Assembly (NCBI RefSeq): GCF_004118265.1
Contig: NZ_SDHW01000003.1
Span: 372,001 to 436,000, forward strand
DNA length: 64,000 nucleotides
From: Lacibacter luteus
GTDB lineage: Bacteria > Bacteroidota > Bacteroidia > Chitinophagales > Chitinophagaceae
Reading direction: 5' to 3'
Position numbers and translations under genes: made by a program. A model generated the notes under the pieces. It was given only the letters and a program-made list of their open reading frames with translations, was not told the origin of the DNA and searched no databases. This document shows, piece by piece, positions 1 through 64,000 of the stretch (the first letter of the stretch is position 1; every line of letters begins with the position of its first letter).

Positions 1-2
1 TA

Positions 3-2270
3 CAAACCAATAACAAAAAAGCAGCTGCTTCAGCTTCTGTTCGTTTGAAAGGACAGAAGAAAGCAACCATTACTGATAACGAAGGAAGTTTTGTTTTTGA
101 ACAGGTTGAAGCAGGTATTTATAAACTCGAAATATCAGGTGTTGGCTACCAGCTCACGGAAAAAGAAGTAACTGTTGCGGGTGGTGAAACAACTGAAGTA
201 AACATTGAGGTAACAGAACTGCAAACACAATTAACAGAGATCATTGTTTCCGCAGGCCGTACTAAAGAAACCATCGACAAAGTACCGGCTTCAGTTTCAG
301 TAGTAGGCTATAAAACACTTCAACAGAATCTGACCATTACGAGCAATCCTGGCGATATCTTAGAAAACCGTGTTCCGGGTCTTGCTCCAAGTACTGGTCT
401 TAGCAGCAACTCGGGGCAAACACTGCGTGGCCGTAGTTTGTTGATAATGGTGGACGGAGTACCACAATCAACACCATTACGTAACGGAGCTATGGATCTT
501 CGTGCATTGGACCCTGCCGTTGTAGAACGTATTGAAGTAGTAAAAGGCGCTACGGCTATTTACGGTAATGGTGCTGCCGGTGGTTTGATCAATTATTTTA
601 CCCGTGCACCTAAAACAGGTAAACTTTTTAACAGCCAGACTTCTGTAGGTTCAACCGGTTCGCTGGTAAATAATTCCAATAGTATGGGTGGGCGCTTAAG
701 CCAGATGTTTTATGGTAATACAGGAAAACTGAGTTATGTACTGAGTGGTGTGTATGAACAGACAGGCGAATATAAAGATGCTGATGGCGATGTGTTACCT
801 CCTGTATATGGTTTGGGCGAAACTGATTCGTACAACGCTTTTGCAAAACTTGGTTATGAATTTTCGCCAAAGCATAAAGTGCAGGCCAGCTATAACTTTT
901 TCAGCAGCCGCCAAACAACCAATTATGTTACAGTAAACGGCGATTATAAAACCGGTAAAAAAACATCGGCCACCGAAGGCCAGTCCAAAGGTGTGCCACA
1001 AGGTGTAAGGGGAAATCATAACCTGGGCGTGCAATTCAGTGGAGAAACAGGTGTTGCCAATACACGCTACGATGCTGATGTGTATTATCAGAGCGTAGAT
1101 AATATCTTTTTCTTTTCCGAAGCATTTGTGGGCGGTGGTATCTCCCGCATTTTATCGAAGAAAACAGGTGCACGATTGGTGCTCAACACTCCGCTTACTT
1201 ATAACAACTTTGATGCAAACTTTACTTATGGTTTAGATGCACAACGTGATGTTACATCGCAACCACTGGTTGATGGTCGTGTGTGGGTACCTGAGATGGA
1301 TATGTTTAACCTTGCACCATTTGTTCAAACAAAACTTACCTTTTTTGATAAACTGGTATTGAAAGCTGGTGTGCGTTACGAAACAGTAAATATCGGTGTG
1401 GATGATTATGCAACATTACCAAGCCGAAATACAACAACAGGTGTTGTTACGCCAGCAATGGATGTAAAAGGCGGTACTTTAAAATATAAAGCACTGGTGG
1501 CAAACGCAGGCTTGCGTTATAATCTTTCCGATTATTTTTCTCCTTTCGTCAGCTTTTCACAAGGGTTCAGTGTATCGGATATTGGTTTGGTGCTTCGCTC
1601 TGCAAGAGTAAATGATATTGCAAAGATCAATACCGAAGCTGTAATTGTAAACAGTTACGAAACGGGTTTTACCAGCAAGATCAAAAACATTCGTTTTGAA
1701 GCAACCGGTTATATCAGCACTTCGAGCCTGGGCGCCAACAGTGTGTACAACAACGGTGCATTTGTTGTTGTGCGGGCTCCTGAATTCATCTATGGGTTTG
1801 AACTGGCAGCTGATGTACAGGTGTTGAAAAACCTGCAGGCAGGAGTTTCGTATAGTTATGTAGAAGGCAAACTGGATGCAAACAACGATGGCGATTACAA
1901 AGGGCAAACGGATGAATACCTGCCCGGTCAGCGTATTTCGCCTCCCAAAATTGCAGGGCATGTTGATTATGCAATTCTGCCCGGTAAGCTGAATGTGCTT
2001 GTACAATACACAGGCATTATGAGCCGTAACCGTTTTGCAAAGAACAGTGCAGGATCATACGATCCTTACAAAGCACCGGTAAAAGCATATAATCTGTTCA
2101 ACACATCTATCGGTTATAACTTCAATGCAAGTACATCGCTCAACCTGGGTGTAGAAAATATGTTCAACGAAAATTATTTCACGGCCCGTTCGCAATGGGG
2201 AGCTTTTAACGACAGCTACACCAAAGGAAAAGGTGCATCGTATCGTCTTACACTCAATGTGAAAATTTAA
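3..2270 (+). CDS. TonB-dependent siderophore receptor, 5' partial
   Basis: Outer-membrane beta-barrel receptor for TonB-driven uptake, most likely of a ferric siderophore. The reading frame is open to the left edge, so signal peptide and start lie outside the window; the TTG at 45 is only an internal codon. What remains begins in a carboxypeptidase-regulatory-like domain (about the first 75 residues), then a plug (IIVSAGRTKETIDKVPASVS, DGVPQSTPLR, VERIEVVKGATAIYGNGAAGG), then a barrel ending YRLTLNVKI. The C-terminal stretch QWGAFNDSYTKGKG recalls the ferric-aerobactin receptor class, but the substrate is a guess. A PepSY membrane protein follows 60 bases downstream, after a hairpin, which supports an iron role. 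Family call is firm, ligand is not. Confidence 0.9.
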   Translation, partial: QTNNKKAAASASVRLKGQKKATITDNEGSFVFEQVEAGIYKLEISGVGYQLTEKEVTVAGGETTEVNIEVTELQTQLTEIIVSAGRTKETIDKVPASVSVVGYKTLQQNLTITSNPGDILENRVPGLAPSTGLSSNSGQTLRGRSLLIMVDGVPQSTPLRNGAMDLRALDPAVVERIEVVKGATAIYGNGAAGGLINYFTRAPKTGKLFNSQTSVGSTGSLVNNSNSMGGRLSQMFYGNTGKLSYVLSGVYEQTGEYKDADGDVLPPVYGLGETDSYNAFAKLGYEFSPKHKVQASYNFFSSRQTTNYVTVNGDYKTGKKTSATEGQSKGVPQGVRGNHNLGVQFSGETGVANTRYDADVYYQSVDNIFFFSEAFVGGGISRILSKKTGARLVLNTPLTYNNFDANFTYGLDAQRDVTSQPLVDGRVWVPEMDMFNLAPFVQTKLTFFDKLVLKAGVRYETVNIGVDDYATLPSRNTTTGVVTPAMDVKGGTLKYKALVANAGLRYNLSDYFSPFVSFSQGFSVSDIGLVLRSARVNDIAKINTEAVIVNSYETGFTSKIKNIRFEATGYISTSSLGANSVYNNGAFVVVRAPEFIYGFELAADVQVLKNLQAGVSYSYVEGKLDANNDGDYKGQTDEYLPGQRISPPKIAGHVDYAILPGKLNVLVQYTGIMSRNRFAKNSAGSYDPYKAPVKAYNLFNTSIGYNFNASTSLNLGVENMFNENYFTARSQWGAFNDSYTKGKGASYRLTLNVKI

Positions 2271-2288
2271 TTTTGCAACACACTATAC

Positions 2289-2314
2289 AATAGTCCCGGC
2301 TTGCCGGGACTATT
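2289..2314 (+). terminator. Perfect 12-bp hairpin between receptor and PepSY gene
   Basis: Arms 2289-2300 and 2303-2314 are exact reverse complements (AATAGTCCCGGC / GCCGGGACTATT) with a 2-base gap, followed by GATTTTA. It may terminate or attenuate transcription after the receptor, lowering expression of the PepSY gene 17 bases on. The TTG at 2301 that opens the longest frame is in the loop, so it is unlikely to be a start. Confidence 0.7.
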
Positions 2315-2330
2315 GATTTTAAAACAGGGA

Positions 2331-3491
2331 ATGGTATTGAAAAAACTCATCGCACAAATTCACTTATGGTTGGGGCTGGTTGTTGGTCTCATCATTATTA
2401 TCATTGCATTAAGCGGTGCTATTTATTGTTTTGCTCCGGAGTTGCAGAACCTTACACAGTCTTACAGGAAAGTTGAAGCACAAAACACAGCCTTTCTTCC
2501 TCCGTCACACATCAAACAAATTGCTGAAAAGCAATTGCCCGGTAAACCGGCTAAACGTATTTATTACGGAAGCAAAGAGCAGTCGGTGCAAGTATTGTTT
2601 CGTGATAAAGAGAAGTACAGTTATTCAGTATTTATTGATCCTTACAATGGTCGTGTTTTGAAAGTACGCAACAATAAAAAAGATTTCTTTTCTGTTACAC
2701 TCGATCTGCACCGCACCTTGCTTATTCCGCACGGGCACGAAGTAGTACGTTGGAGTACGGTTGCGTTCTTTCTCATTATTGTAAGTGGAATTGTTATCTG
2801 GTGGCCACGTAACAAACGTGCAGCAAAGCAGGGATTTGTTCTTAAGTTAAATGCATCTCCCAAGCGTTTGAATTATGATCTGCACCGTGTGTTGGGTTTT
2901 TATGCAAGCTGGGCCATTCTTCTCACTGTGTTCACAGGACTTATCTGGACCTTTGACAGTTTTGCTGATCTTACTTACAAACTTACCGGCGCTAAACGTT
3001 CTGTTGTGCAAAAGAAACCACCGGTGAGCGATACCACTTTGCTGAGTAATGCAGATGCATTGAACACAGTATGGGCAAATGTGCATAAAGATCTTCATCA
3101 ACGTTATGCAGCTATGCTGTTTGTATTGCCTGATAAGAAGAGCGATCCGATATTACTGCGTGCAAATCCTGAAAATAGAACATTGTATAAAACCGATTTC
3201 CGTTATTTCGATCGTAACAGTGCAGTTGAAATAAGTGGGGCTTATGTATGGGGTAATTATGCTGATGCAAAAACAATGGCCGACCAGATCAAACGGATGA
3301 ACTATGATATTCATACCGGTGCAGCCTGGGGATTACCCGGACGTATTGCGCTGTTTTTTGCAGCGCTGATCGTTGCCAGTTTACCGGTTACCGGATTTTA
3401 TATCTGGTGGGGGAAAAAGAAGAAGAAGAAAACTACGGCAAAAAGATCAGTTCATCTTAAAAAGCAGGAATTGGAGCCTGTGTTAGTCTGA
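2331..3491 (+). CDS. PepSY-associated TM protein (putative ferrisiderophore reductase)
   Basis: Inner-membrane protein of the PepSY_TM family, 386 residues. Relatives (FoxB/PiuB/FpvG-like) act in reduction and release of iron from siderophores. Visible: N-terminal helix after IAQIHLWLGL (residues about 6-30), a PepSY-like periplasmic region, a second helix ending VIWWPRN, a third starting DLHRVLGFYASWAILL, and a last helix ending TGFYIWWGKKKKKK. The repeated HLW / DLHR histidines next to helices are typical of the family and could bind haem. ATG 2331 was chosen over the upstream TTG because the latter lies in a hairpin loop and adds residues not expected before the first helix. Follows a TonB receptor, as in the second unit at 3634-7588. 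Confidence 0.85.
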   Translation: MVLKKLIAQIHLWLGLVVGLIIIIIALSGAIYCFAPELQNLTQSYRKVEAQNTAFLPPSHIKQIAEKQLPGKPAKRIYYGSKEQSVQVLFRDKEKYSYSVFIDPYNGRVLKVRNNKKDFFSVTLDLHRTLLIPHGHEVVRWSTVAFFLIIVSGIVIWWPRNKRAAKQGFVLKLNASPKRLNYDLHRVLGFYASWAILLTVFTGLIWTFDSFADLTYKLTGAKRSVVQKKPPVSDTTLLSNADALNTVWANVHKDLHQRYAAMLFVLPDKKSDPILLRANPENRTLYKTDFRYFDRNSAVEISGAYVWGNYADAKTMADQIKRMNYDIHTGAAWGLPGRIALFFAALIVASLPVTGFYIWWGKKKKKKTTAKRSVHLKKQELEPVLV

Positions 3492-3522
3492 TAAACGAAC
3501 AACCGTTCTTACATAATCAGGA

Positions 3523-3549
3523 AAAGAGGCAGGGAAAACCTGCCTCTTT
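3523..3549 (+). terminator. Rho-independent terminator after PepSY gene 1
   Basis: 11-bp stem AAAGAGGCAGG (3523-3533) pairs with CCTGCCTCTTT (3539-3549) around a GAAAA loop. It lies 32 bases after the PepSY stop codon. The T content sits at the end of the right arm rather than in a separate tract. Confidence 0.75.
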
Positions 3550-3633
3550 CCGTATTGCGTAAACAGTTTTCCCGATTTTGAAACTATAAAAAACTGGTTC
3601 TGATGACATTTGCACCCGAATAAAATGTGAATT

Positions 3634-6093
3634 ATGAATCGGACCATTCTAACGCTTAGTCTCGCAATTATTAGTTTAACAGTATCAGCACAAAATAACC
3701 TTGAGGTTGGAAGCAGCTCTGCCAGAACTTCTTCTCATCCTACACCAGCCCCATTAGTAAAGGGTGTCGTACGCACGAAAGACGGTAAACCTGCAAGTGC
3801 AGTGAATATAGTTTTGAAAGAAACAAACAAGGGAACAATCACCAACGATGCAGGTGAATATTTCTTTTATGCTCTTCCTGAGGGCAGATATACGCTTGTT
3901 GTTTCTTTTACAGGATTAAAAACAGTAGAAGCAACAATTGAAGTGAAAAAAGGAGAATCTGCTGTACAGGATTTTGTATTGTCTGAAAATGAAACCGAAC
4001 TGCAAGAGATCGTTATCAATGCATCAAACAATGTAAATGAAAAAATAACTGCTGTTGGGAAAGTAAATATTAAACCAATGGATCTGCCACAGGCTGTAGC
4101 AATTATCGGCGAAGCAACGATCCGTAACCAACAGGCACTACGTTTAAGCGATATCATTAAAAACGTAAACGGTGTTTATTTGGGTACTACCCGTGGCAAT
4201 ACACAGGAAGCGTTTATGGCACGTGGTTATAGCTTTGGTAATAACAACCTCTTTAAAAATGGTTTCCGCATTAACAGCGGTGCAATGCCTGAGGTTAGCT
4301 CGCTTGAAAGTGTGGAAGTGTTGAAAGGAAGTGCAGCAATCCTTTACGGTAACGTAGCACCGGGTGGTATTGTAAACATGCGCAGCAAAAGACCAAAATT
4401 TACGTTTGGTGGTGAAGTAAGTATGCGTACCGGAAGTTTTGATTTGTACAAACCAGCTATTGATATTTACGGACCTCTTTCTAAGAAAGTAGCTTTCCGT
4501 TTAAACGGTACGATTGAATCAGCAAACAGTTTCAGAGAGTCTGTTTCTTCTAAACGTTACTATATCAACCCAACAATATTGTTCAACATCGGCGAAAAAA
4601 CATCGTTGTTGTTACAAGCCGATTACCTGAAACATGATTTTACGCCTGATTTTGGTATTGGTACAATCGGAACAACTTCATCTACGAATATTGGTAAAAC
4701 AATTGCAGATGTACCCCGTTCAAGATTTATGGGTACAAGCTGGCAATACACAAATACTGTCCAGTCAACAGTAGGAGCAGAACTTGAGCACCGCTTTAAC
4801 AGCGATTGGCAATTGACTGCTGGTGTATCAAAAGCATTTTATCAAAGAGATTATTTTGCTGTTGAAAGAATTCAAGCAGATCCGAATGGTAAATGGAAGC
4901 GTCCGCTTGGTAAATTCAATAACAAAGAAGATTACTATGCAGCACAAGCAAATATAAGCGGCGATTTTACTACCGGAAAACTAGGCCATAAATTGCTTAT
5001 TGGTGTTGATGCAGATCAATACTATACAACAAACCTTACTTCGGCTATTACAGGTGTTATTTATGATTCAATCAATATCCTGAATCCTGCAGCATACGTG
5101 CAAAGAACTGATATTCCCGTTGCTGTTTGGAACAAGCGTGATGAAATTCCTGTTACTAGGTTTGGTGCTTATGTACAGGATTTAATTACCATCACTAAGA
5201 AGTTGAAATTGCTTGCTGGTGTTCGTTGGTCGTACCAGATCACTGATCAAACAAAATCATACTATCCTTTGAATAAAGATTCAATGGCTTATAGTGGTAC
5301 AGTTCAGATCGCCAAAGCATTTTCTCCAAGATTTGGCTTGGTTTATCAGCCAACAGAAAAAATGTCTGTCTTTGCCAGCTATGCTAATTCATTTACACCA
5401 AATACAGGAACAGATATCTATGGCGGTGCTTTAAAACCATCCATCATCGATCAGTATGAAGTAGGTATTAAGAATGATTTCTTTGATAAGAAGTTGAGTG
5501 CAAATCTTACAGTTTATCAAATCATCAATAACAATCTTGCAATTATTGCACTGGAAGATAAGAACGGTAACCTCAATACCAATACAACAATCAAACAACT
5601 GGCAGGACAAACAACCAGCCGTGGTGTTGAAGTAGATATTCAAGGTCGTCCGTTTGAAGGATTGTTTGTAGTAGCTGGTTATAGCTATAACAATATGTAC
5701 TATAGCAAAACAAATAAGGGCAATGGAAGTTTTGTTGAAGGTCAACGTTTGGTAAACACCCCTCAGCATACAGCTAACGCTTCAGCTTTCTATACAATCA
5801 GTAAGGGAGCATTAAAGGATCTGAAGTTTGGCGCTGTGTTCAACTATGTTGGCGAACGTCAAACAGGTTGGAACAATACTTACCAGGCAAACGGAACAAT
5901 TTTAAACAGAATGTTCAGTGTGGGTGCTTTCAGTACAGTTGATGCAAGCATTGGTTATACTATTCAGAAGTTTTCCGTAATGGCGAAACTGGCTAATATT
6001 ACCAATACCTACAACTATTATGTGCATGAGAATTATAGTATTAACCCGATTGCTCCACGTAGTGTTGTGGCAACGGTTTCTTACAAATTCTAA
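3634..6093 (+). CDS. TonB-dependent siderophore receptor
   Basis: Second outer-membrane TonB receptor, complete at 819 residues. Signal peptide MNRTILTLSLAIISLTVSAQ with likely cleavage after the SAQ. A carboxypeptidase-regulatory-like domain spans about residues 40-125 (GVVRTKDGKPASAVNIVL), followed by a siderophore-type plug (MDLPQAVAIIGEATIRNQQA, ESVEVLKGSAAILYGNVAPGG) and a barrel ending in ATVSYKF with the terminal Phe usual for BAM substrates. The phrasing of the plug fits the ferrichrome/coprogen-type group. Paired with its own PepSY partner 100 bases downstream. The two receptors are clearly diverged, so they probably serve different chelates. No Fur box was recognised upstream. Confidence 0.93.
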   Translation: MNRTILTLSLAIISLTVSAQNNLEVGSSSARTSSHPTPAPLVKGVVRTKDGKPASAVNIVLKETNKGTITNDAGEYFFYALPEGRYTLVVSFTGLKTVEATIEVKKGESAVQDFVLSENETELQEIVINASNNVNEKITAVGKVNIKPMDLPQAVAIIGEATIRNQQALRLSDIIKNVNGVYLGTTRGNTQEAFMARGYSFGNNNLFKNGFRINSGAMPEVSSLESVEVLKGSAAILYGNVAPGGIVNMRSKRPKFTFGGEVSMRTGSFDLYKPAIDIYGPLSKKVAFRLNGTIESANSFRESVSSKRYYINPTILFNIGEKTSLLLQADYLKHDFTPDFGIGTIGTTSSTNIGKTIADVPRSRFMGTSWQYTNTVQSTVGAELEHRFNSDWQLTAGVSKAFYQRDYFAVERIQADPNGKWKRPLGKFNNKEDYYAAQANISGDFTTGKLGHKLLIGVDADQYYTTNLTSAITGVIYDSINILNPAAYVQRTDIPVAVWNKRDEIPVTRFGAYVQDLITITKKLKLLAGVRWSYQITDQTKSYYPLNKDSMAYSGTVQIAKAFSPRFGLVYQPTEKMSVFASYANSFTPNTGTDIYGGALKPSIIDQYEVGIKNDFFDKKLSANLTVYQIINNNLAIIALEDKNGNLNTNTTIKQLAGQTTSRGVEVDIQGRPFEGLFVVAGYSYNNMYYSKTNKGNGSFVEGQRLVNTPQHTANASAFYTISKGALKDLKFGAVFNYVGERQTGWNNTYQANGTILNRMFSVGAFSTVDASIGYTIQKFSVMAKLANITNTYNYYVHENYSINPIAPRSVVATVSYKF

Positions 6094-6119
6094 GCAGGAA
6101 AAATAAAAGAACATCGTCT

Positions 6120-6151
6120 AAAAGGGACACGTGAAAAGCGTGATCCCTTTT
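6120..6151 (+). terminator. Hairpin between receptor 2 and PepSY gene 2
   Basis: AAAAGGGACACG (6120-6131) pairs with CGTGATCCCTTTT (6139-6151), one bulged A, loop TGAAAAG, followed by TCTC. It occupies the same place as the hairpin at 2289-2314 in the first unit. The GTG at 6131 that opens the longest downstream frame is inside it. Confidence 0.7.
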
Positions 6152-6193
6152 TCTCATAAATCCCGAAACGTAAAAAAGCATAGAAATCAACAA

Positions 6194-7588
6194 ATGGCTA
6201 AACAGGAAATAAAAAAATCACGCTGGCAAAGAGTAAGAAAGTTGTTTAACGACATTCACTTGTGGTTAGGCCTGGCGAGTGGTTTGATCGTTATTGCAGT
6301 TTGTTTCAGCGGAACAGTGTATGTATTTAATACAGAACTTACTGAAAAGGCAGCACCGCATTTATACAAAGTACAACCCGTTGCAGGTAAAGAGCGCATT
6401 CCGGTTGATTCATTACTGGAGAAAGTAAAACAGGAAGGAGGCGGCGCCATTACAGGTGTTACCATTCCTGCAGAGTTAAACCGCACCTACCAATTCAATG
6501 TAAAGAAAGCAGGTGAAGAAGGACCGAGAGGCGGCACTACTTATTTTGTAAATCCATACACTGGCGAAATAACAGGTAACTCTAAAGAGAAGAACGGTAC
6601 CAAAGAATTTATGGGAACGATGTTCAGCCTGCATCGTTGGTTGTTGTTAGATAAAGTAAAGAAGCCCATCATTAAAGGTGTAGAAAACAGGAAGCTGGGC
6701 AGCATGATCACCGGTTGGGCAACCATCATTTTCACGTTGGGTTGTATAACAGGTTTGGTCATCTGGTTTCCACAAAAAGTAAAATACTGGAGACAAGGAT
6801 TGAAAATAAAATGGAATGCAGGATGGAAACGCATCAACCATGATCTGCATAATTCATTGGCATTTTATGCACTCATCTTTTTATTGCTGATGGGCTTAAC
6901 CGGTCCGCAATGGAGTTTTGAATGGTACAGGACAGGATTGCAAAAAACACTCGGCACTTACAAGCCTGCAGAAGGTGGAAAAGGTGAAGGCAGACCGGGT
7001 GAAGCTGGAAGAGAAAGAAGAGAAGGTGGTGAACGCAAAGAAGGAGAAGGAAGAAAAGAACAAGGTGGCGATGCAATGGCAGGTAAAGAAGTTCGTGGTG
7101 GAGAAAAAACAGATAGTGCAACTGCAAAGCATGAACATGCTGCTGATACTGCAGCGGCAGTTACAACATTAGCGATTGCTGATTATGTAAGAGAAGCTGA
7201 TAAGGTGTTGCCGTATAGTGGAAATTATGTGATCACACTTCCTGCTGATGCAAAAGCCAAGACCATGATCACAAAAACTAAGCTGGGCTTTTTTGCTCCG
7301 GCCGCAGGTGATCGTATTACAATGGATCCGAAAACAGCCAACATTGAAAAGCTGGATATTTTTAAGAAGAAACCATTTAATGAACGTGTAGCAGGATCGA
7401 TCAAAGCCATTCATGTTGGAAATGTGTACGGCACATTTACAAAAATTCTTTACTTCATTGCCTGTTTAATTGCCACAACATTGCCAATTACAGGTACAAT
7501 GATCTGGCTCAATAAAATGAAGAAGAAGACGAAGGGTAAAAAAGAAGAACCGGTAGTTGCACTAACCGGCGATGAAAAAGTAGCGTAA
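6194..7588 (+). CDS. PepSY-associated TM protein with charged linker
   Basis: Second PepSY_TM protein, 464 residues from ATG 6194. Same plan as the gene at 2331: LFNDIHLWLGLASGLIVIAV helix, a PepSY-like domain (about 65-135), a helix ending VIWFPQKVKYW, a helix after INHDLHNSLAFYALIF, and a final helix ITGTMIWLNKMKKKTKG. It is about 80 residues longer than its paralogue because of a low-complexity Gly/Glu/Arg/Lys stretch at about residues 255-305 (purine-rich DNA 6970-7120) in the periplasmic loop. The GTG at 6131 was rejected as start because it lies in the preceding hairpin. Probable role: reduction or release of iron from the chelate imported by the receptor at 3634. Confidence 0.85.
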   Translation: MAKQEIKKSRWQRVRKLFNDIHLWLGLASGLIVIAVCFSGTVYVFNTELTEKAAPHLYKVQPVAGKERIPVDSLLEKVKQEGGGAITGVTIPAELNRTYQFNVKKAGEEGPRGGTTYFVNPYTGEITGNSKEKNGTKEFMGTMFSLHRWLLLDKVKKPIIKGVENRKLGSMITGWATIIFTLGCITGLVIWFPQKVKYWRQGLKIKWNAGWKRINHDLHNSLAFYALIFLLLMGLTGPQWSFEWYRTGLQKTLGTYKPAEGGKGEGRPGEAGRERREGGERKEGEGRKEQGGDAMAGKEVRGGEKTDSATAKHEHAADTAAAVTTLAIADYVREADKVLPYSGNYVITLPADAKAKTMITKTKLGFFAPAAGDRITMDPKTANIEKLDIFKKKPFNERVAGSIKAIHVGNVYGTFTKILYFIACLIATTLPITGTMIWLNKMKKKTKGKKEEPVVALTGDEKVA

Positions 7589-7613
7589 TAGATTGATAGT
7601 CTTTACAAGACCG

Positions 7614-7656
7614 AACAGGGGTTGAGATTTATGTTCCATAAATTTCAGCCCCTGTT
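7614..7656 (+). terminator. Terminator after PepSY gene 2
   Basis: 18-bp stem with two G-T wobbles: AACAGGGGTTGAGATTTA (7614-7631) against TAAATTTCAGCCCCTGTT (7639-7656), loop TGTTCCA, followed by TGTTAT. It ends the second receptor/PepSY unit. The rest of the gap to 7792 shows nothing I recognise. Confidence 0.75.
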
Positions 7657-7773
7657 TGTTATATAAGGCTGAATCAATACATTTGTCGGCACAGGAACGG
7701 GATGTTGTTTATTTAAAAGCGCATCTGCGGTTGTATAGTTTAGCTGAAACTCTGATTACAAGTGTATATTTAA

Positions 7774-7800
7774 TTGTCGATTGCATAGGGCATACCTTTG
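7774..7800 (+). promoter_or_regulatory. Bacteroidota-type promoter for the PSCyt operon
   Basis: TACCTTTG at 7793-7800 matches the Bacteroidota -7 consensus TAnnTTTG exactly, with a TTG at 7774-7776 as a possible -33 element (16-base spacing, slightly short). It lies about 60 bases upstream of the lipoprotein start at 7862. Confidence 0.5.
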
Positions 7801-7861
7801 CAGTTGATGATGTTTGAAGTGTTTAAAAAGGATCATTGATCCCACAATTGCCGCTTGTAAC

Positions 7862-10174
7862 ATGAACCGATTGCTTACTTGTACTGTACTGATCGTTGCA
7901 GCTATTGCAACATTGGTTTCCTGCTTTAATAACAGCGGGAACGAAGAGACATTACCCAAAAACGTCTCTTATAATTTTCACATCCGTCCCATTCTTTCCG
8001 ACAAATGTTTTAAATGTCATGGTCCCGATGCAAGTCATCGTGAAGCCGGTTTGCGTTTAGACATTGCCGATAGTGCTTATGCCCCTCTTCTTAATACAAA
8101 AGGAGCATTCGCCATTGTTCCCGGCAAACCCGAATTGTCGGAATTAATAAAACGCATTTCTTCTACAGATTCTACAATGGTGATGCCCACACCGGAATCG
8201 CATCTGGGAAGTTTATCTGAACATGAAATTGCTTTGTTTAAAAAATGGATCAAACAGGGAGCAAAGTATGAGGCACACTGGGCATTTACAATGCCGGTAA
8301 AAATTCCATTGCCTGAAGTAAAAGACAAAGAATGGGTAAAGAACGAGATCGATCGTTTCATATTGGCGAAACTTGAAGAAAAAGGATTAACGCCAAATGA
8401 AGAAGCCGATAAGGAACGCTTATTGAAGAGAGTAAGTTTTGATCTGACAGGTCTTCCTCCATCACTAGAAATGATGGATCGGTTTGTTGCAGATAAATCG
8501 GATGTTGCTTATGAAAAGATGGTGGATGCATTATTGCAATTGCCACAGTATGGCGAGAAGATAGCGGTGCACTGGATGGATGTTGCACGCTATGCAGATA
8601 GTTACGGCTACCAGGATGATAATATCCGCACACAATGGCCCTGGCGTGATTGGGTGATTCATGCATTCAATCAAAACATGCCTTACGATCAATTCGTTAC
8701 CTGGCAGGTGGCGGGTGATATGTTACCTGATGCAACAAAAGAAAATATTTTAGCCACAGGTTTTTTCCGCAATCATAAATACACCGAAGAAGGCGGTGTG
8801 ATTGAAGAAGAATACCGCATTGAATACCTCATTGATAAAACAAAAACATTCACCAAGGGTATTCTTGGAATAACCATTGAATGTGCACAATGCCACGATC
8901 ACAAGTATGATCCGTTTTCGCAGAAAGATTATTATTCACTGCTCGCATTTTTCAACAACACAAAAGAAAAAGGTTTTGAAGGCGATGTAGGAACATCACA
9001 ACCTGCAAAGAATCCTGTGTTGACTATTACTGCTGAAGACCGAAAACATTTGCTTTCCTATATCAATGCAAAAGATACCAATGCACTAACTGTTTCGGTG
9101 ATGGGCGAAAGAGATACGCTGCGTAAAACCTATTTGCTGAATCGTGGAGTGTACGATCAACCTGCGGATGAAGTGCAACCAACGGCCGTAAAAGCTGTGA
9201 TGAAGTTCGATACTGTAAAATTTCCACGCAACAGGATAGGACTTGCTAAATGGACGGTTGATAAAAAGAATCCGCTTACTGCAAGAGTGTTTGTAAACCA
9301 GGTGTGGCAGGAGTTCTTTGGAAAAGGATTGGTAAAAACATCAGGCGATTTTGGTATGCAGGGCGAACTGCCTTCGCATCCTGAATTACTTGATTGGCTT
9401 GCTGTTGATTTTATGGAGAACGGATGGAATGTAAAACGATTGGTAAAACAAATTGTAACCTCTGCCACTTACAGGCAATCAGGAAAAGTAAAAGACATTC
9501 ATTTGAAAAAAGATCCTGAGAATATTTACCTGGCAAGATCGCCACGCCAACGATTGAAAGCAGAATTTGTACGGGATATGTATTTAGCCAGCAGCGGTCT
9601 TTTAATAAAAACAATTGGCGGCGCCAGTGTGAAACCTTATCAACCGAAAGGAATTTGGGAAGCAGCATCTTCAGGTAGAGGTGTGCTTGCTACTTACAGA
9701 CAAGATCATAATGATGCATTGTACCGTCGTGGGCTGTATAATTTTATTAAACTTACTGTTCCTCCTCCAAGTATGATCATGTTCGATGCAAGCAACCGTG
9801 ATCAATGCGAAGTGAAACGGTTAAAAACAAATACGCCATTGCAGGCATTGATCATGATGAATGATCCTGCAGTGCTGGAAGCATCAAGAGTGCTTGCACA
9901 ACAACTGTTGAGCGAACGATCAACTGCTGATGAAAAGATCAGCAAGGCATTCCGATTGATCATCTGCCGGCAACCATCAGCAACAGAGAAAAAAATATTG
10001 AACGAATATTATACCGAACAGTTGCAATTGTTTCAGCAGAATAAATTGAATGCAGCAGTTACAATTAAAGTAGGAGAGTATCCAATTAACAAAGAACTGA
10101 ATCAGCAAGAAGTAGCAGCGTTAATGAAAACGATCAATACGGTTTATAATATGGAAGAAGCAATTGTAAAGTAA
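7862..10174 (+). CDS. PSCyt1-DUF1549-DUF1553 lipoprotein (planctomycete-type cytochrome)
   Basis: Exported lipoprotein of 770 residues. ATG 7862 gives a lipoprotein signal peptide with lipobox LVSC (Cys21); the earlier TTG at 7814 would bury it. A planctomycete-type cytochrome c domain carries haem motif C49-F-K-C-H53 followed by GPDASHREAGLRLD. DUF1549 follows (about 150-370), with a second CxxCH (ECAQCHDHKYDPF) and HWMDVARYADSYGY. DUF1553 occupies about 470-730 (RVFVNQVWQEFFGKGLVKT, TPLQALIMMNDP). These domains co-occur with DUF1501 proteins in Planctomycetes and some Bacteroidota; biochemical function is not established. First gene of a five-gene same-strand set ending in a strong terminator at 15862. 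Redox chemistry on an extracytoplasmic substrate is an inference from the haem motifs. Confidence 0.88.
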   Translation: MNRLLTCTVLIVAAIATLVSCFNNSGNEETLPKNVSYNFHIRPILSDKCFKCHGPDASHREAGLRLDIADSAYAPLLNTKGAFAIVPGKPELSELIKRISSTDSTMVMPTPESHLGSLSEHEIALFKKWIKQGAKYEAHWAFTMPVKIPLPEVKDKEWVKNEIDRFILAKLEEKGLTPNEEADKERLLKRVSFDLTGLPPSLEMMDRFVADKSDVAYEKMVDALLQLPQYGEKIAVHWMDVARYADSYGYQDDNIRTQWPWRDWVIHAFNQNMPYDQFVTWQVAGDMLPDATKENILATGFFRNHKYTEEGGVIEEEYRIEYLIDKTKTFTKGILGITIECAQCHDHKYDPFSQKDYYSLLAFFNNTKEKGFEGDVGTSQPAKNPVLTITAEDRKHLLSYINAKDTNALTVSVMGERDTLRKTYLLNRGVYDQPADEVQPTAVKAVMKFDTVKFPRNRIGLAKWTVDKKNPLTARVFVNQVWQEFFGKGLVKTSGDFGMQGELPSHPELLDWLAVDFMENGWNVKRLVKQIVTSATYRQSGKVKDIHLKKDPENIYLARSPRQRLKAEFVRDMYLASSGLLIKTIGGASVKPYQPKGIWEAASSGRGVLATYRQDHNDALYRRGLYNFIKLTVPPPSMIMFDASNRDQCEVKRLKTNTPLQALIMMNDPAVLEASRVLAQQLLSERSTADEKISKAFRLIICRQPSATEKKILNEYYTEQLQLFQQNKLNAAVTIKVGEYPINKELNQQEVAALMKTINTVYNMEEAIVK

Positions 10175-10437
10175 TTGTCTGAACCGGGATTTGTGAGATT
10201 ATAGGATTGATGAGATAAGAAAATCATGAAATAGAATTGAAAAAAGCGGGCGACAAAAAGAAGATAATTAATACAAACGATGAAGTGCTTAATTCCTGTA
10301 GATGATTTATGTATAAAAGCATGGCCTCTCCTCCCGGGAGTAGATTGAGAGGTGGGTTGCAGAAGAAAAGATAAACGATGAAGTGAGAGACACAACGAAG
10401 ATGCCATAAAAAACATTTGCTGACTAAATAAATAATT
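10175..10437. other. 263-base spacer with repeat-like remnants
   Basis: No credible gene on either strand. The stretch just after the stop (10180-10220: CTGAACCGGGATTTGTGAG and related GGATT-containing units) and a purine/pyrimidine block around CTCCCGGGAG (10327-10336) look like short dispersed repeats seen in Bacteroidota spacers; that is from memory and unverified. No terminator is evident, so the operon probably reads through to the DUF1501 gene. Confidence 0.35.
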
Positions 10438-11883
10438 ATGCAAAACGAATTTCTTGAACACAGGCTTGGCATGAACAGGCGAAGATTTCTTTCAAGCCTG
10501 GGCATGGGCATTGGTGGTGCAGCATTGGGTTCGTTGTTGATTCCCGATCTGTTTGGCAACAGCGAAGAAGAAATGTTGATGACGGGCTTGCCGCATTTTG
10601 CACCAAAAGCAAAACGCATCATTTATTTGTTTCAGAACGGTGCGCCATCGCAACTCGATCTGTTCGATTACAAACCAACGCTGCAACAAATGCATGGACA
10701 AGATCTGCCTGCATCTGTTCGTATGGGTCAGCGATTAACAGGTATGACGGCGGGCCAGGAAAAATTTCCATTGGCAGGATCGATGTTTCAATTCAATCAA
10801 TACGGACAAGCAAGAGCATGGATCAGTGAACTGATGCCGCATACAGCGAAGGTGGTGGATGATCTCTGCATTGTGCGTTCCATGTTTACGGAAGCGATCA
10901 ATCATGATCCGGCATTAACTTTTTTTCAAACAGGTGCGCAGGTTGGTAATCGTCCGAGTATGGGTTCGTGGTTGAGTTATGGTTTGGGAAGTGAAAATAA
11001 AAATCTGCCTGCGTTTTGTGTGTTGCTTTCAAAAGGCAAAGGCAACGGGCAAGGTGTTTATTCAAAATTATGGAGCAATGGATTTTTAGATTCATATCAT
11101 CAAGGTGTGCAGTTCAGCAGTGGCGATAACCCGGTGTTGTATCTCAACAATCCTGAGGGCATGGACAAAGCTGACAGAAGAAAAATGTTGGATAAGCTGG
11201 CGGCACTCAATGATGAATCGTATAAAGAATTTGGTGATCCGGAGATCACTGCAAAAGTGCAGCAATACGAAATGGCTTATCGCATGCAAACATCAGTTCC
11301 TGAAATTACTGACCTGAGTAAAGAGCCTGAAGATATTATTAAACTGTATGGCCCCGATTGTTTAACACCGGGAACATATGCAGCTAATTGTTTGCTTGCA
11401 AGAAAATTATCGGAGAACGGCGTTCGCTTTGTACAACTTTATCACCAGGGTTGGGATGGACATGATAATTTACCAACACAAATAAAAGGACAATGCCAGG
11501 ATACTGACCAGGCATCGGCAGCATTGATCACTGATTTGAAACAACGTGGATTGCTTGATGAAACATTGGTGATATGGGGTGGTGAGTTTGGTCGTACCAA
11601 TTATTGCCAGGGTCCATTAACAAAAGATAATTATGGTCGTGATCATCATCCACGTTGCTTCAGCATCTGGATGGCAGGTGGTGGCGTAAAGCCAGGCGTG
11701 TATGGTGAAACAGATGAGTTTGGTTATAACATCATTAAAGACCCTGTGCATGTACACGATTTTCATGCAACTGTTTTACACCTCATGGGCTTGGATCATG
11801 AAAAATTAAACTTTAAATATCTCGGTCGTCGTTTCCGATTGACAGATGTGGCCGGTAATGTAGTAAAGGGATTGATAGCATAA
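10438..11883 (+). CDS. DUF1501 (sulfatase-like) Tat-exported protein
   Basis: 481-residue DUF1501 protein, a family in the alkaline-phosphatase/sulfatase-like fold. A twin-arginine motif NRRRFLSSLGMGIGG at residues 13-27 predicts folded export. Family blocks visible: FQNGAPSQLDLFDYKP, MFTEAINHDPALTFFQTG, GWDGHDNLPTQIKGQCQDTD, VIWGGEFGRTNYCQG and DHHPRCFSIWMAGGGVKPG. The metal-ligand-like Asp/His residues in HDNLP, EFGRT and DHHPR are kept, so it is probably active, but the substrate is unknown. It follows the PSCyt1/DUF1549/DUF1553 gene, the usual partner of this family, and precedes the NHL protein by 8 bases. Confidence 0.9.
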   Translation: MQNEFLEHRLGMNRRRFLSSLGMGIGGAALGSLLIPDLFGNSEEEMLMTGLPHFAPKAKRIIYLFQNGAPSQLDLFDYKPTLQQMHGQDLPASVRMGQRLTGMTAGQEKFPLAGSMFQFNQYGQARAWISELMPHTAKVVDDLCIVRSMFTEAINHDPALTFFQTGAQVGNRPSMGSWLSYGLGSENKNLPAFCVLLSKGKGNGQGVYSKLWSNGFLDSYHQGVQFSSGDNPVLYLNNPEGMDKADRRKMLDKLAALNDESYKEFGDPEITAKVQQYEMAYRMQTSVPEITDLSKEPEDIIKLYGPDCLTPGTYAANCLLARKLSENGVRFVQLYHQGWDGHDNLPTQIKGQCQDTDQASAALITDLKQRGLLDETLVIWGGEFGRTNYCQGPLTKDNYGRDHHPRCFSIWMAGGGVKPGVYGETDEFGYNIIKDPVHVHDFHATVLHLMGLDHEKLNFKYLGRRFRLTDVAGNVVKGLIA

Positions 11884-11891
11884 CATGCATT

Positions 11892-12923
11892 ATGAATCGT
11901 AAACAATTTATTCAACAAAGTTCTATTGCAGCAGCAGGCATGTTTTGTGCACCGGCAATCATTGGTGCAGCAAAACCTGAAACTATTTTAGGACATAACA
12001 ACAAACGTTATCGCATCAATACACAATGGAGTAAAGCAAATGCGATGCAATACCCGGTGAAGGATTGTCATGAAATGGTGCAGGATAAAAATGGTCGCAT
12101 CATTTTATTGACCAACGAAACGAGGAACAATGTGATGATTTATGATAAGAGCGGAAAGTTGATCAGCAGTTGGGGACATGAATATCCTGGTGCACATGGT
12201 TTAACGCTATTCAATGAAAACGGGGATGATGTATTATTTATTTGTGATAATGATCTGCACCAGGTGATCAAAACAACAACAGATGGAAAAGTGTTGATGA
12301 AACTTGATTATCCGAAAGAGATCAATGCTTATGCGAAGGCAGAAGAATATATTCCAACTGAAACTGCCATTGCTTCTAACGGTGATATTTATGTTGCCGA
12401 TGGTTATGGAAAAGATTTTATTATTCAGTACGATCATAAAGGAAATTATATCCGGCATTTTGGAGGAAGAGGAACAGGCGATGAATTTTTATTGAACGCA
12501 CATGGTATTTGTATTGATGATCGGGATAAGAACAATCCCTGTCTTGTTGTGAGTTCACGCCAGCACAATGCATTTAAACGTTATACGCTTGATGGTAGAT
12601 ACATCAATACTATTTCATTGCCCGGTGCATGGGTTTGCAGACCAGTGATTAAAGGCGATTACTTATATGCTGCCGTTTTACAAACGAATGCAAGACAGGG
12701 TGAGCAATCGGGATTTGTACTGATACTTGATAAGGATTACAAAGTAGTATCGAATCTTGCTGGTAACCTGCCGGCGTACAATAAGGAGATGCCACAGGAA
12801 ATGTATCAAACCATCAAAGTGTTCAGGTATCCGCATGATGTGTGTGTGGATGATGAAGAGAATGTGTATGTGGCACAATGGAACTCAGGGCAAGTGTATC
12901 CGTATAAACTTTCTCCTTTATGA
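11892..12923 (+). CDS. NHL/6-bladed propeller-type secreted protein
   Basis: 343 residues with an export signal, MNRKQFIQQSSIAAAGMFCA, whose NRKQF plus hydrophobic stretch resembles a degenerate Tat signal (only one Arg). The rest reads as successive propeller blades: KNGRIILLTNETRNNVMIYD, SNGDIYVADGYGKDFIIQYD, KGNYIRHFGGRGTGDEFLLN, HGICIDDRD, and a closing YPHDVCVDDEENVYVAQW. Similar proteins sit beside DUF1501 clusters and are annotated as NHL or peptidyl-alpha-hydroxyglycine lyase-like; enzymatic activity should not be assumed. Start 8 bases after the DUF1501 stop; its own stop overlaps the next start. Confidence 0.8.
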   Translation: MNRKQFIQQSSIAAAGMFCAPAIIGAAKPETILGHNNKRYRINTQWSKANAMQYPVKDCHEMVQDKNGRIILLTNETRNNVMIYDKSGKLISSWGHEYPGAHGLTLFNENGDDVLFICDNDLHQVIKTTTDGKVLMKLDYPKEINAYAKAEEYIPTETAIASNGDIYVADGYGKDFIIQYDHKGNYIRHFGGRGTGDEFLLNAHGICIDDRDKNNPCLVVSSRQHNAFKRYTLDGRYINTISLPGAWVCRPVIKGDYLYAAVLQTNARQGEQSGFVLILDKDYKVVSNLAGNLPAYNKEMPQEMYQTIKVFRYPHDVCVDDEENVYVAQWNSGQVYPYKLSPL

Positions 12924-13705
12924 TGAAGCAGTGGCTGTTTATACCTTTACTACTTATTTGTTCTGTAGGCTACAGTCAGCAGTTGTTTCAACTGGCTCCG
13001 CCGTTGTTGAAATACCAGTCAGCTTTTTTTGAAGGCAGTTCATCAGTTGAGATCATGTTTGAGCAGCCGGGAGCAGAAGTGAGGTATACATTGAATGGTA
13101 AGGAACCTACTGCAAATGATCTGCTTTACGTAAAACCTTTACGCATTACAAAACAAACAACACTGAAAGCAAAAGCCTTTGGTAAAAATTTTCTTCCATC
13201 AGAAACAGTGCAGGCATTGTTTATACACGATGGAAAAAAGATTGCGGCAATGGATTTTTCAAAACCAAATGAAAAGTACAGCAGTTCAATTGCAAATATT
13301 TTGTTTGATAATACCGGTGGGCTTTTGAATATTCATAATGGCACATGGCTGGGTTATAATAACGATACAGTTACGATCACCATTCAGTTGCAAAAGAAAG
13401 AGAAGATCAGTTCTGTAGTAATTGACATGTTACAGGATGAAGCAAGCTGGATCTTCCTGCCCGCACAAATGCTGCTGTATTATTATGATGAACAGCAGCA
13501 AAGATTTTTACCGGCGCATAAAGAACAATTTTCGTTTGAAAAACAATCGCCGAAACAAACTGTTGCAAAACTCATTCGTTTAAAGCAACAGTTGCAGACA
13601 GATAAACTGAAACTGGTATTGTTGCCTTTGCAACAGATTCCCGACTGGCATGCAGGAAAAGGAAATCATGCATGGTTGTTCATTGATGAAATAAAAGCAT
13701 ATTAA
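12920..13705 (+). CDS. Secreted chitobiase-C/FN3-associated domain protein
   Basis: 261 residues, signal peptide MMKQWLFIPLLLICSVGYSQ. Residues about 30-100 match the chitobiase/beta-hexosaminidase C-terminal or FN3-associated fold (EVRYTLNGKEPTANDLLYVK, then TTLKAKAFG). The C-terminal half resembles a discoidin-like (F5/8 type C) domain ending DWHAGKGNHAWLFIDEI. The next gene ends with the same two modules in the same order, so the two share ancestry over this part. ATGATG at 12920 overlaps the preceding stop; the second ATG at 12923 is equally possible. Probably binds a surface or glycan ligand; no catalytic motif seen. Confidence 0.75.
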   Translation: MMKQWLFIPLLLICSVGYSQQLFQLAPPLLKYQSAFFEGSSSVEIMFEQPGAEVRYTLNGKEPTANDLLYVKPLRITKQTTLKAKAFGKNFLPSETVQALFIHDGKKIAAMDFSKPNEKYSSSIANILFDNTGGLLNIHNGTWLGYNNDTVTITIQLQKKEKISSVVIDMLQDEASWIFLPAQMLLYYYDEQQQRFLPAHKEQFSFEKQSPKQTVAKLIRLKQQLQTDKLKLVLLPLQQIPDWHAGKGNHAWLFIDEIKAY

Positions 13706-13709
13706 ACTC

Positions 13710-15863
13710 ATGCAACGTTGGAAAGCTATCATATTTAATGTATCAATTTTACTCAACTGTCTGCTGCTGTTTTTGCTGTTGTTTGAAAGCAGGTTAACGA
13801 TCCCATCGTGGTTGCAGGTAACAGGTCGTATGCATCCGTTGATATTACATTTTCCGTTGGTGTTAATAATCGTATATGCATTCGCTGTCATTATACTTCC
13901 GCCACATAAAACAAAAGATGAAGTTGCTTACAAAAATGCAGTGTCGTTGTTGTTGCTGATCGCAGCATTTACAGCTGTTGTTACATCGCTGATGGGTTTG
14001 TTTTTATCAAGAGAAGAAGGTTATGATCCCGAAGCATTGTGGTGGCATAAATGGGGCGGTGTTGCTATTGCGTTGTTTACATTAGGTTGGTATGCTTTTC
14101 ATAAACAGGTGCAGGCGAGAAAACTCTTAACACTCATCAGTTCATTTTTTGCATTGTTGCTGATTGTATTTACAGGTCATATAGGTGCCGGCATTACACA
14201 TGGCGAAGATTTTTTAATGGCACCCATGATGAAACAGCAAACAACCGCACCTGTTTTATTTGCAGATGCAGAAGTATATACGCACATGGTGAAGCCGATA
14301 CTGCAGGCAAAATGTATTTCTTGTCATAGTAATCAAAAAGCCAAAGGTGAATTGGTGATGGAAACAGAAGAGCTGTTGTTGAAAGGAGGAAAGAACGGTA
14401 AACTGTGGGATACAAGTGCTGCTGATCTTGGTTTATTACTTCAACGTCTTCATCTTTCACAAGAAGATAAAAAACATATGCCGCCAAAAGGCAAGCCTCA
14501 GTTGACTGATGACGAAATTGCTATCCTTACTTACTGGATTAAAAAAGGATCAGATTTTCGGTTGCGTGTAACTGATCTTCCTGTTGGTGATACCTTGCAG
14601 CAGATCGCTGCAAAACAATTTTCTTCAACGGGTAATGAAGTGTATGATTTTGCAGAAGCTGATCCGGCTGTTGTTACAAAATTGAACAGTGTGAACAGGG
14701 TTGTGAGTGTTGAAGCAGAAGGTTCGCCGGCACTCGCTGTTAACTTCTTCAACAGGAGTTTGTTCAACAATGGACAGATAAAAGAATTACAGAAAATAAA
14801 AAAGCAAATCGTTTCACTAGATCTTGCAAAGATGCCTGTAGAAGATGCGGATCTGAAATTGATAGCAGAGATGGAAAATTTGCGGCGTTTGAATCTGTCG
14901 TTTACAAATATCAACGGCAGTGGATTGGGTGAGTTAAAGAAATTAAAATTCCTTCATAGTATTGGTTTATCAGGCACAAAAATTACAGCAGCACATTTGG
15001 AGCAGCTCCGAAGTTTTCCTGAGTTGAAAACAGTTTATGTATGGAATACTGCTATAGCTGTAAACGATATAGAGCGTTTAAAGCAAAAAATAAAAGCAAT
15101 TGATTTTGTAACAGGATTTAAAGACGATACAACTATTCTGAAATTAACCACACCTGTGCTTTTGAACGAAGAGGTTTTTATTACAGATGCTTCTATTCCA
15201 TTAAAACTGAAACATTATATACAAGGATCTGTTATTCGCTATACAACCGATGGAACAGAGCCCGACAGTATTCACTCGCCTGTTTTCAAAGGCAATGAAC
15301 AGGTAAGCAGTAACACGATGATTCGTGCCAAAGCATATAAGACAGGCTGGATCAGCAGTGATATACTGGATGCATATTTTTATAAAAGCACATTTACTCC
15401 CGATACGGTTGTGTATTTAAAACCGGCGAATAAAAAGTATGACGATGCGCAAGGGAAAATGTTATTTGACAGACTGAAAGCAGAAACGAATTTCCAATTG
15501 GGTAATTGGGTGGCTTTTCGTGAGAACAGGATGGAGTGTTTGTTTCCTTTTTCAAAACCGGTTACAATGCAAAGCATCACATTAAGTGTATTGGTTGATG
15601 TGAACAGTTATATTATGCCACCACAACAGATAGAAGTGTGGGGCGGCGATGATGCACAACGTTTAAAATTGTTGGGACGTATGTCGCCTGAACAGCCCGG
15701 CAAGATTATGCCAAGTTTTATGAAGGGATTTGAATGTAAGTTTACAGCTGCTACTGTAAAATATATTAAACTCATTGCTACACCCGTTGGCAAACTGCCT
15801 GCATGGCATCCCGGAAAAGGTGATAAGGGTTGGATATTTGTAGATGAAGTGTTGCTGAATTAA
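13710..15863 (+). CDS. Membrane cytochrome c with LRR and FN3-associated domains
   Basis: 717-residue multidomain protein. About five membrane helices occupy residues 5-160 (LHFPLVLIIVYAFAVIIL and others, DUF2231-like). A planctomycete-type cytochrome domain follows with haem motif C202-I-S-C-H206 and MPPKGKPQLTDDEIAILTYW. Leucine-rich repeats lie at about 355-470 (LRRLNLSFTNINGSGLGEL), then a chitobiase-C/FN3-associated module (IRYTTDGTEPDSIHS), and a discoidin-like C-terminus ending AWHPGKGDKGWIFVDEV. Last gene of the operon, 4 bases after the preceding stop. It could anchor the system in the inner membrane and pass electrons to or from the cytochrome lipoprotein encoded first; that is inference from haem motifs and gene order. 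Confidence 0.82.
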   Translation: MQRWKAIIFNVSILLNCLLLFLLLFESRLTIPSWLQVTGRMHPLILHFPLVLIIVYAFAVIILPPHKTKDEVAYKNAVSLLLLIAAFTAVVTSLMGLFLSREEGYDPEALWWHKWGGVAIALFTLGWYAFHKQVQARKLLTLISSFFALLLIVFTGHIGAGITHGEDFLMAPMMKQQTTAPVLFADAEVYTHMVKPILQAKCISCHSNQKAKGELVMETEELLLKGGKNGKLWDTSAADLGLLLQRLHLSQEDKKHMPPKGKPQLTDDEIAILTYWIKKGSDFRLRVTDLPVGDTLQQIAAKQFSSTGNEVYDFAEADPAVVTKLNSVNRVVSVEAEGSPALAVNFFNRSLFNNGQIKELQKIKKQIVSLDLAKMPVEDADLKLIAEMENLRRLNLSFTNINGSGLGELKKLKFLHSIGLSGTKITAAHLEQLRSFPELKTVYVWNTAIAVNDIERLKQKIKAIDFVTGFKDDTTILKLTTPVLLNEEVFITDASIPLKLKHYIQGSVIRYTTDGTEPDSIHSPVFKGNEQVSSNTMIRAKAYKTGWISSDILDAYFYKSTFTPDTVVYLKPANKKYDDAQGKMLFDRLKAETNFQLGNWVAFRENRMECLFPFSKPVTMQSITLSVLVDVNSYIMPPQQIEVWGGDDAQRLKLLGRMSPEQPGKIMPSFMKGFECKFTAATVKYIKLIATPVGKLPAWHPGKGDKGWIFVDEVLLN

Positions 15864-15903
15864 TAAACACTCATTTGTAGCTGATCACAAATGAGTGTTT
15901 ATT
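15862..15903. terminator. Bidirectional terminator between convergent operons
   Basis: Perfect 17-bp stem, arms 15862-15878 and 15887-15903, loop AGCTGATC. It includes the TAA of the membrane cytochrome gene and ends 19 bases before the hemL stop, so it can serve both strands. Confidence 0.85.
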
Positions 15904-15922
15904 AATCAAAGAAAGAGTTGTG

Positions 15923-17209
15923 TTATAAAAGCTCCTGTAAACTTTCTTTTGTTGCAGCAATGGTCGTATCTAAATCCTCATACGTTAATGCATTATTGAG
16001 GAACCAGCTTTCAAAAGCCGATGGTGGTAAGTACACACCACGTTTCAACATCGCATGAAAATATTTTTTGAATAATTCATTATTCGCTGAAGCCGCACTT
16101 GCAAAATCAACAACTGCATGATCACTGAAGTGAATACTGATCATTGAACCAAGCTGATTGATGACATAGGGTCGACCCCAAGCTTTTAATACTTCGTTCA
16201 ATCCATCACGTAAGTAGATGGTTTTTTCTTCCAGTTCTTTATAGATGGATGGATTGTTTTTTAATTCATTCAGCAAAGTATAACCGGCGATCATGGCAAT
16301 GGGGTTGCCGCTTAATGTTCCGGCCTGGTACACATTTCCAAGAGGAGCAATCTGCTGCATAATTTCCTTCTTACCGCCAAACGCACCAACAGGCATACCA
16401 CCACCAATTACTTTTCCATAAGTAACCAGATCAGCTTTAATACCCAAACGTTCCTGTGCACCACCTGCTGCTAAACGGAAACCTGTCATCACTTCATCAA
16501 AGATGAAAACGATTCCTTCTTCATCGCATAACTTGCGCAAGCCTTCATGAAAACCTGGTTCTGGTAAAATACAACCCATGTTACCTGCAACAGGTTCAAC
16601 AATGATGGCTGCAATTTCTCCTTTATGTTCTACTGCTAATTTCTTCACAGCATCAAGATCGTTGTACGCTGCTGTTAATGTATCATTCGCCACACCAGCA
16701 GTAACACCGGGTACTGTTTGTATGTTGAATGTAGCCACGCCACTTCCTGCTTTTACTAAAAAAGAATCAGCATGACCGTGATAATGCCCTTCAAACTTGA
16801 TGATCTTATTTCTGCCGGTATAACCTCTTGCCAAACGGATAGCACTCATACATGCTTCTGTACCGCTGCTCACCATTCGTATCAGATCAACATTCGGTAC
16901 CATGCTGATGATGAGTTCCGCCATTTCAATTTCTAATTGTGTTGGTGCACCAAAGGAAGTTGAGTCTGCTGCTTTTTCCTGGATAGCTTTCACCACGGGT
17001 TCGTATGCATGACCAAGGATCATTGGTCCCCATGAAGCAATGTAATCGATGTATTGATTACCATCTGCATCATACATGTAAGCTCCCTTTGCTTTTTGCA
17101 TGAAGAGAGGTGTACCACCTACACTTTTAAATGCTCTTACGGGTGAGTTAACTCCGCCGGGAATTGAGCGTTGGGCTCTTTCAAATAATTCTTTACTCTT
17201 ATCGTACAT
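15923..17209 (-). CDS. hemL: Glutamate-1-semialdehyde 2,1-aminomutase
   Basis: PLP enzyme converting glutamate-1-semialdehyde to 5-aminolevulinate, second step of the C5 haem route; cytosolic. 428 residues from the ATG at 17209 ([19 protein letters not shown]); the longer frame adds ten residues not expected in the family. Signature blocks: [54 protein letters not shown], and the PLP-lysine block [17 protein letters not shown]. Last gene of the minus-strand hem operon, separated from hemB by a palindromic repeat. Confidence 0.97.
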
Positions 17210-17233
17210 GAAGAATAATTTATTGATGTTTGT

Positions 17234-17295
17234 TTTCACGCAAAGAGCGCAAAGAAAATAAGGCGCAAAGATTTCCTTTGCTCCTTTGCGTGAAA
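17234..17295. repeat. CGCAAAG palindromic repeat, hemB-hemL spacer
   Basis: Left arm begins TTTCACGCAAAG (17234) and carries tandem CGCAAAG units; the right arm ends CTTTGCGTGAAA (17295). The arms pair along almost their whole length with small bulges. It fills most of the 88-base hemB-hemL spacer. The CGCAAAG unit is, as far as I recall, a common dispersed repeat in Bacteroidota; not checked. Confidence 0.8.
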
Positions 17296-17297
17296 GA

Positions 17298-18275
17298 CTA
17301 CTGGTTTAAAATTCTTACAGCATCTTTTGCAAAATATGTAGCGATCAGATCTGCGCCTGCACGCTTGATAGAAGTAAGCACTTCCATGATCGCTTTGTCT
17401 TCGTTGATCCATCCTTTTTCTGCAGCTGCTTTGATCATCGCATATTCGCCGCTGATGTTATAAGCGCTAACGGGAACGTTCACTGCATTCTTTACTTCAC
17501 GGATGATATCTAAATAACTCAACGCCGGTTTCACCATCACAATGTCTGCACCTTCTTCCACATCCATCACTGTTTCTTTAATGGCTTCAATGCGGTTTGC
17601 ATAATCCATCTGGTAAGTCTTCTTATCACCAAAGCCGGGAGCACTATCCAATGCATCACGGAAAGGACCATAAAAACAAGATGCATATTTTGCACTATAG
17701 CTCATGATACCTGTGTTGATGAAATTATTTTCTTCCAGTCCTTTTCTTATAGCACCGATTCTTCCATCCATCATGTCGCTTGGAGCAACCATATCTGCGC
17801 CTGCTTCTGCATGAGAGATACTCATCTTCACCAATGCTTCCACTGTTTCATCGTTTACGATCTGTCCATCTTTCACTATACCATCATGACCATAAGATGA
17901 ATACGGATCGAGAGCCACATCGGTCATCACATACATTTCCGGTACAGCATCTTTAATAGCTTTGATGCTGCGTTGCATCAGTCCATCTTTATTCCATGCT
18001 TCTTTACCGGTGTTATCTTTTAATTCATCTTTTGATTTAACAAAGAGCAATACAGCTTTCAAACCCATACTCCAGAGTTCTTTCACTTCGTTCACCGTTA
18101 CATCTAAGCTGTTACGATAATAGCCGGGCATAGAAGCGATCTCTGTTTTTACATTCTCACCTTCATCAATGAAAAGCGGAACGATGAAATCATCAGGAGT
18201 AAGAATGGTTTCTCTTACGAGACTTCTTATTGCTTCTGATTTGCGAGTGATGCGATTTCTTCTTTGTAAATACAT
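17298..18275 (-). CDS. hemB: Porphobilinogen synthase (ALA dehydratase)
   Basis: Condenses two 5-aminolevulinate molecules to porphobilinogen; cytosolic, usually octameric. 325 residues, normal length. Active-site lysine blocks are visible: [18 protein letters not shown] and [14 protein letters not shown]. The metal loop reads [14 protein letters not shown], with Asp/Ala where zinc enzymes have a cysteine triad, so this is predicted to be a magnesium-type rather than zinc-type enzyme (family knowledge applied to the sequence). Located between hemF and hemL on the minus strand, with a palindrome in the spacer on each side. Confidence 0.97.
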
Positions 18276-18295
18276 AAGACGTTTATTTAATGAAC

Positions 18296-18328
18296 CGCCA
18301 ACAGGGTTTGCAACCGCTGTCGGGGTTG
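18296..18328. repeat. Palindromic element, hemF-hemB spacer
   Basis: An imperfect hairpin around CCAACAGGGTTTGCAACC and CGCTGTCGGGGTTG, with outer CAAC/GTTG arms. It lies in the 60-base spacer between hemF and hemB and belongs to neither the heptad nor the CGCAAAG family. Whether it is dispersed elsewhere cannot be seen in this window. Confidence 0.5.
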
Positions 18329-18335
18329 TAAAGTT

Positions 18336-19301
18336 CTAACAGCTATTTGATTTTTTCGCCCAAGCAATCCGTTCTTCTTCACTTATTTCATTCAACCAAT
18401 CTCTCGGATGCAAACACACTTCCTGCAATTTATATTCTTCACTGCCAAATTTCGGTTGATAATTATACTCAAAACGAACCGTAGGAGGTAAGCTCATCAA
18501 AATACTTTCAATGCGTCCGTTGGTTTTTAAGCCGAAGATAGTACCACGATCATGCACTAAGTTGAACTCTACATATCTTCCTCTGCGTACTTCCTGCCAG
18601 TGTTTGTTTTCTGCTGTGTAGGCAGTGGGCTTTCTTTTTTCAACGATGGGGATGTATGCATCAATAAAAGCATTACCGCAACGCTCTGCAAACTGCATCC
18701 AGAAATTAATATCCTGTGTTTCGTTGGGACGTTTGTGATCGTAAAATATTCCACCAATGCCTCTGCGCTCATTACCACGATGTGTATTTACGAAATAGTT
18801 ATCGCAGGTTTCTTTCATTTCGGGATAGAACGATTTGTCGAACGCATCACATGCATCTTTATAGGTCTGATGAAAATGTTTGGCATCTTCTTCAAACAAA
18901 TAATAAGGTGTTAAGTCAGTACCGCCACCAAACCAACGGTCGATCACTTCATCGTTTTCATTGTACAGCTCAAACATGCGGTAGTTGCAATGTACTGTTG
19001 GTACAAATGGATTGTGTGGATGAATCACCAGACTCAAGCCACAGGCAAACCATTTTGCACCGTTGATCTTGAGTTGTACACGCATGGTATCGGTTACATC
19101 TCCAAATACAACGGAAGTATTTACACCTCCTTTCTCAATCACATTTCCATTGGCAATGACACGTGTCTTTCCGCCACCACCTTCAGGTCGCTGCCATTCA
19201 TCTTCCATGAATGTTGCTTTACCATCGCTCTGCTCTAAAGCAGCACAGATGCGGTTCTGCAAATCATGAATGAATGATATCCAGGTTTCTTTAACGTTCA
19301 T
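18336..19301 (-). CDS. hemF: Aerobic coproporphyrinogen III oxidase
   Basis: Oxygen-dependent oxidative decarboxylation of coproporphyrinogen III to protoporphyrinogen IX; cytosolic. 321 residues. Family blocks: WQRPEGGGGKTRVIANG, GLSLVIHPHNPFVPTVHCNY, WFGGGTDLTPYYLFEEDAKH, HRGNERRGIGGIFYDH and RRGRYVEFNLVHDRGT. The start codon is 3 bases from a heptad-type palindromic repeat. The genome also has the oxygen-independent enzyme HemN (29326-30690), so this step can run with or without oxygen. Confidence 0.97.
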   Translation of the reverse strand: MNVKETWISFIHDLQNRICAALEQSDGKATFMEDEWQRPEGGGGKTRVIANGNVIEKGGVNTSVVFGDVTDTMRVQLKINGAKWFACGLSLVIHPHNPFVPTVHCNYRMFELYNENDEVIDRWFGGGTDLTPYYLFEEDAKHFHQTYKDACDAFDKSFYPEMKETCDNYFVNTHRGNERRGIGGIFYDHKRPNETQDINFWMQFAERCGNAFIDAYIPIVEKRKPTAYTAENKHWQEVRRGRYVEFNLVHDRGTIFGLKTNGRIESILMSLPPTVRFEYNYQPKFGSEEYKLQEVCLHPRDWLNEISEEERIAWAKKSNSC

Positions 19302-19304
19302 ATA

Positions 19305-19375
19305 ATGAATGATGAGTGATCAGTGATGAGTTGTTGAGCAGTCACGCCACTCATTATTCATCACTCATTACTCAT
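19305..19375. repeat. Heptad palindromic repeat, hemE-hemF spacer
   Basis: Two 27-base arms (19305-19331 and 19349-19375) are imperfect inverted repeats, 22 of 27 positions matching, with several mismatches being G-U pairs. The 17-base loop starts TGTTGAGCAG and ends ACGCC. Each arm is built of degenerate heptamers such as ATGAGTG and ATGAATG. It supplies the hemE stop codon (19372-19374) and ends 3 bases before the hemF start. Nearly the same loop occurs at 20437-20453. Confidence 0.9.
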
Positions 19376-20403
19376 TTTTGATATTCCTTCACCGCCTCCA
19401 CAAATGCTTTTGCATGATCAACAGGTACATTGGGTGTAATGCCATGACCAAGGTTGGCAATGTATCGCTGTGTACCAAATGCATCGATCATTTCTTTTAC
19501 TGCTTTTTTAATTTCAGGAATTGGTGCCAGCAATTTCGCCGGATCAAAATTACCCTGAATGGTGATTTTGTTCTGCGTAAACTCTCTTGCCAATTGCGGC
19601 GTAATACACCAATCGATACCCACACCGCTGGCTGCACTTTCACTGATATCTTTCAACGCATGCCATGTTCCTTTCGGGAAAAGAATCACAGGCGCATCAT
19701 CTTTCAATGCTTCTGCTATCTGGAATAAATAAGGCTGAGCAAATGCTTTAAAATCGACCGGACTTAATGAACCTGCCCAGCTATCAAATACTTGTACCGT
19801 GTCTGCACCTGCTTTCACCTGGTTCTTTAAATAGACAATGGTAATGTCAGTGATCTTTTGCAGCAACTGGTGAGCAAGCAATGGTTGCGTGTAAGCAAAC
19901 TGTTTTGCTTTATCCCATGTTTTGCTGCCTTTACCTTCTACCATATAACAAAGAATGGTCCACGGCGCACCGGCAAAACCGATCAATGGTACACGACCAT
20001 TCAATTCTCTTTTTGTTAAACTCAATGCATCGTACACATACTTCAAACTTTCTTCTGCACCGGTTGTGATCAACGCATCAACATCTTTTTGCGATGCAAT
20101 TGTTTTTGGTAACGATGGCCCTTTGCCTTCTTCCATCAACACTTCCACACCCATTGCCTGTGGTATCACCAAAATATCGCTGAAGATAATAGCAGCATCC
20201 ACACCCACCTGGTCAACAGGTTGCAACGTAATTTCTGTTGCAAGCTCCGGTGTTTGACAACGGGTAAAGAAATCATATTTCTCCCGCAGCTTAATATAAT
20301 CGGGTAAATATCTTCCTGCCTGGCGCATCATCCATACCGGTGGGCGTTCTACAGTTTCTCCTCTGAGGGCTTTTAATAATAAATCGTTCTTAAGTTGAGT
20401 CAT
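19372..20403 (-). CDS. hemE: Uroporphyrinogen decarboxylase
   Basis: Decarboxylates the four acetates of uroporphyrinogen III to give coproporphyrinogen III; cytosolic. 343 residues, usual length. Blocks: [17 protein letters not shown] at the N-terminus, [41 protein letters not shown] and the C-terminal [14 protein letters not shown]. Its stop codon lies in the repeat on one side, and its start is 6 bases from a second copy of the same repeat. Confidence 0.97.
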
Positions 20404-20409
20404 AATAAA

Positions 20410-20480
20410 ATGAATGATGAGTAATTAGTGATGAGTTGTTGAGCAGCGACGCCACTCATTATTCATCACTCATAACTCAT
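20410..20480. repeat. Heptad palindromic repeat, hemD-hemE spacer
   Basis: Arms 20410-20436 and 20454-20480, 17-base loop TGTTGAGCAGCGACGCC, almost identical to the copy at 19305-19375. The right arm contains the hemD stop (20470-20472) and encodes the last residues NEL of HemD. Confidence 0.9.
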
Positions 20481-21177
20481 TAAAAAAATCCATCGCCTGC
20501 CTTACCAGTTCTTCTTTGCCCGGTGATTTGCCAATGATGATGGTGTTGTTACAATATTGTTGAACTGCTTTTGCTGTGGTTGTGCCAATGGCGAATACAA
20601 TTGTTTGGTCAGCGATTTTGTTGCTGCTGAAAAAACTTGTGACAGCACTTGGGCTGTAAAATAAAATGCCCTGGTATTGCTTGCTTACTTTGTGCGGCGT
20701 GTGGATGGTTTCGTACACCATGATCTCCTGCACATCAATTCCTTCTTTGCGAAGGATAGCAGGTAACTCATCTCTGCGTTGTTCGCCACAGAAGAAAATC
20801 ACTTCATCCACATCAGCTGCTTCAATTATTTTTTCGGCCAGCTCTGCTGCAGAACCTGCAGTTGCTGCAACACTATGTTCGCCAAAACTTTCCTGCAGCA
20901 GTTTTTTTGTTGTATTCCCCAAACAGTAAATAACCCAATCGGGAAGTTGACTGTCCTGTTGTGCCAGTACCGCTGTTACGGCATTCATACTTGTAAAGAC
21001 AACAGTGGCCGATTGCATGTATGCCTGTTCAATTTCCTGCTGCACTTCTACAGATTGAATAGGCTCTGTTTCTATAAACGAGAGTTCATCAATAGCAATG
21101 CCTTCTTCTTTCGCTTCGCTTACAAGCAAAGAAGTCAATGGCCTGGTTGATAATATGTGTATGTTATTTTCCTGCAT
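20470..21177 (-). CDS. hemD: Uroporphyrinogen-III synthase
   Basis: Cyclises hydroxymethylbilane to uroporphyrinogen III with inversion of ring D; cytosolic, two-lobed. 235 residues. Sequence conservation in this family is low, so the call leans on gene order as well as on the N-terminal ILSTRPL strand, the AVVFTSMNAV-like block TVVFTSMNAVTAV, the IMVYETIHTPH linker and GILFYSPSAVTSFF. The start overlaps hemC by 14 bases, implying coupled translation. The last codons and stop come from the adjacent repeat. Confidence 0.93.
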   Translation of the reverse strand: MQENNIHILSTRPLTSLLVSEAKEEGIAIDELSFIETEPIQSVEVQQEIEQAYMQSATVVFTSMNAVTAVLAQQDSQLPDWVIYCLGNTTKKLLQESFGEHSVAATAGSAAELAEKIIEAADVDEVIFFCGEQRRDELPAILRKEGIDVQEIMVYETIHTPHKVSKQYQGILFYSPSAVTSFFSSNKIADQTIVFAIGTTTAKAVQQYCNNTIIIGKSPGKEELVRQAMDFFNEL

Positions 21178-22129
21178 TCTTTATACTATCTGCAATGGCT
21201 TGTCCGCCGAGTGATAAAACTTCTTCTGCCGCTTCAAGTCCCAAATGCGCTGCATCGGGAATGGAAACAGTGTTTTCATATTCCACTTTTTCTTTTCCAT
21301 CAAGCGAAAAAATATTTCCACGGAAATGAATTTCCTCATCCAACACTTCTGCATAGGCACTGATGGGTGTTGAACAACCGCCTAACAAGGCACGTAAAAA
21401 CTCACGTTCAATTTTTGTACAAAACGCCGTATCGGCATCGTTAAACTCAACGCATGCTTCCAATGCATATGCATCCTCTTCTCTGCACACAACCATAACT
21501 GCACCTTGTGCAGGAGCAGGCAACATCCAATCAAGTTCAATAGAGTTTTCAGGACGAAGGTTGATGCGTTCCAAACCCGCAGCTGCAAAAATGGCCGCAT
21601 CCCATTTCTCTTCTTTCAACTTGCGTAAACGTGTGTTTACATTGCCACGCAGATTTTCAACAACAGAAGTTGGATAACGATGTAACCATTGGGCTTTTCT
21701 TCTGATACTGCTCGTTGCAACCGTGAGTGGAGAAGATTCGCTATTCACGATTGACCATTCACCATTCACAAAACCCAACTTATCACTCATTACTGACAAT
21801 TCATTTTTCAGTACCAACAGATCTTTCACCGGCCCACGTTTTAACACCGCTGCCTGTATAATACCTTTTGGTAATTGCGTAGGCACATCCTTCATAGAAT
21901 GTACCGCTATATCAATCTTGTTATTGAGTAATGCGCTGTCGAGGCTGCGGGTAAACACACCTTGCACACCCATCTCATATAATGGAGTACTCAGGTCAAT
22001 ATCGCCTTCGCTTTTAATATAAACGAGTTCAGTTTCGTAGCCGTATTGAAGTAATAAGTTTTTTACCTGTGTGGCCTGCCAAACTGCTAACTCGCTTTCC
22101 CTTGTGCCGATGCGGATAATTTTTCCCAT
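21164..22129 (-). CDS. hemC: Hydroxymethylbilane synthase (porphobilinogen deaminase)
   Basis: Polymerises four porphobilinogens into hydroxymethylbilane; cytosolic. 321 residues from the ATG at 22129 (MGKIIRIGTRESELAVWQAT); the longer frame adds 14 residues that overlap hemA. Blocks: HSMKDVPTQLP, TSSIRRKAQWLH, LRGNVNTRLRKL, and LLGGCSTPISAYAE with the dipyrromethane-attachment Cys. Odd feature: residues about 110-131 (LSVMSDKLGFVNGEWSIVNS) between LLVLKNE and the TSSIRRK block read as an in-frame heptad-repeat insertion; E. coli HemC has a shorter segment there. The gene starts 1 base after the hemA stop. Confidence 0.97.
   Translation of the reverse strand: MGKIIRIGTRESELAVWQATQVKNLLLQYGYETELVYIKSEGDIDLSTPLYEMGVQGVFTRSLDSALLNNKIDIAVHSMKDVPTQLPKGIIQAAVLKRGPVKDLLVLKNELSVMSDKLGFVNGEWSIVNSESSPLTVATSSIRRKAQWLHRYPTSVVENLRGNVNTRLRKLKEEKWDAAIFAAAGLERINLRPENSIELDWMLPAPAQGAVMVVCREEDAYALEACVEFNDADTAFCTKIEREFLRALLGGCSTPISAYAEVLDEEIHFRGNIFSLDGKEKVEYENTVSIPDAAHLGLEAAEEVLSLGGQAIADSIKNAGK
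21737..21805. repeat. Heptad repeat copy inside hemC
   Basis: Units such as ATTCACG, ATTGACC, ATTCACC, ATTCACA and, further on, ATCACTC and ATTACTG match the heptads of the spacer repeats. They lie in frame within hemC and encode about 22 residues upstream of the conserved TSSIRRK block. Confidence 0.7.
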
Positions 22130-22130
22130 T

Positions 22131-23369
22131 TTATTCTGTGCCGGTAGCAATAAACTCATTGATGGCTTCAATGTAATAACAGCCTCGCTGGTTTTGCTCT
22201 TTCATTTTTGAAGCCATGCAATTAATTACCTTCTGAATTTTTTCATCGGTATTTTTTGTGCAGGCTGTATGATGCGGTTGCAAAGTTATATATAATGGGG
22301 AAGTATGAATTTCTTTGAGCTTTGTTTTTACGGCTTTCAGCACCGGCACATGCTTGCGCATCTGGTACCAATCCATAAATTCAGCTGTATGTTCTTCAAT
22401 GATGGCTTTTGCTTTGGGCACTTCTGCTTCACGCTTGGCAAGTGTCTCATCTTTCAGCTTCGATAACTGATCTACATTTACCAGCGTTACATTTTCCAAT
22501 GCAGCAGCCGCAGCTTCAACATTGTTGGGTATTGATAAGTCGATAACCAGTTTCTGCTGTTTGCTTTTTAATTGTGCAGCAAGAATAGTTGGCTCGGGTG
22601 AGTTTGTTGCTACTAAAATAATATCTGCTTCCGCCACTTGCACGCTCAGCTCTTCAATTGGTGCAGATTGTAAACCCAACTCATCTGCCAATACGGTTGC
22701 CTTTTCTTCGGTACGGTTGATGAGCGTAATATTATTTGTACCGAGATAGTCAACTAAATTTTTACAGGTGTTGCGCCCAAACTTACCTGTGCCAAGCAAT
22801 ACGATCTTTTTATTGCGGATATGCTTTACATGTTCACGAATAAACTGAACAGCAGCAAATGAAACCGATACCGTGCCATCACTCAGCCTTGTATTGTTCT
22901 TAATGGCTTTGGATGATTGCAGCATGCAGTTCACCAAACGTTCTGTAAATGCATGAATACGCTGGTGTTGTTTGGCGGTTTTTGCAGCTTGCTTTATCTG
23001 GCCTACAATTTCATAGTCACCCAGGATCTGCGAATCCAATCCGCCACCCACATGCAACAAATGATCGATTGCTTCTATTCCTTTTTTTACATAAGCTCTT
23101 TCACGAAACTCTTTGCTGCAACCTTCGGTCTGGCTGCAAAGCAACTCTTCCAATTGTGCCAACTGATCTGCAAAACCATAAATTTCGGTGCGGTTGCAGG
23201 TAGAAACCACAAAGGCTTCCTGCACACCAAATTCAGGGGCCTGGTTCAGTAAGGTTGCATATTGTTCGGGAGAAAGGGCAAAACGGCCACGCATTTCTGC
23301 ATCGGTTTTGCGGTAGTTGATACCCGCTATAAAAAATTTCGATATGTCTTTTGTGCCGTTTTTGTGCAT
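22131..23369 (-). CDS. hemA: Glutamyl-tRNA reductase
   Basis: NADPH-dependent reduction of glutamyl-tRNA to glutamate-1-semialdehyde, first and usually rate-limiting step of the C5 haem pathway. 412 residues from the ATG at 23369. Blocks: FIAGINYRKTDAEMRGRFAL, VVSTCNRTEIYGF with the catalytic Cys, GGLDSQILGDYEIVGQIK, and the NADPH site IVLLGTGKFGRNT. The C-terminal dimerisation region is present. First gene of the minus-strand operon hemA-C-D-E-F-B-L, with a good -7 box 27 bases upstream. Confidence 0.97.
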   Translation of the reverse strand: MHKNGTKDISKFFIAGINYRKTDAEMRGRFALSPEQYATLLNQAPEFGVQEAFVVSTCNRTEIYGFADQLAQLEELLCSQTEGCSKEFRERAYVKKGIEAIDHLLHVGGGLDSQILGDYEIVGQIKQAAKTAKQHQRIHAFTERLVNCMLQSSKAIKNNTRLSDGTVSVSFAAVQFIREHVKHIRNKKIVLLGTGKFGRNTCKNLVDYLGTNNITLINRTEEKATVLADELGLQSAPIEELSVQVAEADIILVATNSPEPTILAAQLKSKQQKLVIDLSIPNNVEAAAAALENVTLVNVDQLSKLKDETLAKREAEVPKAKAIIEEHTAEFMDWYQMRKHVPVLKAVKTKLKEIHTSPLYITLQPHHTACTKNTDEKIQKVINCMASKMKEQNQRGCYYIEAINEFIATGTE

Positions 23370-23395
23370 GGTGATTGTACCAAAAATCCTAAGCG

Positions 23396-23422
23396 CAAAA
23401 GTAACCTCGGGCATCGCATCAA
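23396..23422 (-). promoter_or_regulatory. Promoter of the hemA operon
   Basis: On the minus strand TACTTTTG (23403-23396) matches TAnnTTTG; a TTG at 23422-23420 may be the -33 element with 16-base spacing. It lies just upstream of hemA. Confidence 0.55.
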
Positions 23423-23590
23423 CCTAAAAATTCTGTCATTGCTTTGTCAAAAGAAAAAGTGATTTTAATCAGTTGAACGAGTGTTCATTATCACTGAAAA
23501 TGCTTATGAAAAAATGCATCAATTCATTGCCCGAAACAGTCATTTCATACAAGTTTTATTGCAGAATGAACTTTTGTTTTGTATTGCGGT

Positions 23591-23598
23591 TACTTTTG
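23591..23598 (+). promoter_or_regulatory. -7 box of hemH
   Basis: TACTTTTG fits TAnnTTTG and lies 19 bases before the hemH ATG. A TTTG at 23573-23576 upstream is too close (14 bases) for a standard -33 element. With the hemA promoter it forms a divergent hem control region of about 250 bases. Confidence 0.45.
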
Positions 23599-23617
23599 CA
23601 AACGATTAAAAACAGAT

Positions 23618-24676
23618 ATGGAGCAAACAGCAAAAAAAGGGATCCTGTTGATGAATCTTGGTTCGCCCGATTCCACAGAAGTAAAAGATGTTCGCCGTTA
23701 TTTAAATGAATTTTTAATGGACGAACGGGTAATTGATATGCCTTACCTGAAACGACTTCTGTTGGTAAAAGGGCTCATTACTCCTTTTCGTGCACCCAAA
23801 TCGGCAGAGGCTTACCGTACCATCTGGACAAAAGAGGGCTCTCCGCTCATCGTTCTTACCCAGCAATTACAAGAAGCGTTGCAGCAGCAGGTAGATGTAC
23901 CGGTTGAAATTGCCATGCGTTATGGCAACCCGACAGTACAGCATGGTTTTGATGCATTGATGAAAAAAGTACCCGGACTGGAAGAAGTGATTGCTGTGCC
24001 TTTGTATCCGCATTATGCTATGAGCAGCTACGAAACTGCAGTTGAGTATGCAAAGGAAATTCATCAGAAACAGGAATATCCGTTTAAACTGGAGTTCATT
24101 AAACCTTATTACAATGAACCGAATTATATTGAAGCATTGGCTGAAAATATAAAACCATATCTCCAACAGGAGTACGATCATATCCTGTTCAGTTATCATG
24201 GTATTCCTGAACGTCATTTAGTTAAAACTGACCCCACAGGTTCTCATTGTATGATGAACGGAAATTGTTGCAGTACTTCATCGGCTGCTCATGCAACCTG
24301 TTATCGTCATCAATGTTTTACCACAACCAATCTTGTTACAGATAAATTGGGTATTACAAAAGATAAATTCAGTGTGTCGTTTCAATCGAGACTGGGCAGA
24401 GATCCCTGGCTGAAACCTTATACCGATTTCCGATTGACGGATATGCCCAAAGAAGGAATTAAAAAACTGTTAATCCTTTGTCCGGCGTTTGTAAGTGATT
24501 GTTTGGAAACGTTGGAAGAAATTGAAGAGCGTGGCAAGGAAACATTTATGGAAGCAGGTGGTGAAACGTATAAGATGATCCCTTGTTTAAATACGCATCC
24601 TTTATGGGTGAAGACGATTGCTGATTGGACAAAAGCAATTGTAGCTGGGAATAAGGAGATGGTGCTGGTGAAATGA
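23618..24676 (+). CDS. hemH: Ferrochelatase
   Basis: Inserts iron into the porphyrin macrocycle. 352 residues from ATG 23618 (MEQTAKKGILLMNLGSPDS); the earlier ATG at 23579 precedes the likely -7 box. Blocks: RRYLNEFLMDERVIDMP, YPHYAMSSYETAV, the active-site SYHGIPERHLVKTDPTG, FQSRLGRDPWLKPYTD and CPAFVSDCLETLEEI. A Cys-rich insert (HCMMNGNCCSTSS then ATCYRHQC, about residues 208-230) follows the active-site His; I recall similar inserts in other Bacteroidota, and some ferrochelatases carry [2Fe-2S] clusters, but a cluster here is not shown. Divergent from the hemA operon. Its TGA is the first part of a heptad repeat. Confidence 0.96.
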   Translation: MEQTAKKGILLMNLGSPDSTEVKDVRRYLNEFLMDERVIDMPYLKRLLLVKGLITPFRAPKSAEAYRTIWTKEGSPLIVLTQQLQEALQQQVDVPVEIAMRYGNPTVQHGFDALMKKVPGLEEVIAVPLYPHYAMSSYETAVEYAKEIHQKQEYPFKLEFIKPYYNEPNYIEALAENIKPYLQQEYDHILFSYHGIPERHLVKTDPTGSHCMMNGNCCSTSSAAHATCYRHQCFTTTNLVTDKLGITKDKFSVSFQSRLGRDPWLKPYTDFRLTDMPKEGIKKLLILCPAFVSDCLETLEEIEERGKETFMEAGGETYKMIPCLNTHPLWVKTIADWTKAIVAGNKEMVLVK

Positions 24677-24706
24677 GTGATGAGTAATGAATGATCAGTG
24701 GTTGCC
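24673..24706. repeat. Left inverted arm flanking the four-helix-bundle gene
   Basis: Heptads ATGAGTG, ATGAGTA, ATGAATG, ATCAGTG then GTTGCC. It matches the reverse complement of 25157-25190 at 26 of 34 positions and contains the hemH stop. The remaining 98 bases before the next gene show no other clear feature. Confidence 0.85.
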
Positions 24707-24804
24707 TTCTGGCACTCCCGTCTGACGATAGCTTAGGGGGAAATGAAGGTTTGACAAACGAAAAGTGTTTTTTATTTTGAAGTAAACTTATAAAACACTG
24801 TTCT

Positions 24805-25161
24805 ATGTTTCTTCAACTTGCTCACACCAAAACCGATCTGTTTGCAACATCAAAATCATTTGCACTTGAATGTTATAAGGTAACCAGGTCTTTTCCTCCG
24901 GATGAGCGATTCGCCATGACACAGCAGATCCGCAGGGCAGCACTTTCAGTTCATTTAAATATAGCAGAAGGTTGCTCAAGAAAGTCGATAGCCGAGCGAA
25001 AACGATTTTTTGAAATAGCAAGAGGTTCGGTCATTGAAATTGATACGGCTTTTGATATGGCCGTTAATCTTGAATATACCTCACCTGATAAACTCATTGT
25101 TTTAGGACAGTATTTAGTAAGTACATTTAAACAACTATCAGCAATTATCAATCATGAGTAA
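24805..25161 (+). CDS. Four-helix-bundle protein (23S rRNA IVP/bAvd-like)
   Basis: 118-residue protein of the S23/TIGR02436 four-helix-bundle family, related to proteins encoded in 23S rRNA intervening sequences and to Avd of diversity-generating retroelements. Signature: FPPDERFAMTQQIRRAALSV, then HLNIAEGCSRKSIAERKRFF and EIARGSVIEIDTAFDMAV. Length is typical. Relatives are basic, nucleic-acid-binding pentamers in DGRs; outside those settings the role is unknown. No reverse transcriptase or template repeat is nearby. The gene is wedged between hemH and hemJ and is bracketed by inverted heptad repeats; the right one supplies its TAA. Confidence 0.9.
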   Translation: MFLQLAHTKTDLFATSKSFALECYKVTRSFPPDERFAMTQQIRRAALSVHLNIAEGCSRKSIAERKRFFEIARGSVIEIDTAFDMAVNLEYTSPDKLIVLGQYLVSTFKQLSAIINHE

Positions 25162-25190
25162 CCACTCATTACTGATCACTCATTACTCAT
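25157..25190. repeat. Right inverted arm flanking the four-helix-bundle gene
   Basis: Reverse-oriented heptads (ACTCATT, ACTGATC, ACTCATT, ACTCAT) mirror 24673-24706. It provides the TAA of the upstream gene and ends 3 bases before the hemJ ATG. Confidence 0.85.
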
Positions 25191-25193
25191 ACC

Positions 25194-25736
25194 ATGTATC
25201 TCTATATTAAAGCTCTCCATATCATCTTCATCGTTACCTGGTTTGCGGGTTTGTTTTACATGCCCCGATTGTTTATTTATAATGTAGAGGCAAACGCAAA
25301 GGACGAAAACAGCCGCAAGGTTTTGCAGGAACAGTTTGGCATTATGATGAAGCGTTTGTGGTACGGTATTACCTGGCCATCGGCTGTATTAACGTTGATT
25401 TTTGGTGTTTGGGTTTTATTCGAAAGTGGGTACTCAAAAATTGTATTTGAACCTGCCGGAAGATGGATGCTTATCAAACTCATCTTTGTTGTACTCTTAT
25501 ACTTCTATCATTTCTCCCTGCATAAAATATTAAAGCAACAAACAGCAGGTATTTTTAAGTATTCATCACAACAACTCCGCATCTGGAACGAAGTGGCAAC
25601 TATTTTTCTTGTTGCTGTTGTAATGCTGGTGGTGGTAAAACAAAACCTCAGTGCACTGTGGGGTGTGCTTGGGTTGTTATTATTTGTTGTGTTGTTAATG
25701 AGTGCGATTAAGATTTATAAACTTCTGCGAAAATAA
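25194..25736 (+). CDS. hemJ: Protoporphyrinogen IX oxidase, HemJ type
   Basis: Integral membrane protein of the UPF0093/HemJ family that oxidises protoporphyrinogen IX to protoporphyrin IX, the step before ferrochelatase. 180 residues with four to five helices. The N-terminus has the family His and Arg in ALHIIFIVTWFAGLFYMPRL; helix two carries WPSAVLTLIFGVWVL, followed by GRWMLIKLIFVVLLYFYHF with the conserved Lys. No hemG or hemY is seen, so this is the only candidate for the step here. It is in the same direction as hemH and was probably its direct neighbour before the four-helix-bundle gene and repeats came between them. Confidence 0.93.
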   Translation: MYLYIKALHIIFIVTWFAGLFYMPRLFIYNVEANAKDENSRKVLQEQFGIMMKRLWYGITWPSAVLTLIFGVWVLFESGYSKIVFEPAGRWMLIKLIFVVLLYFYHFSLHKILKQQTAGIFKYSSQQLRIWNEVATIFLVAVVMLVVVKQNLSALWGVLGLLLFVVLLMSAIKIYKLLRK

Positions 25737-25785
25737 ACTACTGTTCATCTGCAGGAAATAGTTTTCATCGTTTCATTTCTGCCCT

Positions 25786-25793
25786 TACCTTTA
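25786..25793 (+). promoter_or_regulatory. -7 box of the TPP riboswitch transcript
   Basis: TACCTTTA differs from TAnnTTTG at the last base only. It would place the transcript start within a few bases of the riboswitch's 5' end, which supports it. Confidence 0.45.
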
Positions 25794-25798
25794 CATCG

Positions 25799-25877
25799 TC
25801 ATTGCACGGGGTGCTTCATAGGAAGCTGAGATTATACCCGTCACCTGATTTGGATAATGCCAACGGAGGGATGCAGA
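25799..25877 (+). promoter_or_regulatory. TPP riboswitch (THI element)
   Basis: All conserved blocks of the thiamine-pyrophosphate aptamer are present in order: GGGGTGC (25808-25814), GCTGAGATTATACCC (25825-25839), CACCTGATTTGGATAATGCC (25842-25861) and AACGGAGGGATGC (25862-25874). A short P1 pairs TTGCA with TGCA(G). It senses TPP and shuts off the genes downstream. Confidence 0.97.
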
Positions 25878-25895
25878 CGGATAAATTTATTCTTG

Positions 25896-25932
25896 TCCAT
25901 TTTCGTTTGGTATTAACGGAAATGGATTTTTT
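25896..25932 (+). terminator. Riboswitch terminator
   Basis: 12-bp stem TCCATTTTCGTT (25896-25907) with AACGGAAATGGA (25915-25926), one G-U pair, followed by six T residues. It lies 19 bases after the TPP aptamer, so premature termination is the likely output when TPP is bound. Confidence 0.9.
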
Positions 25933-25979
25933 ATTTCTGTTAATACCTGCGGCTTCTCCAAGGTGATTTCTTATCAGGT

Positions 25980-26034
25980 ATGCCATATTTCATAATGACT
26001 GATGTTATTTATCAGCATGCAATAAATATGGCAT
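25980..26034 (+). promoter_or_regulatory. Second palindrome over the methyltransferase start region
   Basis: ATGCCATATTT (25980-25990) pairs exactly with AAATATGGCAT (26024-26034); an inner CTGAT/ATCAG stem lies within. Two in-frame ATG codons (25980, 26028) fall in the arms. It could control translation or be a protein site; no T tract follows. Confidence 0.5.
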
Positions 26035-26051
26035 ACCTAAAACAGTTCAAC

Positions 26052-26780
26052 ATGCAAGTAGAAAAAAGAGAAGCCGGATTAATTCCGCAACATTACCGTA
26101 ACTGGCAGGGAAGACCGGAATGGTTCTTCAATCGGGAACATACCGATACGTATGAGCAGTGGTATGAAGGTCGTTACAAACGTGCCGAAGTGTGGCAGAA
26201 GAAAGTAATGGAACAACTCGTATCGAAAGATAAACGGGTGAAAACATTGCTGGAGTTTGGCTGCGGTACCACACGCTTTACCCGTTGGTGGAAAGAGATC
26301 GGCATTGAAGCAACAGGTGGCGATCTGTCGCCATTAATGCTGGGCCAGGCCATTCATTTATTTGATGGCGATCTAGTGTTGGCCGATTCGCATCACATGC
26401 CGTTTAAAGATCACAGCTTCGATACATTGGCATTCATCACCACATTTGAATATTACAAAGATCCGGTTAAAGTAATTCGTGAAGCAGCAAGAGTAGCGAA
26501 ACATGGCATTGCAATGGGCATGATGAACCGAAACTCAACAAAAGTGGTACGCCGGAGAGTGCAGGAATTATTTGGTGCCAACCCGTTTTATCTCACTGCA
26601 ACATTTTATTCACCAGCTAAACTCACTGCTATTATTGATGAAGCGTTGAAAGGAAGAAACTACAGCATTGAATGGACCTGCACCGGTTTGCCGAAATGGT
26701 TTCCTGTTCAGCAATGGAGTTTACCATTGGGCGATTTCTTTGGACTCTACATTAAACTGGAAGATGAGCAACATTTATAA
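26052..26780 (+). CDS. SAM-dependent methyltransferase under TPP riboswitch
   Basis: Class I methyltransferase fold, 242 residues from ATG 26052; in-frame ATGs at 25980 and 26028 are possible but lie in a palindrome. Motif I is TLLEFGCGTTRFTRWW (about residues 61-76), motif II is TGGDLSPLMLGQA, motif III-like is VLADSHHMPFKDHSFDTLAF, and EAARVAKHGIAMGMMN follows as in Methyltransf_11 proteins. The small-molecule substrate cannot be read. The frame overlaps the next gene by 17 bases, so the four genes 26052-28733 form one tight operon behind a TPP riboswitch. That ties it to thiamine metabolism, although no standard thiamine step uses such an enzyme. Product unknown. Confidence 0.85.
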   Translation: MQVEKREAGLIPQHYRNWQGRPEWFFNREHTDTYEQWYEGRYKRAEVWQKKVMEQLVSKDKRVKTLLEFGCGTTRFTRWWKEIGIEATGGDLSPLMLGQAIHLFDGDLVLADSHHMPFKDHSFDTLAFITTFEYYKDPVKVIREAARVAKHGIAMGMMNRNSTKVVRRRVQELFGANPFYLTATFYSPAKLTAIIDEALKGRNYSIEWTCTGLPKWFPVQQWSLPLGDFFGLYIKLEDEQHL

Positions 26781-27831
26781 CAGGCAACCCGGTAAACTTA
26801 ATCATCATTCCTTTGAAGAAATGATTCTGCAACGATGTGGTGCTGAACGAAACGAAGTAAGCACCGGTGCTGCATTTGGTGTAGATGTTTCGGTGATCGA
26901 TCTGCCGAATGGATTGGCAATGGCGATGACGAGTGATCCATTGTCGTTAATACCATCGTTGGGTTTGCAGGAATCAGCATGGCTATCGGTTCATCTCATG
27001 GCGAATGATATGGCTACAACTGGTTTTGCGCCCATGTATGCACAGTTTGTACTAAATCTTCCTGCACAATTTTCAACAGCAGATTTTCAAACTTACTGGA
27101 ACCATATTCATCAATACTGCAAAGAAATTGGTATTGCCATCACCGGTGGACATACTGGATTTATTGAAGGTCAAAATTCAACCATTGCAGGAGGAGGAAC
27201 TTTTACAACTGTTGCTGCAAAAGAACAGATCCTTACTTCGGCAAAGGCAAACGAAGGCGATGTTATTCTTGTAACCAAACAGGCCGCATTAACAGCTACT
27301 TCTATTCTTGCCATGAGCTTTCCTGAAACAGTGAAGAACAACGCAGGAAAAGATGTGTATGAAAAATCCTGTGAACTTTTTTGGCAAACATCTTCTTTAA
27401 TCGATGCATTAACTGCAGCCGGTATAGAAACAAAGTTTACAGAAGTAACTGCTATGCACGATGTAACAGAAGGCGGCGTATTAGGAGCGGTGTATGAATT
27501 AGCTGTTGCATCGAACAAAGGCGTGCGTTTGTACAATGATTCAATTCCCATTGGAGAAGTGCAGCAAAATGTTTGTGCATTGTTTGGAATTGACCCTCGT
27601 TATGTAGTCGGCGCAGGAGCCATGATCATCACTGTAAAAAAAGGAGCAGAACAAAATGTGATCGATCGATTGAAAAAGAAAAACATTGCATGCACAGTGA
27701 TAGGTGAAATAACTGCGAAAGATAAAGGGAAGAAGATCGTAGTAGATGATAAAGAAGAAGAGCTTATCTACCTCGAGCGTGATCCCTACTGGCATGCATT
27801 TTTTAACGCCTATAAAAAAGGATGGAAGTAA
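26764..27831 (+). CDS. AIR synthase/HypE-like ATP-binding protein
   Basis: 355 residues of the PurM/HypE/SelD/ThiL superfamily, enzymes that phosphorylate or activate a substrate with ATP. From ATG 26764 (MSNIYNRQPGKLNHHSF). Family blocks: FGVDVSVIDLPNGLAMAMTS, MANDMATTGFAPMYAQF, AITGGHTGF and the HypE-like AMHDVTEGGVLGAVYELA. The last block resembles HypE/SelD more than thiamine-monophosphate kinase ThiL, so this is not a plain ThiL, and no hydrogenase genes are nearby. It overlaps the methyltransferase and abuts the ThiE-like gene, so it probably acts on the same thiamine-related intermediate. Exact reaction unknown. Confidence 0.85.
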   Translation: MSNIYNRQPGKLNHHSFEEMILQRCGAERNEVSTGAAFGVDVSVIDLPNGLAMAMTSDPLSLIPSLGLQESAWLSVHLMANDMATTGFAPMYAQFVLNLPAQFSTADFQTYWNHIHQYCKEIGIAITGGHTGFIEGQNSTIAGGGTFTTVAAKEQILTSAKANEGDVILVTKQAALTATSILAMSFPETVKNNAGKDVYEKSCELFWQTSSLIDALTAAGIETKFTEVTAMHDVTEGGVLGAVYELAVASNKGVRLYNDSIPIGEVQQNVCALFGIDPRYVVGAGAMIITVKKGAEQNVIDRLKKKNIACTVIGEITAKDKGKKIVVDDKEEELIYLERDPYWHAFFNAYKKGWK

Positions 27832-28458
27832 ATGGAAACGAAAATTAATAACGGAGTTTACCTTGTTGTTGATCCTTCAATAGAACAGCAACAATTGTTT
27901 GAACATTTGGCAGCAGCGCTGGAGCAAGGTATTGCTGCAGTACAGTTGTGGGATCATTTTCCAAATGAAAACGCTAAGCAGGAAATTATTCCGGTTGTAT
28001 GTGCCATGTGCAAAGCGTCAGCAGTCCCGGTGCTCATCAACAACGATTGGCAACTGCTGAAAATGTATCCTTTGGATGGTGTGCATTTTGATGCGTTGCC
28101 GGAAAAGCTCACGTCGATAAAAAATGAGATCGGAAGAAATTTTCTTGTTGGTGTAACGGTTAACAACGATCTGTCTGTAGTTGAGCAGGCCGAAGCAAAC
28201 AAGCTCGATTATATTTCTTTCTGTTCCATCTTTCCATCATCAACCAGTAACAGTTGCGAACTGGTATCGTTCGATACGATCCGAAAAGCAAGAGCCATCA
28301 CAGCGATGCCGATATTTTTGGCAGGGGGCATTCGCTTAGATAACATCAGCAAACTTTCAGAGCTTGATTACAATGGTGTAGCCATTGTTTCGGGTATCAT
28401 GAAAGCCGATGATCCTGCTGCAGTAACAAAACAATACAATCAACTTTTAAAAAAATAA
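27832..28458 (+). CDS. Divergent ThiE/TenI-family protein
   Basis: 208-residue TIM-barrel protein of the thiamine-phosphate synthase family, starting directly after the previous stop. Recognisable: YLVVDPS, GIAAVQLWDH (residues 33-42), VLINNDWQLL, DGVHFDALPE, DYISFCSIFPSSTS, FLAGGIRLDNI and GVAIVSGIM. Canonical ThiE has QxREK where this has QLWDH, GVHLGQ where this has GVHFDA, and a Lys in the FPTxTK loop where this has STSN. The pyrophosphate-binding Arg and Lys therefore appear missing. It may be a TenI-like or repurposed paralogue rather than a working thiamine-phosphate synthase. Family membership is firm; activity is doubtful. Confidence 0.85.
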   Translation: METKINNGVYLVVDPSIEQQQLFEHLAAALEQGIAAVQLWDHFPNENAKQEIIPVVCAMCKASAVPVLINNDWQLLKMYPLDGVHFDALPEKLTSIKNEIGRNFLVGVTVNNDLSVVEQAEANKLDYISFCSIFPSSTSNSCELVSFDTIRKARAITAMPIFLAGGIRLDNISKLSELDYNGVAIVSGIMKADDPAAVTKQYNQLLKK

Positions 28459-28460
28459 CG

Positions 28461-28733
28461 ATGCGTTTAAGTACAATTGATAAATTATGCTGCCCTTTTG
28501 ATAAGGCTGACCTGCAATTACAGGTTATTGCAAAAGATCTCGAAGAAAATATTATTGAAGGCATCCTCACTTGTAAAACCTGTCAGCGGTATTATCCTAT
28601 TGTAAAAGGAGTACCAATTATGAGTCCTGATGAATACCGTGAGGTAAAACTGGAGCAACCTATGCTGGAAAACTGGCAGCAGCATTTGCAGGGCAAACAG
28701 GCAGATCAGTTCCGGCTTTTAGCTGATGAATAG
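28461..28733 (+). CDS. Trm112-family small zinc-ribbon-like protein
   Basis: 90 residues, two bases after the ThiE-like stop. Trm112/UPF0434-type: LCCPFDKADL at the N-terminus, then ILTCKTCQRYYPIVKGVPIM. The second CxxC is intact; the first is reduced to a Cys-Cys pair, so zinc binding may be incomplete. In eukaryotes and archaea Trm112 is an obligate partner of several methyltransferases. Here a methyltransferase lies two genes upstream in the same riboswitch-controlled operon, which makes a partnership plausible but unproven. Confidence 0.8.
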   Translation: MRLSTIDKLCCPFDKADLQLQVIAKDLEENIIEGILTCKTCQRYYPIVKGVPIMSPDEYREVKLEQPMLENWQQHLQGKQADQFRLLADE

Positions 28734-28823
28734 CCGGTAAAAGATTAGTTTTTTGTTGAGCGAAAGAAATTATTAGTTTTAGCGTCAAACAACTGCTATC
28801 TGGCAAAACCAAACCAAAAACGA

Positions 28824-29186
28824 ATGAAAAAAACAATTCTTCTGTCGTCTATCTGTTTATCATTTGTGCTGATCATCTTTTCCTGTTCACGCAAATCGGC
28901 TGCAACATCTTCAGTAAGTAAAAAAGTATCTGCGTCAGCAGCCATGTACGAGTCGAGTGTAAAGCCATTGATCGCTCTGCGTTGCTCTCCCTGTCATATG
29001 CCAGCTGAGGGTGGAAAGAAAAAACCATTGGACAGCTACGACAGTGTAAAAGTGCTTGCGGCGGATATGCTTCATCGTGTTGAATTAAATCCGGGTGAAA
29101 GAGGTTTTATGCCTTTCAAAAAGCCAAAGCTTACATCAGAAGAAATTGCTGTATTTAAGAAGTGGGCTGAAGAAGCAGCAAAATAA
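28824..29186 (+). CDS. Small c-type cytochrome lipoprotein
   Basis: 120 residues. A lipoprotein signal peptide ends LIIFSC (Cys21), followed by a Ser/Ala/Lys-rich linker. A single haem-binding motif C54-S-P-C-H58 sits in PLIALRCSPCHMPAEGGKKK; the C-terminal half has GFMPFKKPKLTSEEIAVFKK, as in DUF1588/planctomycete-type small cytochromes. MPF could hold the axial Met. Monocistronic: 90 bases after the Trm112-like gene and followed by a terminator. Probably a periplasm-facing electron carrier; partner unknown. Confidence 0.82.
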   Translation: MKKTILLSSICLSFVLIIFSCSRKSAATSSVSKKVSASAAMYESSVKPLIALRCSPCHMPAEGGKKKPLDSYDSVKVLAADMLHRVELNPGERGFMPFKKPKLTSEEIAVFKKWAEEAAK

Positions 29187-29204
29187 ACTGCTGATATAAT
29201 TTTT

Positions 29205-29250
29205 CGCCGCAGCTTTCCCGACGAACATCATGAAAGTTGCGGCGATTTTT
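29205..29250 (+). terminator. Terminator after cytochrome gene
   Basis: 13-bp stem CGCCGCAGCTTTC (29205-29217) with GAAAGTTGCGGCG (29232-29244), one G-U pair, followed by ATTTTTATTT. Confidence 0.88.
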
Positions 29251-29325
29251 ATTTCGTTAATCCCGACTTGCGATCAATCCAGAGTAATAGCCGAAATACT
29301 TCCGGGCTTCTACTCATTACTCTTA

Positions 29326-30690
29326 TTAAATTGCCTTGCTGAACATTGGCTGCACTGCATCCCGTTGCAGGTAAAGATCAAATGCGCTACAGATATTGCG
29401 TATAAACTGGCGACCCTTTTCCGTTACAACCAATCCATCATCATTCAAGTAAATCAAACCATCATCAAGCGGTTGCTGCAGCTGTGGCAATACATATTTT
29501 TGAATCAGTCGTTGATCATCTCTGCGAAAAACGGCATAACCTCTGCAACTGATGCTGAGAATATATTTGCGGAACGATTTATCTTCTTCGCTTAGAAAAT
29601 AACCTTTAAAAATGGGCAACTCTTTTCGCTCAATGCATTCGTAATACTCATGCAATGATTTTTTGTTCTGTCCAAACGCAACTCCAATGTCACTGATGCT
29701 TGAAACACCCAGCCCTAACAGCATCGAAGTATGTTGTGTGGTATAACCCATAAAATTGCGATGCAGTTTTGCAGTTTCCCATGCAAGAAAAAGTTCATCA
29801 TTCTGTAAGGCAAAATGATCCATACCAATATCGCTATAACCGGAAGCTGTAAGCAATTCTTTTCCCTTAAGATATAACTGCAGTTTTTCTTCGGGTGATG
29901 GTAAATCATTCTCATCAAACAAACGCTGCCCTCTGCTCGTCCACGGTACATGCGCATAGCTGTAAAATGCAATACGATCGGGCCGTAATTCAATCACTTC
30001 ATTGATCGTTTTTGTAATACTTGCCAGGGTTTGTTTCGGCAAACCATAGATGAGATCATAATTCACCGAAACAAAGCCAATGGCCCGTGCTTCTTCGGTT
30101 GCACGTTTTACATTTTCAAGGGGTTGAATGCGGTTGATAATGCGTTGCACTTCGGCATCGTTATCCTGCACACCATAACTGATGCGGCGAAAACCGAGAT
30201 CATACAATGTTGCTAAATGTTCTTTTGTGGTATTGTTGGGATGTCCTTCAATACTAAACTCGTAATCGGGATGAAGTACAGAACGATCCTTAATAAAATT
30301 GATGAGTCGTTTAAGATTTGCCGGCGAAAAGAATGTTGGTGTACCTCCGCCAAGATGCAGTTCCCGGATGATCGGTTTTTCGTGAAGAATGGAAAGATAG
30401 AGTTTGAATTCTTTTTCAATCATGCCCAGGTATTCTTCTTCCACACTGTGATTGGTTGTAATTTTTTTGTTACAGCCGCAATAGGTACACAGCGATTCGC
30501 AAAAGGGCAGATGAATATATAAACTGATTCCTTCTTTGTGATTGTGCAGCTCAAATTGCTGTTGCAACAGGTAAATGTATTGTTGCTGATTGATGCCTTC
30601 GGCCCATACAGGAACGGTTGGATAGCTTGTATAGCGAGGTACGGGTTTGTTGTACCGGCGTACCAGTTGTTGAAATACTTCGGGTTGCAT
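29326..30690 (-). CDS. hemN: Oxygen-independent coproporphyrinogen III oxidase
   Basis: Radical-SAM enzyme for anaerobic conversion of coproporphyrinogen III to protoporphyrinogen IX; cytosolic. 454 residues, normal for HemN. N-terminal RYTSYPTVPVW, the radical-SAM cluster motif CESLCTYCGC (CxxxCxxC, with the extra Cys of true HemN), HLGGGTPTFFSPANL, and GVQDNDAEVQRIINRIQP. It stands apart from the main hem cluster, between a cytochrome gene and ileS, divergent from ileS. With hemF at 18336, both forms of the step are present. No FNR-type site was recognised upstream. Confidence 0.96.
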   Translation of the reverse strand: MQPEVFQQLVRRYNKPVPRYTSYPTVPVWAEGINQQQYIYLLQQQFELHNHKEGISLYIHLPFCESLCTYCGCNKKITTNHSVEEEYLGMIEKEFKLYLSILHEKPIIRELHLGGGTPTFFSPANLKRLINFIKDRSVLHPDYEFSIEGHPNNTTKEHLATLYDLGFRRISYGVQDNDAEVQRIINRIQPLENVKRATEEARAIGFVSVNYDLIYGLPKQTLASITKTINEVIELRPDRIAFYSYAHVPWTSRGQRLFDENDLPSPEEKLQLYLKGKELLTASGYSDIGMDHFALQNDELFLAWETAKLHRNFMGYTTQHTSMLLGLGVSSISDIGVAFGQNKKSLHEYYECIERKELPIFKGYFLSEEDKSFRKYILSISCRGYAVFRRDDQRLIQKYVLPQLQQPLDDGLIYLNDDGLVVTEKGRQFIRNICSAFDLYLQRDAVQPMFSKAI

Positions 30691-30807
30691 GGCTACAAAA
30701 TTCCCTGAAATGAATACCAGTGATGATGATGAAAACCGCCGCCTGGCCTGATTTCAGTCAGTTTTGAAAAAGGCTTTTGCGGGTGTTCAGAACCCCCCTG
30801 AACTTCT

Positions 30808-30815
30808 TACCTTTG
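30808..30815 (+). promoter_or_regulatory. -7 box of ileS
   Basis: TACCTTTG, exact match to TAnnTTTG, 35 bases before the ileS ATG. The nearest upstream TTTG (30776-30779) is too far to be a standard -33 element. Confidence 0.5.
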
Positions 30816-30850
30816 GCGACTTTTAGACGAATTACGACCGATTTATTCAT

Positions 30851-33800
30851 ATGAGTACGAAATACAGAGAGTTTTCACAGCTGAATTTACCTTCCATCGA
30901 ACAGGAAATACTGGCCCGCTGGGATGCGGAACAGGCATTTGAAAAAAGTATTGCGGTTAGGGATGGGGCTACACCTTTTGTGTTTTACGAAGGTCCGCCC
31001 AGCGCCAACGGTATGCCCGGTATTCACCACGTTATTTCACGTACGCTGAAAGATTTGGTGTGCCGCTACAAAACCATGAAAGGTTTTAAAGTAAACCGCA
31101 AGGGTGGATGGGATACGCATGGTTTGCCCATTGAGTTGGGAGTGGAAAAAGAACTCGGTATTACCAAAGAAGATATTGGTGTTAAGATCACTGTTGAAGA
31201 ATACAACAAAAAGTGCCGTGAAGCGGTACTGCGTTATAAAGACAAGTGGGATGAGATTACAAAGAAGATGGGTTACTGGGTTGATCTGAATGATCCCTAC
31301 ATCACTTTCGAGAATAACTACATTGAAACTCTCTGGTGGTTGTTGCAGCAGTTGTACAAAAAAGGATTGCTGTACGAAAGTGTAAGCATTCAACCCTATT
31401 CACCTGCGGCAGGTACAGGTTTAAGTTCGCATGAGCTGAACCAACCCGGCACGTACAAAGATGTAAAAGACACAAGTGCTACGGTGATGTTCCGTGCAAC
31501 ACAGGATGAAAAGAGTAAGTTCCTGCACGATGCGGTGCATGGCGCAGAAGTATTCTTCATGGCATGGACAACCACACCTTGGACATTGCCGAGCAACCTC
31601 GGCTTAACCGTTGGTCCAAACATTGAATACGTATTGTTGCAAACATTCAATCCATACACACATCTGCCGATTAATGTTGTATTAGCAAAAGATCTCGTAC
31701 ACAAGTATGTAAAAGCAGAAGGAGAGAATGGTGATTTTGAAGGATACAATGGGGAACAGAAATTATTGCCTTGGAAGATCATCGCATCATTCAAAGGTTC
31801 GCAACTGGAAGGTTTGAATTACGAGCAACTGTTGCCATACGAAGCCAACAGCATTGATGAAGTAAAACGTATTACACCCGATGCTGATCCTTTCCGTGTA
31901 TTGATCGGCGATTTCGTTACAACAGAAGATGGTACTGGTATCGTTCATACTGCACCTGCATTTGGTGCAGATGACTATCGTGTGGGTAAGAAATTCAACA
32001 TTGGTATTTTAACCATGGTTGATCGTGAAGGAAAATTCCTTGATGGTTTGGGTGAGTTCAGCAACCGTTATGTAAAGAATTACAAAGACGATAAGGATTA
32101 TGTAGATGTGAATGTTGACATCTGCGTAAAACTGAAAAAAGAGAACAGGGCATTTAAAGTTGAGAAATACGAACACAGTTATCCGCATTGCTGGAGAACA
32201 GATAAACCCATTCTTTATTATCCGCTTGATGCCTGGTTCATTAAAACAACTGCCATCAAAGACAAGATGGTGGAGTTGAATAAAACCATCAACTGGAAAC
32301 CAAAATCAACCGGCGAAGGTCGCTTTGGCAACTGGCTAGAAAATATGGTTGACTGGAACCTCAGTCGTTCACGTTTTTGGGGAACAGCATTGCCTATCTG
32401 GAAAACAGAAGATGGTGAAGAAGAAATTTGTATTGGTACAGTTGAAGAGTTGAAAGAAAATGCAGCGAAAGCCGATGCAACGTTGGGCACCGACAATGCA
32501 AAATATTTAGGTAACGATATTGATCTGCATAAACCCTACGTGGATGAGATCATTCTCATTAGTGCAAGTGGCAAACCCATGAAACGTGTGCCAGACTTAA
32601 TTGATGTTTGGTTCGATAGTGGTGCCATGCCTTACGCACAATGGGGATTGGATCATGAAAAAGTGAAGAAAGGCGAGAAGTATCCGTTTAAACTTCCTGC
32701 AGGTGTTGAGAAGTTTGAAGATCTCTATCCTGCCAGCTTTATTGCCGAAGGTGTGGATCAGACACGTGGTTGGTTCTATACATTGCATGCAATTGCATCA
32801 CTCGTGTATGATAGTGTTGCTTACAAAACTGTTGTAAGTAACGGGTTGGTTTTGGATAAGAATGGTAACAAAATGAGTAAGCGTCTCGGCAACGTTGTGA
32901 ACCCGTTTGAAACCATTGAGAAGTTTGGTGCCGATGCTACACGCTGGTACCTCATCACCAATGCATCGCCATGGGATAATTTGAAATTTGATATTGAGGG
33001 CATCAAAGAAGTGCAACGCAAATTCTTTGGTACACTTTATAATACGTATCAATTCTTCGCTTTATATGCAAACGTGGATGGCTTTGCTTTCAAAGAAGCA
33101 GCGATCCCGGTAAAAGATCGTCCTGAAATTGATCAGTGGATATTGTCATCGCTTCATACACTCATCAAAAAAGTGAACGAAGCAATGGATGATTACGAAC
33201 CAACACAGGCCGGTCGTTTAATTGAAGAGTTTGTTGATGAACATTTGAGCAACTGGTATGTGCGTTTGTGCCGCCGCCGTTTCTGGAAAGGGGAGTATGA
33301 ACAGGATAAGATCAGCGCTTATCAAACATTATATGAGTGTTTGGAAACCGTCCTCCGTTTAATGGCGCCTGTTTCGCCTTTCTTCAGCGATGCTATTTTC
33401 ACTGAGATGAACAAAGTGAGCAACAGGTTCCAGGCAGCATCTATCCATCATGTCGATTTCCCGGTTGCCAATGATGCCTTTATCGATACAGCTTTGGAAG
33501 AACGTATGCAGCTGGCGCAGGATGCTTCATCGTTGGTGCTGTCGCTCCGCAAAAAAGTGAACATCAAGGTTCGTCAGCCCTTGCAGAAAATATTGATCCC
33601 CGTGCTGAGCAATGGTATGAAAGAGCAGTTCAGCAAGGTGGAAGATATTATCATGAGCGAGGTAAATGTGAAAGAGATCGAGTATCTCACGGCCGACAAT
33701 ACCTTCATCAAAAAGAAGATCAAACCCAACTTTGTAGCACTGGGGAAAAAGCTTGGAGCAAAGATGAAAGCGGTGTCAACAGCCCTGGCAACCTTCACCC

Positions 33801-34237
33801 AGGAACAAATTGCACAAATTGAACGTGAAACTGTTTATAATCTGTTAGTTGATAATGAAACTGTTCCATTATATTTGACAGATGTAGAAATTCTCAGCGA
33901 AGATGTACCCGGTTGGATGGTAACCAATAAAGGAGCCGTAACCGTGGCGCTGGATGTAACCATAACCCCCGAACTGCTTAACGAAGGCAATGCCCGGGAA
34001 CTGGTGAACCGCATCCAGAAGATCCGCAAGGAGAGCGGGTTTGAGCTGACTGACAGGATTGCTGTAGAGGTATCTTTCAACGAGATCCTCGAGCCATCTA
34101 TCACTCAATTTAAATCCTATATTTGCGCCGAAATTTTGGCAGACAGCCTCGAAATGGTTCCCGAAATAACCAACGGAACAGATATTGAGGTAAATGATTT
34201 TAACCTTAAAGTTCAAGTACTCAAAAAAGGAGGATAG
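30851..34237 (+). CDS. ileS: Isoleucyl-tRNA synthetase
   Basis: Class I aminoacyl-tRNA synthetase charging tRNA-Ile; cytosolic. 1128 residues. The HIGH-type signature is GMPGIHH at residues 54-60 (in PPSANGMPGIHHVISR), the editing domain carries TTPWTLPSNLGL, and the KMSKS loop reads KMSKR near residue 675. The length and the C-terminal extension (RKKVNIKVRQPLQKI) suit the eukaryote-like IleS class common in Bacteroidota, which is often the mupirocin-tolerant type; tolerance here is inference. Its last codons (AAA AAA GGA GGA) form a Shine-Dalgarno sequence for the next gene. Confidence 0.97.
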   Translation: MSTKYREFSQLNLPSIEQEILARWDAEQAFEKSIAVRDGATPFVFYEGPPSANGMPGIHHVISRTLKDLVCRYKTMKGFKVNRKGGWDTHGLPIELGVEKELGITKEDIGVKITVEEYNKKCREAVLRYKDKWDEITKKMGYWVDLNDPYITFENNYIETLWWLLQQLYKKGLLYESVSIQPYSPAAGTGLSSHELNQPGTYKDVKDTSATVMFRATQDEKSKFLHDAVHGAEVFFMAWTTTPWTLPSNLGLTVGPNIEYVLLQTFNPYTHLPINVVLAKDLVHKYVKAEGENGDFEGYNGEQKLLPWKIIASFKGSQLEGLNYEQLLPYEANSIDEVKRITPDADPFRVLIGDFVTTEDGTGIVHTAPAFGADDYRVGKKFNIGILTMVDREGKFLDGLGEFSNRYVKNYKDDKDYVDVNVDICVKLKKENRAFKVEKYEHSYPHCWRTDKPILYYPLDAWFIKTTAIKDKMVELNKTINWKPKSTGEGRFGNWLENMVDWNLSRSRFWGTALPIWKTEDGEEEICIGTVEELKENAAKADATLGTDNAKYLGNDIDLHKPYVDEIILISASGKPMKRVPDLIDVWFDSGAMPYAQWGLDHEKVKKGEKYPFKLPAGVEKFEDLYPASFIAEGVDQTRGWFYTLHAIASLVYDSVAYKTVVSNGLVLDKNGNKMSKRLGNVVNPFETIEKFGADATRWYLITNASPWDNLKFDIEGIKEVQRKFFGTLYNTYQFFALYANVDGFAFKEAAIPVKDRPEIDQWILSSLHTLIKKVNEAMDDYEPTQAGRLIEEFVDEHLSNWYVRLCRRRFWKGEYEQDKISAYQTLYECLETVLRLMAPVSPFFSDAIFTEMNKVSNRFQAASIHHVDFPVANDAFIDTALEERMQLAQDASSLVLSLRKKVNIKVRQPLQKILIPVLSNGMKEQFSKVEDIIMSEVNVKEIEYLTADNTFIKKKIKPNFVALGKKLGAKMKAVSTALATFTQEQIAQIERETVYNLLVDNETVPLYLTDVEILSEDVPGWMVTNKGAVTVALDVTITPELLNEGNARELVNRIQKIRKESGFELTDRIAVEVSFNEILEPSITQFKSYICAEILADSLEMVPEITNGTDIEVNDFNLKVQVLKKGG

Positions 34238-34238
34238 A

Positions 34239-35075
34239 ATGGCAACAAAAAAGAAAGCAGCCAAACCAGCCCCTAAGAAAGTGGCTAAACCCGCAGCTAA
34301 ACCTGCACCTAAAAAAGCGGCCAAGCCTGCTGCTAAAAAGCCAGCTCCTAAACCTGTCGCTAAAAAAGCTGCAGCTAAGCCTGCACCTAAAAAAGCGGCA
34401 AAACCGGCTCCAAAGCCAGCTGTTAAAGCAGCAAAGCCAGCTCCCAAACCGGTAGCAAAGCCTGCAGCCAAACCAGCCCCGGCCCCTGCCGAAAAGCCCG
34501 TGAGTGCAATTAAACCGACCGTTAAACAAGCAATCAAAGATTTGAAAAAAGAAGCAAAAAAACCGGCTCCTCCAAAAGAGATCAAGCCCATCAAAACATC
34601 GGTGAATACATCGGTGAAATATCAACCCGATTTTACAAAATCAGTATTAGACAAATCAGTGGAAGAAAAACCTCAAGGACCGTTGGTTCGTTACAGTGAT
34701 GCCGATCTGCAGGAGTTCAGAGAACTCATCCAACGTAAACTGGAAGCGGCAAAGAAAGAATTATCTTATTTACAGGGTCTCATCACCCGTAAAGACGATC
34801 AGGGTGGCGATGGTGACGATGGTCGTTACATGACTATGGAAGATGGTAGTGTAAGTATGGAGCGTGAACAACTGAGCCAAATGGCCAGCCGCCAGATCAC
34901 TTACATTGATCACCTGGAAAAAGCCCTGATGCGTATTGAAAACAAAACTTACGGCATCTGCCGTGTTACCGGTAAGTTGATCGATAAGGCACGTTTGCGT
35001 GCAGTACCTCATGCAACCCTGAGCATTGAAGCAAAAATGGGTATTGTAAAAGGTCCTCAACCAGCCGGAGAATAA
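34239..35075 (+). CDS. TraR/DksA-type protein with histone H1-like tail
   Basis: 278 residues from ATG 34239. Residues 2 to about 95 are Lys/Ala/Pro-rich with repeated PAKPAPKKAAK units, like the tail of bacterial histone-H1-like proteins. The C-terminal part (about 150-278) is a DksA/TraR coiled coil plus zinc-finger remnant: YSDADLQEFRELIQRKLEAA, then YGICRVTGKLIDKARLRAVP. Only one Cys of the usual four remains, so zinc binding is probably lost. It likely binds DNA through the tail and RNA polymerase through the DksA part; both are inferences. A clear Shine-Dalgarno (AAGGAGG, 34226-34232) lies in the end of ileS, which is uncommon in this phylum. Co-transcribed with ileS and ended by a strong terminator. 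Confidence 0.88.
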   Translation: MATKKKAAKPAPKKVAKPAAKPAPKKAAKPAAKKPAPKPVAKKAAAKPAPKKAAKPAPKPAVKAAKPAPKPVAKPAAKPAPAPAEKPVSAIKPTVKQAIKDLKKEAKKPAPPKEIKPIKTSVNTSVKYQPDFTKSVLDKSVEEKPQGPLVRYSDADLQEFRELIQRKLEAAKKELSYLQGLITRKDDQGGDGDDGRYMTMEDGSVSMEREQLSQMASRQITYIDHLEKALMRIENKTYGICRVTGKLIDKARLRAVPHATLSIEAKMGIVKGPQPAGE

Positions 35076-35100
35076 GAAATTACTGTAACAGTAACTTTAT

Positions 35101-35136
35101 AAGGTTGTCAGCTCCTGCAAGTTGACAACCTTTTTT
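35101..35136 (+). terminator. Terminator after DksA-like gene
   Basis: 10-bp stem AAGGTTGTCA (35101-35110) with TGACAACCTT (35122-35131), T tract to 35136. The remaining spacer to 35306 shows no clear promoter. Confidence 0.88.
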
Positions 35137-35306
35137 CGTGCATCTATTTTTCCTTTGCTTCAACAGTTTCTTATGTACGTTCATGTGTTGGCTGGCAAAG
35201 CTGTACACAAAATCAAATCCTGCTTTCCTGAAAGGCTTGCTGATTTTATCAAACGTTAAGTATTTCTCTTTGTTTATTGTATCCGCAGATTATTTATCTT
35301 GACCAC

Positions 35307-38222
35307 TTGAAAACAATAAATTGGGTAACGGGGATCTTGCTGATGGCTGCATGTGTTGCAACCCAAATGCTTTGTGCCCAAAATACCATCGGTATACCCA
35401 ATATTGTAAACTATACCAAGCAGCAATACAATGCAGGCAGCCAGAACTGGGGCGTTGTGCAGGACAAAAACGGTATCATGTATTGGGCCAATAACGATGG
35501 ACTGTTGAGTTTTGATGGCGTTTTCTGGCGCATGTACAAATTGCCGAACAAAACAATTGCACGTTCTGTTGCTGTAAGTGATGATAATAAAATATACGTT
35601 GGCGGACAGGGTGAGGTAGGTTATTTTTCCCCCGGCAGCAGCGGTGAGTTATTCTATACTTCACTAAACAAACTCATCCCTGCTAAAGACAATGATTTTG
35701 CTGATGTTTGGAATATCTGTTTTTATCAAAACCGTGTTTTCTTCAGGGCCAACAAGAAAATACTGGAGTATGATGGTAAAAAGGTGCTTGCTTATAATAG
35801 TGGGAACTGGGGTTTTCTTGGTTCTGTGAATGGCGAATTGATTGCAAATGAAATTGACAAGGGTCTTGTTTATTATTCAAACGGGCAATGGCTTCCTAAA
35901 ATAAAAACGGGAAAGTTGCCAACTGATAACCTGTTGCTTCGATCGGCATTATCGTTAACAAAAGACAGTACGCTACTTGTATCGCTTATGCATGGCCTGT
36001 TCATTTTGCATGGCGATACTGTTTCTGCTTTCACAACGCCGGATATAAAAGAGGTTGCTTCAAAAAATATTTCTTCGGCCTGCATGATCTCTGCCGATAG
36101 AATTGCACTGGCAACAAATCTTGGCGGCTGTATCATAATTAATAAACAGGGAAAATTTATTCAGCGTTTTACAAAGAACGAAGGCATACAAAATAACAAT
36201 GTGCTGAGTGTAATGGCCGACAAGAATAAGAACCTGTGGTTTGGTTTGGATAATGGTATCGACCTCGTTACCTACAGCAACGCCATCCGTAATATTTTCC
36301 CCGATCAACAAAACAGGAATGCAGGTTACACATCAACTATTTTCAACAACGAATTATATCTCGGTGTATCAACCGGTGTCTATCGTATCGGGCTTGACAA
36401 ATTGTTTAACGATATCAGTTATACCATCGGCACGTTTGAGTTTGTAGAAAACTCACAAGGGCAGGTTTGGAATTTGTCAACCGTAAATGACAAATTGTTG
36501 ATGGGGCATAACAAAGGAGCTTTCATTATCGAAGGAAGTAAAGCATTGCCGCTTGATGTACGTTCAGGATTTTGGAGTTTTCAACCTTTGTATGCAACAC
36601 AACCTTCATCAGTAATTGTTGGCGGAACGTATAATGGTATCAGCTTTGCGAATTATAATAATGGAAACATTTCTATGCCTGTTGTAAACTCAAATGTTGA
36701 GTCTGCACGTTTTGTAGCAATTGGAAAAAACATTATCTGGATCGCACATCCATATAAAGGACTTTATAAAGTCAGTTATGATGCGACTGGCATCGGCAAT
36801 TCAGAAAGATATATCGACAAGAATAAAATACTCTCAAGCAATCATAACAAGATCTACAAACTGAAAAATAAAATTGTCCTTACTACCGATAACGGCATTT
36901 TTGAGTACGATGAACAGCAAAAAGATTTCATCCGTTCTGTTTCACTTGAAAAACTATTAGGGAAGGCGCCTGTAAGTTACTTGAAGGAAGATGCAAGTGG
37001 CAATATCTGGTTTAGTCGTGACCGAAAAATATCGGTCGTTGATCGTTCATTTAAAGAACCACGTATTGTATTAATACCGGAGATTGATGGTCGCATTATG
37101 GCCAATGGGTTTGAAAATATTCTTGTGATCGATAGTAGCAATGTGCTGATCGCAGCCGAGAAGGGATTCTTTCACATCAATTATGCATTGTATAAAAAGA
37201 ACCGGTTGCCATTGCAGGCGCTCGTTCGTAAAGTTCAATTGAGTAATGTGCAGGAAAATGGATTGATCTATGGTGGATACAACCTGCTTTCATCTATCCC
37301 TTCTGTTAAGTATAAATACAACTCCCTACATTTTGAATGTTCATCAACATTGTTTGGGCAGGAACTGAACACAGAATACAGCTATTACCTTGAAGGGTTT
37401 GATAAAGATTGGTCGGTTTGGACGAGAAAAACCGAAAGAGATTATACAAACATACCGGCGGGTTATTACACGTTTAAAGTAAAATGCCGCAACAACCCCG
37501 ACAATGAATCGAAGGAATCGGTTTTTGTATTTAAGGTACTTCCTCCCTGGTATCAAACATGGTGGGCTTATAGCTTATACGCTGTTTTGTTCTTCAGCCT
37601 GATCTATCTTTTTTACAAACGTCAGCAGAATAAGTATAAAAGATTGCAACAACTGAAATTGCAGGAACAACAGCGCAAGTATGCCGAGGAACAAAAACAA
37701 CTGCAACTGCAACATCAACTTGAGATCGAACAGAACGAAAAGCAGATCATTGAACTGAGGAACGAAAAGCTGCAATCGGAAGTAGAACATAAAAACTCCG
37801 AATTGGCGTCGTCGGCCATGAACCTGGTGCAGAAAAAAGAACTGCTCAGTAAATTGAAAGAAGACCTTGTGCAATATAAAGCAGCACCCGACCAAGGGAA
37901 GGCCGGCAAAGAGTTCCAAAAAATCCTGAAGCTGATCGATAAGGAACTTGACCACAACGAGGAGTGGGAGCAGTTTGCCGTACACTTCGATAGCGTGCAC
38001 ACCAACTACCTCAAAAAACTAAAAGAACAGTACCCATCCCTCACCACTTCAGATCTGAAACTGGCAGCTTACCTCCGCCTCAACCTCAGCTCAAAAGAGA
38101 TCGCCCAACTCATGAACATATCCATTCGTGGGGTTGAAACCAGTCGTTACCGGCTTCGGAAAAAACTTGATCTGGCAAATGAAATGAATCTTTTCGATCA
38201 TCTCATCAAAATCACAACTTAG
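35307..38222 (+). CDS. Membrane sensor-HTH regulator (propeller, YYY domain, LuxR-type HTH)
   Basis: 971 residues. A TTG at 35307 was chosen because it gives a clean signal peptide (MKTINWVTGILLMAACVATQ); the frame opens at TTG 35277. The periplasmic part (about 25-665) is a two-component-regulator-type propeller (NGIMYWANNDGLLSFDGVFW, NKNLWFGLDNGIDLV). A Y_Y_Y domain covers about 671-745 (YSYYLEGFDKDWSVW), one helix about 751-770 and a Gln/Glu-rich coiled coil about 771-858. The C-terminus (about 910-958) has a LuxR-type HTH (LSSKEIAQLMNISIRGVETS). No histidine kinase or receiver is present, so signal and DNA binding are joined in one protein. It precedes the SusC/SusD locus in the same direction and probably senses its glycan product. 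Confidence 0.88.
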   Translation: MKTINWVTGILLMAACVATQMLCAQNTIGIPNIVNYTKQQYNAGSQNWGVVQDKNGIMYWANNDGLLSFDGVFWRMYKLPNKTIARSVAVSDDNKIYVGGQGEVGYFSPGSSGELFYTSLNKLIPAKDNDFADVWNICFYQNRVFFRANKKILEYDGKKVLAYNSGNWGFLGSVNGELIANEIDKGLVYYSNGQWLPKIKTGKLPTDNLLLRSALSLTKDSTLLVSLMHGLFILHGDTVSAFTTPDIKEVASKNISSACMISADRIALATNLGGCIIINKQGKFIQRFTKNEGIQNNNVLSVMADKNKNLWFGLDNGIDLVTYSNAIRNIFPDQQNRNAGYTSTIFNNELYLGVSTGVYRIGLDKLFNDISYTIGTFEFVENSQGQVWNLSTVNDKLLMGHNKGAFIIEGSKALPLDVRSGFWSFQPLYATQPSSVIVGGTYNGISFANYNNGNISMPVVNSNVESARFVAIGKNIIWIAHPYKGLYKVSYDATGIGNSERYIDKNKILSSNHNKIYKLKNKIVLTTDNGIFEYDEQQKDFIRSVSLEKLLGKAPVSYLKEDASGNIWFSRDRKISVVDRSFKEPRIVLIPEIDGRIMANGFENILVIDSSNVLIAAEKGFFHINYALYKKNRLPLQALVRKVQLSNVQENGLIYGGYNLLSSIPSVKYKYNSLHFECSSTLFGQELNTEYSYYLEGFDKDWSVWTRKTERDYTNIPAGYYTFKVKCRNNPDNESKESVFVFKVLPPWYQTWWAYSLYAVLFFSLIYLFYKRQQNKYKRLQQLKLQEQQRKYAEEQKQLQLQHQLEIEQNEKQIIELRNEKLQSEVEHKNSELASSAMNLVQKKELLSKLKEDLVQYKAAPDQGKAGKEFQKILKLIDKELDHNEEWEQFAVHFDSVHTNYLKKLKEQYPSLTTSDLKLAAYLRLNLSSKEIAQLMNISIRGVETSRYRLRKKLDLANEMNLFDHLIKITT

Positions 38223-38359
38223 GTTTGATTTTTCTTCAAAGAATTTTCAGAAAGCGCTCCGACGTAGCCATGATTTTCATAACTATTTATAAATCAATAA
38301 TTATTATTTCCATTGTAGAGGTTTTGGCGTAGTGCTTTTTTTGGAGGAGGGGGCCTTAA

Positions 38360-41300
38360 ATGAGCAATTTTGAGTTACAAAACAAAATTGCTGCTCATAT
38401 GAAAGTTCAAAAAACTTTTCATGCCCAAAAGTCCCGGCTTTGGACATGGACCCAGGTCCTCTCTTTCTTTTTTCTATTTCTCCTTTCCGTTTCTTCACTT
38501 TCGGCTCAATCAAAACTGCTTGCTGGAATTGTAACTGACGCCACCGGAGCCCCGGTTGAAGGCGTGAACGTTGTGGTTAAAAATTCAAACAACGGAGTTA
38601 CAACGGACAAAAGCGGGAAGTTTTCCATTAATGTAAATATTGGCAATGTGTTGGTGTTTTCAAGCGCTGGCTTTGTTACACAGGAAGTAGCGGTTGATGA
38701 ACGGGCGACCATCAATATTGTACTCGCCAACAACGCCACCTCACTGGAAAATGTAGTGGTGATCGGTTATGGCAGCCAGAAAAAAGTAAATCTGAGTGGT
38801 GCCGTTGCCGTGGTGAATGGAAAAGATATTGTGAACCGACCAGTTCCGAATGTTACTGGTGCGTTGCAAGGTGTATTGCCGGGTGTAACTGTTATCAGGA
38901 GCAGCGGTAAACCCGGTGCGGAAGGATATGGTATTCGGGTAAGAGGATTTACTTCAGCCAACAATGCATCGGCGCTTGTTTTGGTTGATGGTGTTGAGCA
39001 GGATATTAATCTGCTCGATCCAAACGATATTGAATCGATCTCTGTGTTAAAAGATGCATCGGCATCTGCCATTTATGGTGCAAGAGCTGCGGCCGGTGTT
39101 ATACTCGTAACAACCAAACAAGGTGCAGCAGGAAAAACAAGGATCAATTTCAACAGTTATTACGGAATCAATATTACTGCACGTCAGCCTGAGCGTTTGA
39201 ATTCATGGGATGAGCAAACATTGATTGATGAAGCTCGTTTTAATGCAACAGGTGCAAGAGAATTTAATGCTGAACAAATTGAATGGTTGAAGAATCCGAA
39301 TTTCTCTTCACGCCCCAACCCAACAGCAGATCGTTGGGAATATTTCGGAAACAACAATTGGTTGAAAGAAGGGATGGATAAGATCAATCATCAGCAAAAT
39401 CATTCCTTATCGATTGGTGGCGGCGAACAAAAATTAAACTATCTCCTTTCAGGAAGTTATTACAAACGTGATGGTGTATTACGTTTTGGACCTGATGATA
39501 ACAAGCGCTACAATATCAAACTCAATGTAAACAGCGAGTTGAACAGGTACCTGAGTTTAAAAGTTACAACAGGTTACATTGGTTCGTTCACAAGAGAAAA
39601 TTCATATGGCACAGAGCAGATCATTAACAGGTTGTATCGTAGTCGTGCACGTCAATCGCTGTATGTTCCAAAAGATGATGTAACAGGTAATATTTATAAT
39701 GGCGATCTGCAGGTGAACGCAGTTGACATTGAAAAAAATGCCGGTATGGAAACACGTGATTACGAAACGTTCACCGGCAAGATCAATTTCCAGGTAAAGA
39801 ATGTTATTAAGGGATTAACGCTCGATGTAATTGCATGGCGTAATCAAAGTTCTTACAACTTGGAGAACCAGGCCAAAACACTTTACTGGTATGGCCGTAG
39901 CACAAACACTGTTCGCTTTAGTATCAACACACCAAACCAGCTTACGTTGGTGAAGAACAAAGCATACCAGAACAACATGCAGAGTTTTCTTACTTACAAT
40001 TTCAAATTGAAAGATCATTCATTTACGTTGTTGCAAGGTGGCTCGTATGAAGAGTATCGGAAAGATGAAGCACAGGCAACAGGACAAAGCATGCCAAGCA
40101 ATGATTTCTTCAGTTTAAACTTTGCTGATCCGTTAACGAAAACAAGCAGGGATATTGTACAGTCGTGGGCACTTGCTTCTGCATTCGGACGATTTAACTA
40201 TAATTATAAAGGACGATATTTAGCTGAAGCATCATATCGTTACGATGGAAGCTCACGCCTTGTGCCAACAAACCGCTGGCGTTTCTATCCTTCATTCTCT
40301 GCAGGCTGGAGAGTTGACCAGGAAAATTTCATGAAGAACTTTTATTTCGTCAACAATTTAAAACTGCGTGCTTCATGGGGTACATTAGGTAACAGTGATG
40401 CTTTAGGTTATTATGATTACCTCGCCTTGTTAACAAGTGGACTTAGCACAGCAAACAATGTTGTGTTCAATAATACACGCACACAATATGTGTATCAGTC
40501 AATACAATCTTCACCCGATCTTACATGGGAAACTGTCACACAATCGAACATTGGTCTTGATCTTGGTGTGTTGGCAAACAGGTTAACGGTTACACTTGAT
40601 TATTATGAAAAGATCGTTACTGATCTGTTGGCAATTCCAAATCTTCCAAACATCATTGGTGTTACTCCCGGTTATATCAACTCTGGTAAATTAAAAAGTT
40701 GGGGAACAGAATTAGATGTTAAATGGAGAGATAGAATAGGTAAAGTAGATTATCGTGTTGGTTTCAATATTTCCGATAACCAGAATAAACTGCTTGAATA
40801 CAATGATCGTAATTCAATTGGTACAGGAGGTGTAATACAATACCTCGAAGGTTTTCCGATGAATTCTGTTTGGGGTTTTAAAACAGATGGCTTCTTTCAA
40901 ACACAGGCAGAAGCTGATGCATACAAAGCAAAAGTGGTGTATCCATTCTTTGCAAATCCAAAGCCTGGTGATATGAAGTATCTCGATCTGAATGGTGATG
41001 GAAAAATTGATGCAGGTGGTGGTACGCCAGATAATCCAGGTGATCTTGTTTTTCTTGGTACAACCAATTCACGTTACACGTATGGTTTTGATTTGGGTGC
41101 AACATGGAAAGGTCTTGACTTCTCAATCTTTTTCCAGGGAGCGTTGGTACGCAAATTCCTCATCAGTGAAGAAACATTGTCGCCAATCCTTGGTACAGCC
41201 GATATGCCATGGACCATTCACATGGACCGTTGGACACCCGAAAATCCGAATGCATTTTTCCCACGCATGTATCAAACGAGTGCACACAATTACCGGCCAT

Positions 41301-41536
41301 CAGATCGTTGGGCACAGAATGGTAGTTATTTACGTTTGAAAAATGTACAGATCGGTTATACTCTTCCAATAAAGAATAAGAGCATAAAAGAAATCAAAGT
41401 ATATGTATCAGGTCAGGATCTGTGGGAAGCAACAAAAGTGTTGAAAGTATTCGACCCGGAAGTGGGTAATAATGTTGGCGCAACAACTTATCCATTCTAT
41501 CGTACTGTTGCATTTGGTTTAAATATTTCACTTTAA
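38360..41536 (+). CDS. SusC/RagA-family TonB-linked outer membrane protein
   Basis: 1058-residue glycan importer of the SusC type, forming a lidded barrel with the SusD-like protein downstream. ATG 38360 follows a purine-rich GGAGGAGGGGG run (38343-38353); ATG 38399 is a possible later start. The signal peptide spans about residues 25-49, ending SVSSLSAQ. A carboxypeptidase-regulatory domain is at about 52-130 (AGIVTDATGAPVEGVNVVVK), then the SusC-type plug (VVVIGYGSQKKVNLSGAV, DPNDIESISVLKDASASAIY, GARAAAGVILVTTKQG) and the barrel. A 9-bp inverted repeat (38363-38371 / 38384-38392) covers the first codons. Second gene of the polysaccharide locus. Confidence 0.96.
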   Translation: MSNFELQNKIAAHMKVQKTFHAQKSRLWTWTQVLSFFFLFLLSVSSLSAQSKLLAGIVTDATGAPVEGVNVVVKNSNNGVTTDKSGKFSINVNIGNVLVFSSAGFVTQEVAVDERATINIVLANNATSLENVVVIGYGSQKKVNLSGAVAVVNGKDIVNRPVPNVTGALQGVLPGVTVIRSSGKPGAEGYGIRVRGFTSANNASALVLVDGVEQDINLLDPNDIESISVLKDASASAIYGARAAAGVILVTTKQGAAGKTRINFNSYYGINITARQPERLNSWDEQTLIDEARFNATGAREFNAEQIEWLKNPNFSSRPNPTADRWEYFGNNNWLKEGMDKINHQQNHSLSIGGGEQKLNYLLSGSYYKRDGVLRFGPDDNKRYNIKLNVNSELNRYLSLKVTTGYIGSFTRENSYGTEQIINRLYRSRARQSLYVPKDDVTGNIYNGDLQVNAVDIEKNAGMETRDYETFTGKINFQVKNVIKGLTLDVIAWRNQSSYNLENQAKTLYWYGRSTNTVRFSINTPNQLTLVKNKAYQNNMQSFLTYNFKLKDHSFTLLQGGSYEEYRKDEAQATGQSMPSNDFFSLNFADPLTKTSRDIVQSWALASAFGRFNYNYKGRYLAEASYRYDGSSRLVPTNRWRFYPSFSAGWRVDQENFMKNFYFVNNLKLRASWGTLGNSDALGYYDYLALLTSGLSTANNVVFNNTRTQYVYQSIQSSPDLTWETVTQSNIGLDLGVLANRLTVTLDYYEKIVTDLLAIPNLPNIIGVTPGYINSGKLKSWGTELDVKWRDRIGKVDYRVGFNISDNQNKLLEYNDRNSIGTGGVIQYLEGFPMNSVWGFKTDGFFQTQAEADAYKAKVVYPFFANPKPGDMKYLDLNGDGKIDAGGGTPDNPGDLVFLGTTNSRYTYGFDLGATWKGLDFSIFFQGALVRKFLISEETLSPILGTADMPWTIHMDRWTPENPNAFFPRMYQTSAHNYRPSDRWAQNGSYLRLKNVQIGYTLPIKNKSIKEIKVYVSGQDLWEATKVLKVFDPEVGNNVGATTYPFYRTVAFGLNISL

Positions 41537-41547
41537 TCAATCAAGTC

Positions 41548-43209
41548 ATGAAAAAGATGAAACAACTTTCAATATATATCATTACTGCTGCTTTGTTATT
41601 AAGCGCATGTATGAAAATAGATCGCTTACCGGAAACAGAAATACCTGACACTGGTTTCTGGAATACAGAGAACGATCTGATCAGTGCCACCAACCGTCTT
41701 TACCAGGAACTTGATGGCGATTGGGTTGATAACAGGGCTGATGATGCAGTGAATACAAGTCCCAACACAGTGAGCACAGGTGCAAGATCAGTGCCTAATA
41801 CAAGTGGTGATTGGAACGAACGTTACGATGAAATTTTTACAGCAAATAATATTTTAGAGAAAGGAGTTCGTGCAAAAGTAACAGACGCTGTGCGTAACCG
41901 TTATTTTGCTGAAGCACGTTTCTTCAGATCTTATGCTTATTTCAAACTGTTGAAACTTTATGGCGATGTACCGTTGTTGTTAAAAACATTATCTGTTACA
42001 TCGGAAGAGTTGTATATGGCCCGCACACCACGTGCACAAGTGATTCAACAGATCTATGATGATCTTGATTTTGCTGCAGCATGGTTACCTACAAGAGCAA
42101 ATTTGCCAGCTGCACAGTGGGGAAGAGTAACAAAAAGTTCTGCATTGGCATTAAAAGCAAGAGCGGCATTGTACGAAGGCACAAGAGGAAAATTTCATGC
42201 GAATGTAACCGACTGGCAAAATCATTTGACCATTGCAGTGAATGCCGCAACAGCAGTAATGGCAGAAGGGCATACACTATTCTCAAACTATGGCAACCTG
42301 TTTATACAGGCAGGTGAAGGACAGGCCAACAATGAAAACATTTTTGTGAAGATATATGGTGTAAGCAATGCAAACCTGTTATTAGGTCATAATCATTCAA
42401 GAGGTTTGGAAAACGGTCAGCTTGCTCCAACAAGAAATTTATTACGTCAGTATTTGTACAGCGATGGTTTGCCAGCGTTTAATGTTGATGGCACAACGCC
42501 TTCTGCAACACGTTCTGCAAATTTTGTGGCAGAAGCAAGCGAAACAAGTTACAATACCATTCTTGATAACAGGGATCCACGTATGCTGTTCTCTTATTTC
42601 AGGGCAGCTGAAGAAGCCTATCAAGGTCCATGGGTGCCGAAAACTTCATTGGGTATCAGAACTGCTATTGCTCCAAAGAAAGCATTTAATAAAATTGATC
42701 AGAACATTGTGAACGCTGCAACAGTTGACAGAATACTCATTCGTTATGCGGAAGTATTGTTGACATACGCAGAAGCAAAATTTGAATTGAACGGAACCAT
42801 CAGCGATGCTGATCTTAATCTTACCATTAATGCATTGCGTACAAGAGTTGGGTTTGCACCGAAGTTGACCAACGCATTTGTAACAACCAATAACCTGAGT
42901 ATGCGTGAAGAGATACGCAGGGAACGTACAGTTGAATTAGCATTGGAAGGTTTCCGTTACGATGATATTATTCGTTGGAAAACTGCAGAGAACGTATTAC
43001 CTAAAGATCTGCTTGGTGCAAAATTCATTGCAGCAGAATGGGTTGGTACAAACCAAAACAGTTTGACGCTTACATCTGATAATGTATTGAGAGTGGAAGC
43101 TGCCAGCACAAGAACATTCAGGGCCGATCGTGATTATCTCTACCCTGTTCCTTTGAATGAAATAAGTCTTAGCCGTGGCAATGTAACGCAAAACCCTAAT
43201 TGGAATTAA
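41548..43209 (+). CDS. SusD/RagB-family glycan-binding lipoprotein
   Basis: 553-residue lipoprotein, signal peptide ending LLLSAC, then the typical LPETEIPDTGFWNTENDL. TPR-like and SusD blocks: EARFFRSYAYFKLLKLYGDV, PLLLKTLSVTSEELYMARTP, LIRYAEVLLTYAEAKFEL, REEIRRERTVELALEGFRYD and the closing YLYPVPLNEISLSRGNVTQN. It caps the SusC barrel on the cell surface and binds the polysaccharide or its large fragments. Starts 11 bases after the SusC stop. Confidence 0.96.
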   Translation: MKKMKQLSIYIITAALLLSACMKIDRLPETEIPDTGFWNTENDLISATNRLYQELDGDWVDNRADDAVNTSPNTVSTGARSVPNTSGDWNERYDEIFTANNILEKGVRAKVTDAVRNRYFAEARFFRSYAYFKLLKLYGDVPLLLKTLSVTSEELYMARTPRAQVIQQIYDDLDFAAAWLPTRANLPAAQWGRVTKSSALALKARAALYEGTRGKFHANVTDWQNHLTIAVNAATAVMAEGHTLFSNYGNLFIQAGEGQANNENIFVKIYGVSNANLLLGHNHSRGLENGQLAPTRNLLRQYLYSDGLPAFNVDGTTPSATRSANFVAEASETSYNTILDNRDPRMLFSYFRAAEEAYQGPWVPKTSLGIRTAIAPKKAFNKIDQNIVNAATVDRILIRYAEVLLTYAEAKFELNGTISDADLNLTINALRTRVGFAPKLTNAFVTTNNLSMREEIRRERTVELALEGFRYDDIIRWKTAENVLPKDLLGAKFIAAEWVGTNQNSLTLTSDNVLRVEAASTRTFRADRDYLYPVPLNEISLSRGNVTQNPNWN

Positions 43210-43223
43210 TAAAACGAACTACA

Positions 43224-43733
43224 ATGAAACAAATCATTTATATACTTATTGCAATAACAGGCATGCTTGCAATTGCTTCCTGCGAAAAGAAAGATTACCC
43301 GATGGGGTTGGAAGAATACGAACATCATTACTATGCCATCTTTGTTCCAAACAATAACACTGCGGTAACCGTAACAAGATCACAAACAGCTTTGTTGAAA
43401 TTTCCTGTTCAGTTTTATTCAAGCTTTACCAGGAATTACGATGCAGTGGCGAGGTATGCAGTAACAACAGCAGGTATTAGTAATCCGGCTGTGCGTGGAC
43501 AGGATTTTGATATTGTAGATAAAAACGGAGTGGTGATTCCTTCGGCAGATACATCTTACAATATGATCTTTTCGCAGGCAAAGCAAGCAATGGATACCAT
43601 TTACATTAAACTGTTGAACAATGCAACGCCCGGTGCACGACGTATGGAAATACAAATGCTGGAGAACAAAACATCACAGTTCTACGTAGATATATTTTCA
43701 ACAGCTTTCAGAAGACCTGTCACCATCAACTAA
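43224..43733 (+). CDS. Small PUL lipoprotein (DUF1735/SusE-position type)
   Basis: 169 residues from ATG 43224 (the longer frame overlaps susD). Lipoprotein signal MKQIIYILIAITGMLAIASC. The rest is beta-rich with FPVQFYSSFTRNYDAVARYA and a C-terminal DTIYIKLLNNATPGARRMEI, in the manner of BT_3987/DUF1735-like domains that accompany SusCD pairs. Position directly after susD suggests a surface glycan-binding accessory. I do not recognise a specific family with certainty, and no catalytic motif is seen. Confidence 0.7.
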   Translation: MKQIIYILIAITGMLAIASCEKKDYPMGLEEYEHHYYAIFVPNNNTAVTVTRSQTALLKFPVQFYSSFTRNYDAVARYAVTTAGISNPAVRGQDFDIVDKNGVVIPSADTSYNMIFSQAKQAMDTIYIKLLNNATPGARRMEIQMLENKTSQFYVDIFSTAFRRPVTIN

Positions 43734-43855
43734 ACGTTAGCAGTAGTTTTATATAGTAAGAACCTTCATTATTGAAAAGCGAAGTTGAAGAATAAACCGG
43801 AGACTTCCTTTTCATAGTGAAGAAATACAGTATTACCTTTTGCCAAACAAGCAGC

Positions 43856-45592
43856 ATGCACAGAATCAATCTACTTCTATTTTTTATTGGTTTAAGCATT
43901 AACAGTAACGCACAGTTTTTGAAAACAAAGGCTGATGCAATTGTGAATGAAAAAGGTGAAAAAATTATTCTTCGTGGCATGGGGCTTGGCGGTTGGATGT
44001 TGCAGGAAGGATATATGTTCCGTTTATCTTTTCTTGGTCAGCAATACCGTATTAAAGAAAAGATCGCTGATGTTGTTGGTGAGGAGAAAACAAAATTGTT
44101 CTATGAACAATGGTTGCTCAATCACACAACAAAAAAAGATATTGATGCAATGGCTGCATGGGGATTTAATTCCATACGCTTGCCGATGCATTTTAATTTA
44201 TACACGCTTCCTGTTGATGATGAACCGGTGAAAGGGCAACATACATGGATCGAAAAAGGATTTGCCATGACCGATAGCTTGTTGAGTTGGTGCAAGGTAA
44301 ATAAGATGTATCTCATTTTAGATCTGCATGCAGCACCGGGCGGACAAGGAAATGATCTTCCTATTTCCGATAGAAATCCATCAAAACCATCGTTATGGGA
44401 AAGTGAAGCCAACCGTGAAAAGACCATTGCTTTGTGGAAGAAGTTAGCAGAACGATATGCAAACGAACCATGGATCGGTGGGTATGATATCATCAACGAA
44501 CCTAACTGGGGATTTGAAGATCCGAAGAATGACTTTCGTGGTACTGCCGAAAAAAAGAATGAGCCATTGAGAGAATTGATGATTGCCATTACAAAAGCCA
44601 TTCGTGAAGTAGATAAAAAACATATCATCATCATTGAGGGAAATGGTTTTGGAAATAATTACAGAGGTGTGTTGCCGCAATGGGATGATAATATGGTGCT
44701 GAGCTTTCATAAGTATGGCAACTTTAATACCGATGCTTCCATCAAAAACTTTTTAGACTTACGCCAGCAATATAACATGCCATTATGGTTGGGCGAATCG
44801 GGTGAAAATTCAAACACATGGTTTACCGAAGCAATTGGCCTCGTGGAAAAACATGGAATTGGTTGGGCATGGTGGCAGGAAAAAAAGATGGGCATCAATA
44901 ATCCATTGGAAATAAAACGGCCGGAGGGTTATGATAGGCTCTTAAACTATTGGTCGGGTAAAGGGCCAAAACCAACAGAAGAAGAAGCATGGAATACATT
45001 GCAACAGTTATTGCAGAACGTCAAATTTGAAAACAATGTTTTTCATCCTGATGTGGTGGATGCAATGATCAGGCAGGTGCAATCAACTTCAACAATCCCA
45101 TTCAAAAAGCATGTGATCAACAAAAACACAATTATCAAGGCTGTTGATTTTGATATGGGGCGTCAACGCTTCGCTTATTACGATACAGATTCTGCACGCT
45201 ATCAATACACACCCGGTGTAAATACAGATGGCAATAAAGGTCACACCTACCGCAACGATGGTTTAGATATAAAAACAGGAAATGACGGAGCTTATGTAAC
45301 CGATATTGAAACAGGCGAGTGGTTACAATATACAGTAACAGTGAGTGAGGCAGGTAGGTACAAGGTTTCATTTCTTATTGCAACAGATAAAGACAGTTGT
45401 TCGCTTTCACTACAACAGGATAGCAAAACAATCATCAACGGAATTGCATTGCCTGCAACAGGTGATATGCAGAATTTTCAATCATCATCCACATCGATTA
45501 TTTCTTTAAAAAAAGGCACAACGGTTTTTCGTGTGCTTGCTGCAAAAGGCGGATTTATTTTTTCAGCCATTCAATTCACAAAAACGAAATAA
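43856..45592 (+). CDS. GH5 glycoside hydrolase with C-terminal CBM6-like domain
   Basis: 578 residues from ATG 43856, which gives signal peptide MHRINLLLFFIGLSINSNAQ; the GTG at 43817 would add 13 residues before it. Family 5 (cellulase-fold) catalytic domain about 25-400: ILRGMGLGGWMLQEGYMF, WGFNSIRLPMHFNL, LDLHAAPGGQGND, acid/base Glu near 215 in IINEPNW and nucleophile Glu near 314 in LGESGE. A C-terminal jelly-roll domain (about 420-575: DGAYVTDIETGEWLQYTVTV) looks like CBM6. Retaining endo- or exo-beta-glycosidase acting on the locus's polysaccharide; specificity cannot be told. Six bases before the GH2 gene. Confidence 0.9.
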   Translation: MHRINLLLFFIGLSINSNAQFLKTKADAIVNEKGEKIILRGMGLGGWMLQEGYMFRLSFLGQQYRIKEKIADVVGEEKTKLFYEQWLLNHTTKKDIDAMAAWGFNSIRLPMHFNLYTLPVDDEPVKGQHTWIEKGFAMTDSLLSWCKVNKMYLILDLHAAPGGQGNDLPISDRNPSKPSLWESEANREKTIALWKKLAERYANEPWIGGYDIINEPNWGFEDPKNDFRGTAEKKNEPLRELMIAITKAIREVDKKHIIIIEGNGFGNNYRGVLPQWDDNMVLSFHKYGNFNTDASIKNFLDLRQQYNMPLWLGESGENSNTWFTEAIGLVEKHGIGWAWWQEKKMGINNPLEIKRPEGYDRLLNYWSGKGPKPTEEEAWNTLQQLLQNVKFENNVFHPDVVDAMIRQVQSTSTIPFKKHVINKNTIIKAVDFDMGRQRFAYYDTDSARYQYTPGVNTDGNKGHTYRNDGLDIKTGNDGAYVTDIETGEWLQYTVTVSEAGRYKVSFLIATDKDSCSLSLQQDSKTIINGIALPATGDMQNFQSSSTSIISLKKGTTVFRVLAAKGGFIFSAIQFTKTK

Positions 45593-45598
45593 CAAGTT

Positions 45599-48232
45599 TT
45601 GAAATTCATCCTTTCCCTATATGGTCTGTTGCTGACAGGATTTATCTATGCACAACCTGCTGCCATTACAAACATTAATCATGATTGGTTGTTTGCAAAA
45701 GAAAACAAACCAGCACAGGCAAAATGGGAACCTGTTCAGTTGCCACATACATGGAATACGGATGATGTAATGGATGATGTGCCCGGTTATTACAGGGGTG
45801 TTGGTTTATACAAGCGAAAACTTCCGATCAATAAAAAACTGAAAGGAAAACAAATCTATCTTTTGTTTGAAGGGGCCAACCAATTTGCAGAAGTGTTTAT
45901 CAATGGAAAGAAGGCTGGTGAACATACAGGTGGTTACTCTGCTTTTAGTATCGCTATTACAGATTTTGTGAACTTTGAAAAGGAAAATGAACTGTTGGTG
46001 AAAGTGGATAATAGTTTTAACCAGGATATACCGCCGCTCTCTGCAGATTTTACATTTTATGGTGGTCTTTACCGTGATGTATGGTTGAAGGTTGTTGACG
46101 CTGTTCATTTTTCAGTGCAGGAGAATGGACAATATATTACCACGCCATCTGTAAATGCAAAGAATGTAACTGTAGAGGTGCAGACGGTCATTAACAATAG
46201 CGAATCCGTTTCAAGAAAGATAAAGATCAATACCTTCGTCAGGAATAAAAAAGGAATTGTTGTTGCTTCTTCTTTGCAGCAGGTGCAAATAAAACCCGGC
46301 ACTGTTCATTCGTTTCGCCAGCCGGTCATCAATGTAAAAAGTCCGCAACTATGGTCGCCTGAATTGCCTTATTTGTACACAGTAACTTCTGAAATAAAAG
46401 ATGCGGTAACAGGCAAACTATTGGATGTTGTTACAAACAAACTTGGTTTTCGCTGGTTTCATTTTGATGCAGCAAAAGGTTTTTTCCTCAATGATAAACC
46501 TGTTAAGCTGGTTGGCACAAGTCGCCACCAGGATCATAAAGGATTGGGAAATGCAGTTCCTGATAAACTTGTAGTAAAGGATATACTTCTGCTCAAAAAA
46601 ATGGGTGGTAATTTTTTACGTGTTGCACATTATCCGCAAGACCCTTCAGTGTTGGCAGCATGCGATAGCTTGGGCATTTTAACTTCTGTTGAAATACCGG
46701 TGGTGAATGAAATAACAGAAACCGAAACGTTTTATAGTAATTGTCTTGCCATGCAGGCAGAAATGATCAGGCAACATTATAATCACCCCAGTGTGATCAT
46801 TTGGTGTTACATGAACGAAGTATTGCTTCGTCCACATTACAATAATGACAAGGAAAAACAAAAAAACTATTTTGCTGCTATTACCAAACTTGCAAAAGCA
46901 TTAGACAGTGTTACACGCAAGGAAGATCCTTCCCGTTACACCATGATCGCTCATCATGGCGATTACAAACGTTACAATGAAACAGGGTTGAACAATATTG
47001 CAATGATTGTTGGCTGGAATCTCTATTCAGGTTGGTATGGGCCAAACATGTCAGACTTTCCTGTATTTCTTGATACGTTTCATAAACGGCATCCAAACAC
47101 ACCCATTGTTGTTTCAGAATACGGAGCAGATGCTGATCCACGTATCCGCAGCACAGCACCTGTGCGTTTTGATAAAAGTGTGGAGTACACAACAAAACTG
47201 CATCAATATTATTTTACTGAAATGATGAAGCGGCCTTTTGTTGCAGCAGCAATGATCTGGAACCTGGCCGATTTTAATTCAGAAACAAGAGTTGAATCAA
47301 TGCCGCATATCAATAACAAAGGTTTGCTGGAGTGGGACAGAACTGCAAAAGATCCTTATTATTATTACCAGGCTATGTTATCGAAAAATGCATTCATTAA
47401 AATAATGGGCGCTTCAACAATTGCCGGGATTGCAGACAGTAGTAATTTAATTTGCACAAGACAGGTACAGGTTGCTGCAAACATTGATGAAGTTGAACTG
47501 ATCCTGAATGGACAAACGATCGGGAAAAAGAAAACGGTTGACGGGTTGAGCGAATGGCAACTGCCATTTAAGAATGGAAACAATGTAATTGAAGTGAAAG
47601 GAGAGTTTGCCGGAAAAATGCATAGCGATAAAAAGATCGTAACGTTTTTATTGCAGTCACATCATTTTGATCAGGTGTTGAAATTTGAACAACTGAATAT
47701 CCTGCTTGGCGCCAAACGTTATTTTGTAGATGATGAAAAGCAGCAATGGATTCCTGATCAACCATACAAAGAAGGAAGCTGGGGATTCATTGGTGGTAAA
47801 ATATTTCAGATACCCAATAGTAACCGCTTGCCTTACGGCACCGATAAAAATATTGCAGGCACAAATAATGATCCTGTTTATCAAACACAACAGATCGGTA
47901 TTAAAAAGTATCGCCTTGATCTTCCGGCGGGTGATTATGAACTCACTTTGCATTTTGCCGAACTGTTGGGTGGGCAGGTAAAAGAATTGCCTTACAATCT
48001 TACCGACCCCGAACGGATAGAGCCAAATGGGAAAAGAATTTTCAATGTGTATATAAACGGCAATTTGCTGCTCGATAATTTTGATATTGCAGCTCAATAT
48101 GGTTCTGCAACAGCAGTAAGTAAAAAAGTAAAAGTTTCAGTAACCGGTAATACAGGTATTGAAATTGATTTCCGGTCCGTTGAAGGCGAACCCATATTGA
48201 ATGCATTACAGGTTAAAAAACTAAACAAGTAA
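45599..48232 (+). CDS. GH2 glycoside hydrolase with malectin-like C-terminus
   Basis: 877 residues, start TTG giving signal peptide MKFILSLYGLLLTGFIYAQ. GH2 architecture: sugar-binding jelly roll (VQLPHTWNTDDVMDDVPGYY, RGVGLYKRKL), Ig-like domain, TIM barrel with VGTSRHQDHKGLG, acid/base Glu near 407 in WCYMNEVLLR and nucleophile Glu near 507 in IVVSEYGAD. A malectin-like domain occupies about 690-870 (DLPAGDYELTLHFAELLGG). Beta-galactosidase or beta-glucuronidase activity is likely for this subfamily, but the sequence does not decide. The non-ATG start follows the GH5 stop by 6 bases, implying coupled translation. Confidence 0.9.
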   Translation: MKFILSLYGLLLTGFIYAQPAAITNINHDWLFAKENKPAQAKWEPVQLPHTWNTDDVMDDVPGYYRGVGLYKRKLPINKKLKGKQIYLLFEGANQFAEVFINGKKAGEHTGGYSAFSIAITDFVNFEKENELLVKVDNSFNQDIPPLSADFTFYGGLYRDVWLKVVDAVHFSVQENGQYITTPSVNAKNVTVEVQTVINNSESVSRKIKINTFVRNKKGIVVASSLQQVQIKPGTVHSFRQPVINVKSPQLWSPELPYLYTVTSEIKDAVTGKLLDVVTNKLGFRWFHFDAAKGFFLNDKPVKLVGTSRHQDHKGLGNAVPDKLVVKDILLLKKMGGNFLRVAHYPQDPSVLAACDSLGILTSVEIPVVNEITETETFYSNCLAMQAEMIRQHYNHPSVIIWCYMNEVLLRPHYNNDKEKQKNYFAAITKLAKALDSVTRKEDPSRYTMIAHHGDYKRYNETGLNNIAMIVGWNLYSGWYGPNMSDFPVFLDTFHKRHPNTPIVVSEYGADADPRIRSTAPVRFDKSVEYTTKLHQYYFTEMMKRPFVAAAMIWNLADFNSETRVESMPHINNKGLLEWDRTAKDPYYYYQAMLSKNAFIKIMGASTIAGIADSSNLICTRQVQVAANIDEVELILNGQTIGKKKTVDGLSEWQLPFKNGNNVIEVKGEFAGKMHSDKKIVTFLLQSHHFDQVLKFEQLNILLGAKRYFVDDEKQQWIPDQPYKEGSWGFIGGKIFQIPNSNRLPYGTDKNIAGTNNDPVYQTQQIGIKKYRLDLPAGDYELTLHFAELLGGQVKELPYNLTDPERIEPNGKRIFNVYINGNLLLDNFDIAAQYGSATAVSKKVKVSVTGNTGIEIDFRSVEGEPILNALQVKKLNK

Positions 48233-48233
48233 G

Positions 48234-49754
48234 ATGCTGAACAATTTTCAGTTCATAATAAATACAAGTGTAATTGCGGTTCTGCTTTTCATTACTACAC
48301 CTACAACTGCACAGCAAACCTGGAGTTCAAAATATGTGCAGGTAAAAAAAGATGGAAGCATTGTGTATGCAAAAGATGAACTCGGAAATAGCATTCCTGA
48401 TTTTAGTGGAGTCGGCTATCAGCGAAACAGGAAACCGTTGCCTGTTGTACCTGTTGTGAAAACAATTGATGCCAATGCTGATAATGATGAACAAACTATT
48501 CAGTCAGCCATTGATGAAGTAACCAAAATGAAAATGGATGCCAATGGTTTTCGAGGAGCCATCCTGTTGAAGAAAGGAGTTTATAAAATTCCGGGCACGA
48601 TCCGTATTAAAACCAGCGGCATTGTACTGCGTGGTGAAGGTGAGGAAACAAAACTTATTGCAACAGGAAAGGGACAGCGAAAACTGATTGTTGTTACAGG
48701 TGCAGGTGAACTAAAAGAAACAGGAGGATCAAGGCGCAAGATCACGGATGCTTATGTGCCTGTTGGAGCAAAATCTTTTACAGTTGGAAATGCAAATGGA
48801 TTAAAAGTTGGTGACAGCATTGTTCTGTATCGCCCTGCAACAAAAAACTGGATCGAAGACATTAAGATGAATGAAATAGAAGTGAGAGACAGCACTACAA
48901 AGCAATGGAGTACTGCAGAATATGGATTGCATTACGAACGTGTGATCACCAAAATTGAAAACGACAAGATCTATATTGACAATCCTGTTGTAATGGCGAT
49001 GGAGGAGAAGTATGGTGGTGGTGAAATTTATCTGTACAGTTTTGCCGGTCGTATTTCAAATGTTGGAATAGAAAATTTGTTGTGTGAATCGGAATATACA
49101 AGTGATGAAGATGAGGATCATGGATGGGATGCTGTTTTTTTCAATCGGGTAGCAGGTGGTTGGGTAACAAAAGTTACAGCCAAACATTTCGGTTATTCCT
49201 GCGTGAACCTTGGTTACCAGGCAAGAAATATTACCGTGAGTGATTGCAATTACATTCAACCAAAATCAAAGATCACGGGCAGCCGTCGTTACTCATTTAA
49301 TAACGATGGACAATTAAATCTTTTCATGCATTGTTTTGCTTCAGAAGGCCGGCATGATTTTGTGAACGGTGCAATGGTATGCGGCCCCAATGTATTTTAC
49401 AATTGTAAAGCCGAAAATACAAAGGCCGATATCGGTCCGCATCATCGTTGGGCAACAGGAACGTTATTTGATAACATTATTACCGATGGTGAATTGAATA
49501 TACAGGATCGTGGTAATTGGGGAACAGGGCATGGATGGGCCGGTGCAAATATGGTGGTATGGAATTGTACAGTTGGTAAAGCGGTCATTCAAAATCCATG
49601 GGCATCAGCAAAAAATTATGTCATTGGGTTGAAAGGAACAAAATACAGCGGACGATTAACAGGAAGACCCGATGCTGAATGGGAAGGACAAAACAAAGAT
49701 GGATTAACACCGCAGTCTTTGTATATGACGCAATTGAAAGCAGCAACAAAATAA
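48234..49754 (+). CDS. Secreted right-handed beta-helix protein, putative polysaccharide lyase
   Basis: 506 residues, signal peptide ending TPTTAQ. Begins with the pectate-lyase-superfamily entry of beta-helix proteins: DNDEQTIQSAIDEVTKMK, GAILLKKGVYKIPGTIRI, GIVLRGEGEETKLI. Helical rungs follow (VGIENLLCESEYTSDEDEDH, AKHFGYSCVNLGYQARNITV, HCFASEGRHDFVNGAMVCGP, GPHHRWATGTLFDNII). Conserved-looking His/Asp/Arg residues in SEGRHDFV and GPHHRWATG could form an active site. I do not recognise a described CAZy family. Its place before GH88, which removes unsaturated uronic acids made by lyases, makes a lyase role likely but unproven. One base after the GH2 stop. Confidence 0.75.
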   Translation: MLNNFQFIINTSVIAVLLFITTPTTAQQTWSSKYVQVKKDGSIVYAKDELGNSIPDFSGVGYQRNRKPLPVVPVVKTIDANADNDEQTIQSAIDEVTKMKMDANGFRGAILLKKGVYKIPGTIRIKTSGIVLRGEGEETKLIATGKGQRKLIVVTGAGELKETGGSRRKITDAYVPVGAKSFTVGNANGLKVGDSIVLYRPATKNWIEDIKMNEIEVRDSTTKQWSTAEYGLHYERVITKIENDKIYIDNPVVMAMEEKYGGGEIYLYSFAGRISNVGIENLLCESEYTSDEDEDHGWDAVFFNRVAGGWVTKVTAKHFGYSCVNLGYQARNITVSDCNYIQPKSKITGSRRYSFNNDGQLNLFMHCFASEGRHDFVNGAMVCGPNVFYNCKAENTKADIGPHHRWATGTLFDNIITDGELNIQDRGNWGTGHGWAGANMVVWNCTVGKAVIQNPWASAKNYVIGLKGTKYSGRLTGRPDAEWEGQNKDGLTPQSLYMTQLKAATK

Positions 49755-49773
49755 TATTCACACAACAATATTT

Positions 49774-50934
49774 ATGAAGTATAAATTAATAGCCGTAACA
49801 GTTATCAGTTTATTTGTTGCGGAACTCAGTATTGCACAAAGCACCAATAAAGTATTTGAAGATGCAGAGAAGCAACTTGCACTCATGTACAGGGAAGCAA
49901 TTGCAAACCGCAACGACAGACGCATTTTCCCAAGAACATTGCAGCATGATTCAATTCACCTCGTAGTGTCAAACGATTGGACTAGTGGTTTTTTTCCCGG
50001 CATGTTATGGTTTATGTATGAGTACACGAATAAACCGGAGTGGATCACAAGAGCAGAAGAGTTTACAGCTTTGATGGAGCGTGAACCAAAGAACCGCAAC
50101 TCACATGATGTTGGGTTTAAAGTGTACAACAGTTATGGTAATGGTTATCGCCTCACACAAAATGAAGATTATAAAAAGCAAGTGTTGCAGAGTGCAGCTA
50201 CATTGGTCACAAGATTTAATCCAACAGTTGGATGTATCCGTTCATGGGATTTCGGCAAATGGCAATACCCCGTGATCATTGATAATATGATGAACCTTGA
50301 ATTATTATTTGCTGCTACAAAACTCAGCGGCGATTCATCTTATTATAAAGTAGCGGTTGCACATGCAAATACTACACTCAAAAACCATTTCAGAAAAGAC
50401 TACAGTACATTTCATGTAATGGATTACGATACCATTACAGGCAAAGCAATTGGCGGAAGCACACACCAGGGTTATGCTGATGCATCGGCATGGGCGAGGG
50501 GACAGGGCTGGGCTTTGTATGGTTATACCATGTGCTACAGGGAAACAAAGAACCCTGCTTATTTGCAACAGGCCGAAAATGTTGCAGCGTATTTAATGAA
50601 TCATCCTTCGTTACCTGCCGATAAAATTCCTGTGTGGGATTTTAATGTGCCCAATCTTAACAGTGAACCAAGAGATGCATCGGCAGCAGCTATTATTGCA
50701 TCGGCTTTGTATGAGTTGAAAGATTATTCAAAGAACAAGAAGCAATACAAAGCATTTGCCGATAAGATCATGCAAAGTCTTAGTCAACATTACCGTGCGC
50801 CAATGGGATCGGCCAAAGGTTTTATTCTCTTACATAGTACAGGACACAAACCTGTAAATGGCGAAGTGGATGTGCCATTGATCTATGCCGATTATTATTT
50901 TTTAGAGGCGTTGTTGAGAAGAGACAGACAGTAG
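49774..50934 (+). CDS. GH88 unsaturated glucuronyl hydrolase
   Basis: 386 residues, signal peptide MKYKLIAVTVISLFVAELSI ending in AQ. Alpha/alpha-barrel family 88: NDWTSGFFPGMLWFMYEY, SHDVGFKVYNSYGNGYRL with Asp112, and VIIDNMMNLELLF with Asp170, the two catalytic Asp positions; also QGYADASAWARGQGWALYGY and IPVWDFNVPN. Hydrates and releases the 4,5-unsaturated uronic acid from oligosaccharide ends created by a polysaccharide lyase. Last gene of the locus, 20 bases after the beta-helix gene. It implies that the target glycan contains uronic acid. Confidence 0.92.
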   Translation: MKYKLIAVTVISLFVAELSIAQSTNKVFEDAEKQLALMYREAIANRNDRRIFPRTLQHDSIHLVVSNDWTSGFFPGMLWFMYEYTNKPEWITRAEEFTALMEREPKNRNSHDVGFKVYNSYGNGYRLTQNEDYKKQVLQSAATLVTRFNPTVGCIRSWDFGKWQYPVIIDNMMNLELLFAATKLSGDSSYYKVAVAHANTTLKNHFRKDYSTFHVMDYDTITGKAIGGSTHQGYADASAWARGQGWALYGYTMCYRETKNPAYLQQAENVAAYLMNHPSLPADKIPVWDFNVPNLNSEPRDASAAAIIASALYELKDYSKNKKQYKAFADKIMQSLSQHYRAPMGSAKGFILLHSTGHKPVNGEVDVPLIYADYYFLEALLRRDRQ

Positions 50935-51002
50935 TTTAATCTTTTCAACAGTATATGCCAGCGAATCATTTCCATTGTTTTTTTCGTTTACTTTGGCAAT
51001 TC

Positions 51003-51605
51003 ATGGCAGTAGATCAGAAACAGGAAATGATTATTGATGCGGCGATCAAACGGTTTGCACATTTTGGGGTGAACAAAACCACCATGAATGAGATTGCAGC
51101 TGATCTTTCCATTTCCAAAGCATTGCTGTATTATTATTTCCCCGATAAGAAGAGTTTGTTTGCAGCTGTGCTCAAACATATCACTTCAGCAGCAGCCATT
51201 TCGTTCGATCAGGTGCTGGTCGGCGAAAGCGATCCGCAAAAAGCAATTCTTTCTTTTCTCGATAGCCGTACCGATTTTATTATCCGCTATTATAATATTG
51301 TTGAGTACCTGCGCAACATGCGTCAGCCCGGACTTCCCCCCGAATTAAAGGCAATTTTCGACGATATCCGAAAACGGGATCTCGGCCGGATTGCAGAAAT
51401 TATGGAAAAGGGGAAAAGGGACGGCATCTTCCAGATGGAGAATGCAGCAAAAGCTGCCGAACTGTATTTCGATTTCCTGGAGAGTTTTCGAATGGCCTAC
51501 TTTGCTCAAAGCTCCACTTTCTTCCCGGATGGCAAACAATTCCGTGCACTCCTCAAGCGGGAAAAAGAATTTTCTGTCATTTTTTTGAAAGGTTTAGCGA
51601 AGTAA
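51003..51605 (+). CDS. TetR/AcrR-family regulator 1
   Basis: 200 residues from ATG 51003 (MAVDQKQEMIIDAAIKRFAH); the earlier ATG at 50955 adds a non-family segment. HTH: GVNKTTMNEIAADLSISKAL followed by LYYYFPDKKSLFAAVL. The C-terminal ligand domain is not classifiable by eye. It is the first of three consecutive TetR genes ahead of an RND efflux operon. A Bacteroidota -7 box separates it from the second, so it may be transcribed apart from the rest. Confidence 0.9.
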   Translation: MAVDQKQEMIIDAAIKRFAHFGVNKTTMNEIAADLSISKALLYYYFPDKKSLFAAVLKHITSAAAISFDQVLVGESDPQKAILSFLDSRTDFIIRYYNIVEYLRNMRQPGLPPELKAIFDDIRKRDLGRIAEIMEKGKRDGIFQMENAAKAAELYFDFLESFRMAYFAQSSTFFPDGKQFRALLKREKEFSVIFLKGLAK

Positions 51606-51619
51606 CAATTTTTTTGCCT

Positions 51620-51627
51620 TATCTTTG
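51620..51627 (+). promoter_or_regulatory. -7 box ahead of TetR 2 and the efflux operon
   Basis: TATCTTTG, exact match to TAnnTTTG, about 50 bases before the GTG start at 51676. No convincing -33 element was found. The TTG at 51625 that opens the longest frame is part of this box. Confidence 0.45.
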
Positions 51628-51675
51628 ACTTTTAAATCAAAAAAGTCAGTAGGTCAAAAAGTAAAAAAGTTAAAC

Positions 51676-52275
51676 GTGAAAGGTGCGGTAAAACAGGAAC
51701 AGATTCTGGAGGCGGCCATCAGGCGCCTGTCGCATTTCGGAGTGCATAAAACAACACTCACCGAAATTGCCGACGACCTGAGCATTTCCAAACAGGCACT
51801 GATGTATTACTACCACGATAAAGCATCGCTTGTAACCAGCGTACTGGAAAAAATAGCAGGTGATTACATCGTAGAGGTAAAGAAACTGATGGCGAAAAAT
51901 CTATCACTCAATCATCTTTTTACGGGGCTTGTGGATATGCGTCATTCTTTTTTTGGCAGGTATCACATGCTGTTTATACAAATGAAGACTGATGGCTTTA
52001 CACGCAGCAGTTCAGAAATCGAAGCAACTAGAAAGCAGGCAGAACAGGCAGAACGAATAGCATTGGCAGAAAGGTTGAAGAGTGAAATAACGCAAGGAAC
52101 CATTCGTGAAATTGATACAGATACAACAGTGCAGTTAATGCTGGATACTATGGCAGCTTTTGCCTACAGCATGCAGTTTACCTGCCCCATTCCAACAGAA
52201 GATCAGCTGCAGCAGTTGTTTGACCGGCAAAAGAATGCTGTGCTTTTAATGATTAACGGAATAACAACAAAGTGA
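51676..52275 (+). CDS. TetR/AcrR-family regulator 2
   Basis: 199 residues from a likely GTG at 51676 (MKGAVKQEQILEAAIRRLSH); the frame opens at TTG 51625 inside the -7 box. HTH: GVHKTTLTEIADDLSISKQA then LMYYYHDKASLVTSVL, close to regulator 1, so the two look like an old tandem duplication. Its stop overlaps the start of regulator 3 (TGATG). Probably a ligand-responsive repressor of the efflux genes downstream; which of the three does this is not decidable. Confidence 0.87.
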   Translation: MKGAVKQEQILEAAIRRLSHFGVHKTTLTEIADDLSISKQALMYYYHDKASLVTSVLEKIAGDYIVEVKKLMAKNLSLNHLFTGLVDMRHSFFGRYHMLFIQMKTDGFTRSSSEIEATRKQAEQAERIALAERLKSEITQGTIREIDTDTTVQLMLDTMAAFAYSMQFTCPIPTEDQLQQLFDRQKNAVLLMINGITTK

Positions 52276-52871
52276 TGACAGCACGCATTCAACAAAAAGC
52301 ACGTGAGTTATTTTTTAAGTACGGCATTAAGAGTATTTCGCTTGATGATCTGGCGAAGCGTGCAGGTATTTCAAAGAAAACATTGTACCAGCACTTTGCC
52401 GATAAGCAGGCCATTGTACACGAGCTGCTTGATGAATTGCTGAGCAGCTACGAACAGGCATTTAAACATTGTGCAGCGAAGGCAGCAAATGCAGTGGAAG
52501 AAATAAGTATGCAGGCCGATGAAGTATTTCCGGCATTACCGGAAGTGAGCCGTTTGTTTTTTTACGATCTGCGTAAGTATGATGCAGCAGGGTGGAATAA
52601 AGTGAGCAGTTATCTTAACCAGTTTCTGCTGCCATGTTTCATTGCAAATATTGAAAGAGGAATGAAAGAAGAATTATACCGGGAAGAATTGCCCGTTGAT
52701 CTTACTGCTGAAATACGCATGCAACAGATCAACACCATATTCGACAGTACCGAATTCTCCACCCGCAAACTGCATACTGTGCAATTGATGAAAGATCTAT
52801 CACAATTCTATTTGCATGCCATAACAACAACAAAAGGAAAAACAGTTATCAGGAAATATTCAAAACAATAG
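52275..52871 (+). CDS. TetR/AcrR-family regulator 3
   Basis: 198 residues from ATG 52275, overlapping the previous stop. HTH: GIKSISLDDLAKRAGISKKT then LYQHFADKQAIVHELLDELL. More distant from regulators 1 and 2 than they are from each other. One base before the TolC-like gene, so it is co-transcribed with the pump and is the best candidate for its local repressor. Confidence 0.9.
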   Translation: MTARIQQKARELFFKYGIKSISLDDLAKRAGISKKTLYQHFADKQAIVHELLDELLSSYEQAFKHCAAKAANAVEEISMQADEVFPALPEVSRLFFYDLRKYDAAGWNKVSSYLNQFLLPCFIANIERGMKEELYREELPVDLTAEIRMQQINTIFDSTEFSTRKLHTVQLMKDLSQFYLHAITTTKGKTVIRKYSKQ

Positions 52872-52872
52872 A

Positions 52873-54267
52873 ATGAAAACAAAGCAACAATCACAAACCA
52901 AGAAGCCTGTACTGCAAGGCATGAAGAGCAAGCTGTTTCTGCTTCTCTTTTTCCTTCCGGTACTGGCTGGTGCGCAGGAAGCAAAAACGCTTACCCTGAA
53001 AGAGGCATTGCAATATGCATTGCAGGCCAACAGGGATGCACGCAAAGCAAAACTGGATATTGAAAACGGTCAATACCAGGTTGATGAAGTAAGAGCAAGA
53101 GCATTACCACAGGTGAGTGGCTCTGCATCTACTACCTATAATCCCATCCTTATGTTAAGTGCAGTGCCGGGTGAATTAGCAGGGAGACCGGGAGAAACAT
53201 TTCTCGTTGCCTTCGGACAGAAATGGAATGCAGGTGCAACAGTATCTGTTAACCAAACCATTTTCGATAACTCGGTATTTGTAGGATTGAAAGCTGCAAA
53301 AACAACTGCAGAGTTCTACCGCATTAATGCACAGCTTACCGAAGAACAAATTATGGAACAGGTGGCCACCACTTATTACCAGGTGTTGGTGCAACGTCAG
53401 CAACTAACGGTGATCGATAGTACCTTAAAAAATATGCTCACTACAAAGAAAGTGTTGCAGAGTTTGTTGGATAATGGCTTGGCAAAGAAGATCGATCTCG
53501 ATAGAGTTGTTGTCAACATCTCTAATATGCAAAGCCGTCGTCAGCAATTGCTGAACGGTGTTGCGTTACTGGAGAACCAATTAAAGTTTTACATGGGTAT
53601 GCCCATCAACACGCCGATCATTGTTCCGGATATCGACTTGAACAGTATTCGTCCACAGGCCGTTGCTAAAGCCGATTCAATTGATGTAAATAGTCGTACA
53701 GAAATGCAAGTGTTACGTAAACAGGAACAGTTGCTCAACTATCAAAAAACATCGATCAAAGGAGCAAACTTGCCAACAGTTTCCATTGGCGGTAACTATT
53801 CGTACAATGCGCTGGGTAATAAATTCCCTTTGTTCAAAGGTCCAAGCCAGGGTGTTAACTGGTTCGATGTTTCATCGATCAGTCTCAATATAAAAGTACC
53901 CATCTTCAATGGTGGTGCCACAAAATCGAAAGTAAAACAAGCCGATGTTGCTATACGCAAACTCAACGAAGATATCAACTATACCAAGCTGGCTTTGAAT
54001 CTTTCGTTTGAAAATGCAAAAACAAAGATCAACAACAGCATCATTACACTCAATACACAAAAAGAAAATGTGCAGCTGGCAGAAGAAGTGTATTTCAATA
54101 CCATGAACAATTACAACAATGGGTTGGCTACACTAACCGATCTGTTGAATGCAGAAAACTCTTTAACCGAAGCACAGAATAATTATTCCGCAGCCTTGCT
54201 CGATTACAAAGTATCGGAAATACAATTACTCAAAGCACAAGGCAACTTACAATCATTATTAAACTAA
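52873..54267 (+). CDS. TolC-family outer membrane efflux protein
   Basis: 464-residue outer-membrane factor of a tripartite pump. The ATG at 52873 directly follows regulator 3; the ATG at 52921 gives a more usual signal peptide (MKSKLFLLLFFLPVLAGAQ) and may be the true start. Two homologous TolC halves are visible: LTLKEALQYALQANRDARKA and, later, LATLTDLLNAENSLTEAQNN, with helical segments QVATTYYQVLVQRQQLTVID between. It forms the exit duct with the membrane-fusion and RND proteins that follow. Confidence 0.93.
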   Translation: MKTKQQSQTKKPVLQGMKSKLFLLLFFLPVLAGAQEAKTLTLKEALQYALQANRDARKAKLDIENGQYQVDEVRARALPQVSGSASTTYNPILMLSAVPGELAGRPGETFLVAFGQKWNAGATVSVNQTIFDNSVFVGLKAAKTTAEFYRINAQLTEEQIMEQVATTYYQVLVQRQQLTVIDSTLKNMLTTKKVLQSLLDNGLAKKIDLDRVVVNISNMQSRRQQLLNGVALLENQLKFYMGMPINTPIIVPDIDLNSIRPQAVAKADSIDVNSRTEMQVLRKQEQLLNYQKTSIKGANLPTVSIGGNYSYNALGNKFPLFKGPSQGVNWFDVSSISLNIKVPIFNGGATKSKVKQADVAIRKLNEDINYTKLALNLSFENAKTKINNSIITLNTQKENVQLAEEVYFNTMNNYNNGLATLTDLLNAENSLTEAQNNYSAALLDYKVSEIQLLKAQGNLQSLLN

Positions 54268-54279
54268 CAAACTATACAA

Positions 54280-55356
54280 ATGAAAAAGAATTCATTCGTA
54301 AAAATTATTACCGGCATTGTTATCCTGGCAGCAGCAGTTGCATCAATTGCCTGGGTATTGAAACATAACAAAGCAAAGAACAAAGCAAAGACGGATGTGG
54401 TGGCGCAGGCTGCAGGTGATGTGTCTGTAAAAACAGGTACAGTAGAAAACCTTGCACTCGATCTTGATTTTGCAGTAAACGGAAATTTTGCACCATGGGC
54501 ACAAATGGATTTTGCAGCTGAAAGTTCAGGTCGTGTTGTAAAATTATTAGCTGATGAAGGTACTTATGTGAAAGTAGGTCAAACATTGGCGATTGTTGAT
54601 GCAGGTGTATTGAATGTGGATCTGGAAAGCGCACAAACTGTTCTGGATAATGCAGTGCGTGATCAGCAACGTTTTGAAAATGCATTTAAAACAGGTGGTG
54701 TTACACAACAACAACTCGACCAGGCAAGGCTGGCTGTTGAAAATGCAAAAGCACGTGTAGCACAATCGAAGATCCGTGTGGGTGATGCAAACGTACATGC
54801 AACCATTAACGGTGTGGTGAACAAGCGTTATGTAGAACCCGGTGCGTATGTAACTCCCGGTTCGAAATTATTTGAACTGGTAGATGTTTCGAAACTGAAG
54901 TTAGCCGTAACCGTTAGCGAAGGACAAGTAGCACAATTAAAGATCGGCGATACGGTGCAGGTGAAAGTAAGTGTGTTCCCCGATAAAAATTACCGTGGTC
55001 GTGTAACGTTCATTGCAGCAAAGGCTGATGCATCACTCAACTTCCCGGTTGAGATCGAACTGGCATCAAATCCAGGCAACCAACTCCGTGCAGGTATGTA
55101 TGGTACGGCTGTATTCCGTTTCGGCAACCAGACAAAATCGCTTGTTGTACCACGTACTGCATTTGCAGGTAGTGTAAGCAGCAACCAGGTGTTTGTTGTT
55201 GGCAGCGATAATGTAGCACGCATCCGTAAAGTAATTGCAGGCCGCATTATGGGCGATAAAGTACAGATACTCGAAGGTGTGAACGAAGGTGAAACTGTGA
55301 TCATCAGCGGACAGATCAACCTTGTTGATGGAAGTAAAGTAGCACTGATAAAATAA
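54280..55356 (+). CDS. RND membrane fusion protein (HlyD/AcrA type)
   Basis: 358 residues with an N-terminal helix (FVKIITGIVILAAAVASIAW) and no lipobox Cys, so it is membrane-anchored. Lipoyl halves are at about 85-110 (GRVVKLLADEGTYVKVGQTL) and 165-185 (ATINGVVNKRYVEPGAYV) with a short coiled-coil hairpin between (QQQLDQARLAVENAKARVAQ). Then a beta-barrel domain (LKIGDTVQVKVSVFPDKNYR) and a membrane-proximal domain (ILEGVNEGETVIISGQINL). Twelve bases after the TolC-like gene; it bridges it to the RND pump downstream. Confidence 0.93.
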   Translation: MKKNSFVKIITGIVILAAAVASIAWVLKHNKAKNKAKTDVVAQAAGDVSVKTGTVENLALDLDFAVNGNFAPWAQMDFAAESSGRVVKLLADEGTYVKVGQTLAIVDAGVLNVDLESAQTVLDNAVRDQQRFENAFKTGGVTQQQLDQARLAVENAKARVAQSKIRVGDANVHATINGVVNKRYVEPGAYVTPGSKLFELVDVSKLKLAVTVSEGQVAQLKIGDTVQVKVSVFPDKNYRGRVTFIAAKADASLNFPVEIELASNPGNQLRAGMYGTAVFRFGNQTKSLVVPRTAFAGSVSSNQVFVVGSDNVARIRKVIAGRIMGDKVQILEGVNEGETVIISGQINLVDGSKVALIK

Positions 55357-55415
55357 TTGTTGACTAACAGGAATAACAACTTCTGCTATGCAGCTGTTGT
55401 TTAAAAATAATTGAA

Positions 55416-58400
55416 ATGAAAATAGCAGAGATATCGATCAAACGACCCACGCTCGTTATCGTACTTTTTATTGTACTGATACTGGGTGGTATCCTGAGTT
55501 ATAAATCGCTCAACTACGAGATGCTGCCGAAGTTTTCTCCTTCGGTGGTATCGGTGGTAACTGTTTATCCGGGTGCTTCGCCCGGCGAAGTGGAGAATAC
55601 TGTATCAAAGAAAATTGAAGATGCGGTTTCTTCCATGGAAAACATCAAGAAACTGGAAACACGTTCGTATGAAAGTCTTTCCATTGTAACCATTACACTT
55701 AACAGTGGTGCCGATGTTGACTATGCATTGAATGATGCACAGCGTAAAGTAAATGCGGTATTAAAAGATCTGCCGGATGATGTTGACCCGCCATCACTCA
55801 ACAAATTTTCTTTGGATGATTTACCGGTGATGACCTTATCAACTTCAGCAAAGCTGGATGAAGCTGCGTTCTTCGATCTGATGGATCAGCGTATTGCTCC
55901 GGTTATTTCCCGTGTGGCAGGTGTGGCGAAAGTCAACCTCATCGGTGGACAGGAACGTGAGATACAGGTGAACATGGATGCGAACAAACTCGAAGGTTAT
56001 GGTTTGTCGTTATTGCAGGTTCAACAGGCTGTATTAAATTCCAATCTTGATTTCCCTACAGGTAGTGTACAAACAACCGAACGTGATATCCTCATCCGTT
56101 TATCGGGTAAGTATAAAAACATTGAAGAGTTACGCAATCTTGTAGTTGCAACAACGACTGCGGGAGCACAGGTGCGATTGTCGGATGTAGCCGACGTGCA
56201 GGATGCAACAAAGGATATTGAAAAAGTTGCACGTGTAAACCGCCAGTCGTCTATTGCGGTGCAGATCATTAAACAATCAGATGCAAACGCAGTAGCAGTA
56301 AGTGAAAAAGTAAATGCAGCGATTATAAAACTGCAGAAAGATTATGCGGCATCAGGATTAACTATTAATGTAGCGAGTGATAGTTCGATCTACACATTGG
56401 AATCTGCTAATGCGGTGATCTTCGATTTGTTTCTCGCCATTATACTCGTGGCATTGGTAATGTTGTTCTTCCTGCACAGTATACGGAACTCGTTGATCGT
56501 AATGATCGCTATTCCTGCATCACTTATCTCAACGTTCATTGGTATGGCGCTGTTGGGTTATTCATTAAACCTGATGTCGTTACTCGCCTTGTCGTTGGTG
56601 GTAGGTATATTGGTGGATGATGCCATTGTGGTATTGGAAAATATTTACCGCCACATGGAAATGGGTAAGAACCGTGTGCGTGCTGCTTACGAAGCAACAA
56701 AAGAAATTGGTTTTACCGTAACATCTATTACGTTGGTAATTGTGGTGGTGTTCTTGCCAATTGCACTCAGTACAGGTTTGGCTGCTGACATCTTAAAAGA
56801 GTTTTGTGTAACGGTATCAATCGCTACATTGTTATCGCTTCTCTCTTCATTCACCATTGTACCGTGGTTGTCTTCACGCTTTGGTAAACTGGAACGTGTT
56901 ACAGGTAAAACATTCTTCGGCCGCATCATTATTGGGTTTGAAAAAGTATTGTACAATTTCACCAACTGGGTTACCGGTATTTTAAAGTGGAGTTTGAATC
57001 ATAAGAAAACAACCTTAGTAGCAGTATTTGCGTTGCTCATCGGTTCGTTCTGGTTAGTAGGTGCAGGATTTATTGGTGCAGAATTTTTTGCAAAGAGTGA
57101 TCGTGGTGAATTTTTAGTGCAGATCGAATTACCAAAGGATGCATCCATTGAACGTACCAATGCATTGGCACAAAAAGCTGAAGCGTTCCTGCAAAACAAA
57201 GAAGGTGTTACACGTTTAATTACCACTGTTGGTCAAAGCAGTGATGGTATGGGTGGTACACAGGCAACGCCATACAAAGCAGAGATCGCTGTACAGCTTG
57301 TGCCTAAGAAAGAACGTGCAGATGATGCAACGGTGTTTGCTGCAAAAACAAAACGTGAGCTGGCGCCATTACTTGTAGGTGCAAAAGTAAAAACAGTTCC
57401 AATCAGTATTCTTGGTTCGGCTGAGCGTGCACCGTTAGCATTGGTGGTAACAGGTCCCGATCTGGATAGTGCATTGGTATTTGCAAATGCAGCAATGGCT
57501 GAGTTGAGAAAGATTCCCGGTGCAACAGAAATGAAACTTTCGGTTGAAACAGGTAATCCTGAAATTAACGTGCAGGTTGATCGTGATAAAATGTCGGCTC
57601 TTGGTTTGAATTTATCAACTGTTGGTGCTACCATGCAAACAGCATTCAGTGGTAACACAAATGGTAAGTTCCGCCAGGGTGAATATGAATACGATATCAA
57701 TATCCGTTACGGAAGTTTCAACCGCAGGAGTATTGAAGATGTAAGTAATCTTTTGTTTACTAACAGTAAAGGACAGCTGATACGTTTATCACAATTTGCA
57801 ACCGTAAAAGAAAGTTCTGGCCCAAGCCAGTTAGAACGTAGAGATAAAAGTGCATCGGTAACAGTAGAAGCACAATCTGTTGGTCGACCAACGGGTACTG
57901 TTGCACAGGAGTGGCAAAAGCAATTTGAAAAATTACCGGTTCCAACAGGTGTGCGTTATGTATGGAGTGGTGATATGGAAAACCAGGCCGAAGGTTTTGG
58001 TACAATGGGTATTGCATTGCTGGCAGCGGTAGTGTTGGTGTACCTCATTCTTGTTGCGTTATACAACAACTTTATTTATCCGTTTGTGGTGTTGTTCTCT
58101 ATTCCGTTAGCCATCATTGGTGCATTCCTTGCGTTGGCATTAAGTAATAGTTCGCTGAACATCTTTACCATTCTTGGTCTCATCATGTTGATTGGTTTGG
58201 TGGCGAAAAATGCCATTATCCTGGTTGACTTTACCAACCAACGTAAAGCAGAAGGTGCAAGTACATTTGATGCGTTGATTGATGCGAACCATGCCCGTTT
58301 ACGTCCCATTCTGATGACGACGATTGCGATGGTGATCGGTATGTTGCCGATTGCATTGGCAAGTGGTGCAGGTGCTGAATGGAAGAATGGTTTGGCTTGG

Positions 58401-58601
58401 GTAATTATTGGTGGTTTGATCAGTTCGCTGTTCTTAACACTGGTGATTGTACCGGTGATGTATGCCATCTTCGATAAACTCATTACAAAGTTCACACGCA
58501 AAAAAGCAAAACCTATTGAAGAATTGTTGGTGGAAGATTACGAGCCAACAAAAGAATTTCATGAGTCGTATGATGAAGGTTTTAATCCTTCGCATGTATA
58601 G
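55416..58601 (+). CDS. RND-family multidrug efflux permease (HAE1 type)
   Basis: 1061-residue proton-driven inner-membrane transporter. N-terminus MKIAEISIKRPTLVIVLFIV, porter-domain entry YPGASPGEVENTVSKKIEDA, TM4 motif LVVGILVDDAIVVLENIYRH with the proton-relay Asp pair, and TM10 GLVAKNAIILVDFTNQRKAE with the conserved Lys. Twelve helices and two large periplasmic loops are as expected. It exports amphiphilic compounds through the TolC-type duct encoded upstream; substrates unknown. Ends the operon before a strong terminator. Confidence 0.95.
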   Translation: MKIAEISIKRPTLVIVLFIVLILGGILSYKSLNYEMLPKFSPSVVSVVTVYPGASPGEVENTVSKKIEDAVSSMENIKKLETRSYESLSIVTITLNSGADVDYALNDAQRKVNAVLKDLPDDVDPPSLNKFSLDDLPVMTLSTSAKLDEAAFFDLMDQRIAPVISRVAGVAKVNLIGGQEREIQVNMDANKLEGYGLSLLQVQQAVLNSNLDFPTGSVQTTERDILIRLSGKYKNIEELRNLVVATTTAGAQVRLSDVADVQDATKDIEKVARVNRQSSIAVQIIKQSDANAVAVSEKVNAAIIKLQKDYAASGLTINVASDSSIYTLESANAVIFDLFLAIILVALVMLFFLHSIRNSLIVMIAIPASLISTFIGMALLGYSLNLMSLLALSLVVGILVDDAIVVLENIYRHMEMGKNRVRAAYEATKEIGFTVTSITLVIVVVFLPIALSTGLAADILKEFCVTVSIATLLSLLSSFTIVPWLSSRFGKLERVTGKTFFGRIIIGFEKVLYNFTNWVTGILKWSLNHKKTTLVAVFALLIGSFWLVGAGFIGAEFFAKSDRGEFLVQIELPKDASIERTNALAQKAEAFLQNKEGVTRLITTVGQSSDGMGGTQATPYKAEIAVQLVPKKERADDATVFAAKTKRELAPLLVGAKVKTVPISILGSAERAPLALVVTGPDLDSALVFANAAMAELRKIPGATEMKLSVETGNPEINVQVDRDKMSALGLNLSTVGATMQTAFSGNTNGKFRQGEYEYDINIRYGSFNRRSIEDVSNLLFTNSKGQLIRLSQFATVKESSGPSQLERRDKSASVTVEAQSVGRPTGTVAQEWQKQFEKLPVPTGVRYVWSGDMENQAEGFGTMGIALLAAVVLVYLILVALYNNFIYPFVVLFSIPLAIIGAFLALALSNSSLNIFTILGLIMLIGLVAKNAIILVDFTNQRKAEGASTFDALIDANHARLRPILMTTIAMVIGMLPIALASGAGAEWKNGLAWVIIGGLISSLFLTLVIVPVMYAIFDKLITKFTRKKAKPIEELLVEDYEPTKEFHESYDEGFNPSHV

Positions 58602-58623
58602 TTAAAAGTTGATATTGGTTACA

Positions 58624-58654
58624 AAGGGCTGTGTTCTCACAGCCCTTCTTTTTT
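58624..58654 (+). terminator. Terminator of the RND operon
   Basis: Perfect 10-bp stem AAGGGCTGTG / CACAGCCCTT (58624-58633 / 58638-58647), TTCT loop, then CTTTTTT. Confidence 0.9.
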
Positions 58655-58671
58655 GTACAGCGGTTGCCTGT

Positions 58672-59631
58672 TTATCGCTTGGCAAGTTTTGTTGCAACAA
58701 AGCTTATGAAGAATATCTGGAAGGCATGAAACAGCATCAGCGGAAGTAATATGATACCGATAGCGGCTGTATTGCCAAATAGTATTTTTGAAAACACCGT
58801 ACCATGTACCAGCGATTTTTTTGTTCCGCAAAACTGAGCGGTTATGCGGTCTTCAATAGTAAACCGTAAACGTTTGGCAATAGTACCTGTAAGAAAATAA
58901 AGCAGGAAGAACAAACCTGTTACAACGGCAGAAAGCAATAACAGATCAAACCATTGAATACTGCTGAAGATCTTTTCTTCAAACGATTCAGCAAAGCTTT
59001 TATAAATGATCAGCAGTATTACGCTCTTATCAAAGATCGTAAGCTGTTTGTTGTACCGCACCGCATATTTTCCAAAGAAGCGTTGCAATACAATACCTGC
59101 AATTACCGGTAACAGAATTTCAAGGAGTAATTTTTTGTAAATAACTGCAAGATGAAAATCGGCTGCGGCAGTGTTCAAAAATAAACCCATCCATAATGGC
59201 GTAATGATAATGCCGATGATGCCCGATATGCTTGCATTAAAAATTGCTGCAGGAATATTTCCCCTTGCAATGGAAACCATTACTACCGATGAAGAAACGG
59301 TAGAAGGCAGGGATGCAAGGAATAACATGGCAAGCCAGAGTGTTTCCTGTTGCATTGATTTTGCCAGTGGATAAAACAGCAAAACAACCAATGGAAAAAG
59401 AAGAAATGTTGAAAGCTGAATAAGTACATGCAGCTTCCAGTTTTTTAAACCGGCTATCAGTTTTTCCGGACTGAGTTTTAAACCATAAAAAAAGAAGATA
59501 AGCGAAATACCCACAGAGCCGATTGTATCTAACGGAACAACACTTTTGTCTGAACCCCATTGCGGAAAGAAATATGCGAACAGAATAACAGCGATGATGT
59601 ATAAAACAAACGGATCGGTTTTTAATTTCAT
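58672..59631 (-). CDS. Bile acid:sodium symporter (SBF/YfeH-like) family protein
   Basis: 319 residues from the ATG at 59631 (MKLKTDPFVLYIIAVILFAY), with about ten helices. SBF-like features: SVGISLIFFFYGLKLSPEKL, LASLPSTVSSSVVMVSIARG (the substrate/sodium-binding core of the YfeH type), and FNASISGIIGIIITPLWMGL. Transported solute is unknown; YfeH-type members are not proven bile-acid carriers. Convergent with the RND operon and in the same direction as the downstream-lying RRM gene, but separated from that by a terminator. Confidence 0.88.
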   Translation of the reverse strand: MKLKTDPFVLYIIAVILFAYFFPQWGSDKSVVPLDTIGSVGISLIFFFYGLKLSPEKLIAGLKNWKLHVLIQLSTFLLFPLVVLLFYPLAKSMQQETLWLAMLFLASLPSTVSSSVVMVSIARGNIPAAIFNASISGIIGIIITPLWMGLFLNTAAADFHLAVIYKKLLLEILLPVIAGIVLQRFFGKYAVRYNKQLTIFDKSVILLIIYKSFAESFEEKIFSSIQWFDLLLLSAVVTGLFFLLYFLTGTIAKRLRFTIEDRITAQFCGTKKSLVHGTVFSKILFGNTAAIGIILLPLMLFHAFQIFFISFVATKLAKR

Positions 59632-59703
59632 GAATGGATTATTTCTGTTTAGCAGAATGTGGTACAAAGGTATGTGCAACACATCTGCAGTTGTACGAAA
59701 TAA

Positions 59704-59729
59704 AAAACCCTTCGTTGCCGAAGGGTTTT
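59704..59729 (-). terminator. Terminator of the RRM protein gene
   Basis: Perfect 11-bp stem AAAACCCTTCG / CGAAGGGTTTT (59704-59714 / 59719-59729), TTGC loop, T tract on the minus strand. Confidence 0.9.
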
Positions 59730-59751
59730 ATGTAGACGAGTTGTTGTTTGA

Positions 59752-60150
59752 TTAATAGTCTCTGCTATAACCACCGCCGCCACCTTTGTAGCCGCCGCCA
59801 CCGCCACGGTTGCCGCCGCCGCCACCTTTGTAGCCGCCGCCACCGCCGCCACGGTAACCACCACCGCCGCCGCCACCAAAGCTGCGTTTTTTGAAGCCGC
59901 CATCATCTTTCTTAGGCTGTGCTTCGTTTACTACAATTTTACGACCCTGAACGTCAGTGTCGTTCAATTGACTGATAGCAGCTTGTGCTTCTTCTGCATT
60001 GTCCATTTCAACAAATGCAAAGCCTTTGCTACGGCCAGAAAATTTGTCGGTTAAAATTTTGGCAGAGCTAACTGAGCCAAATTGCTCGAACAGAGCAGCG
60101 AGGTCTTCGTTCGTCATAGACCAGGCGAGGTTTCCTACGTAAATGTTCAC
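59752..60150 (-). CDS. Glycine-rich RRM RNA-binding protein
   Basis: 132 residues from a GTG at 60150, so that the protein begins MNIYVGNLAW; the longer frame adds an AT-rich non-family leader. One RRM domain (1-80) with RNP2 NIYVGNLAW and RNP1 RSKGFAFVEM, then a tail of Gly runs broken by Tyr, Arg and Lys (GGGGGGYRGGGGGGYKGG) ending SRDY. It resembles the cold-inducible RNA-binding proteins of cyanobacteria and Bacteroidota, probably an RNA chaperone or post-transcriptional regulator. The tail's DNA is locally very GC-rich and repetitive, unlike its neighbours. Confidence 0.92.
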   Translation of the reverse strand: MNIYVGNLAWSMTNEDLAALFEQFGSVSSAKILTDKFSGRSKGFAFVEMDNAEEAQAAISQLNDTDVQGRKIVVNEAQPKKDDGGFKKRSFGGGGGGGYRGGGGGGYKGGGGGNRGGGGGYKGGGGGYSRDY

Positions 60151-60271
60151 AATAAAAAAATTAAAAAAAAACAAATTATGAACCAGATAGCAACTGAAAA
60201 CCGATGGAAACTGATCGAAGGAAAAGCGCCTGGAGCTTCAGAAAGCAGGAACTGAATTCATGTTAACCTTA

Positions 60272-60279
60272 TAAAGATA
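60272..60279 (-). promoter_or_regulatory. Possible -7 box of the RRM gene
   Basis: Minus-strand TATCTTTA, one mismatch to TAnnTTTG, which would give a 5' leader of roughly 110-120 bases. The 169-base spacer 60151-60319 holds nothing else I recognise. Confidence 0.3.
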
Positions 60280-60319
60280 GGGGATTTAAGATGAAAGTAA
60301 AAAGCCCCCGGCCAAAATC

Positions 60320-62143
60320 TTAGCGTACTTCCTGCATCTCCACCAGCTTCCGGTAAAAGCCATCCAGGGCCACTAATTGGTCGTGGGTACCCCTTTCAAC
60401 GATCACACCTTTCTGTAAAACAATGATTTCGTCGGCATGGCGAACAGTTGATAGCCTGTGTGCAATCACCAAACTGGTGCGGTCCTGCATCAGGTGATTA
60501 ATGGCATCCTGTACTAACCTTTCGCTCTCGGTATCAAGCGAAGAAGTGGCTTCATCCAGTATCAGAATGGGCGGATTCTTTAAAACAGCCCTTGCAATGG
60601 TCACACGCTGGCGTTCGCCACCACTGAGTTTGCTGCCACGGTCGCCAATACCTTCGTTATAACCATTCTCTTTTTGCACAATAAAATTGTGTGCGTTGGC
60701 AATTTTTGCCGCTGTTTCAATTTCGGCAATAGCTGCATCGGGCTTGCTTAATGCAATATTGTTTGCAATAGTGTCATTAAAGAGAATGGGCTCCTGTGTA
60801 ACGATGCCCATCAGTTGCCGTAAATTTTCAATTGAATAGTTTTTGATGTTTACACCATCTAAAAGTATTTCACCACTTGTTACATCGTGAAAGCGGGGAA
60901 CAAGATCGGCAAGTGTAGATTTGCCCGAACCGCTTGATCCTACCAATGCAACAGTCTTTCCTTTCTCCAATGTAAGGTTAATGTTGTGCAACACTGTTAC
61001 ATCGTTATAAGCAAAGGATACATTTTTAAATTCAATACTTTTTTCAAATGAAGCAATTGAAACAGGGTTTGCAATTTCTTCTACTACAACAGGCGCATTA
61101 ATAATTTCTTCAATACGCTCAATGGCAGCACTGCCTCGTTTGGTATTATAGTAAGCCGATGAAAGCGATTTTGCAGGATTGATGATCTGCGTAAAGAAAA
61201 CGATATAGGTAATGAAACCATCCGATGTAAGTCCTCCGGCATTATTACCCAACACCAATTGACCGCCAAACCATAACACTCCACTCAATACTAACACACC
61301 CAATACTTCACTTAAAGGAGATGCCATATCCTTACGGAAATTGATTTTATTTCGGATATGATTTAAATCGGCATTCATTTGATGAAACCTGCCGCCTAAT
61401 AATTTTTCGGCAGTAAAAGCTTTAATAACACGAATACCTCCAAGCGTTTCATCGAGGATGGAAAGCACCATGCCGTTCTTTTCACCTGCTTCTGTTGATT
61501 GACGTTTTAACGAACGGCTTACTCTTCCAATTATGAAACCCATCACCGGTAAAAAGATCAAAAGAAATAAAGAAAGCTTCGGACTAATGACGATCATCCC
61601 CACCAAATACAAAAGAATATTCAAGGGTTCTTTGATCAGCACTTCCAATGCCATCATTACGCTCCATTCCACTTCGTTCGCATCATTACTCATTCTTGAA
61701 ATAAGATCGCCCTTGCGTTGCTCGGTAAAAAAGCCAACAGGTAATTTCAAAACCTTATCGTACAAATCGCCACGTAAACGGGTTAACACACCGTTACGCA
61801 TTGGTGCAAGTATGCGGTAGGAGAGATAAAGAAAAACGTTTTTTAACAGGATCGACGAAACAATGATGAGGCAGATAAATGCCAACGCCGATAGTTCGCC
61901 TTTTGTTACAATAAGTGTACTGATCTGGTACATCAGATAATCGAGCAGATCGGAAGCGGAACGAACTGTTTCCGGTGCAACGAGTACCAGGTCTTCTTTG
62001 TTGAATAATAATTTAAGAAACGGTGCAAGCATGGCCAGCGAAACCATTGAAAAAACAATGGAAAGCAGGATACATAAAAAGTAAAGTACAATCTTGCCGC
62101 TATAGCCACGCAGGTATTTGAAAATTCGTTGAAACTGTTTCAT
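60320..62143 (-). CDS. ABC exporter, MsbA/multidrug type
   Basis: 607-residue half-transporter with membrane domain and ATPase fused. N-terminal six-helix domain (FLCILLSIVFSMVSLAMLAP; coupling-type EQRKGDLISRMSNDANEVEW). ATPase: Walker A LVGSSGSGKSTLADLVPRF near residue 395, signature LSGGERQRVTIARA, Walker B PILILDEATSSLD, switch His in LVIAHRLSTVRH. The likely cargo is a lipid or lipid A core as in MsbA, but drug or peptide export is possible. Divergent from rbfA. Confidence 0.93.
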   Translation of the reverse strand: MKQFQRIFKYLRGYSGKIVLYFLCILLSIVFSMVSLAMLAPFLKLLFNKEDLVLVAPETVRSASDLLDYLMYQISTLIVTKGELSALAFICLIIVSSILLKNVFLYLSYRILAPMRNGVLTRLRGDLYDKVLKLPVGFFTEQRKGDLISRMSNDANEVEWSVMMALEVLIKEPLNILLYLVGMIVISPKLSLFLLIFLPVMGFIIGRVSRSLKRQSTEAGEKNGMVLSILDETLGGIRVIKAFTAEKLLGGRFHQMNADLNHIRNKINFRKDMASPLSEVLGVLVLSGVLWFGGQLVLGNNAGGLTSDGFITYIVFFTQIINPAKSLSSAYYNTKRGSAAIERIEEIINAPVVVEEIANPVSIASFEKSIEFKNVSFAYNDVTVLHNINLTLEKGKTVALVGSSGSGKSTLADLVPRFHDVTSGEILLDGVNIKNYSIENLRQLMGIVTQEPILFNDTIANNIALSKPDAAIAEIETAAKIANAHNFIVQKENGYNEGIGDRGSKLSGGERQRVTIARAVLKNPPILILDEATSSLDTESERLVQDAINHLMQDRTSLVIAHRLSTVRHADEIIVLQKGVIVERGTHDQLVALDGFYRKLVEMQEVR

Positions 62144-62195
62144 GCTGTTAAACCCCGCAAAGTAACTACTTTTACAGCGTTTAAACGTTGCAGAT

Positions 62196-62561
62196 ATGTT
62201 AGAAGGTAAAAGACAAAAACAGATAGCGGGTGTTATTCACGAAGAAATGACAGGCATTTTCCAGAAACTGGGATTGAGTATGATTGATGGCGGATTGGTA
62301 TCTATTTCTTCGGTAAAGGTTACGCCCGATTTACTGGAAGCCCGTATTTATTTAAGTGTGTTCCAGGCAAAGGATAATGAAGCGGTGTTGAAAAAAGTGG
62401 AAGAGAAAGCATTTGAAATAAAGCGTGATCTTGCTGCTAAAATGAAAAATCAGTTACGCCGTATTCCCGAAATAAAGTATTACCTCGATGATACACTCGA
62501 CCATGTATTTAAAATGGAAGAGTTGTTTAAAAAGATTGATGAAGAGAAGAAAAATGAGTGA
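62196..62561 (+). CDS. rbfA: Ribosome-binding factor A
   Basis: 121-residue KH-like protein that aids 30S maturation and processing of the 16S 5' end. Blocks: RQKQIAGVIHEEMTGIFQKL, SSVKVTPDLLEARIYLSVF and MKNQLRRIPEIKYYLDDTLD. Length is normal. The final residues NE and the TGA (62559-62561) are encoded by the left arm of a heptad repeat. Confidence 0.96.
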   Translation: MLEGKRQKQIAGVIHEEMTGIFQKLGLSMIDGGLVSISSVKVTPDLLEARIYLSVFQAKDNEAVLKKVEEKAFEIKRDLAAKMKNQLRRIPEIKYYLDDTLDHVFKMEELFKKIDEEKKNE

Positions 62562-62651
62562 TGAATGATCCGTGATGAGTGTGTACCCGAATATTGAAGC
62601 GGTACTCATCCTTCCAGATACCTTACTCATTATTCATCATTCATTACTCAT
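62554..62651. repeat. Heptad palindromic repeat, rbfA-permease spacer
   Basis: Arms 62554-62580 and 62625-62651, 22 of 27 positions complementary, built of ATGAGTG/ATGAATG-type heptads as in the hem cluster. The 44-base loop contains a small GTACC/GGTAC stem. It supplies the rbfA stop and ends 4 bases before the next start. Confidence 0.88.
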
Positions 62652-62655
62652 TACC

Positions 62656-63873
62656 TTGAACTTCTTATTTGCCTGGCGCTATTTCCGCTCAAAAAAAACT
62701 ACCAATGCCATCAATATCATTGCATGGATTACGGTATTGGCAATGGCCGTGGGCACAGCTGCATTGGTGGTGGTGTTGAGCATTTTTAATGGGTTTGAAG
62801 GATTGGTAAAAACATTGTACTCTTCTTTTTATCCCGATATACGCATTACTGCAAAGCAACAAAAGATCATGCTGCTTGATGATGCAACAGTTAAAAAAAT
62901 AAAACTGCTGCAGAATGTAAAAAGCCTGAGTATGGTGTTGGAAGAAAATGTACACCTGCAAAACGGCGACTACAGAACCAATGCTGTGATTAAGGGTGTT
63001 GATGATGCCTATGTGCAAACAAGTGGCGTAAAGGAAATGATCACATCCGGCCAGTTTGAATTGGGCAGTAACGAAACACCTGCATTGGTGCTGGGTGTTG
63101 GTATTGAAGGCGCCTTGAATTTACGCAGCGATCGTTCGGTTACACCTGTTACGGCTTATTTACCGAAGCGTGGAGTAACATCAACTAATCCGCTGGATGC
63201 CATCAGTACAGTTAACCTGCAACCGACCGGTGCATTTTCCATACAGCAGGATTTCGATAATAAATATGTGCTCACCAATATTGATATTCTTAAAGAAATG
63301 TTGGGCTTAAAGCCAAACGAATACAGTGCTGCCGAACTGAAGTTGAAAGATGTAAAAGCCGAAGCAGAAACCATTGCAGCAATACAAAAACTAGTAGGTA
63401 ATAACTACCTTGTAGAAAACAGGTATCAGCAAAACCGTTCGTTATTTGGTGTAATGCAAATGGAGAAATGGGCCATCTATGGTATCCTTTCACTTATACT
63501 CATCATTGCATCGTTTAATATGATTGGTGCATTAACCATGCTGGTGCTGGAGAAAGAACAAGACATTCAAATACTGCAGGCAATGGGTGGAGGTAAATCG
63601 TTTGTGCAGCGTATTTTTTTAACCGAAGGTGTATTGCTGGCGTTGATCGGCAGTGTTATCGGCATTGTACTGGCGCTTATCTTCTCTTATCTGCAGGTAA
63701 CCTTTAAGCTCATTCCTTTGCAAGGTTCTTTTGTAATTGATTATTACCCAGTGGTAATTTCCATTACCGATATTCTGTTGATCCTAGTTACTGTGTTTGT
63801 AATTGGCTTACTTGCTTCATGGATCCCTTCTGTAAAAGCAGCGAAGCAAAAAGTATCGTTAAGGGCGCAATAA
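62656..63873 (+). CDS. LolC/E-type FtsX-family ABC permease
   Basis: 405 residues from a TTG at 62656 (MNFLFAWRYFRSKKTTNAIN), the usual N-terminus for this family in Bacteroidota; the longer frame from 62572 would translate the repeat. First helix IIAWITVLAMAVGTAALVVV with LSIFNGFEGLVKTL, a MacB-like periplasmic domain, then FtsX helices (YGILSLILIIASFNMIGALT, EGVLLALIGSVIGIVLALIF). LEKEQDIQILQAMGG is the FtsX coupling segment. Probably releases lipoproteins from the inner membrane for the Lol pathway, with a separately encoded ATPase. Confidence 0.9.
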   Translation: MNFLFAWRYFRSKKTTNAINIIAWITVLAMAVGTAALVVVLSIFNGFEGLVKTLYSSFYPDIRITAKQQKIMLLDDATVKKIKLLQNVKSLSMVLEENVHLQNGDYRTNAVIKGVDDAYVQTSGVKEMITSGQFELGSNETPALVLGVGIEGALNLRSDRSVTPVTAYLPKRGVTSTNPLDAISTVNLQPTGAFSIQQDFDNKYVLTNIDILKEMLGLKPNEYSAAELKLKDVKAEAETIAAIQKLVGNNYLVENRYQQNRSLFGVMQMEKWAIYGILSLILIIASFNMIGALTMLVLEKEQDIQILQAMGGGKSFVQRIFLTEGVLLALIGSVIGIVLALIFSYLQVTFKLIPLQGSFVIDYYPVVISITDILLILVTVFVIGLLASWIPSVKAAKQKVSLRAQ

Positions 63874-63899
63874 GTTTTGCAAAGTCATACTAAAACAAA

Positions 63900-63927
63900 A
63901 AAGCAGAGAATAATCATTCTCTGCTTT
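63900..63927. terminator. Bidirectional terminator
   Basis: Perfect 12-bp stem AAAGCAGAGAAT / ATTCTCTGCTTT (63900-63911 / 63916-63927), AATC loop. It sits between the permease gene and a convergent gene. Confidence 0.85.
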
Positions 63928-63950
63928 GTATCAAAAAAATATACTTCTGA

Positions 63951-64000
63951 TTAATAATCACCCAGGCTTGTTTCACCTAACTGGGTAAGTGCTTTTGCAA
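63951..64000 (-). CDS. C-terminal end of a convergent gene (partial)
   Basis: On the minus strand the frame ending TAA at 63951-63953 reads AKALTQLGETSLGDY and is open to the window edge. The terminator just beyond and the convergent layout support a real gene. Far too short to identify. Confidence 0.45.
   Translation of the reverse strand, partial: AKALTQLGETSLGDY

Follow-up and report, generated by a model that had tools for sequence, protein, structure and literature searches.

The window analysed here, a stretch of DNA of 64 kb, contains a TPP riboswitch aptamer, a terminator-like element and then four genes, all on the same strand, as the initial annotation had described (Table 1). The genes encode a class I methyltransferase, a protein of the HypE/AIR-synthase superfamily (HypE-like), a TIM barrel of the ThiE/TenI fold with an altered active site (ThiE-like) and a Trm112-domain protein. 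Their tight packing was also borne out, but not the claim that no overlap or gap exceeds two bases: junctions 2/3 and 3/4 measure 0 and 2 bases, whereas the first two genes overlap by 17 bases if gene 2 begins at the ATG at 26764. The start of the methyltransferase gene was set by the starts of its relatives, and in-frame ATGs exist upstream of it. The G+C content of the operon (42%) is close to that of the window (41%), so that base composition gives no hint of recent arrival.

Table 1. Features of the riboswitch-operon unit, in window coordinates.
Feature	Position	Strand	Remarks
Possible -7 promoter element TACCTTTA, one mismatch to TANNTTTG	25786..25793	+	just upstream of aptamer
TPP riboswitch aptamer (RF00059)	25797..25888	+	68.3 bits, E 2.6e-11
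Intrinsic terminator-like stem-loop and T run, likely expression platform	25895..25927	+	
Alternative hairpin, arms 25909-25923 (GGTATTAACGGAAAT) and 25933-25947 (ATTTCTGTTAATACC)	25909..25947	+	overlaps terminator
Second inverted repeat, perfect, 15-bp	25976..26038	+	between terminator and first gene
Class I SAM-dependent methyltransferase	26052..26780	+	PF08241 63.7 bits
HypE/AIR-synthase-superfamily protein (HypE-like), presumed ATP enzyme	26764..27831	+	PF00586 and PF02769 over cut-off
ThiE/TenI-fold TIM barrel (ThiE-like), altered active site	27832..28458	+	PF02581 114.8 bits
Trm112-domain protein	28461..28733	+	PF03966 30.8 bits, cut-off 22

The aptamer lies well above the gathering score of the covariance model (68.3 against 54.3 bits) and is the only RF00059 match at that score within the window. 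The terminator-like stem behind it comprises 13 pairs followed by TTTTTT. A scan of 3.7 kb returned five terminator-like sites, this one included, which is near the level of shuffled sequence (3.5 ± 1.9), and the position and conservation of the stem therefore weigh more than the scan. Among 30 leaders from loci that we chose from relatives, 23 have a run of at least five T in the region from the last 30 nt of the aptamer to the gene start, and by eye a CTCCAT...ATGGAG stem can be recognised in many of them. The alternative hairpin would preclude the terminator stem and is possibly an antiterminator. Just upstream of the aptamer the window carries a near match to TANNTTTG, which we take to be the Bacteroidota -7 promoter consensus; of 31 loci of our choosing, 18 (the window is not one of these) have the exact sequence in the 60 nt that precede the aptamer, compared with 110 of 3100 random windows. 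In none of the 31 loci does the consensus promoter motif lie in the stretch from the aptamer to the first gene, and so an unregulated promoter past the terminator, which would have spoken against the initial annotation, is not indicated. From the placement of terminator and promoter we infer that TPP probably controls all four genes. As a separate observation, locus L113 has an inverted aptamer-like match (39.6 bits) with no gene there for that match to serve.

The arrangement is not unique to this strain but is shared by many Bacteroidota. Among 80 named loci, a non-random set made up of the best 80 of 235 relatives, 78 have the same four-gene order and the other two are interrupted by contig ends; the arrangement returns in all eight loci from the window's taxonomic order, which excludes chance. 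Of 102 loci, 100 have an aptamer in front of the first gene; in these counts loci L150-L162 contribute methyltransferase and aptamer only, and at least one genome enters twice, as L150 (G510) and L087. Beyond the four, no gene family is present in more than nine of 89 loci that were set side by side, for which reason we rejected a fifth conserved gene, and no transporter was found to travel with the four-gene set. The distribution of the cassette appears scattered in a quick tree. In 622 of 629 pairs, drawn from 36 author-chosen loci of which a few belong to one genus, shared DNA does not extend past the riboswitch and operon; between Ferruginibacter paludis and Pedobacter chinensis, which belong to different families, identity over this unit alone reaches 87%. 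Since different genera seldom share gene order, such borders reveal a unit with changing neighbours rather than transfer per se. A plasmid or viral element is unsupported: the methyltransferase had no relative in plasmids at E 1e-20 and no confirmed one in viral contigs.

The ThiE-like protein matches PF02581 over the cut-off and is modelled with a pLDDT of 93.2; the predicted model lies nearest to solved ThiE, THI6 and TenI, with B. subtilis ThiE (2tps) as its closest fold (TM-score 0.85 by query length). Its score against the TMP-synthase family, by contrast, falls short (TIGR00693, 113.2 bits against a cut-off of 145.1). In B. subtilis ThiE, R59, K61 and K159 are presumably the Arg/Lys residues that bind the pyrophosphate of HMP-PP, and at these three positions Arg and Lys are absent from all 87 ThiE-like sequences, so that by sequence the protein does not qualify as a TMP synthase. 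The counterpart of R59 is W in 87/87, that of K61 is N in 60, H in 26 and C in one, and that of K159, located by alignment to the K159A entry 3o16, is A in 56, S in 23, V in four, T in two and D and N in one each. W40, H85, D87, T109, C131 and C142 are invariant in the same 87 sequences. The GGI and SG motifs, which hold thiazole phosphate in ThiE, are kept. The protein thus has the TIM-barrel fold, both motifs and a TPP riboswitch in front in common with ThiE, and differs in its replaced pyrophosphate residues, its own invariant W, H, D, T and two Cys, and a TIGR00693 score below the cut-off. TenI, the thiazole tautomerase, likewise has the ThiE fold without the HMP-PP reaction, but it ranks lower in the fold search (18th, 14% identity), and proteins read as TenI adjoin ThiC in related genomes. 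An ordinary explanation, a divergent but conventional ThiE with a kinase and two generic genes carried along, would account for the PF02581 match, yet we regard it as very improbable given the loss of the canonical residues, the fixed gene order and the conservation of the methyltransferase, which exceeds that of the other three proteins (81% pairwise identity on average across 89 sequences).

It had been suggested that the operon might replace thiE or thiL. The latter is refuted, as ThiL occurs in 51/51 genomes (22 carriers and 29 non-carriers), and that of the window's genome scores over its cut-off. Replacement of thiE is doubtful: in 9/9 carriers of the window's taxonomic order the ThiE-like protein is the sole ThiE-family member over the cut-off, which favours the idea, but the Arg/Lys residues of the pyrophosphate site are gone. 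The same evidence bears on an alternative TMP synthase, in which the ThiE-like protein would join a pyrimidine to thiazole phosphate with a non-pyrophosphate leaving group supplied by the HypE-like protein or the methyltransferase, completing an HMP/thiazole coupling route. The retained fold and motifs, and a ThiL ready to use ThMP, agree with such an enzyme as well; nevertheless, with no Arg or Lys at any of the three positions (His does stand at that of K61 in 26 sequences), and with five carriers in which it would be redundant beside ThiC and a canonical ThiE, we consider it improbable.

The HypE-like protein belongs to a superfamily whose members HypE, SelD and ThiL share with it two AIRS domains and conserved acidic motifs. 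Nine presumed ATP/Mg-site residues are invariant in 88/88 sequences. Its best NCBIfam match is hypE, to which all nine members of its family align at E <=1e-10 (best E 3.5e-26), but it scores far below the cut-offs for HypE (TIGR02124, 92 against 251.6 bits), ThiL (TIGR01379, 77.5 against 184.15) and SelD (TIGR00476, 52.9 against 125), and ThiL is separately encoded. The C-terminal cysteine motif that HypE bears was not seen in the alignment. Its GGH motif is shared with the SelD of the window's own genome. In 3/3 Haloarcula plasmid records, the best relatives of this protein in the plasmid collection are divergent to two thiamine-related genes, for a thiamine-binding protein and a thiamine ABC transporter substrate-binding protein, whereas no thiamine gene adjoins four other relatives inspected (two from Haloferax, one from Halobacterium and one from Acaryochloris).

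The best Pfam match of the methyltransferase is Methyltransf_11, its solved relatives include a probable 18S rRNA (guanine-N7)-methyltransferase (E 6e-6), which we take to be of the Trm112-dependent Bud23 type, and its structure model is poor (pLDDT 56.5). The Trm112-domain protein passes the PF03966 cut-off and has conserved C10, C11, C38 and C41. Like known Trm112-methyltransferase pairs, the two are fixedly linked, and their gene linkage makes it possible that they form a complex; unlike those pairs, the Trm112-like protein has an extra conserved C-terminal tail and lies below the archaeal equivalog cut-off (NF038101, 64.2 against 77). Eukaryotic and archaeal Trm112 partners modify RNA or protein, and we know of no thiamine step that uses such a methyltransferase. 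The two could modify RNA or protein here, with the riboswitch tying that modification to thiamine starvation and the other two proteins serving as sensor or supply. The Trm112 domain and the rRNA methyltransferase among the solved relatives would fit, but the Methyltransf_11 match and the fixed linkage to the ThiE-like and HypE-like genes point to metabolism, and we give this explanation little credence.

The thiamine genes of carrier genomes offer further context. ThiC is found in 0/9 carriers of the window's taxonomic order and in 0/14 carriers of the phylum sample, against 130/392 of that sample as a whole; both samples were drawn automatically rather than by us, and the window's own genome is in both carrier sets. 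In 49 named carriers, which we picked for diversity from the 80 loci, ThiC occurs in five. The shortage is confounded by lineage, because nine of the 14 phylum-sample carriers fall in one family (f44), for which no ThiC-positive genome is listed, and the 130 positives cluster in a few families. With lineage explaining much and both features together in 5/49 carriers, we do not claim that the cassette excludes ThiC. A TPK domain was detected in 11/27 carriers (nine of the 11 in one family) against 1/29 non-carriers, with no match in the window's genome, and since this is no pattern of replacement we rejected the idea that the cassette replaces TPK. ThiC is also missing in 17/20 non-carriers and TPK in 28/29, and relatives thus live similarly without the cassette. 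The window's genome has two further TPP-aptamer matches, one of them below the gathering score, in front of genes that we read as encoding a TonB receptor and a PnuC-like transporter.

Known systems resemble the locus in part. The Bacteroidetes TPP-riboswitch operons named in PMC5613172 (thiSEGCHF-tenI, OMthi and pnuT-tnr3) also have the riboswitch in front, but from those genes the cassette holds only the altered-site member of the thiE family. Bacimethrin clusters (PMC12345177) combine a methyltransferase with thiamine-type genes, as here, and include thymidylate synthase, ThiD2 (in some) and an ABC transporter. They lend some support to an end product other than thiamine, a thiamine-derived or thiamine-sparing compound tied to low TPP such as a signal, an alternative cofactor or an antivitamin, for example a methylated analogue. 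A methyltransferase is indeed unusual in thiamine supply, and the scattered distribution would suit such a product. No additional family exceeds 9/89 loci, though, so that thymidylate synthase, ThiD2 and the ABC transporter are not fixed neighbours and the locus does not belong with the bacimethrin clusters as far as these are described there; we judge this explanation unlikely, if less so than those above. Neither a description nor a function of the four-gene set was found among the matches listed from the open-licence literature, in line with the expectation that the set is undescribed in any thiamine pathway.

The initial annotation had proposed that the operon salvages, modifies or detoxifies a thiamine-related compound. 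A conserved gene set behind a TPP aptamer is what we find, but detoxification fits TPP repression poorly. We favour a self-contained cassette that is repressed by TPP, moves between lineages and would add thiamine by converting a compound which the standard enzymes do not use, and put this at slightly below an even chance (about 0.45). Arguing for salvage are the near-constant aptamer, the fixed gene order, the promoter-like motif upstream, the clean borders and the ThiE-family fold, together with the Haloarcula neighbours, the lineage-confounded ThiC shortage, the host's own ThiL and the two further aptamer matches; arguing against it are the missing transporter, the unremarkable base composition, a methyltransferase of a kind that we know from no thiamine step, the four HypE-like relatives that have no thiamine neighbours, and the cassette-free relatives that also lack ThiC and TPK. 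At low TPP the terminator would not form and all four genes would be made. The HypE-like enzyme, with ATP, might then phosphorylate or activate a carbonyl, amide or alcohol of the substrate, and the ThiE-like barrel may act on the phosphorylated intermediate through a new active site formed by its six invariant residues, still using the motifs for thiazole phosphate in place of the lost HMP-PP pyrophosphate site. One intermediate would be methylated by the methyltransferase, with the Trm112-like protein as its probable stabiliser, and ThiL could turn what results, either ThMP or a direct precursor, into TPP. A more specific version, which we advance tentatively and think rather unlikely in its entirety, is that bacteria, the majority lacking ThiC, recover thiamine by an undescribed route from a vitamer outside every known pathway: AIR-synthase-type ATP activation and Trm112-assisted SAM methylation would be combined with a ThiE barrel whose two invariant Cys serve covalent pyrimidine or thiazole transfer, and riboswitch and pathway would move together, as one complete cassette, from family to family.

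Should the cassette serve salvage, its Bacteroidota carriers would be using an unrecognised thiamine-related compound, and vitamin metabolism would include a bacterial methyltransferase of the Trm112 type. The role of the cassette can be tested directly, given its riboswitch and clean borders. Vitamin B1 exchange structures microbial communities, and whether an organism is auxotrophic is usually judged from its annotated genome; among carriers in the window's taxonomic order, where the only ThiE-family protein over the cut-off lacks the TMP-synthase residues, that protein could be misread as thiamine synthesis.

The initial annotation described a TPP aptamer and terminator followed by four genes on the same strand, and this arrangement stands (see the table); its description of the junctions as overlaps or gaps of at most two bases is inexact, since with the ATG at 26764 as its start, gene 2 shares 17 bases with gene 1. 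The four products exceed the Pfam cut-offs for Methyltransf_11, AIRS with AIRS_C, TMP-TENI and Trm112p, and none of the NCBIfam matches listed for them reaches its cut-off. The aptamer lies 163 nt from gene 1, compared with 49-77 nt in 26 of 30 relatives, and the perfect inverted repeat within this spacer may be an additional regulatory hairpin or a palindrome that was inserted there.

Features of the locus, with other TPP-aptamer matches of the same genome and one from a further locus (window positions unless a locus is named)
Feature	Position	Strand	Remark
Haem-biosynthesis neighbourhood	19372-30690		encloses the cassette; genes read as hemE, hemD, hemC, hemA, hemH, HemJ, HemN-like
HemJ	25194-25736		best NCBIfam match, under its cut-off
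Promoter candidate	25786-25793		TACCTTTA, near match only
TPP aptamer (own-genome aptamer 1)	25797-25888	+	68.3 bits, Rfam match at gathering score
Terminator-like 13-pair stem and T run	25895-25927		3' of aptamer
Alternative hairpin	25909-25947		overlaps terminator-like stem
Perfect 15-bp inverted repeat	25976-26038		after the terminator-like stem, before gene 1
Methyltransferase gene	26052-26780	+	gene 1
HypE-like gene	26764-27831	+	gene 2
ThiE-like gene	27832-28458	+	gene 3
Trm112-domain gene	28461-28733	+	gene 4
HemN-like gene	29326-30690	-	
Own-genome aptamer 2			before gene read as TonB-dependent receptor
Own-genome aptamer 3 with the genes behind it	L006 1612-3346		46.5 bits, below gathering score; before PnuC-family-like transporter gene (read from sequence)
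Second TPP-aptamer-like sequence	L113 9819-9910	-	inverted, downstream of operon

On comparative grounds the four genes are a conserved unit. The HypE-like protein was matched in 28 of 248 genomes of the order Chitinophagales. Nine of these, L. luteus itself among them, match at E 5.5e-103 or lower and are clearly orthologous; the eight relatives in this group show 51-67% identity and all have the identical four-gene order. The other 19 matches were weak (E 5.3e-17 or higher, 24-33% identity) and were set aside as other AIRS proteins; three listed genomes of the window's own genus gave no match in this search. Scanning named genomes with a methyltransferase alignment found 235 relatives, and in the best 80, which were retained, the order is intact at 78 loci, the exceptions (L111 and L116) running into contig ends. 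The conserved order that the initial annotation proposed to look for in Bacteroidota is present in both sets. Tree rows from the best 80 are labelled as Bacteroidota families (Cyclobacteriaceae, Flavobacteriaceae, Weeksellaceae, Sphingobacteriaceae, Chitinophagaceae and others), and the methyltransferase was found at E 1e-60 or lower in 14 of the 392 genomes of a phylum sample. Beyond these four, no gene family is shared by more than nine of the 89 loci compared. Two Arenibacter species hold two cassette copies each (L049 and L053; L050 and L058); in Arenibacter F26102 a single contig carries both copies, separated by about 32 kb.

The cassette is also placed, by covariance search, behind a predicted TPP riboswitch. 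An aptamer reaches the Rfam gathering score in the window and in six of the eight order loci. Nine aptamers (seven from cassettes and two from the other TPP matches of the L. luteus genome) were used to build a covariance model, which was run on 95 loci: the two order loci lacking an Rfam match, the 80 named loci and 13 from the phylum sample. The model detected an aptamer ahead of the methyltransferase gene in 93 of them and none in L046 and L047, both from one genus. The total is 100 of 102 loci, with at least one record counted twice (L087/L150). In 23 of 30 loci inspected, at least five consecutive T are found in the interval from the aptamer's final 30 nt to the start of the gene, and a CTCCAT...ATGGAG stem often precedes them. 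The Bacteroidota -7 motif, TANNTTTG, is present in the 60 nt preceding the aptamer in 18 of 31 loci (random windows: 110 of 3100), and none of the 31 has it between aptamer and gene. The inverted aptamer-like sequence in L113, which has no gene there to control, is perhaps a remnant.

Comparison of the loci suggests cassette-like behaviour. A single 2.9-kb block, covering riboswitch and operon, is 86.9% identical at the nucleotide level between Ferruginibacter paludis (Chitinophagaceae) and Pedobacter chinensis (Sphingobacteriaceae), with no other match at E 1e-5 across loci of 14.7 kb each. Among 36 loci of our choosing, 629 pairs gave alignments, and in 622 every aligned base fell within the unit once its limits were extended by 300 bases upstream and 60 downstream. 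Clean borders alone are no proof of transfer, because different genera seldom keep gene order. The seven exceptions include an Arenibacter pair, an order pair from one genus (G203 and G191) and the window against the Chitinophagaceae MAG CW01; these last two have much of the surrounding haem-gene stretch in common, in the same order, so the position is inherited there. In a quick tree of the HypE-like protein the families are intermingled: the five rows labelled Chitinophagaceae need five changes, the same as shuffled labels. The similar G+C of operon (42%) and window (41%) would speak against a recent arrival in the L. luteus genome. In two Sphingobacteriaceae (L103 and L124) the HypE-like protein sits on very long branches, with the presumed ATP-site residues kept.

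The cassette's proteins appear active, though altered. Mean pairwise identity is 58% for both the HypE-like protein (88 sequences) and the Trm112-like protein (87) and 45% for the ThiE-like protein (87); the methyltransferase has the highest value (81%, 89 sequences) and is therefore under the strongest constraint. All 88 HypE-like sequences keep nine residues of the presumed ATP/Mg site unchanged. The ThiE-like protein is modelled as a confident TIM barrel (pLDDT 93.2) with B. subtilis ThiE as nearest fold. However, the canonical QLRxK reads Q-x-W-D/N-N/H (with C in the last place in one sequence), the position of K159 holds A, S, V, T, D or N, and Arg or Lys occurs at any of the three canonical positions in none of 87 sequences. 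Because these residues are replaced, we do not file the protein as a TMP synthase. The SG motif is retained (S in 85 of 87, G in 84), and W40, H85, D87, T109, C131 and C142 are invariant. The model's secondary-structure string, rather than its coordinates, puts these residues close to or at the ends of strands, or in the loop that follows C131, which is where TIM-barrel active sites sit.

The L. luteus genome has three TPP-aptamer matches. An acyl-CoA-dehydrogenase-like frame, read from sequence, overlaps the end of the PnuC-family-like gene; such a gene would be unusual in a thiamine regulon. Separate proteins were read as ThiL (confirmed by a further search), SelD, PurM and PurL; searches of this genome found no ThiC, no ThiE-family match other than that of the cassette and no TPK domain (PF04263). 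ThiC is present in 0 of 9 order carriers against 3 of 20 order non-carriers, and in 0 of 14 phylum-sample carriers against 130 of 392 genomes overall, L. luteus being counted in both carrier sets. Lineage confounds this scarcity, since nine of the 14 belong to one family (f44) without a ThiC-positive genome in the list. Five of 49 named carriers have ThiC, and these also have a canonical-strength ThiE beside the cassette protein; among the other 44, three have a further over-cut-off ThiE-family match (G620, G640 and, weakly, G621), that of G640 perhaps reflecting a second cassette copy. ThiL was found in all 51 genomes searched, and the TPK domain in 11 of 27 carriers against 1 of 29 non-carriers.

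We give slightly less than even odds (about 0.45) to the reading that the cassette salvages or rebuilds a thiamine-related compound, in line with the salvage proposed initially. Linkage, conservation and residue changes are observed directly; TPP control and the chemistry we infer as follows. At low TPP transcription would pass the terminator, and at high TPP it would stop. The HypE-like enzyme would use ATP to activate a thiamine-related substrate, the ThiE-like barrel would use its retained phosphate motifs and new cysteine-bearing site to handle the phosphorylated intermediate, and the methyltransferase, probably partnered by the Trm112-like protein, would carry out a methylation at one step. 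The product would enter the thiamine pool upstream of ThiL. Neither the gene set nor its regulon is described in the titles or opening abstracts of the matches listed from mainly open-licence journal literature. Excerpts of PMC5613172 describe Bacteroides TPP-regulated operons (thiSEGCHF-tenI, an outer-membrane transporter and pnuT-tnr3) and, in some gut Bacteroidetes, replacement of the thiazole branch by a THI4-like enzyme; bacimethrin clusters are described in an excerpt of PMC12345177.

In a plasmid collection, the best HypE-like relatives are from Haloarcula (28-30% identity), where in all three such plasmid records (L171, L173 and L174) an AIR synthase family gene is oriented divergently from genes for a thiamine-binding protein and a thiamine ABC transporter substrate-binding protein. 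The thiamine link is limited to these nearest relatives, since neighbours differ elsewhere: a more distant AIR synthase family gene adjoins genes for cobyrinic acid a,c-diamide synthase and an adenosyltransferase in Haloferax (L175 and L176, two of four records inspected), the relative lies near other genes in Halobacterium (one of 13 records inspected), and it adjoins psbU in Acaryochloris at the one place inspected. In the Haloarcula plasmids, katG stands on the other side of the AIR synthase family gene.
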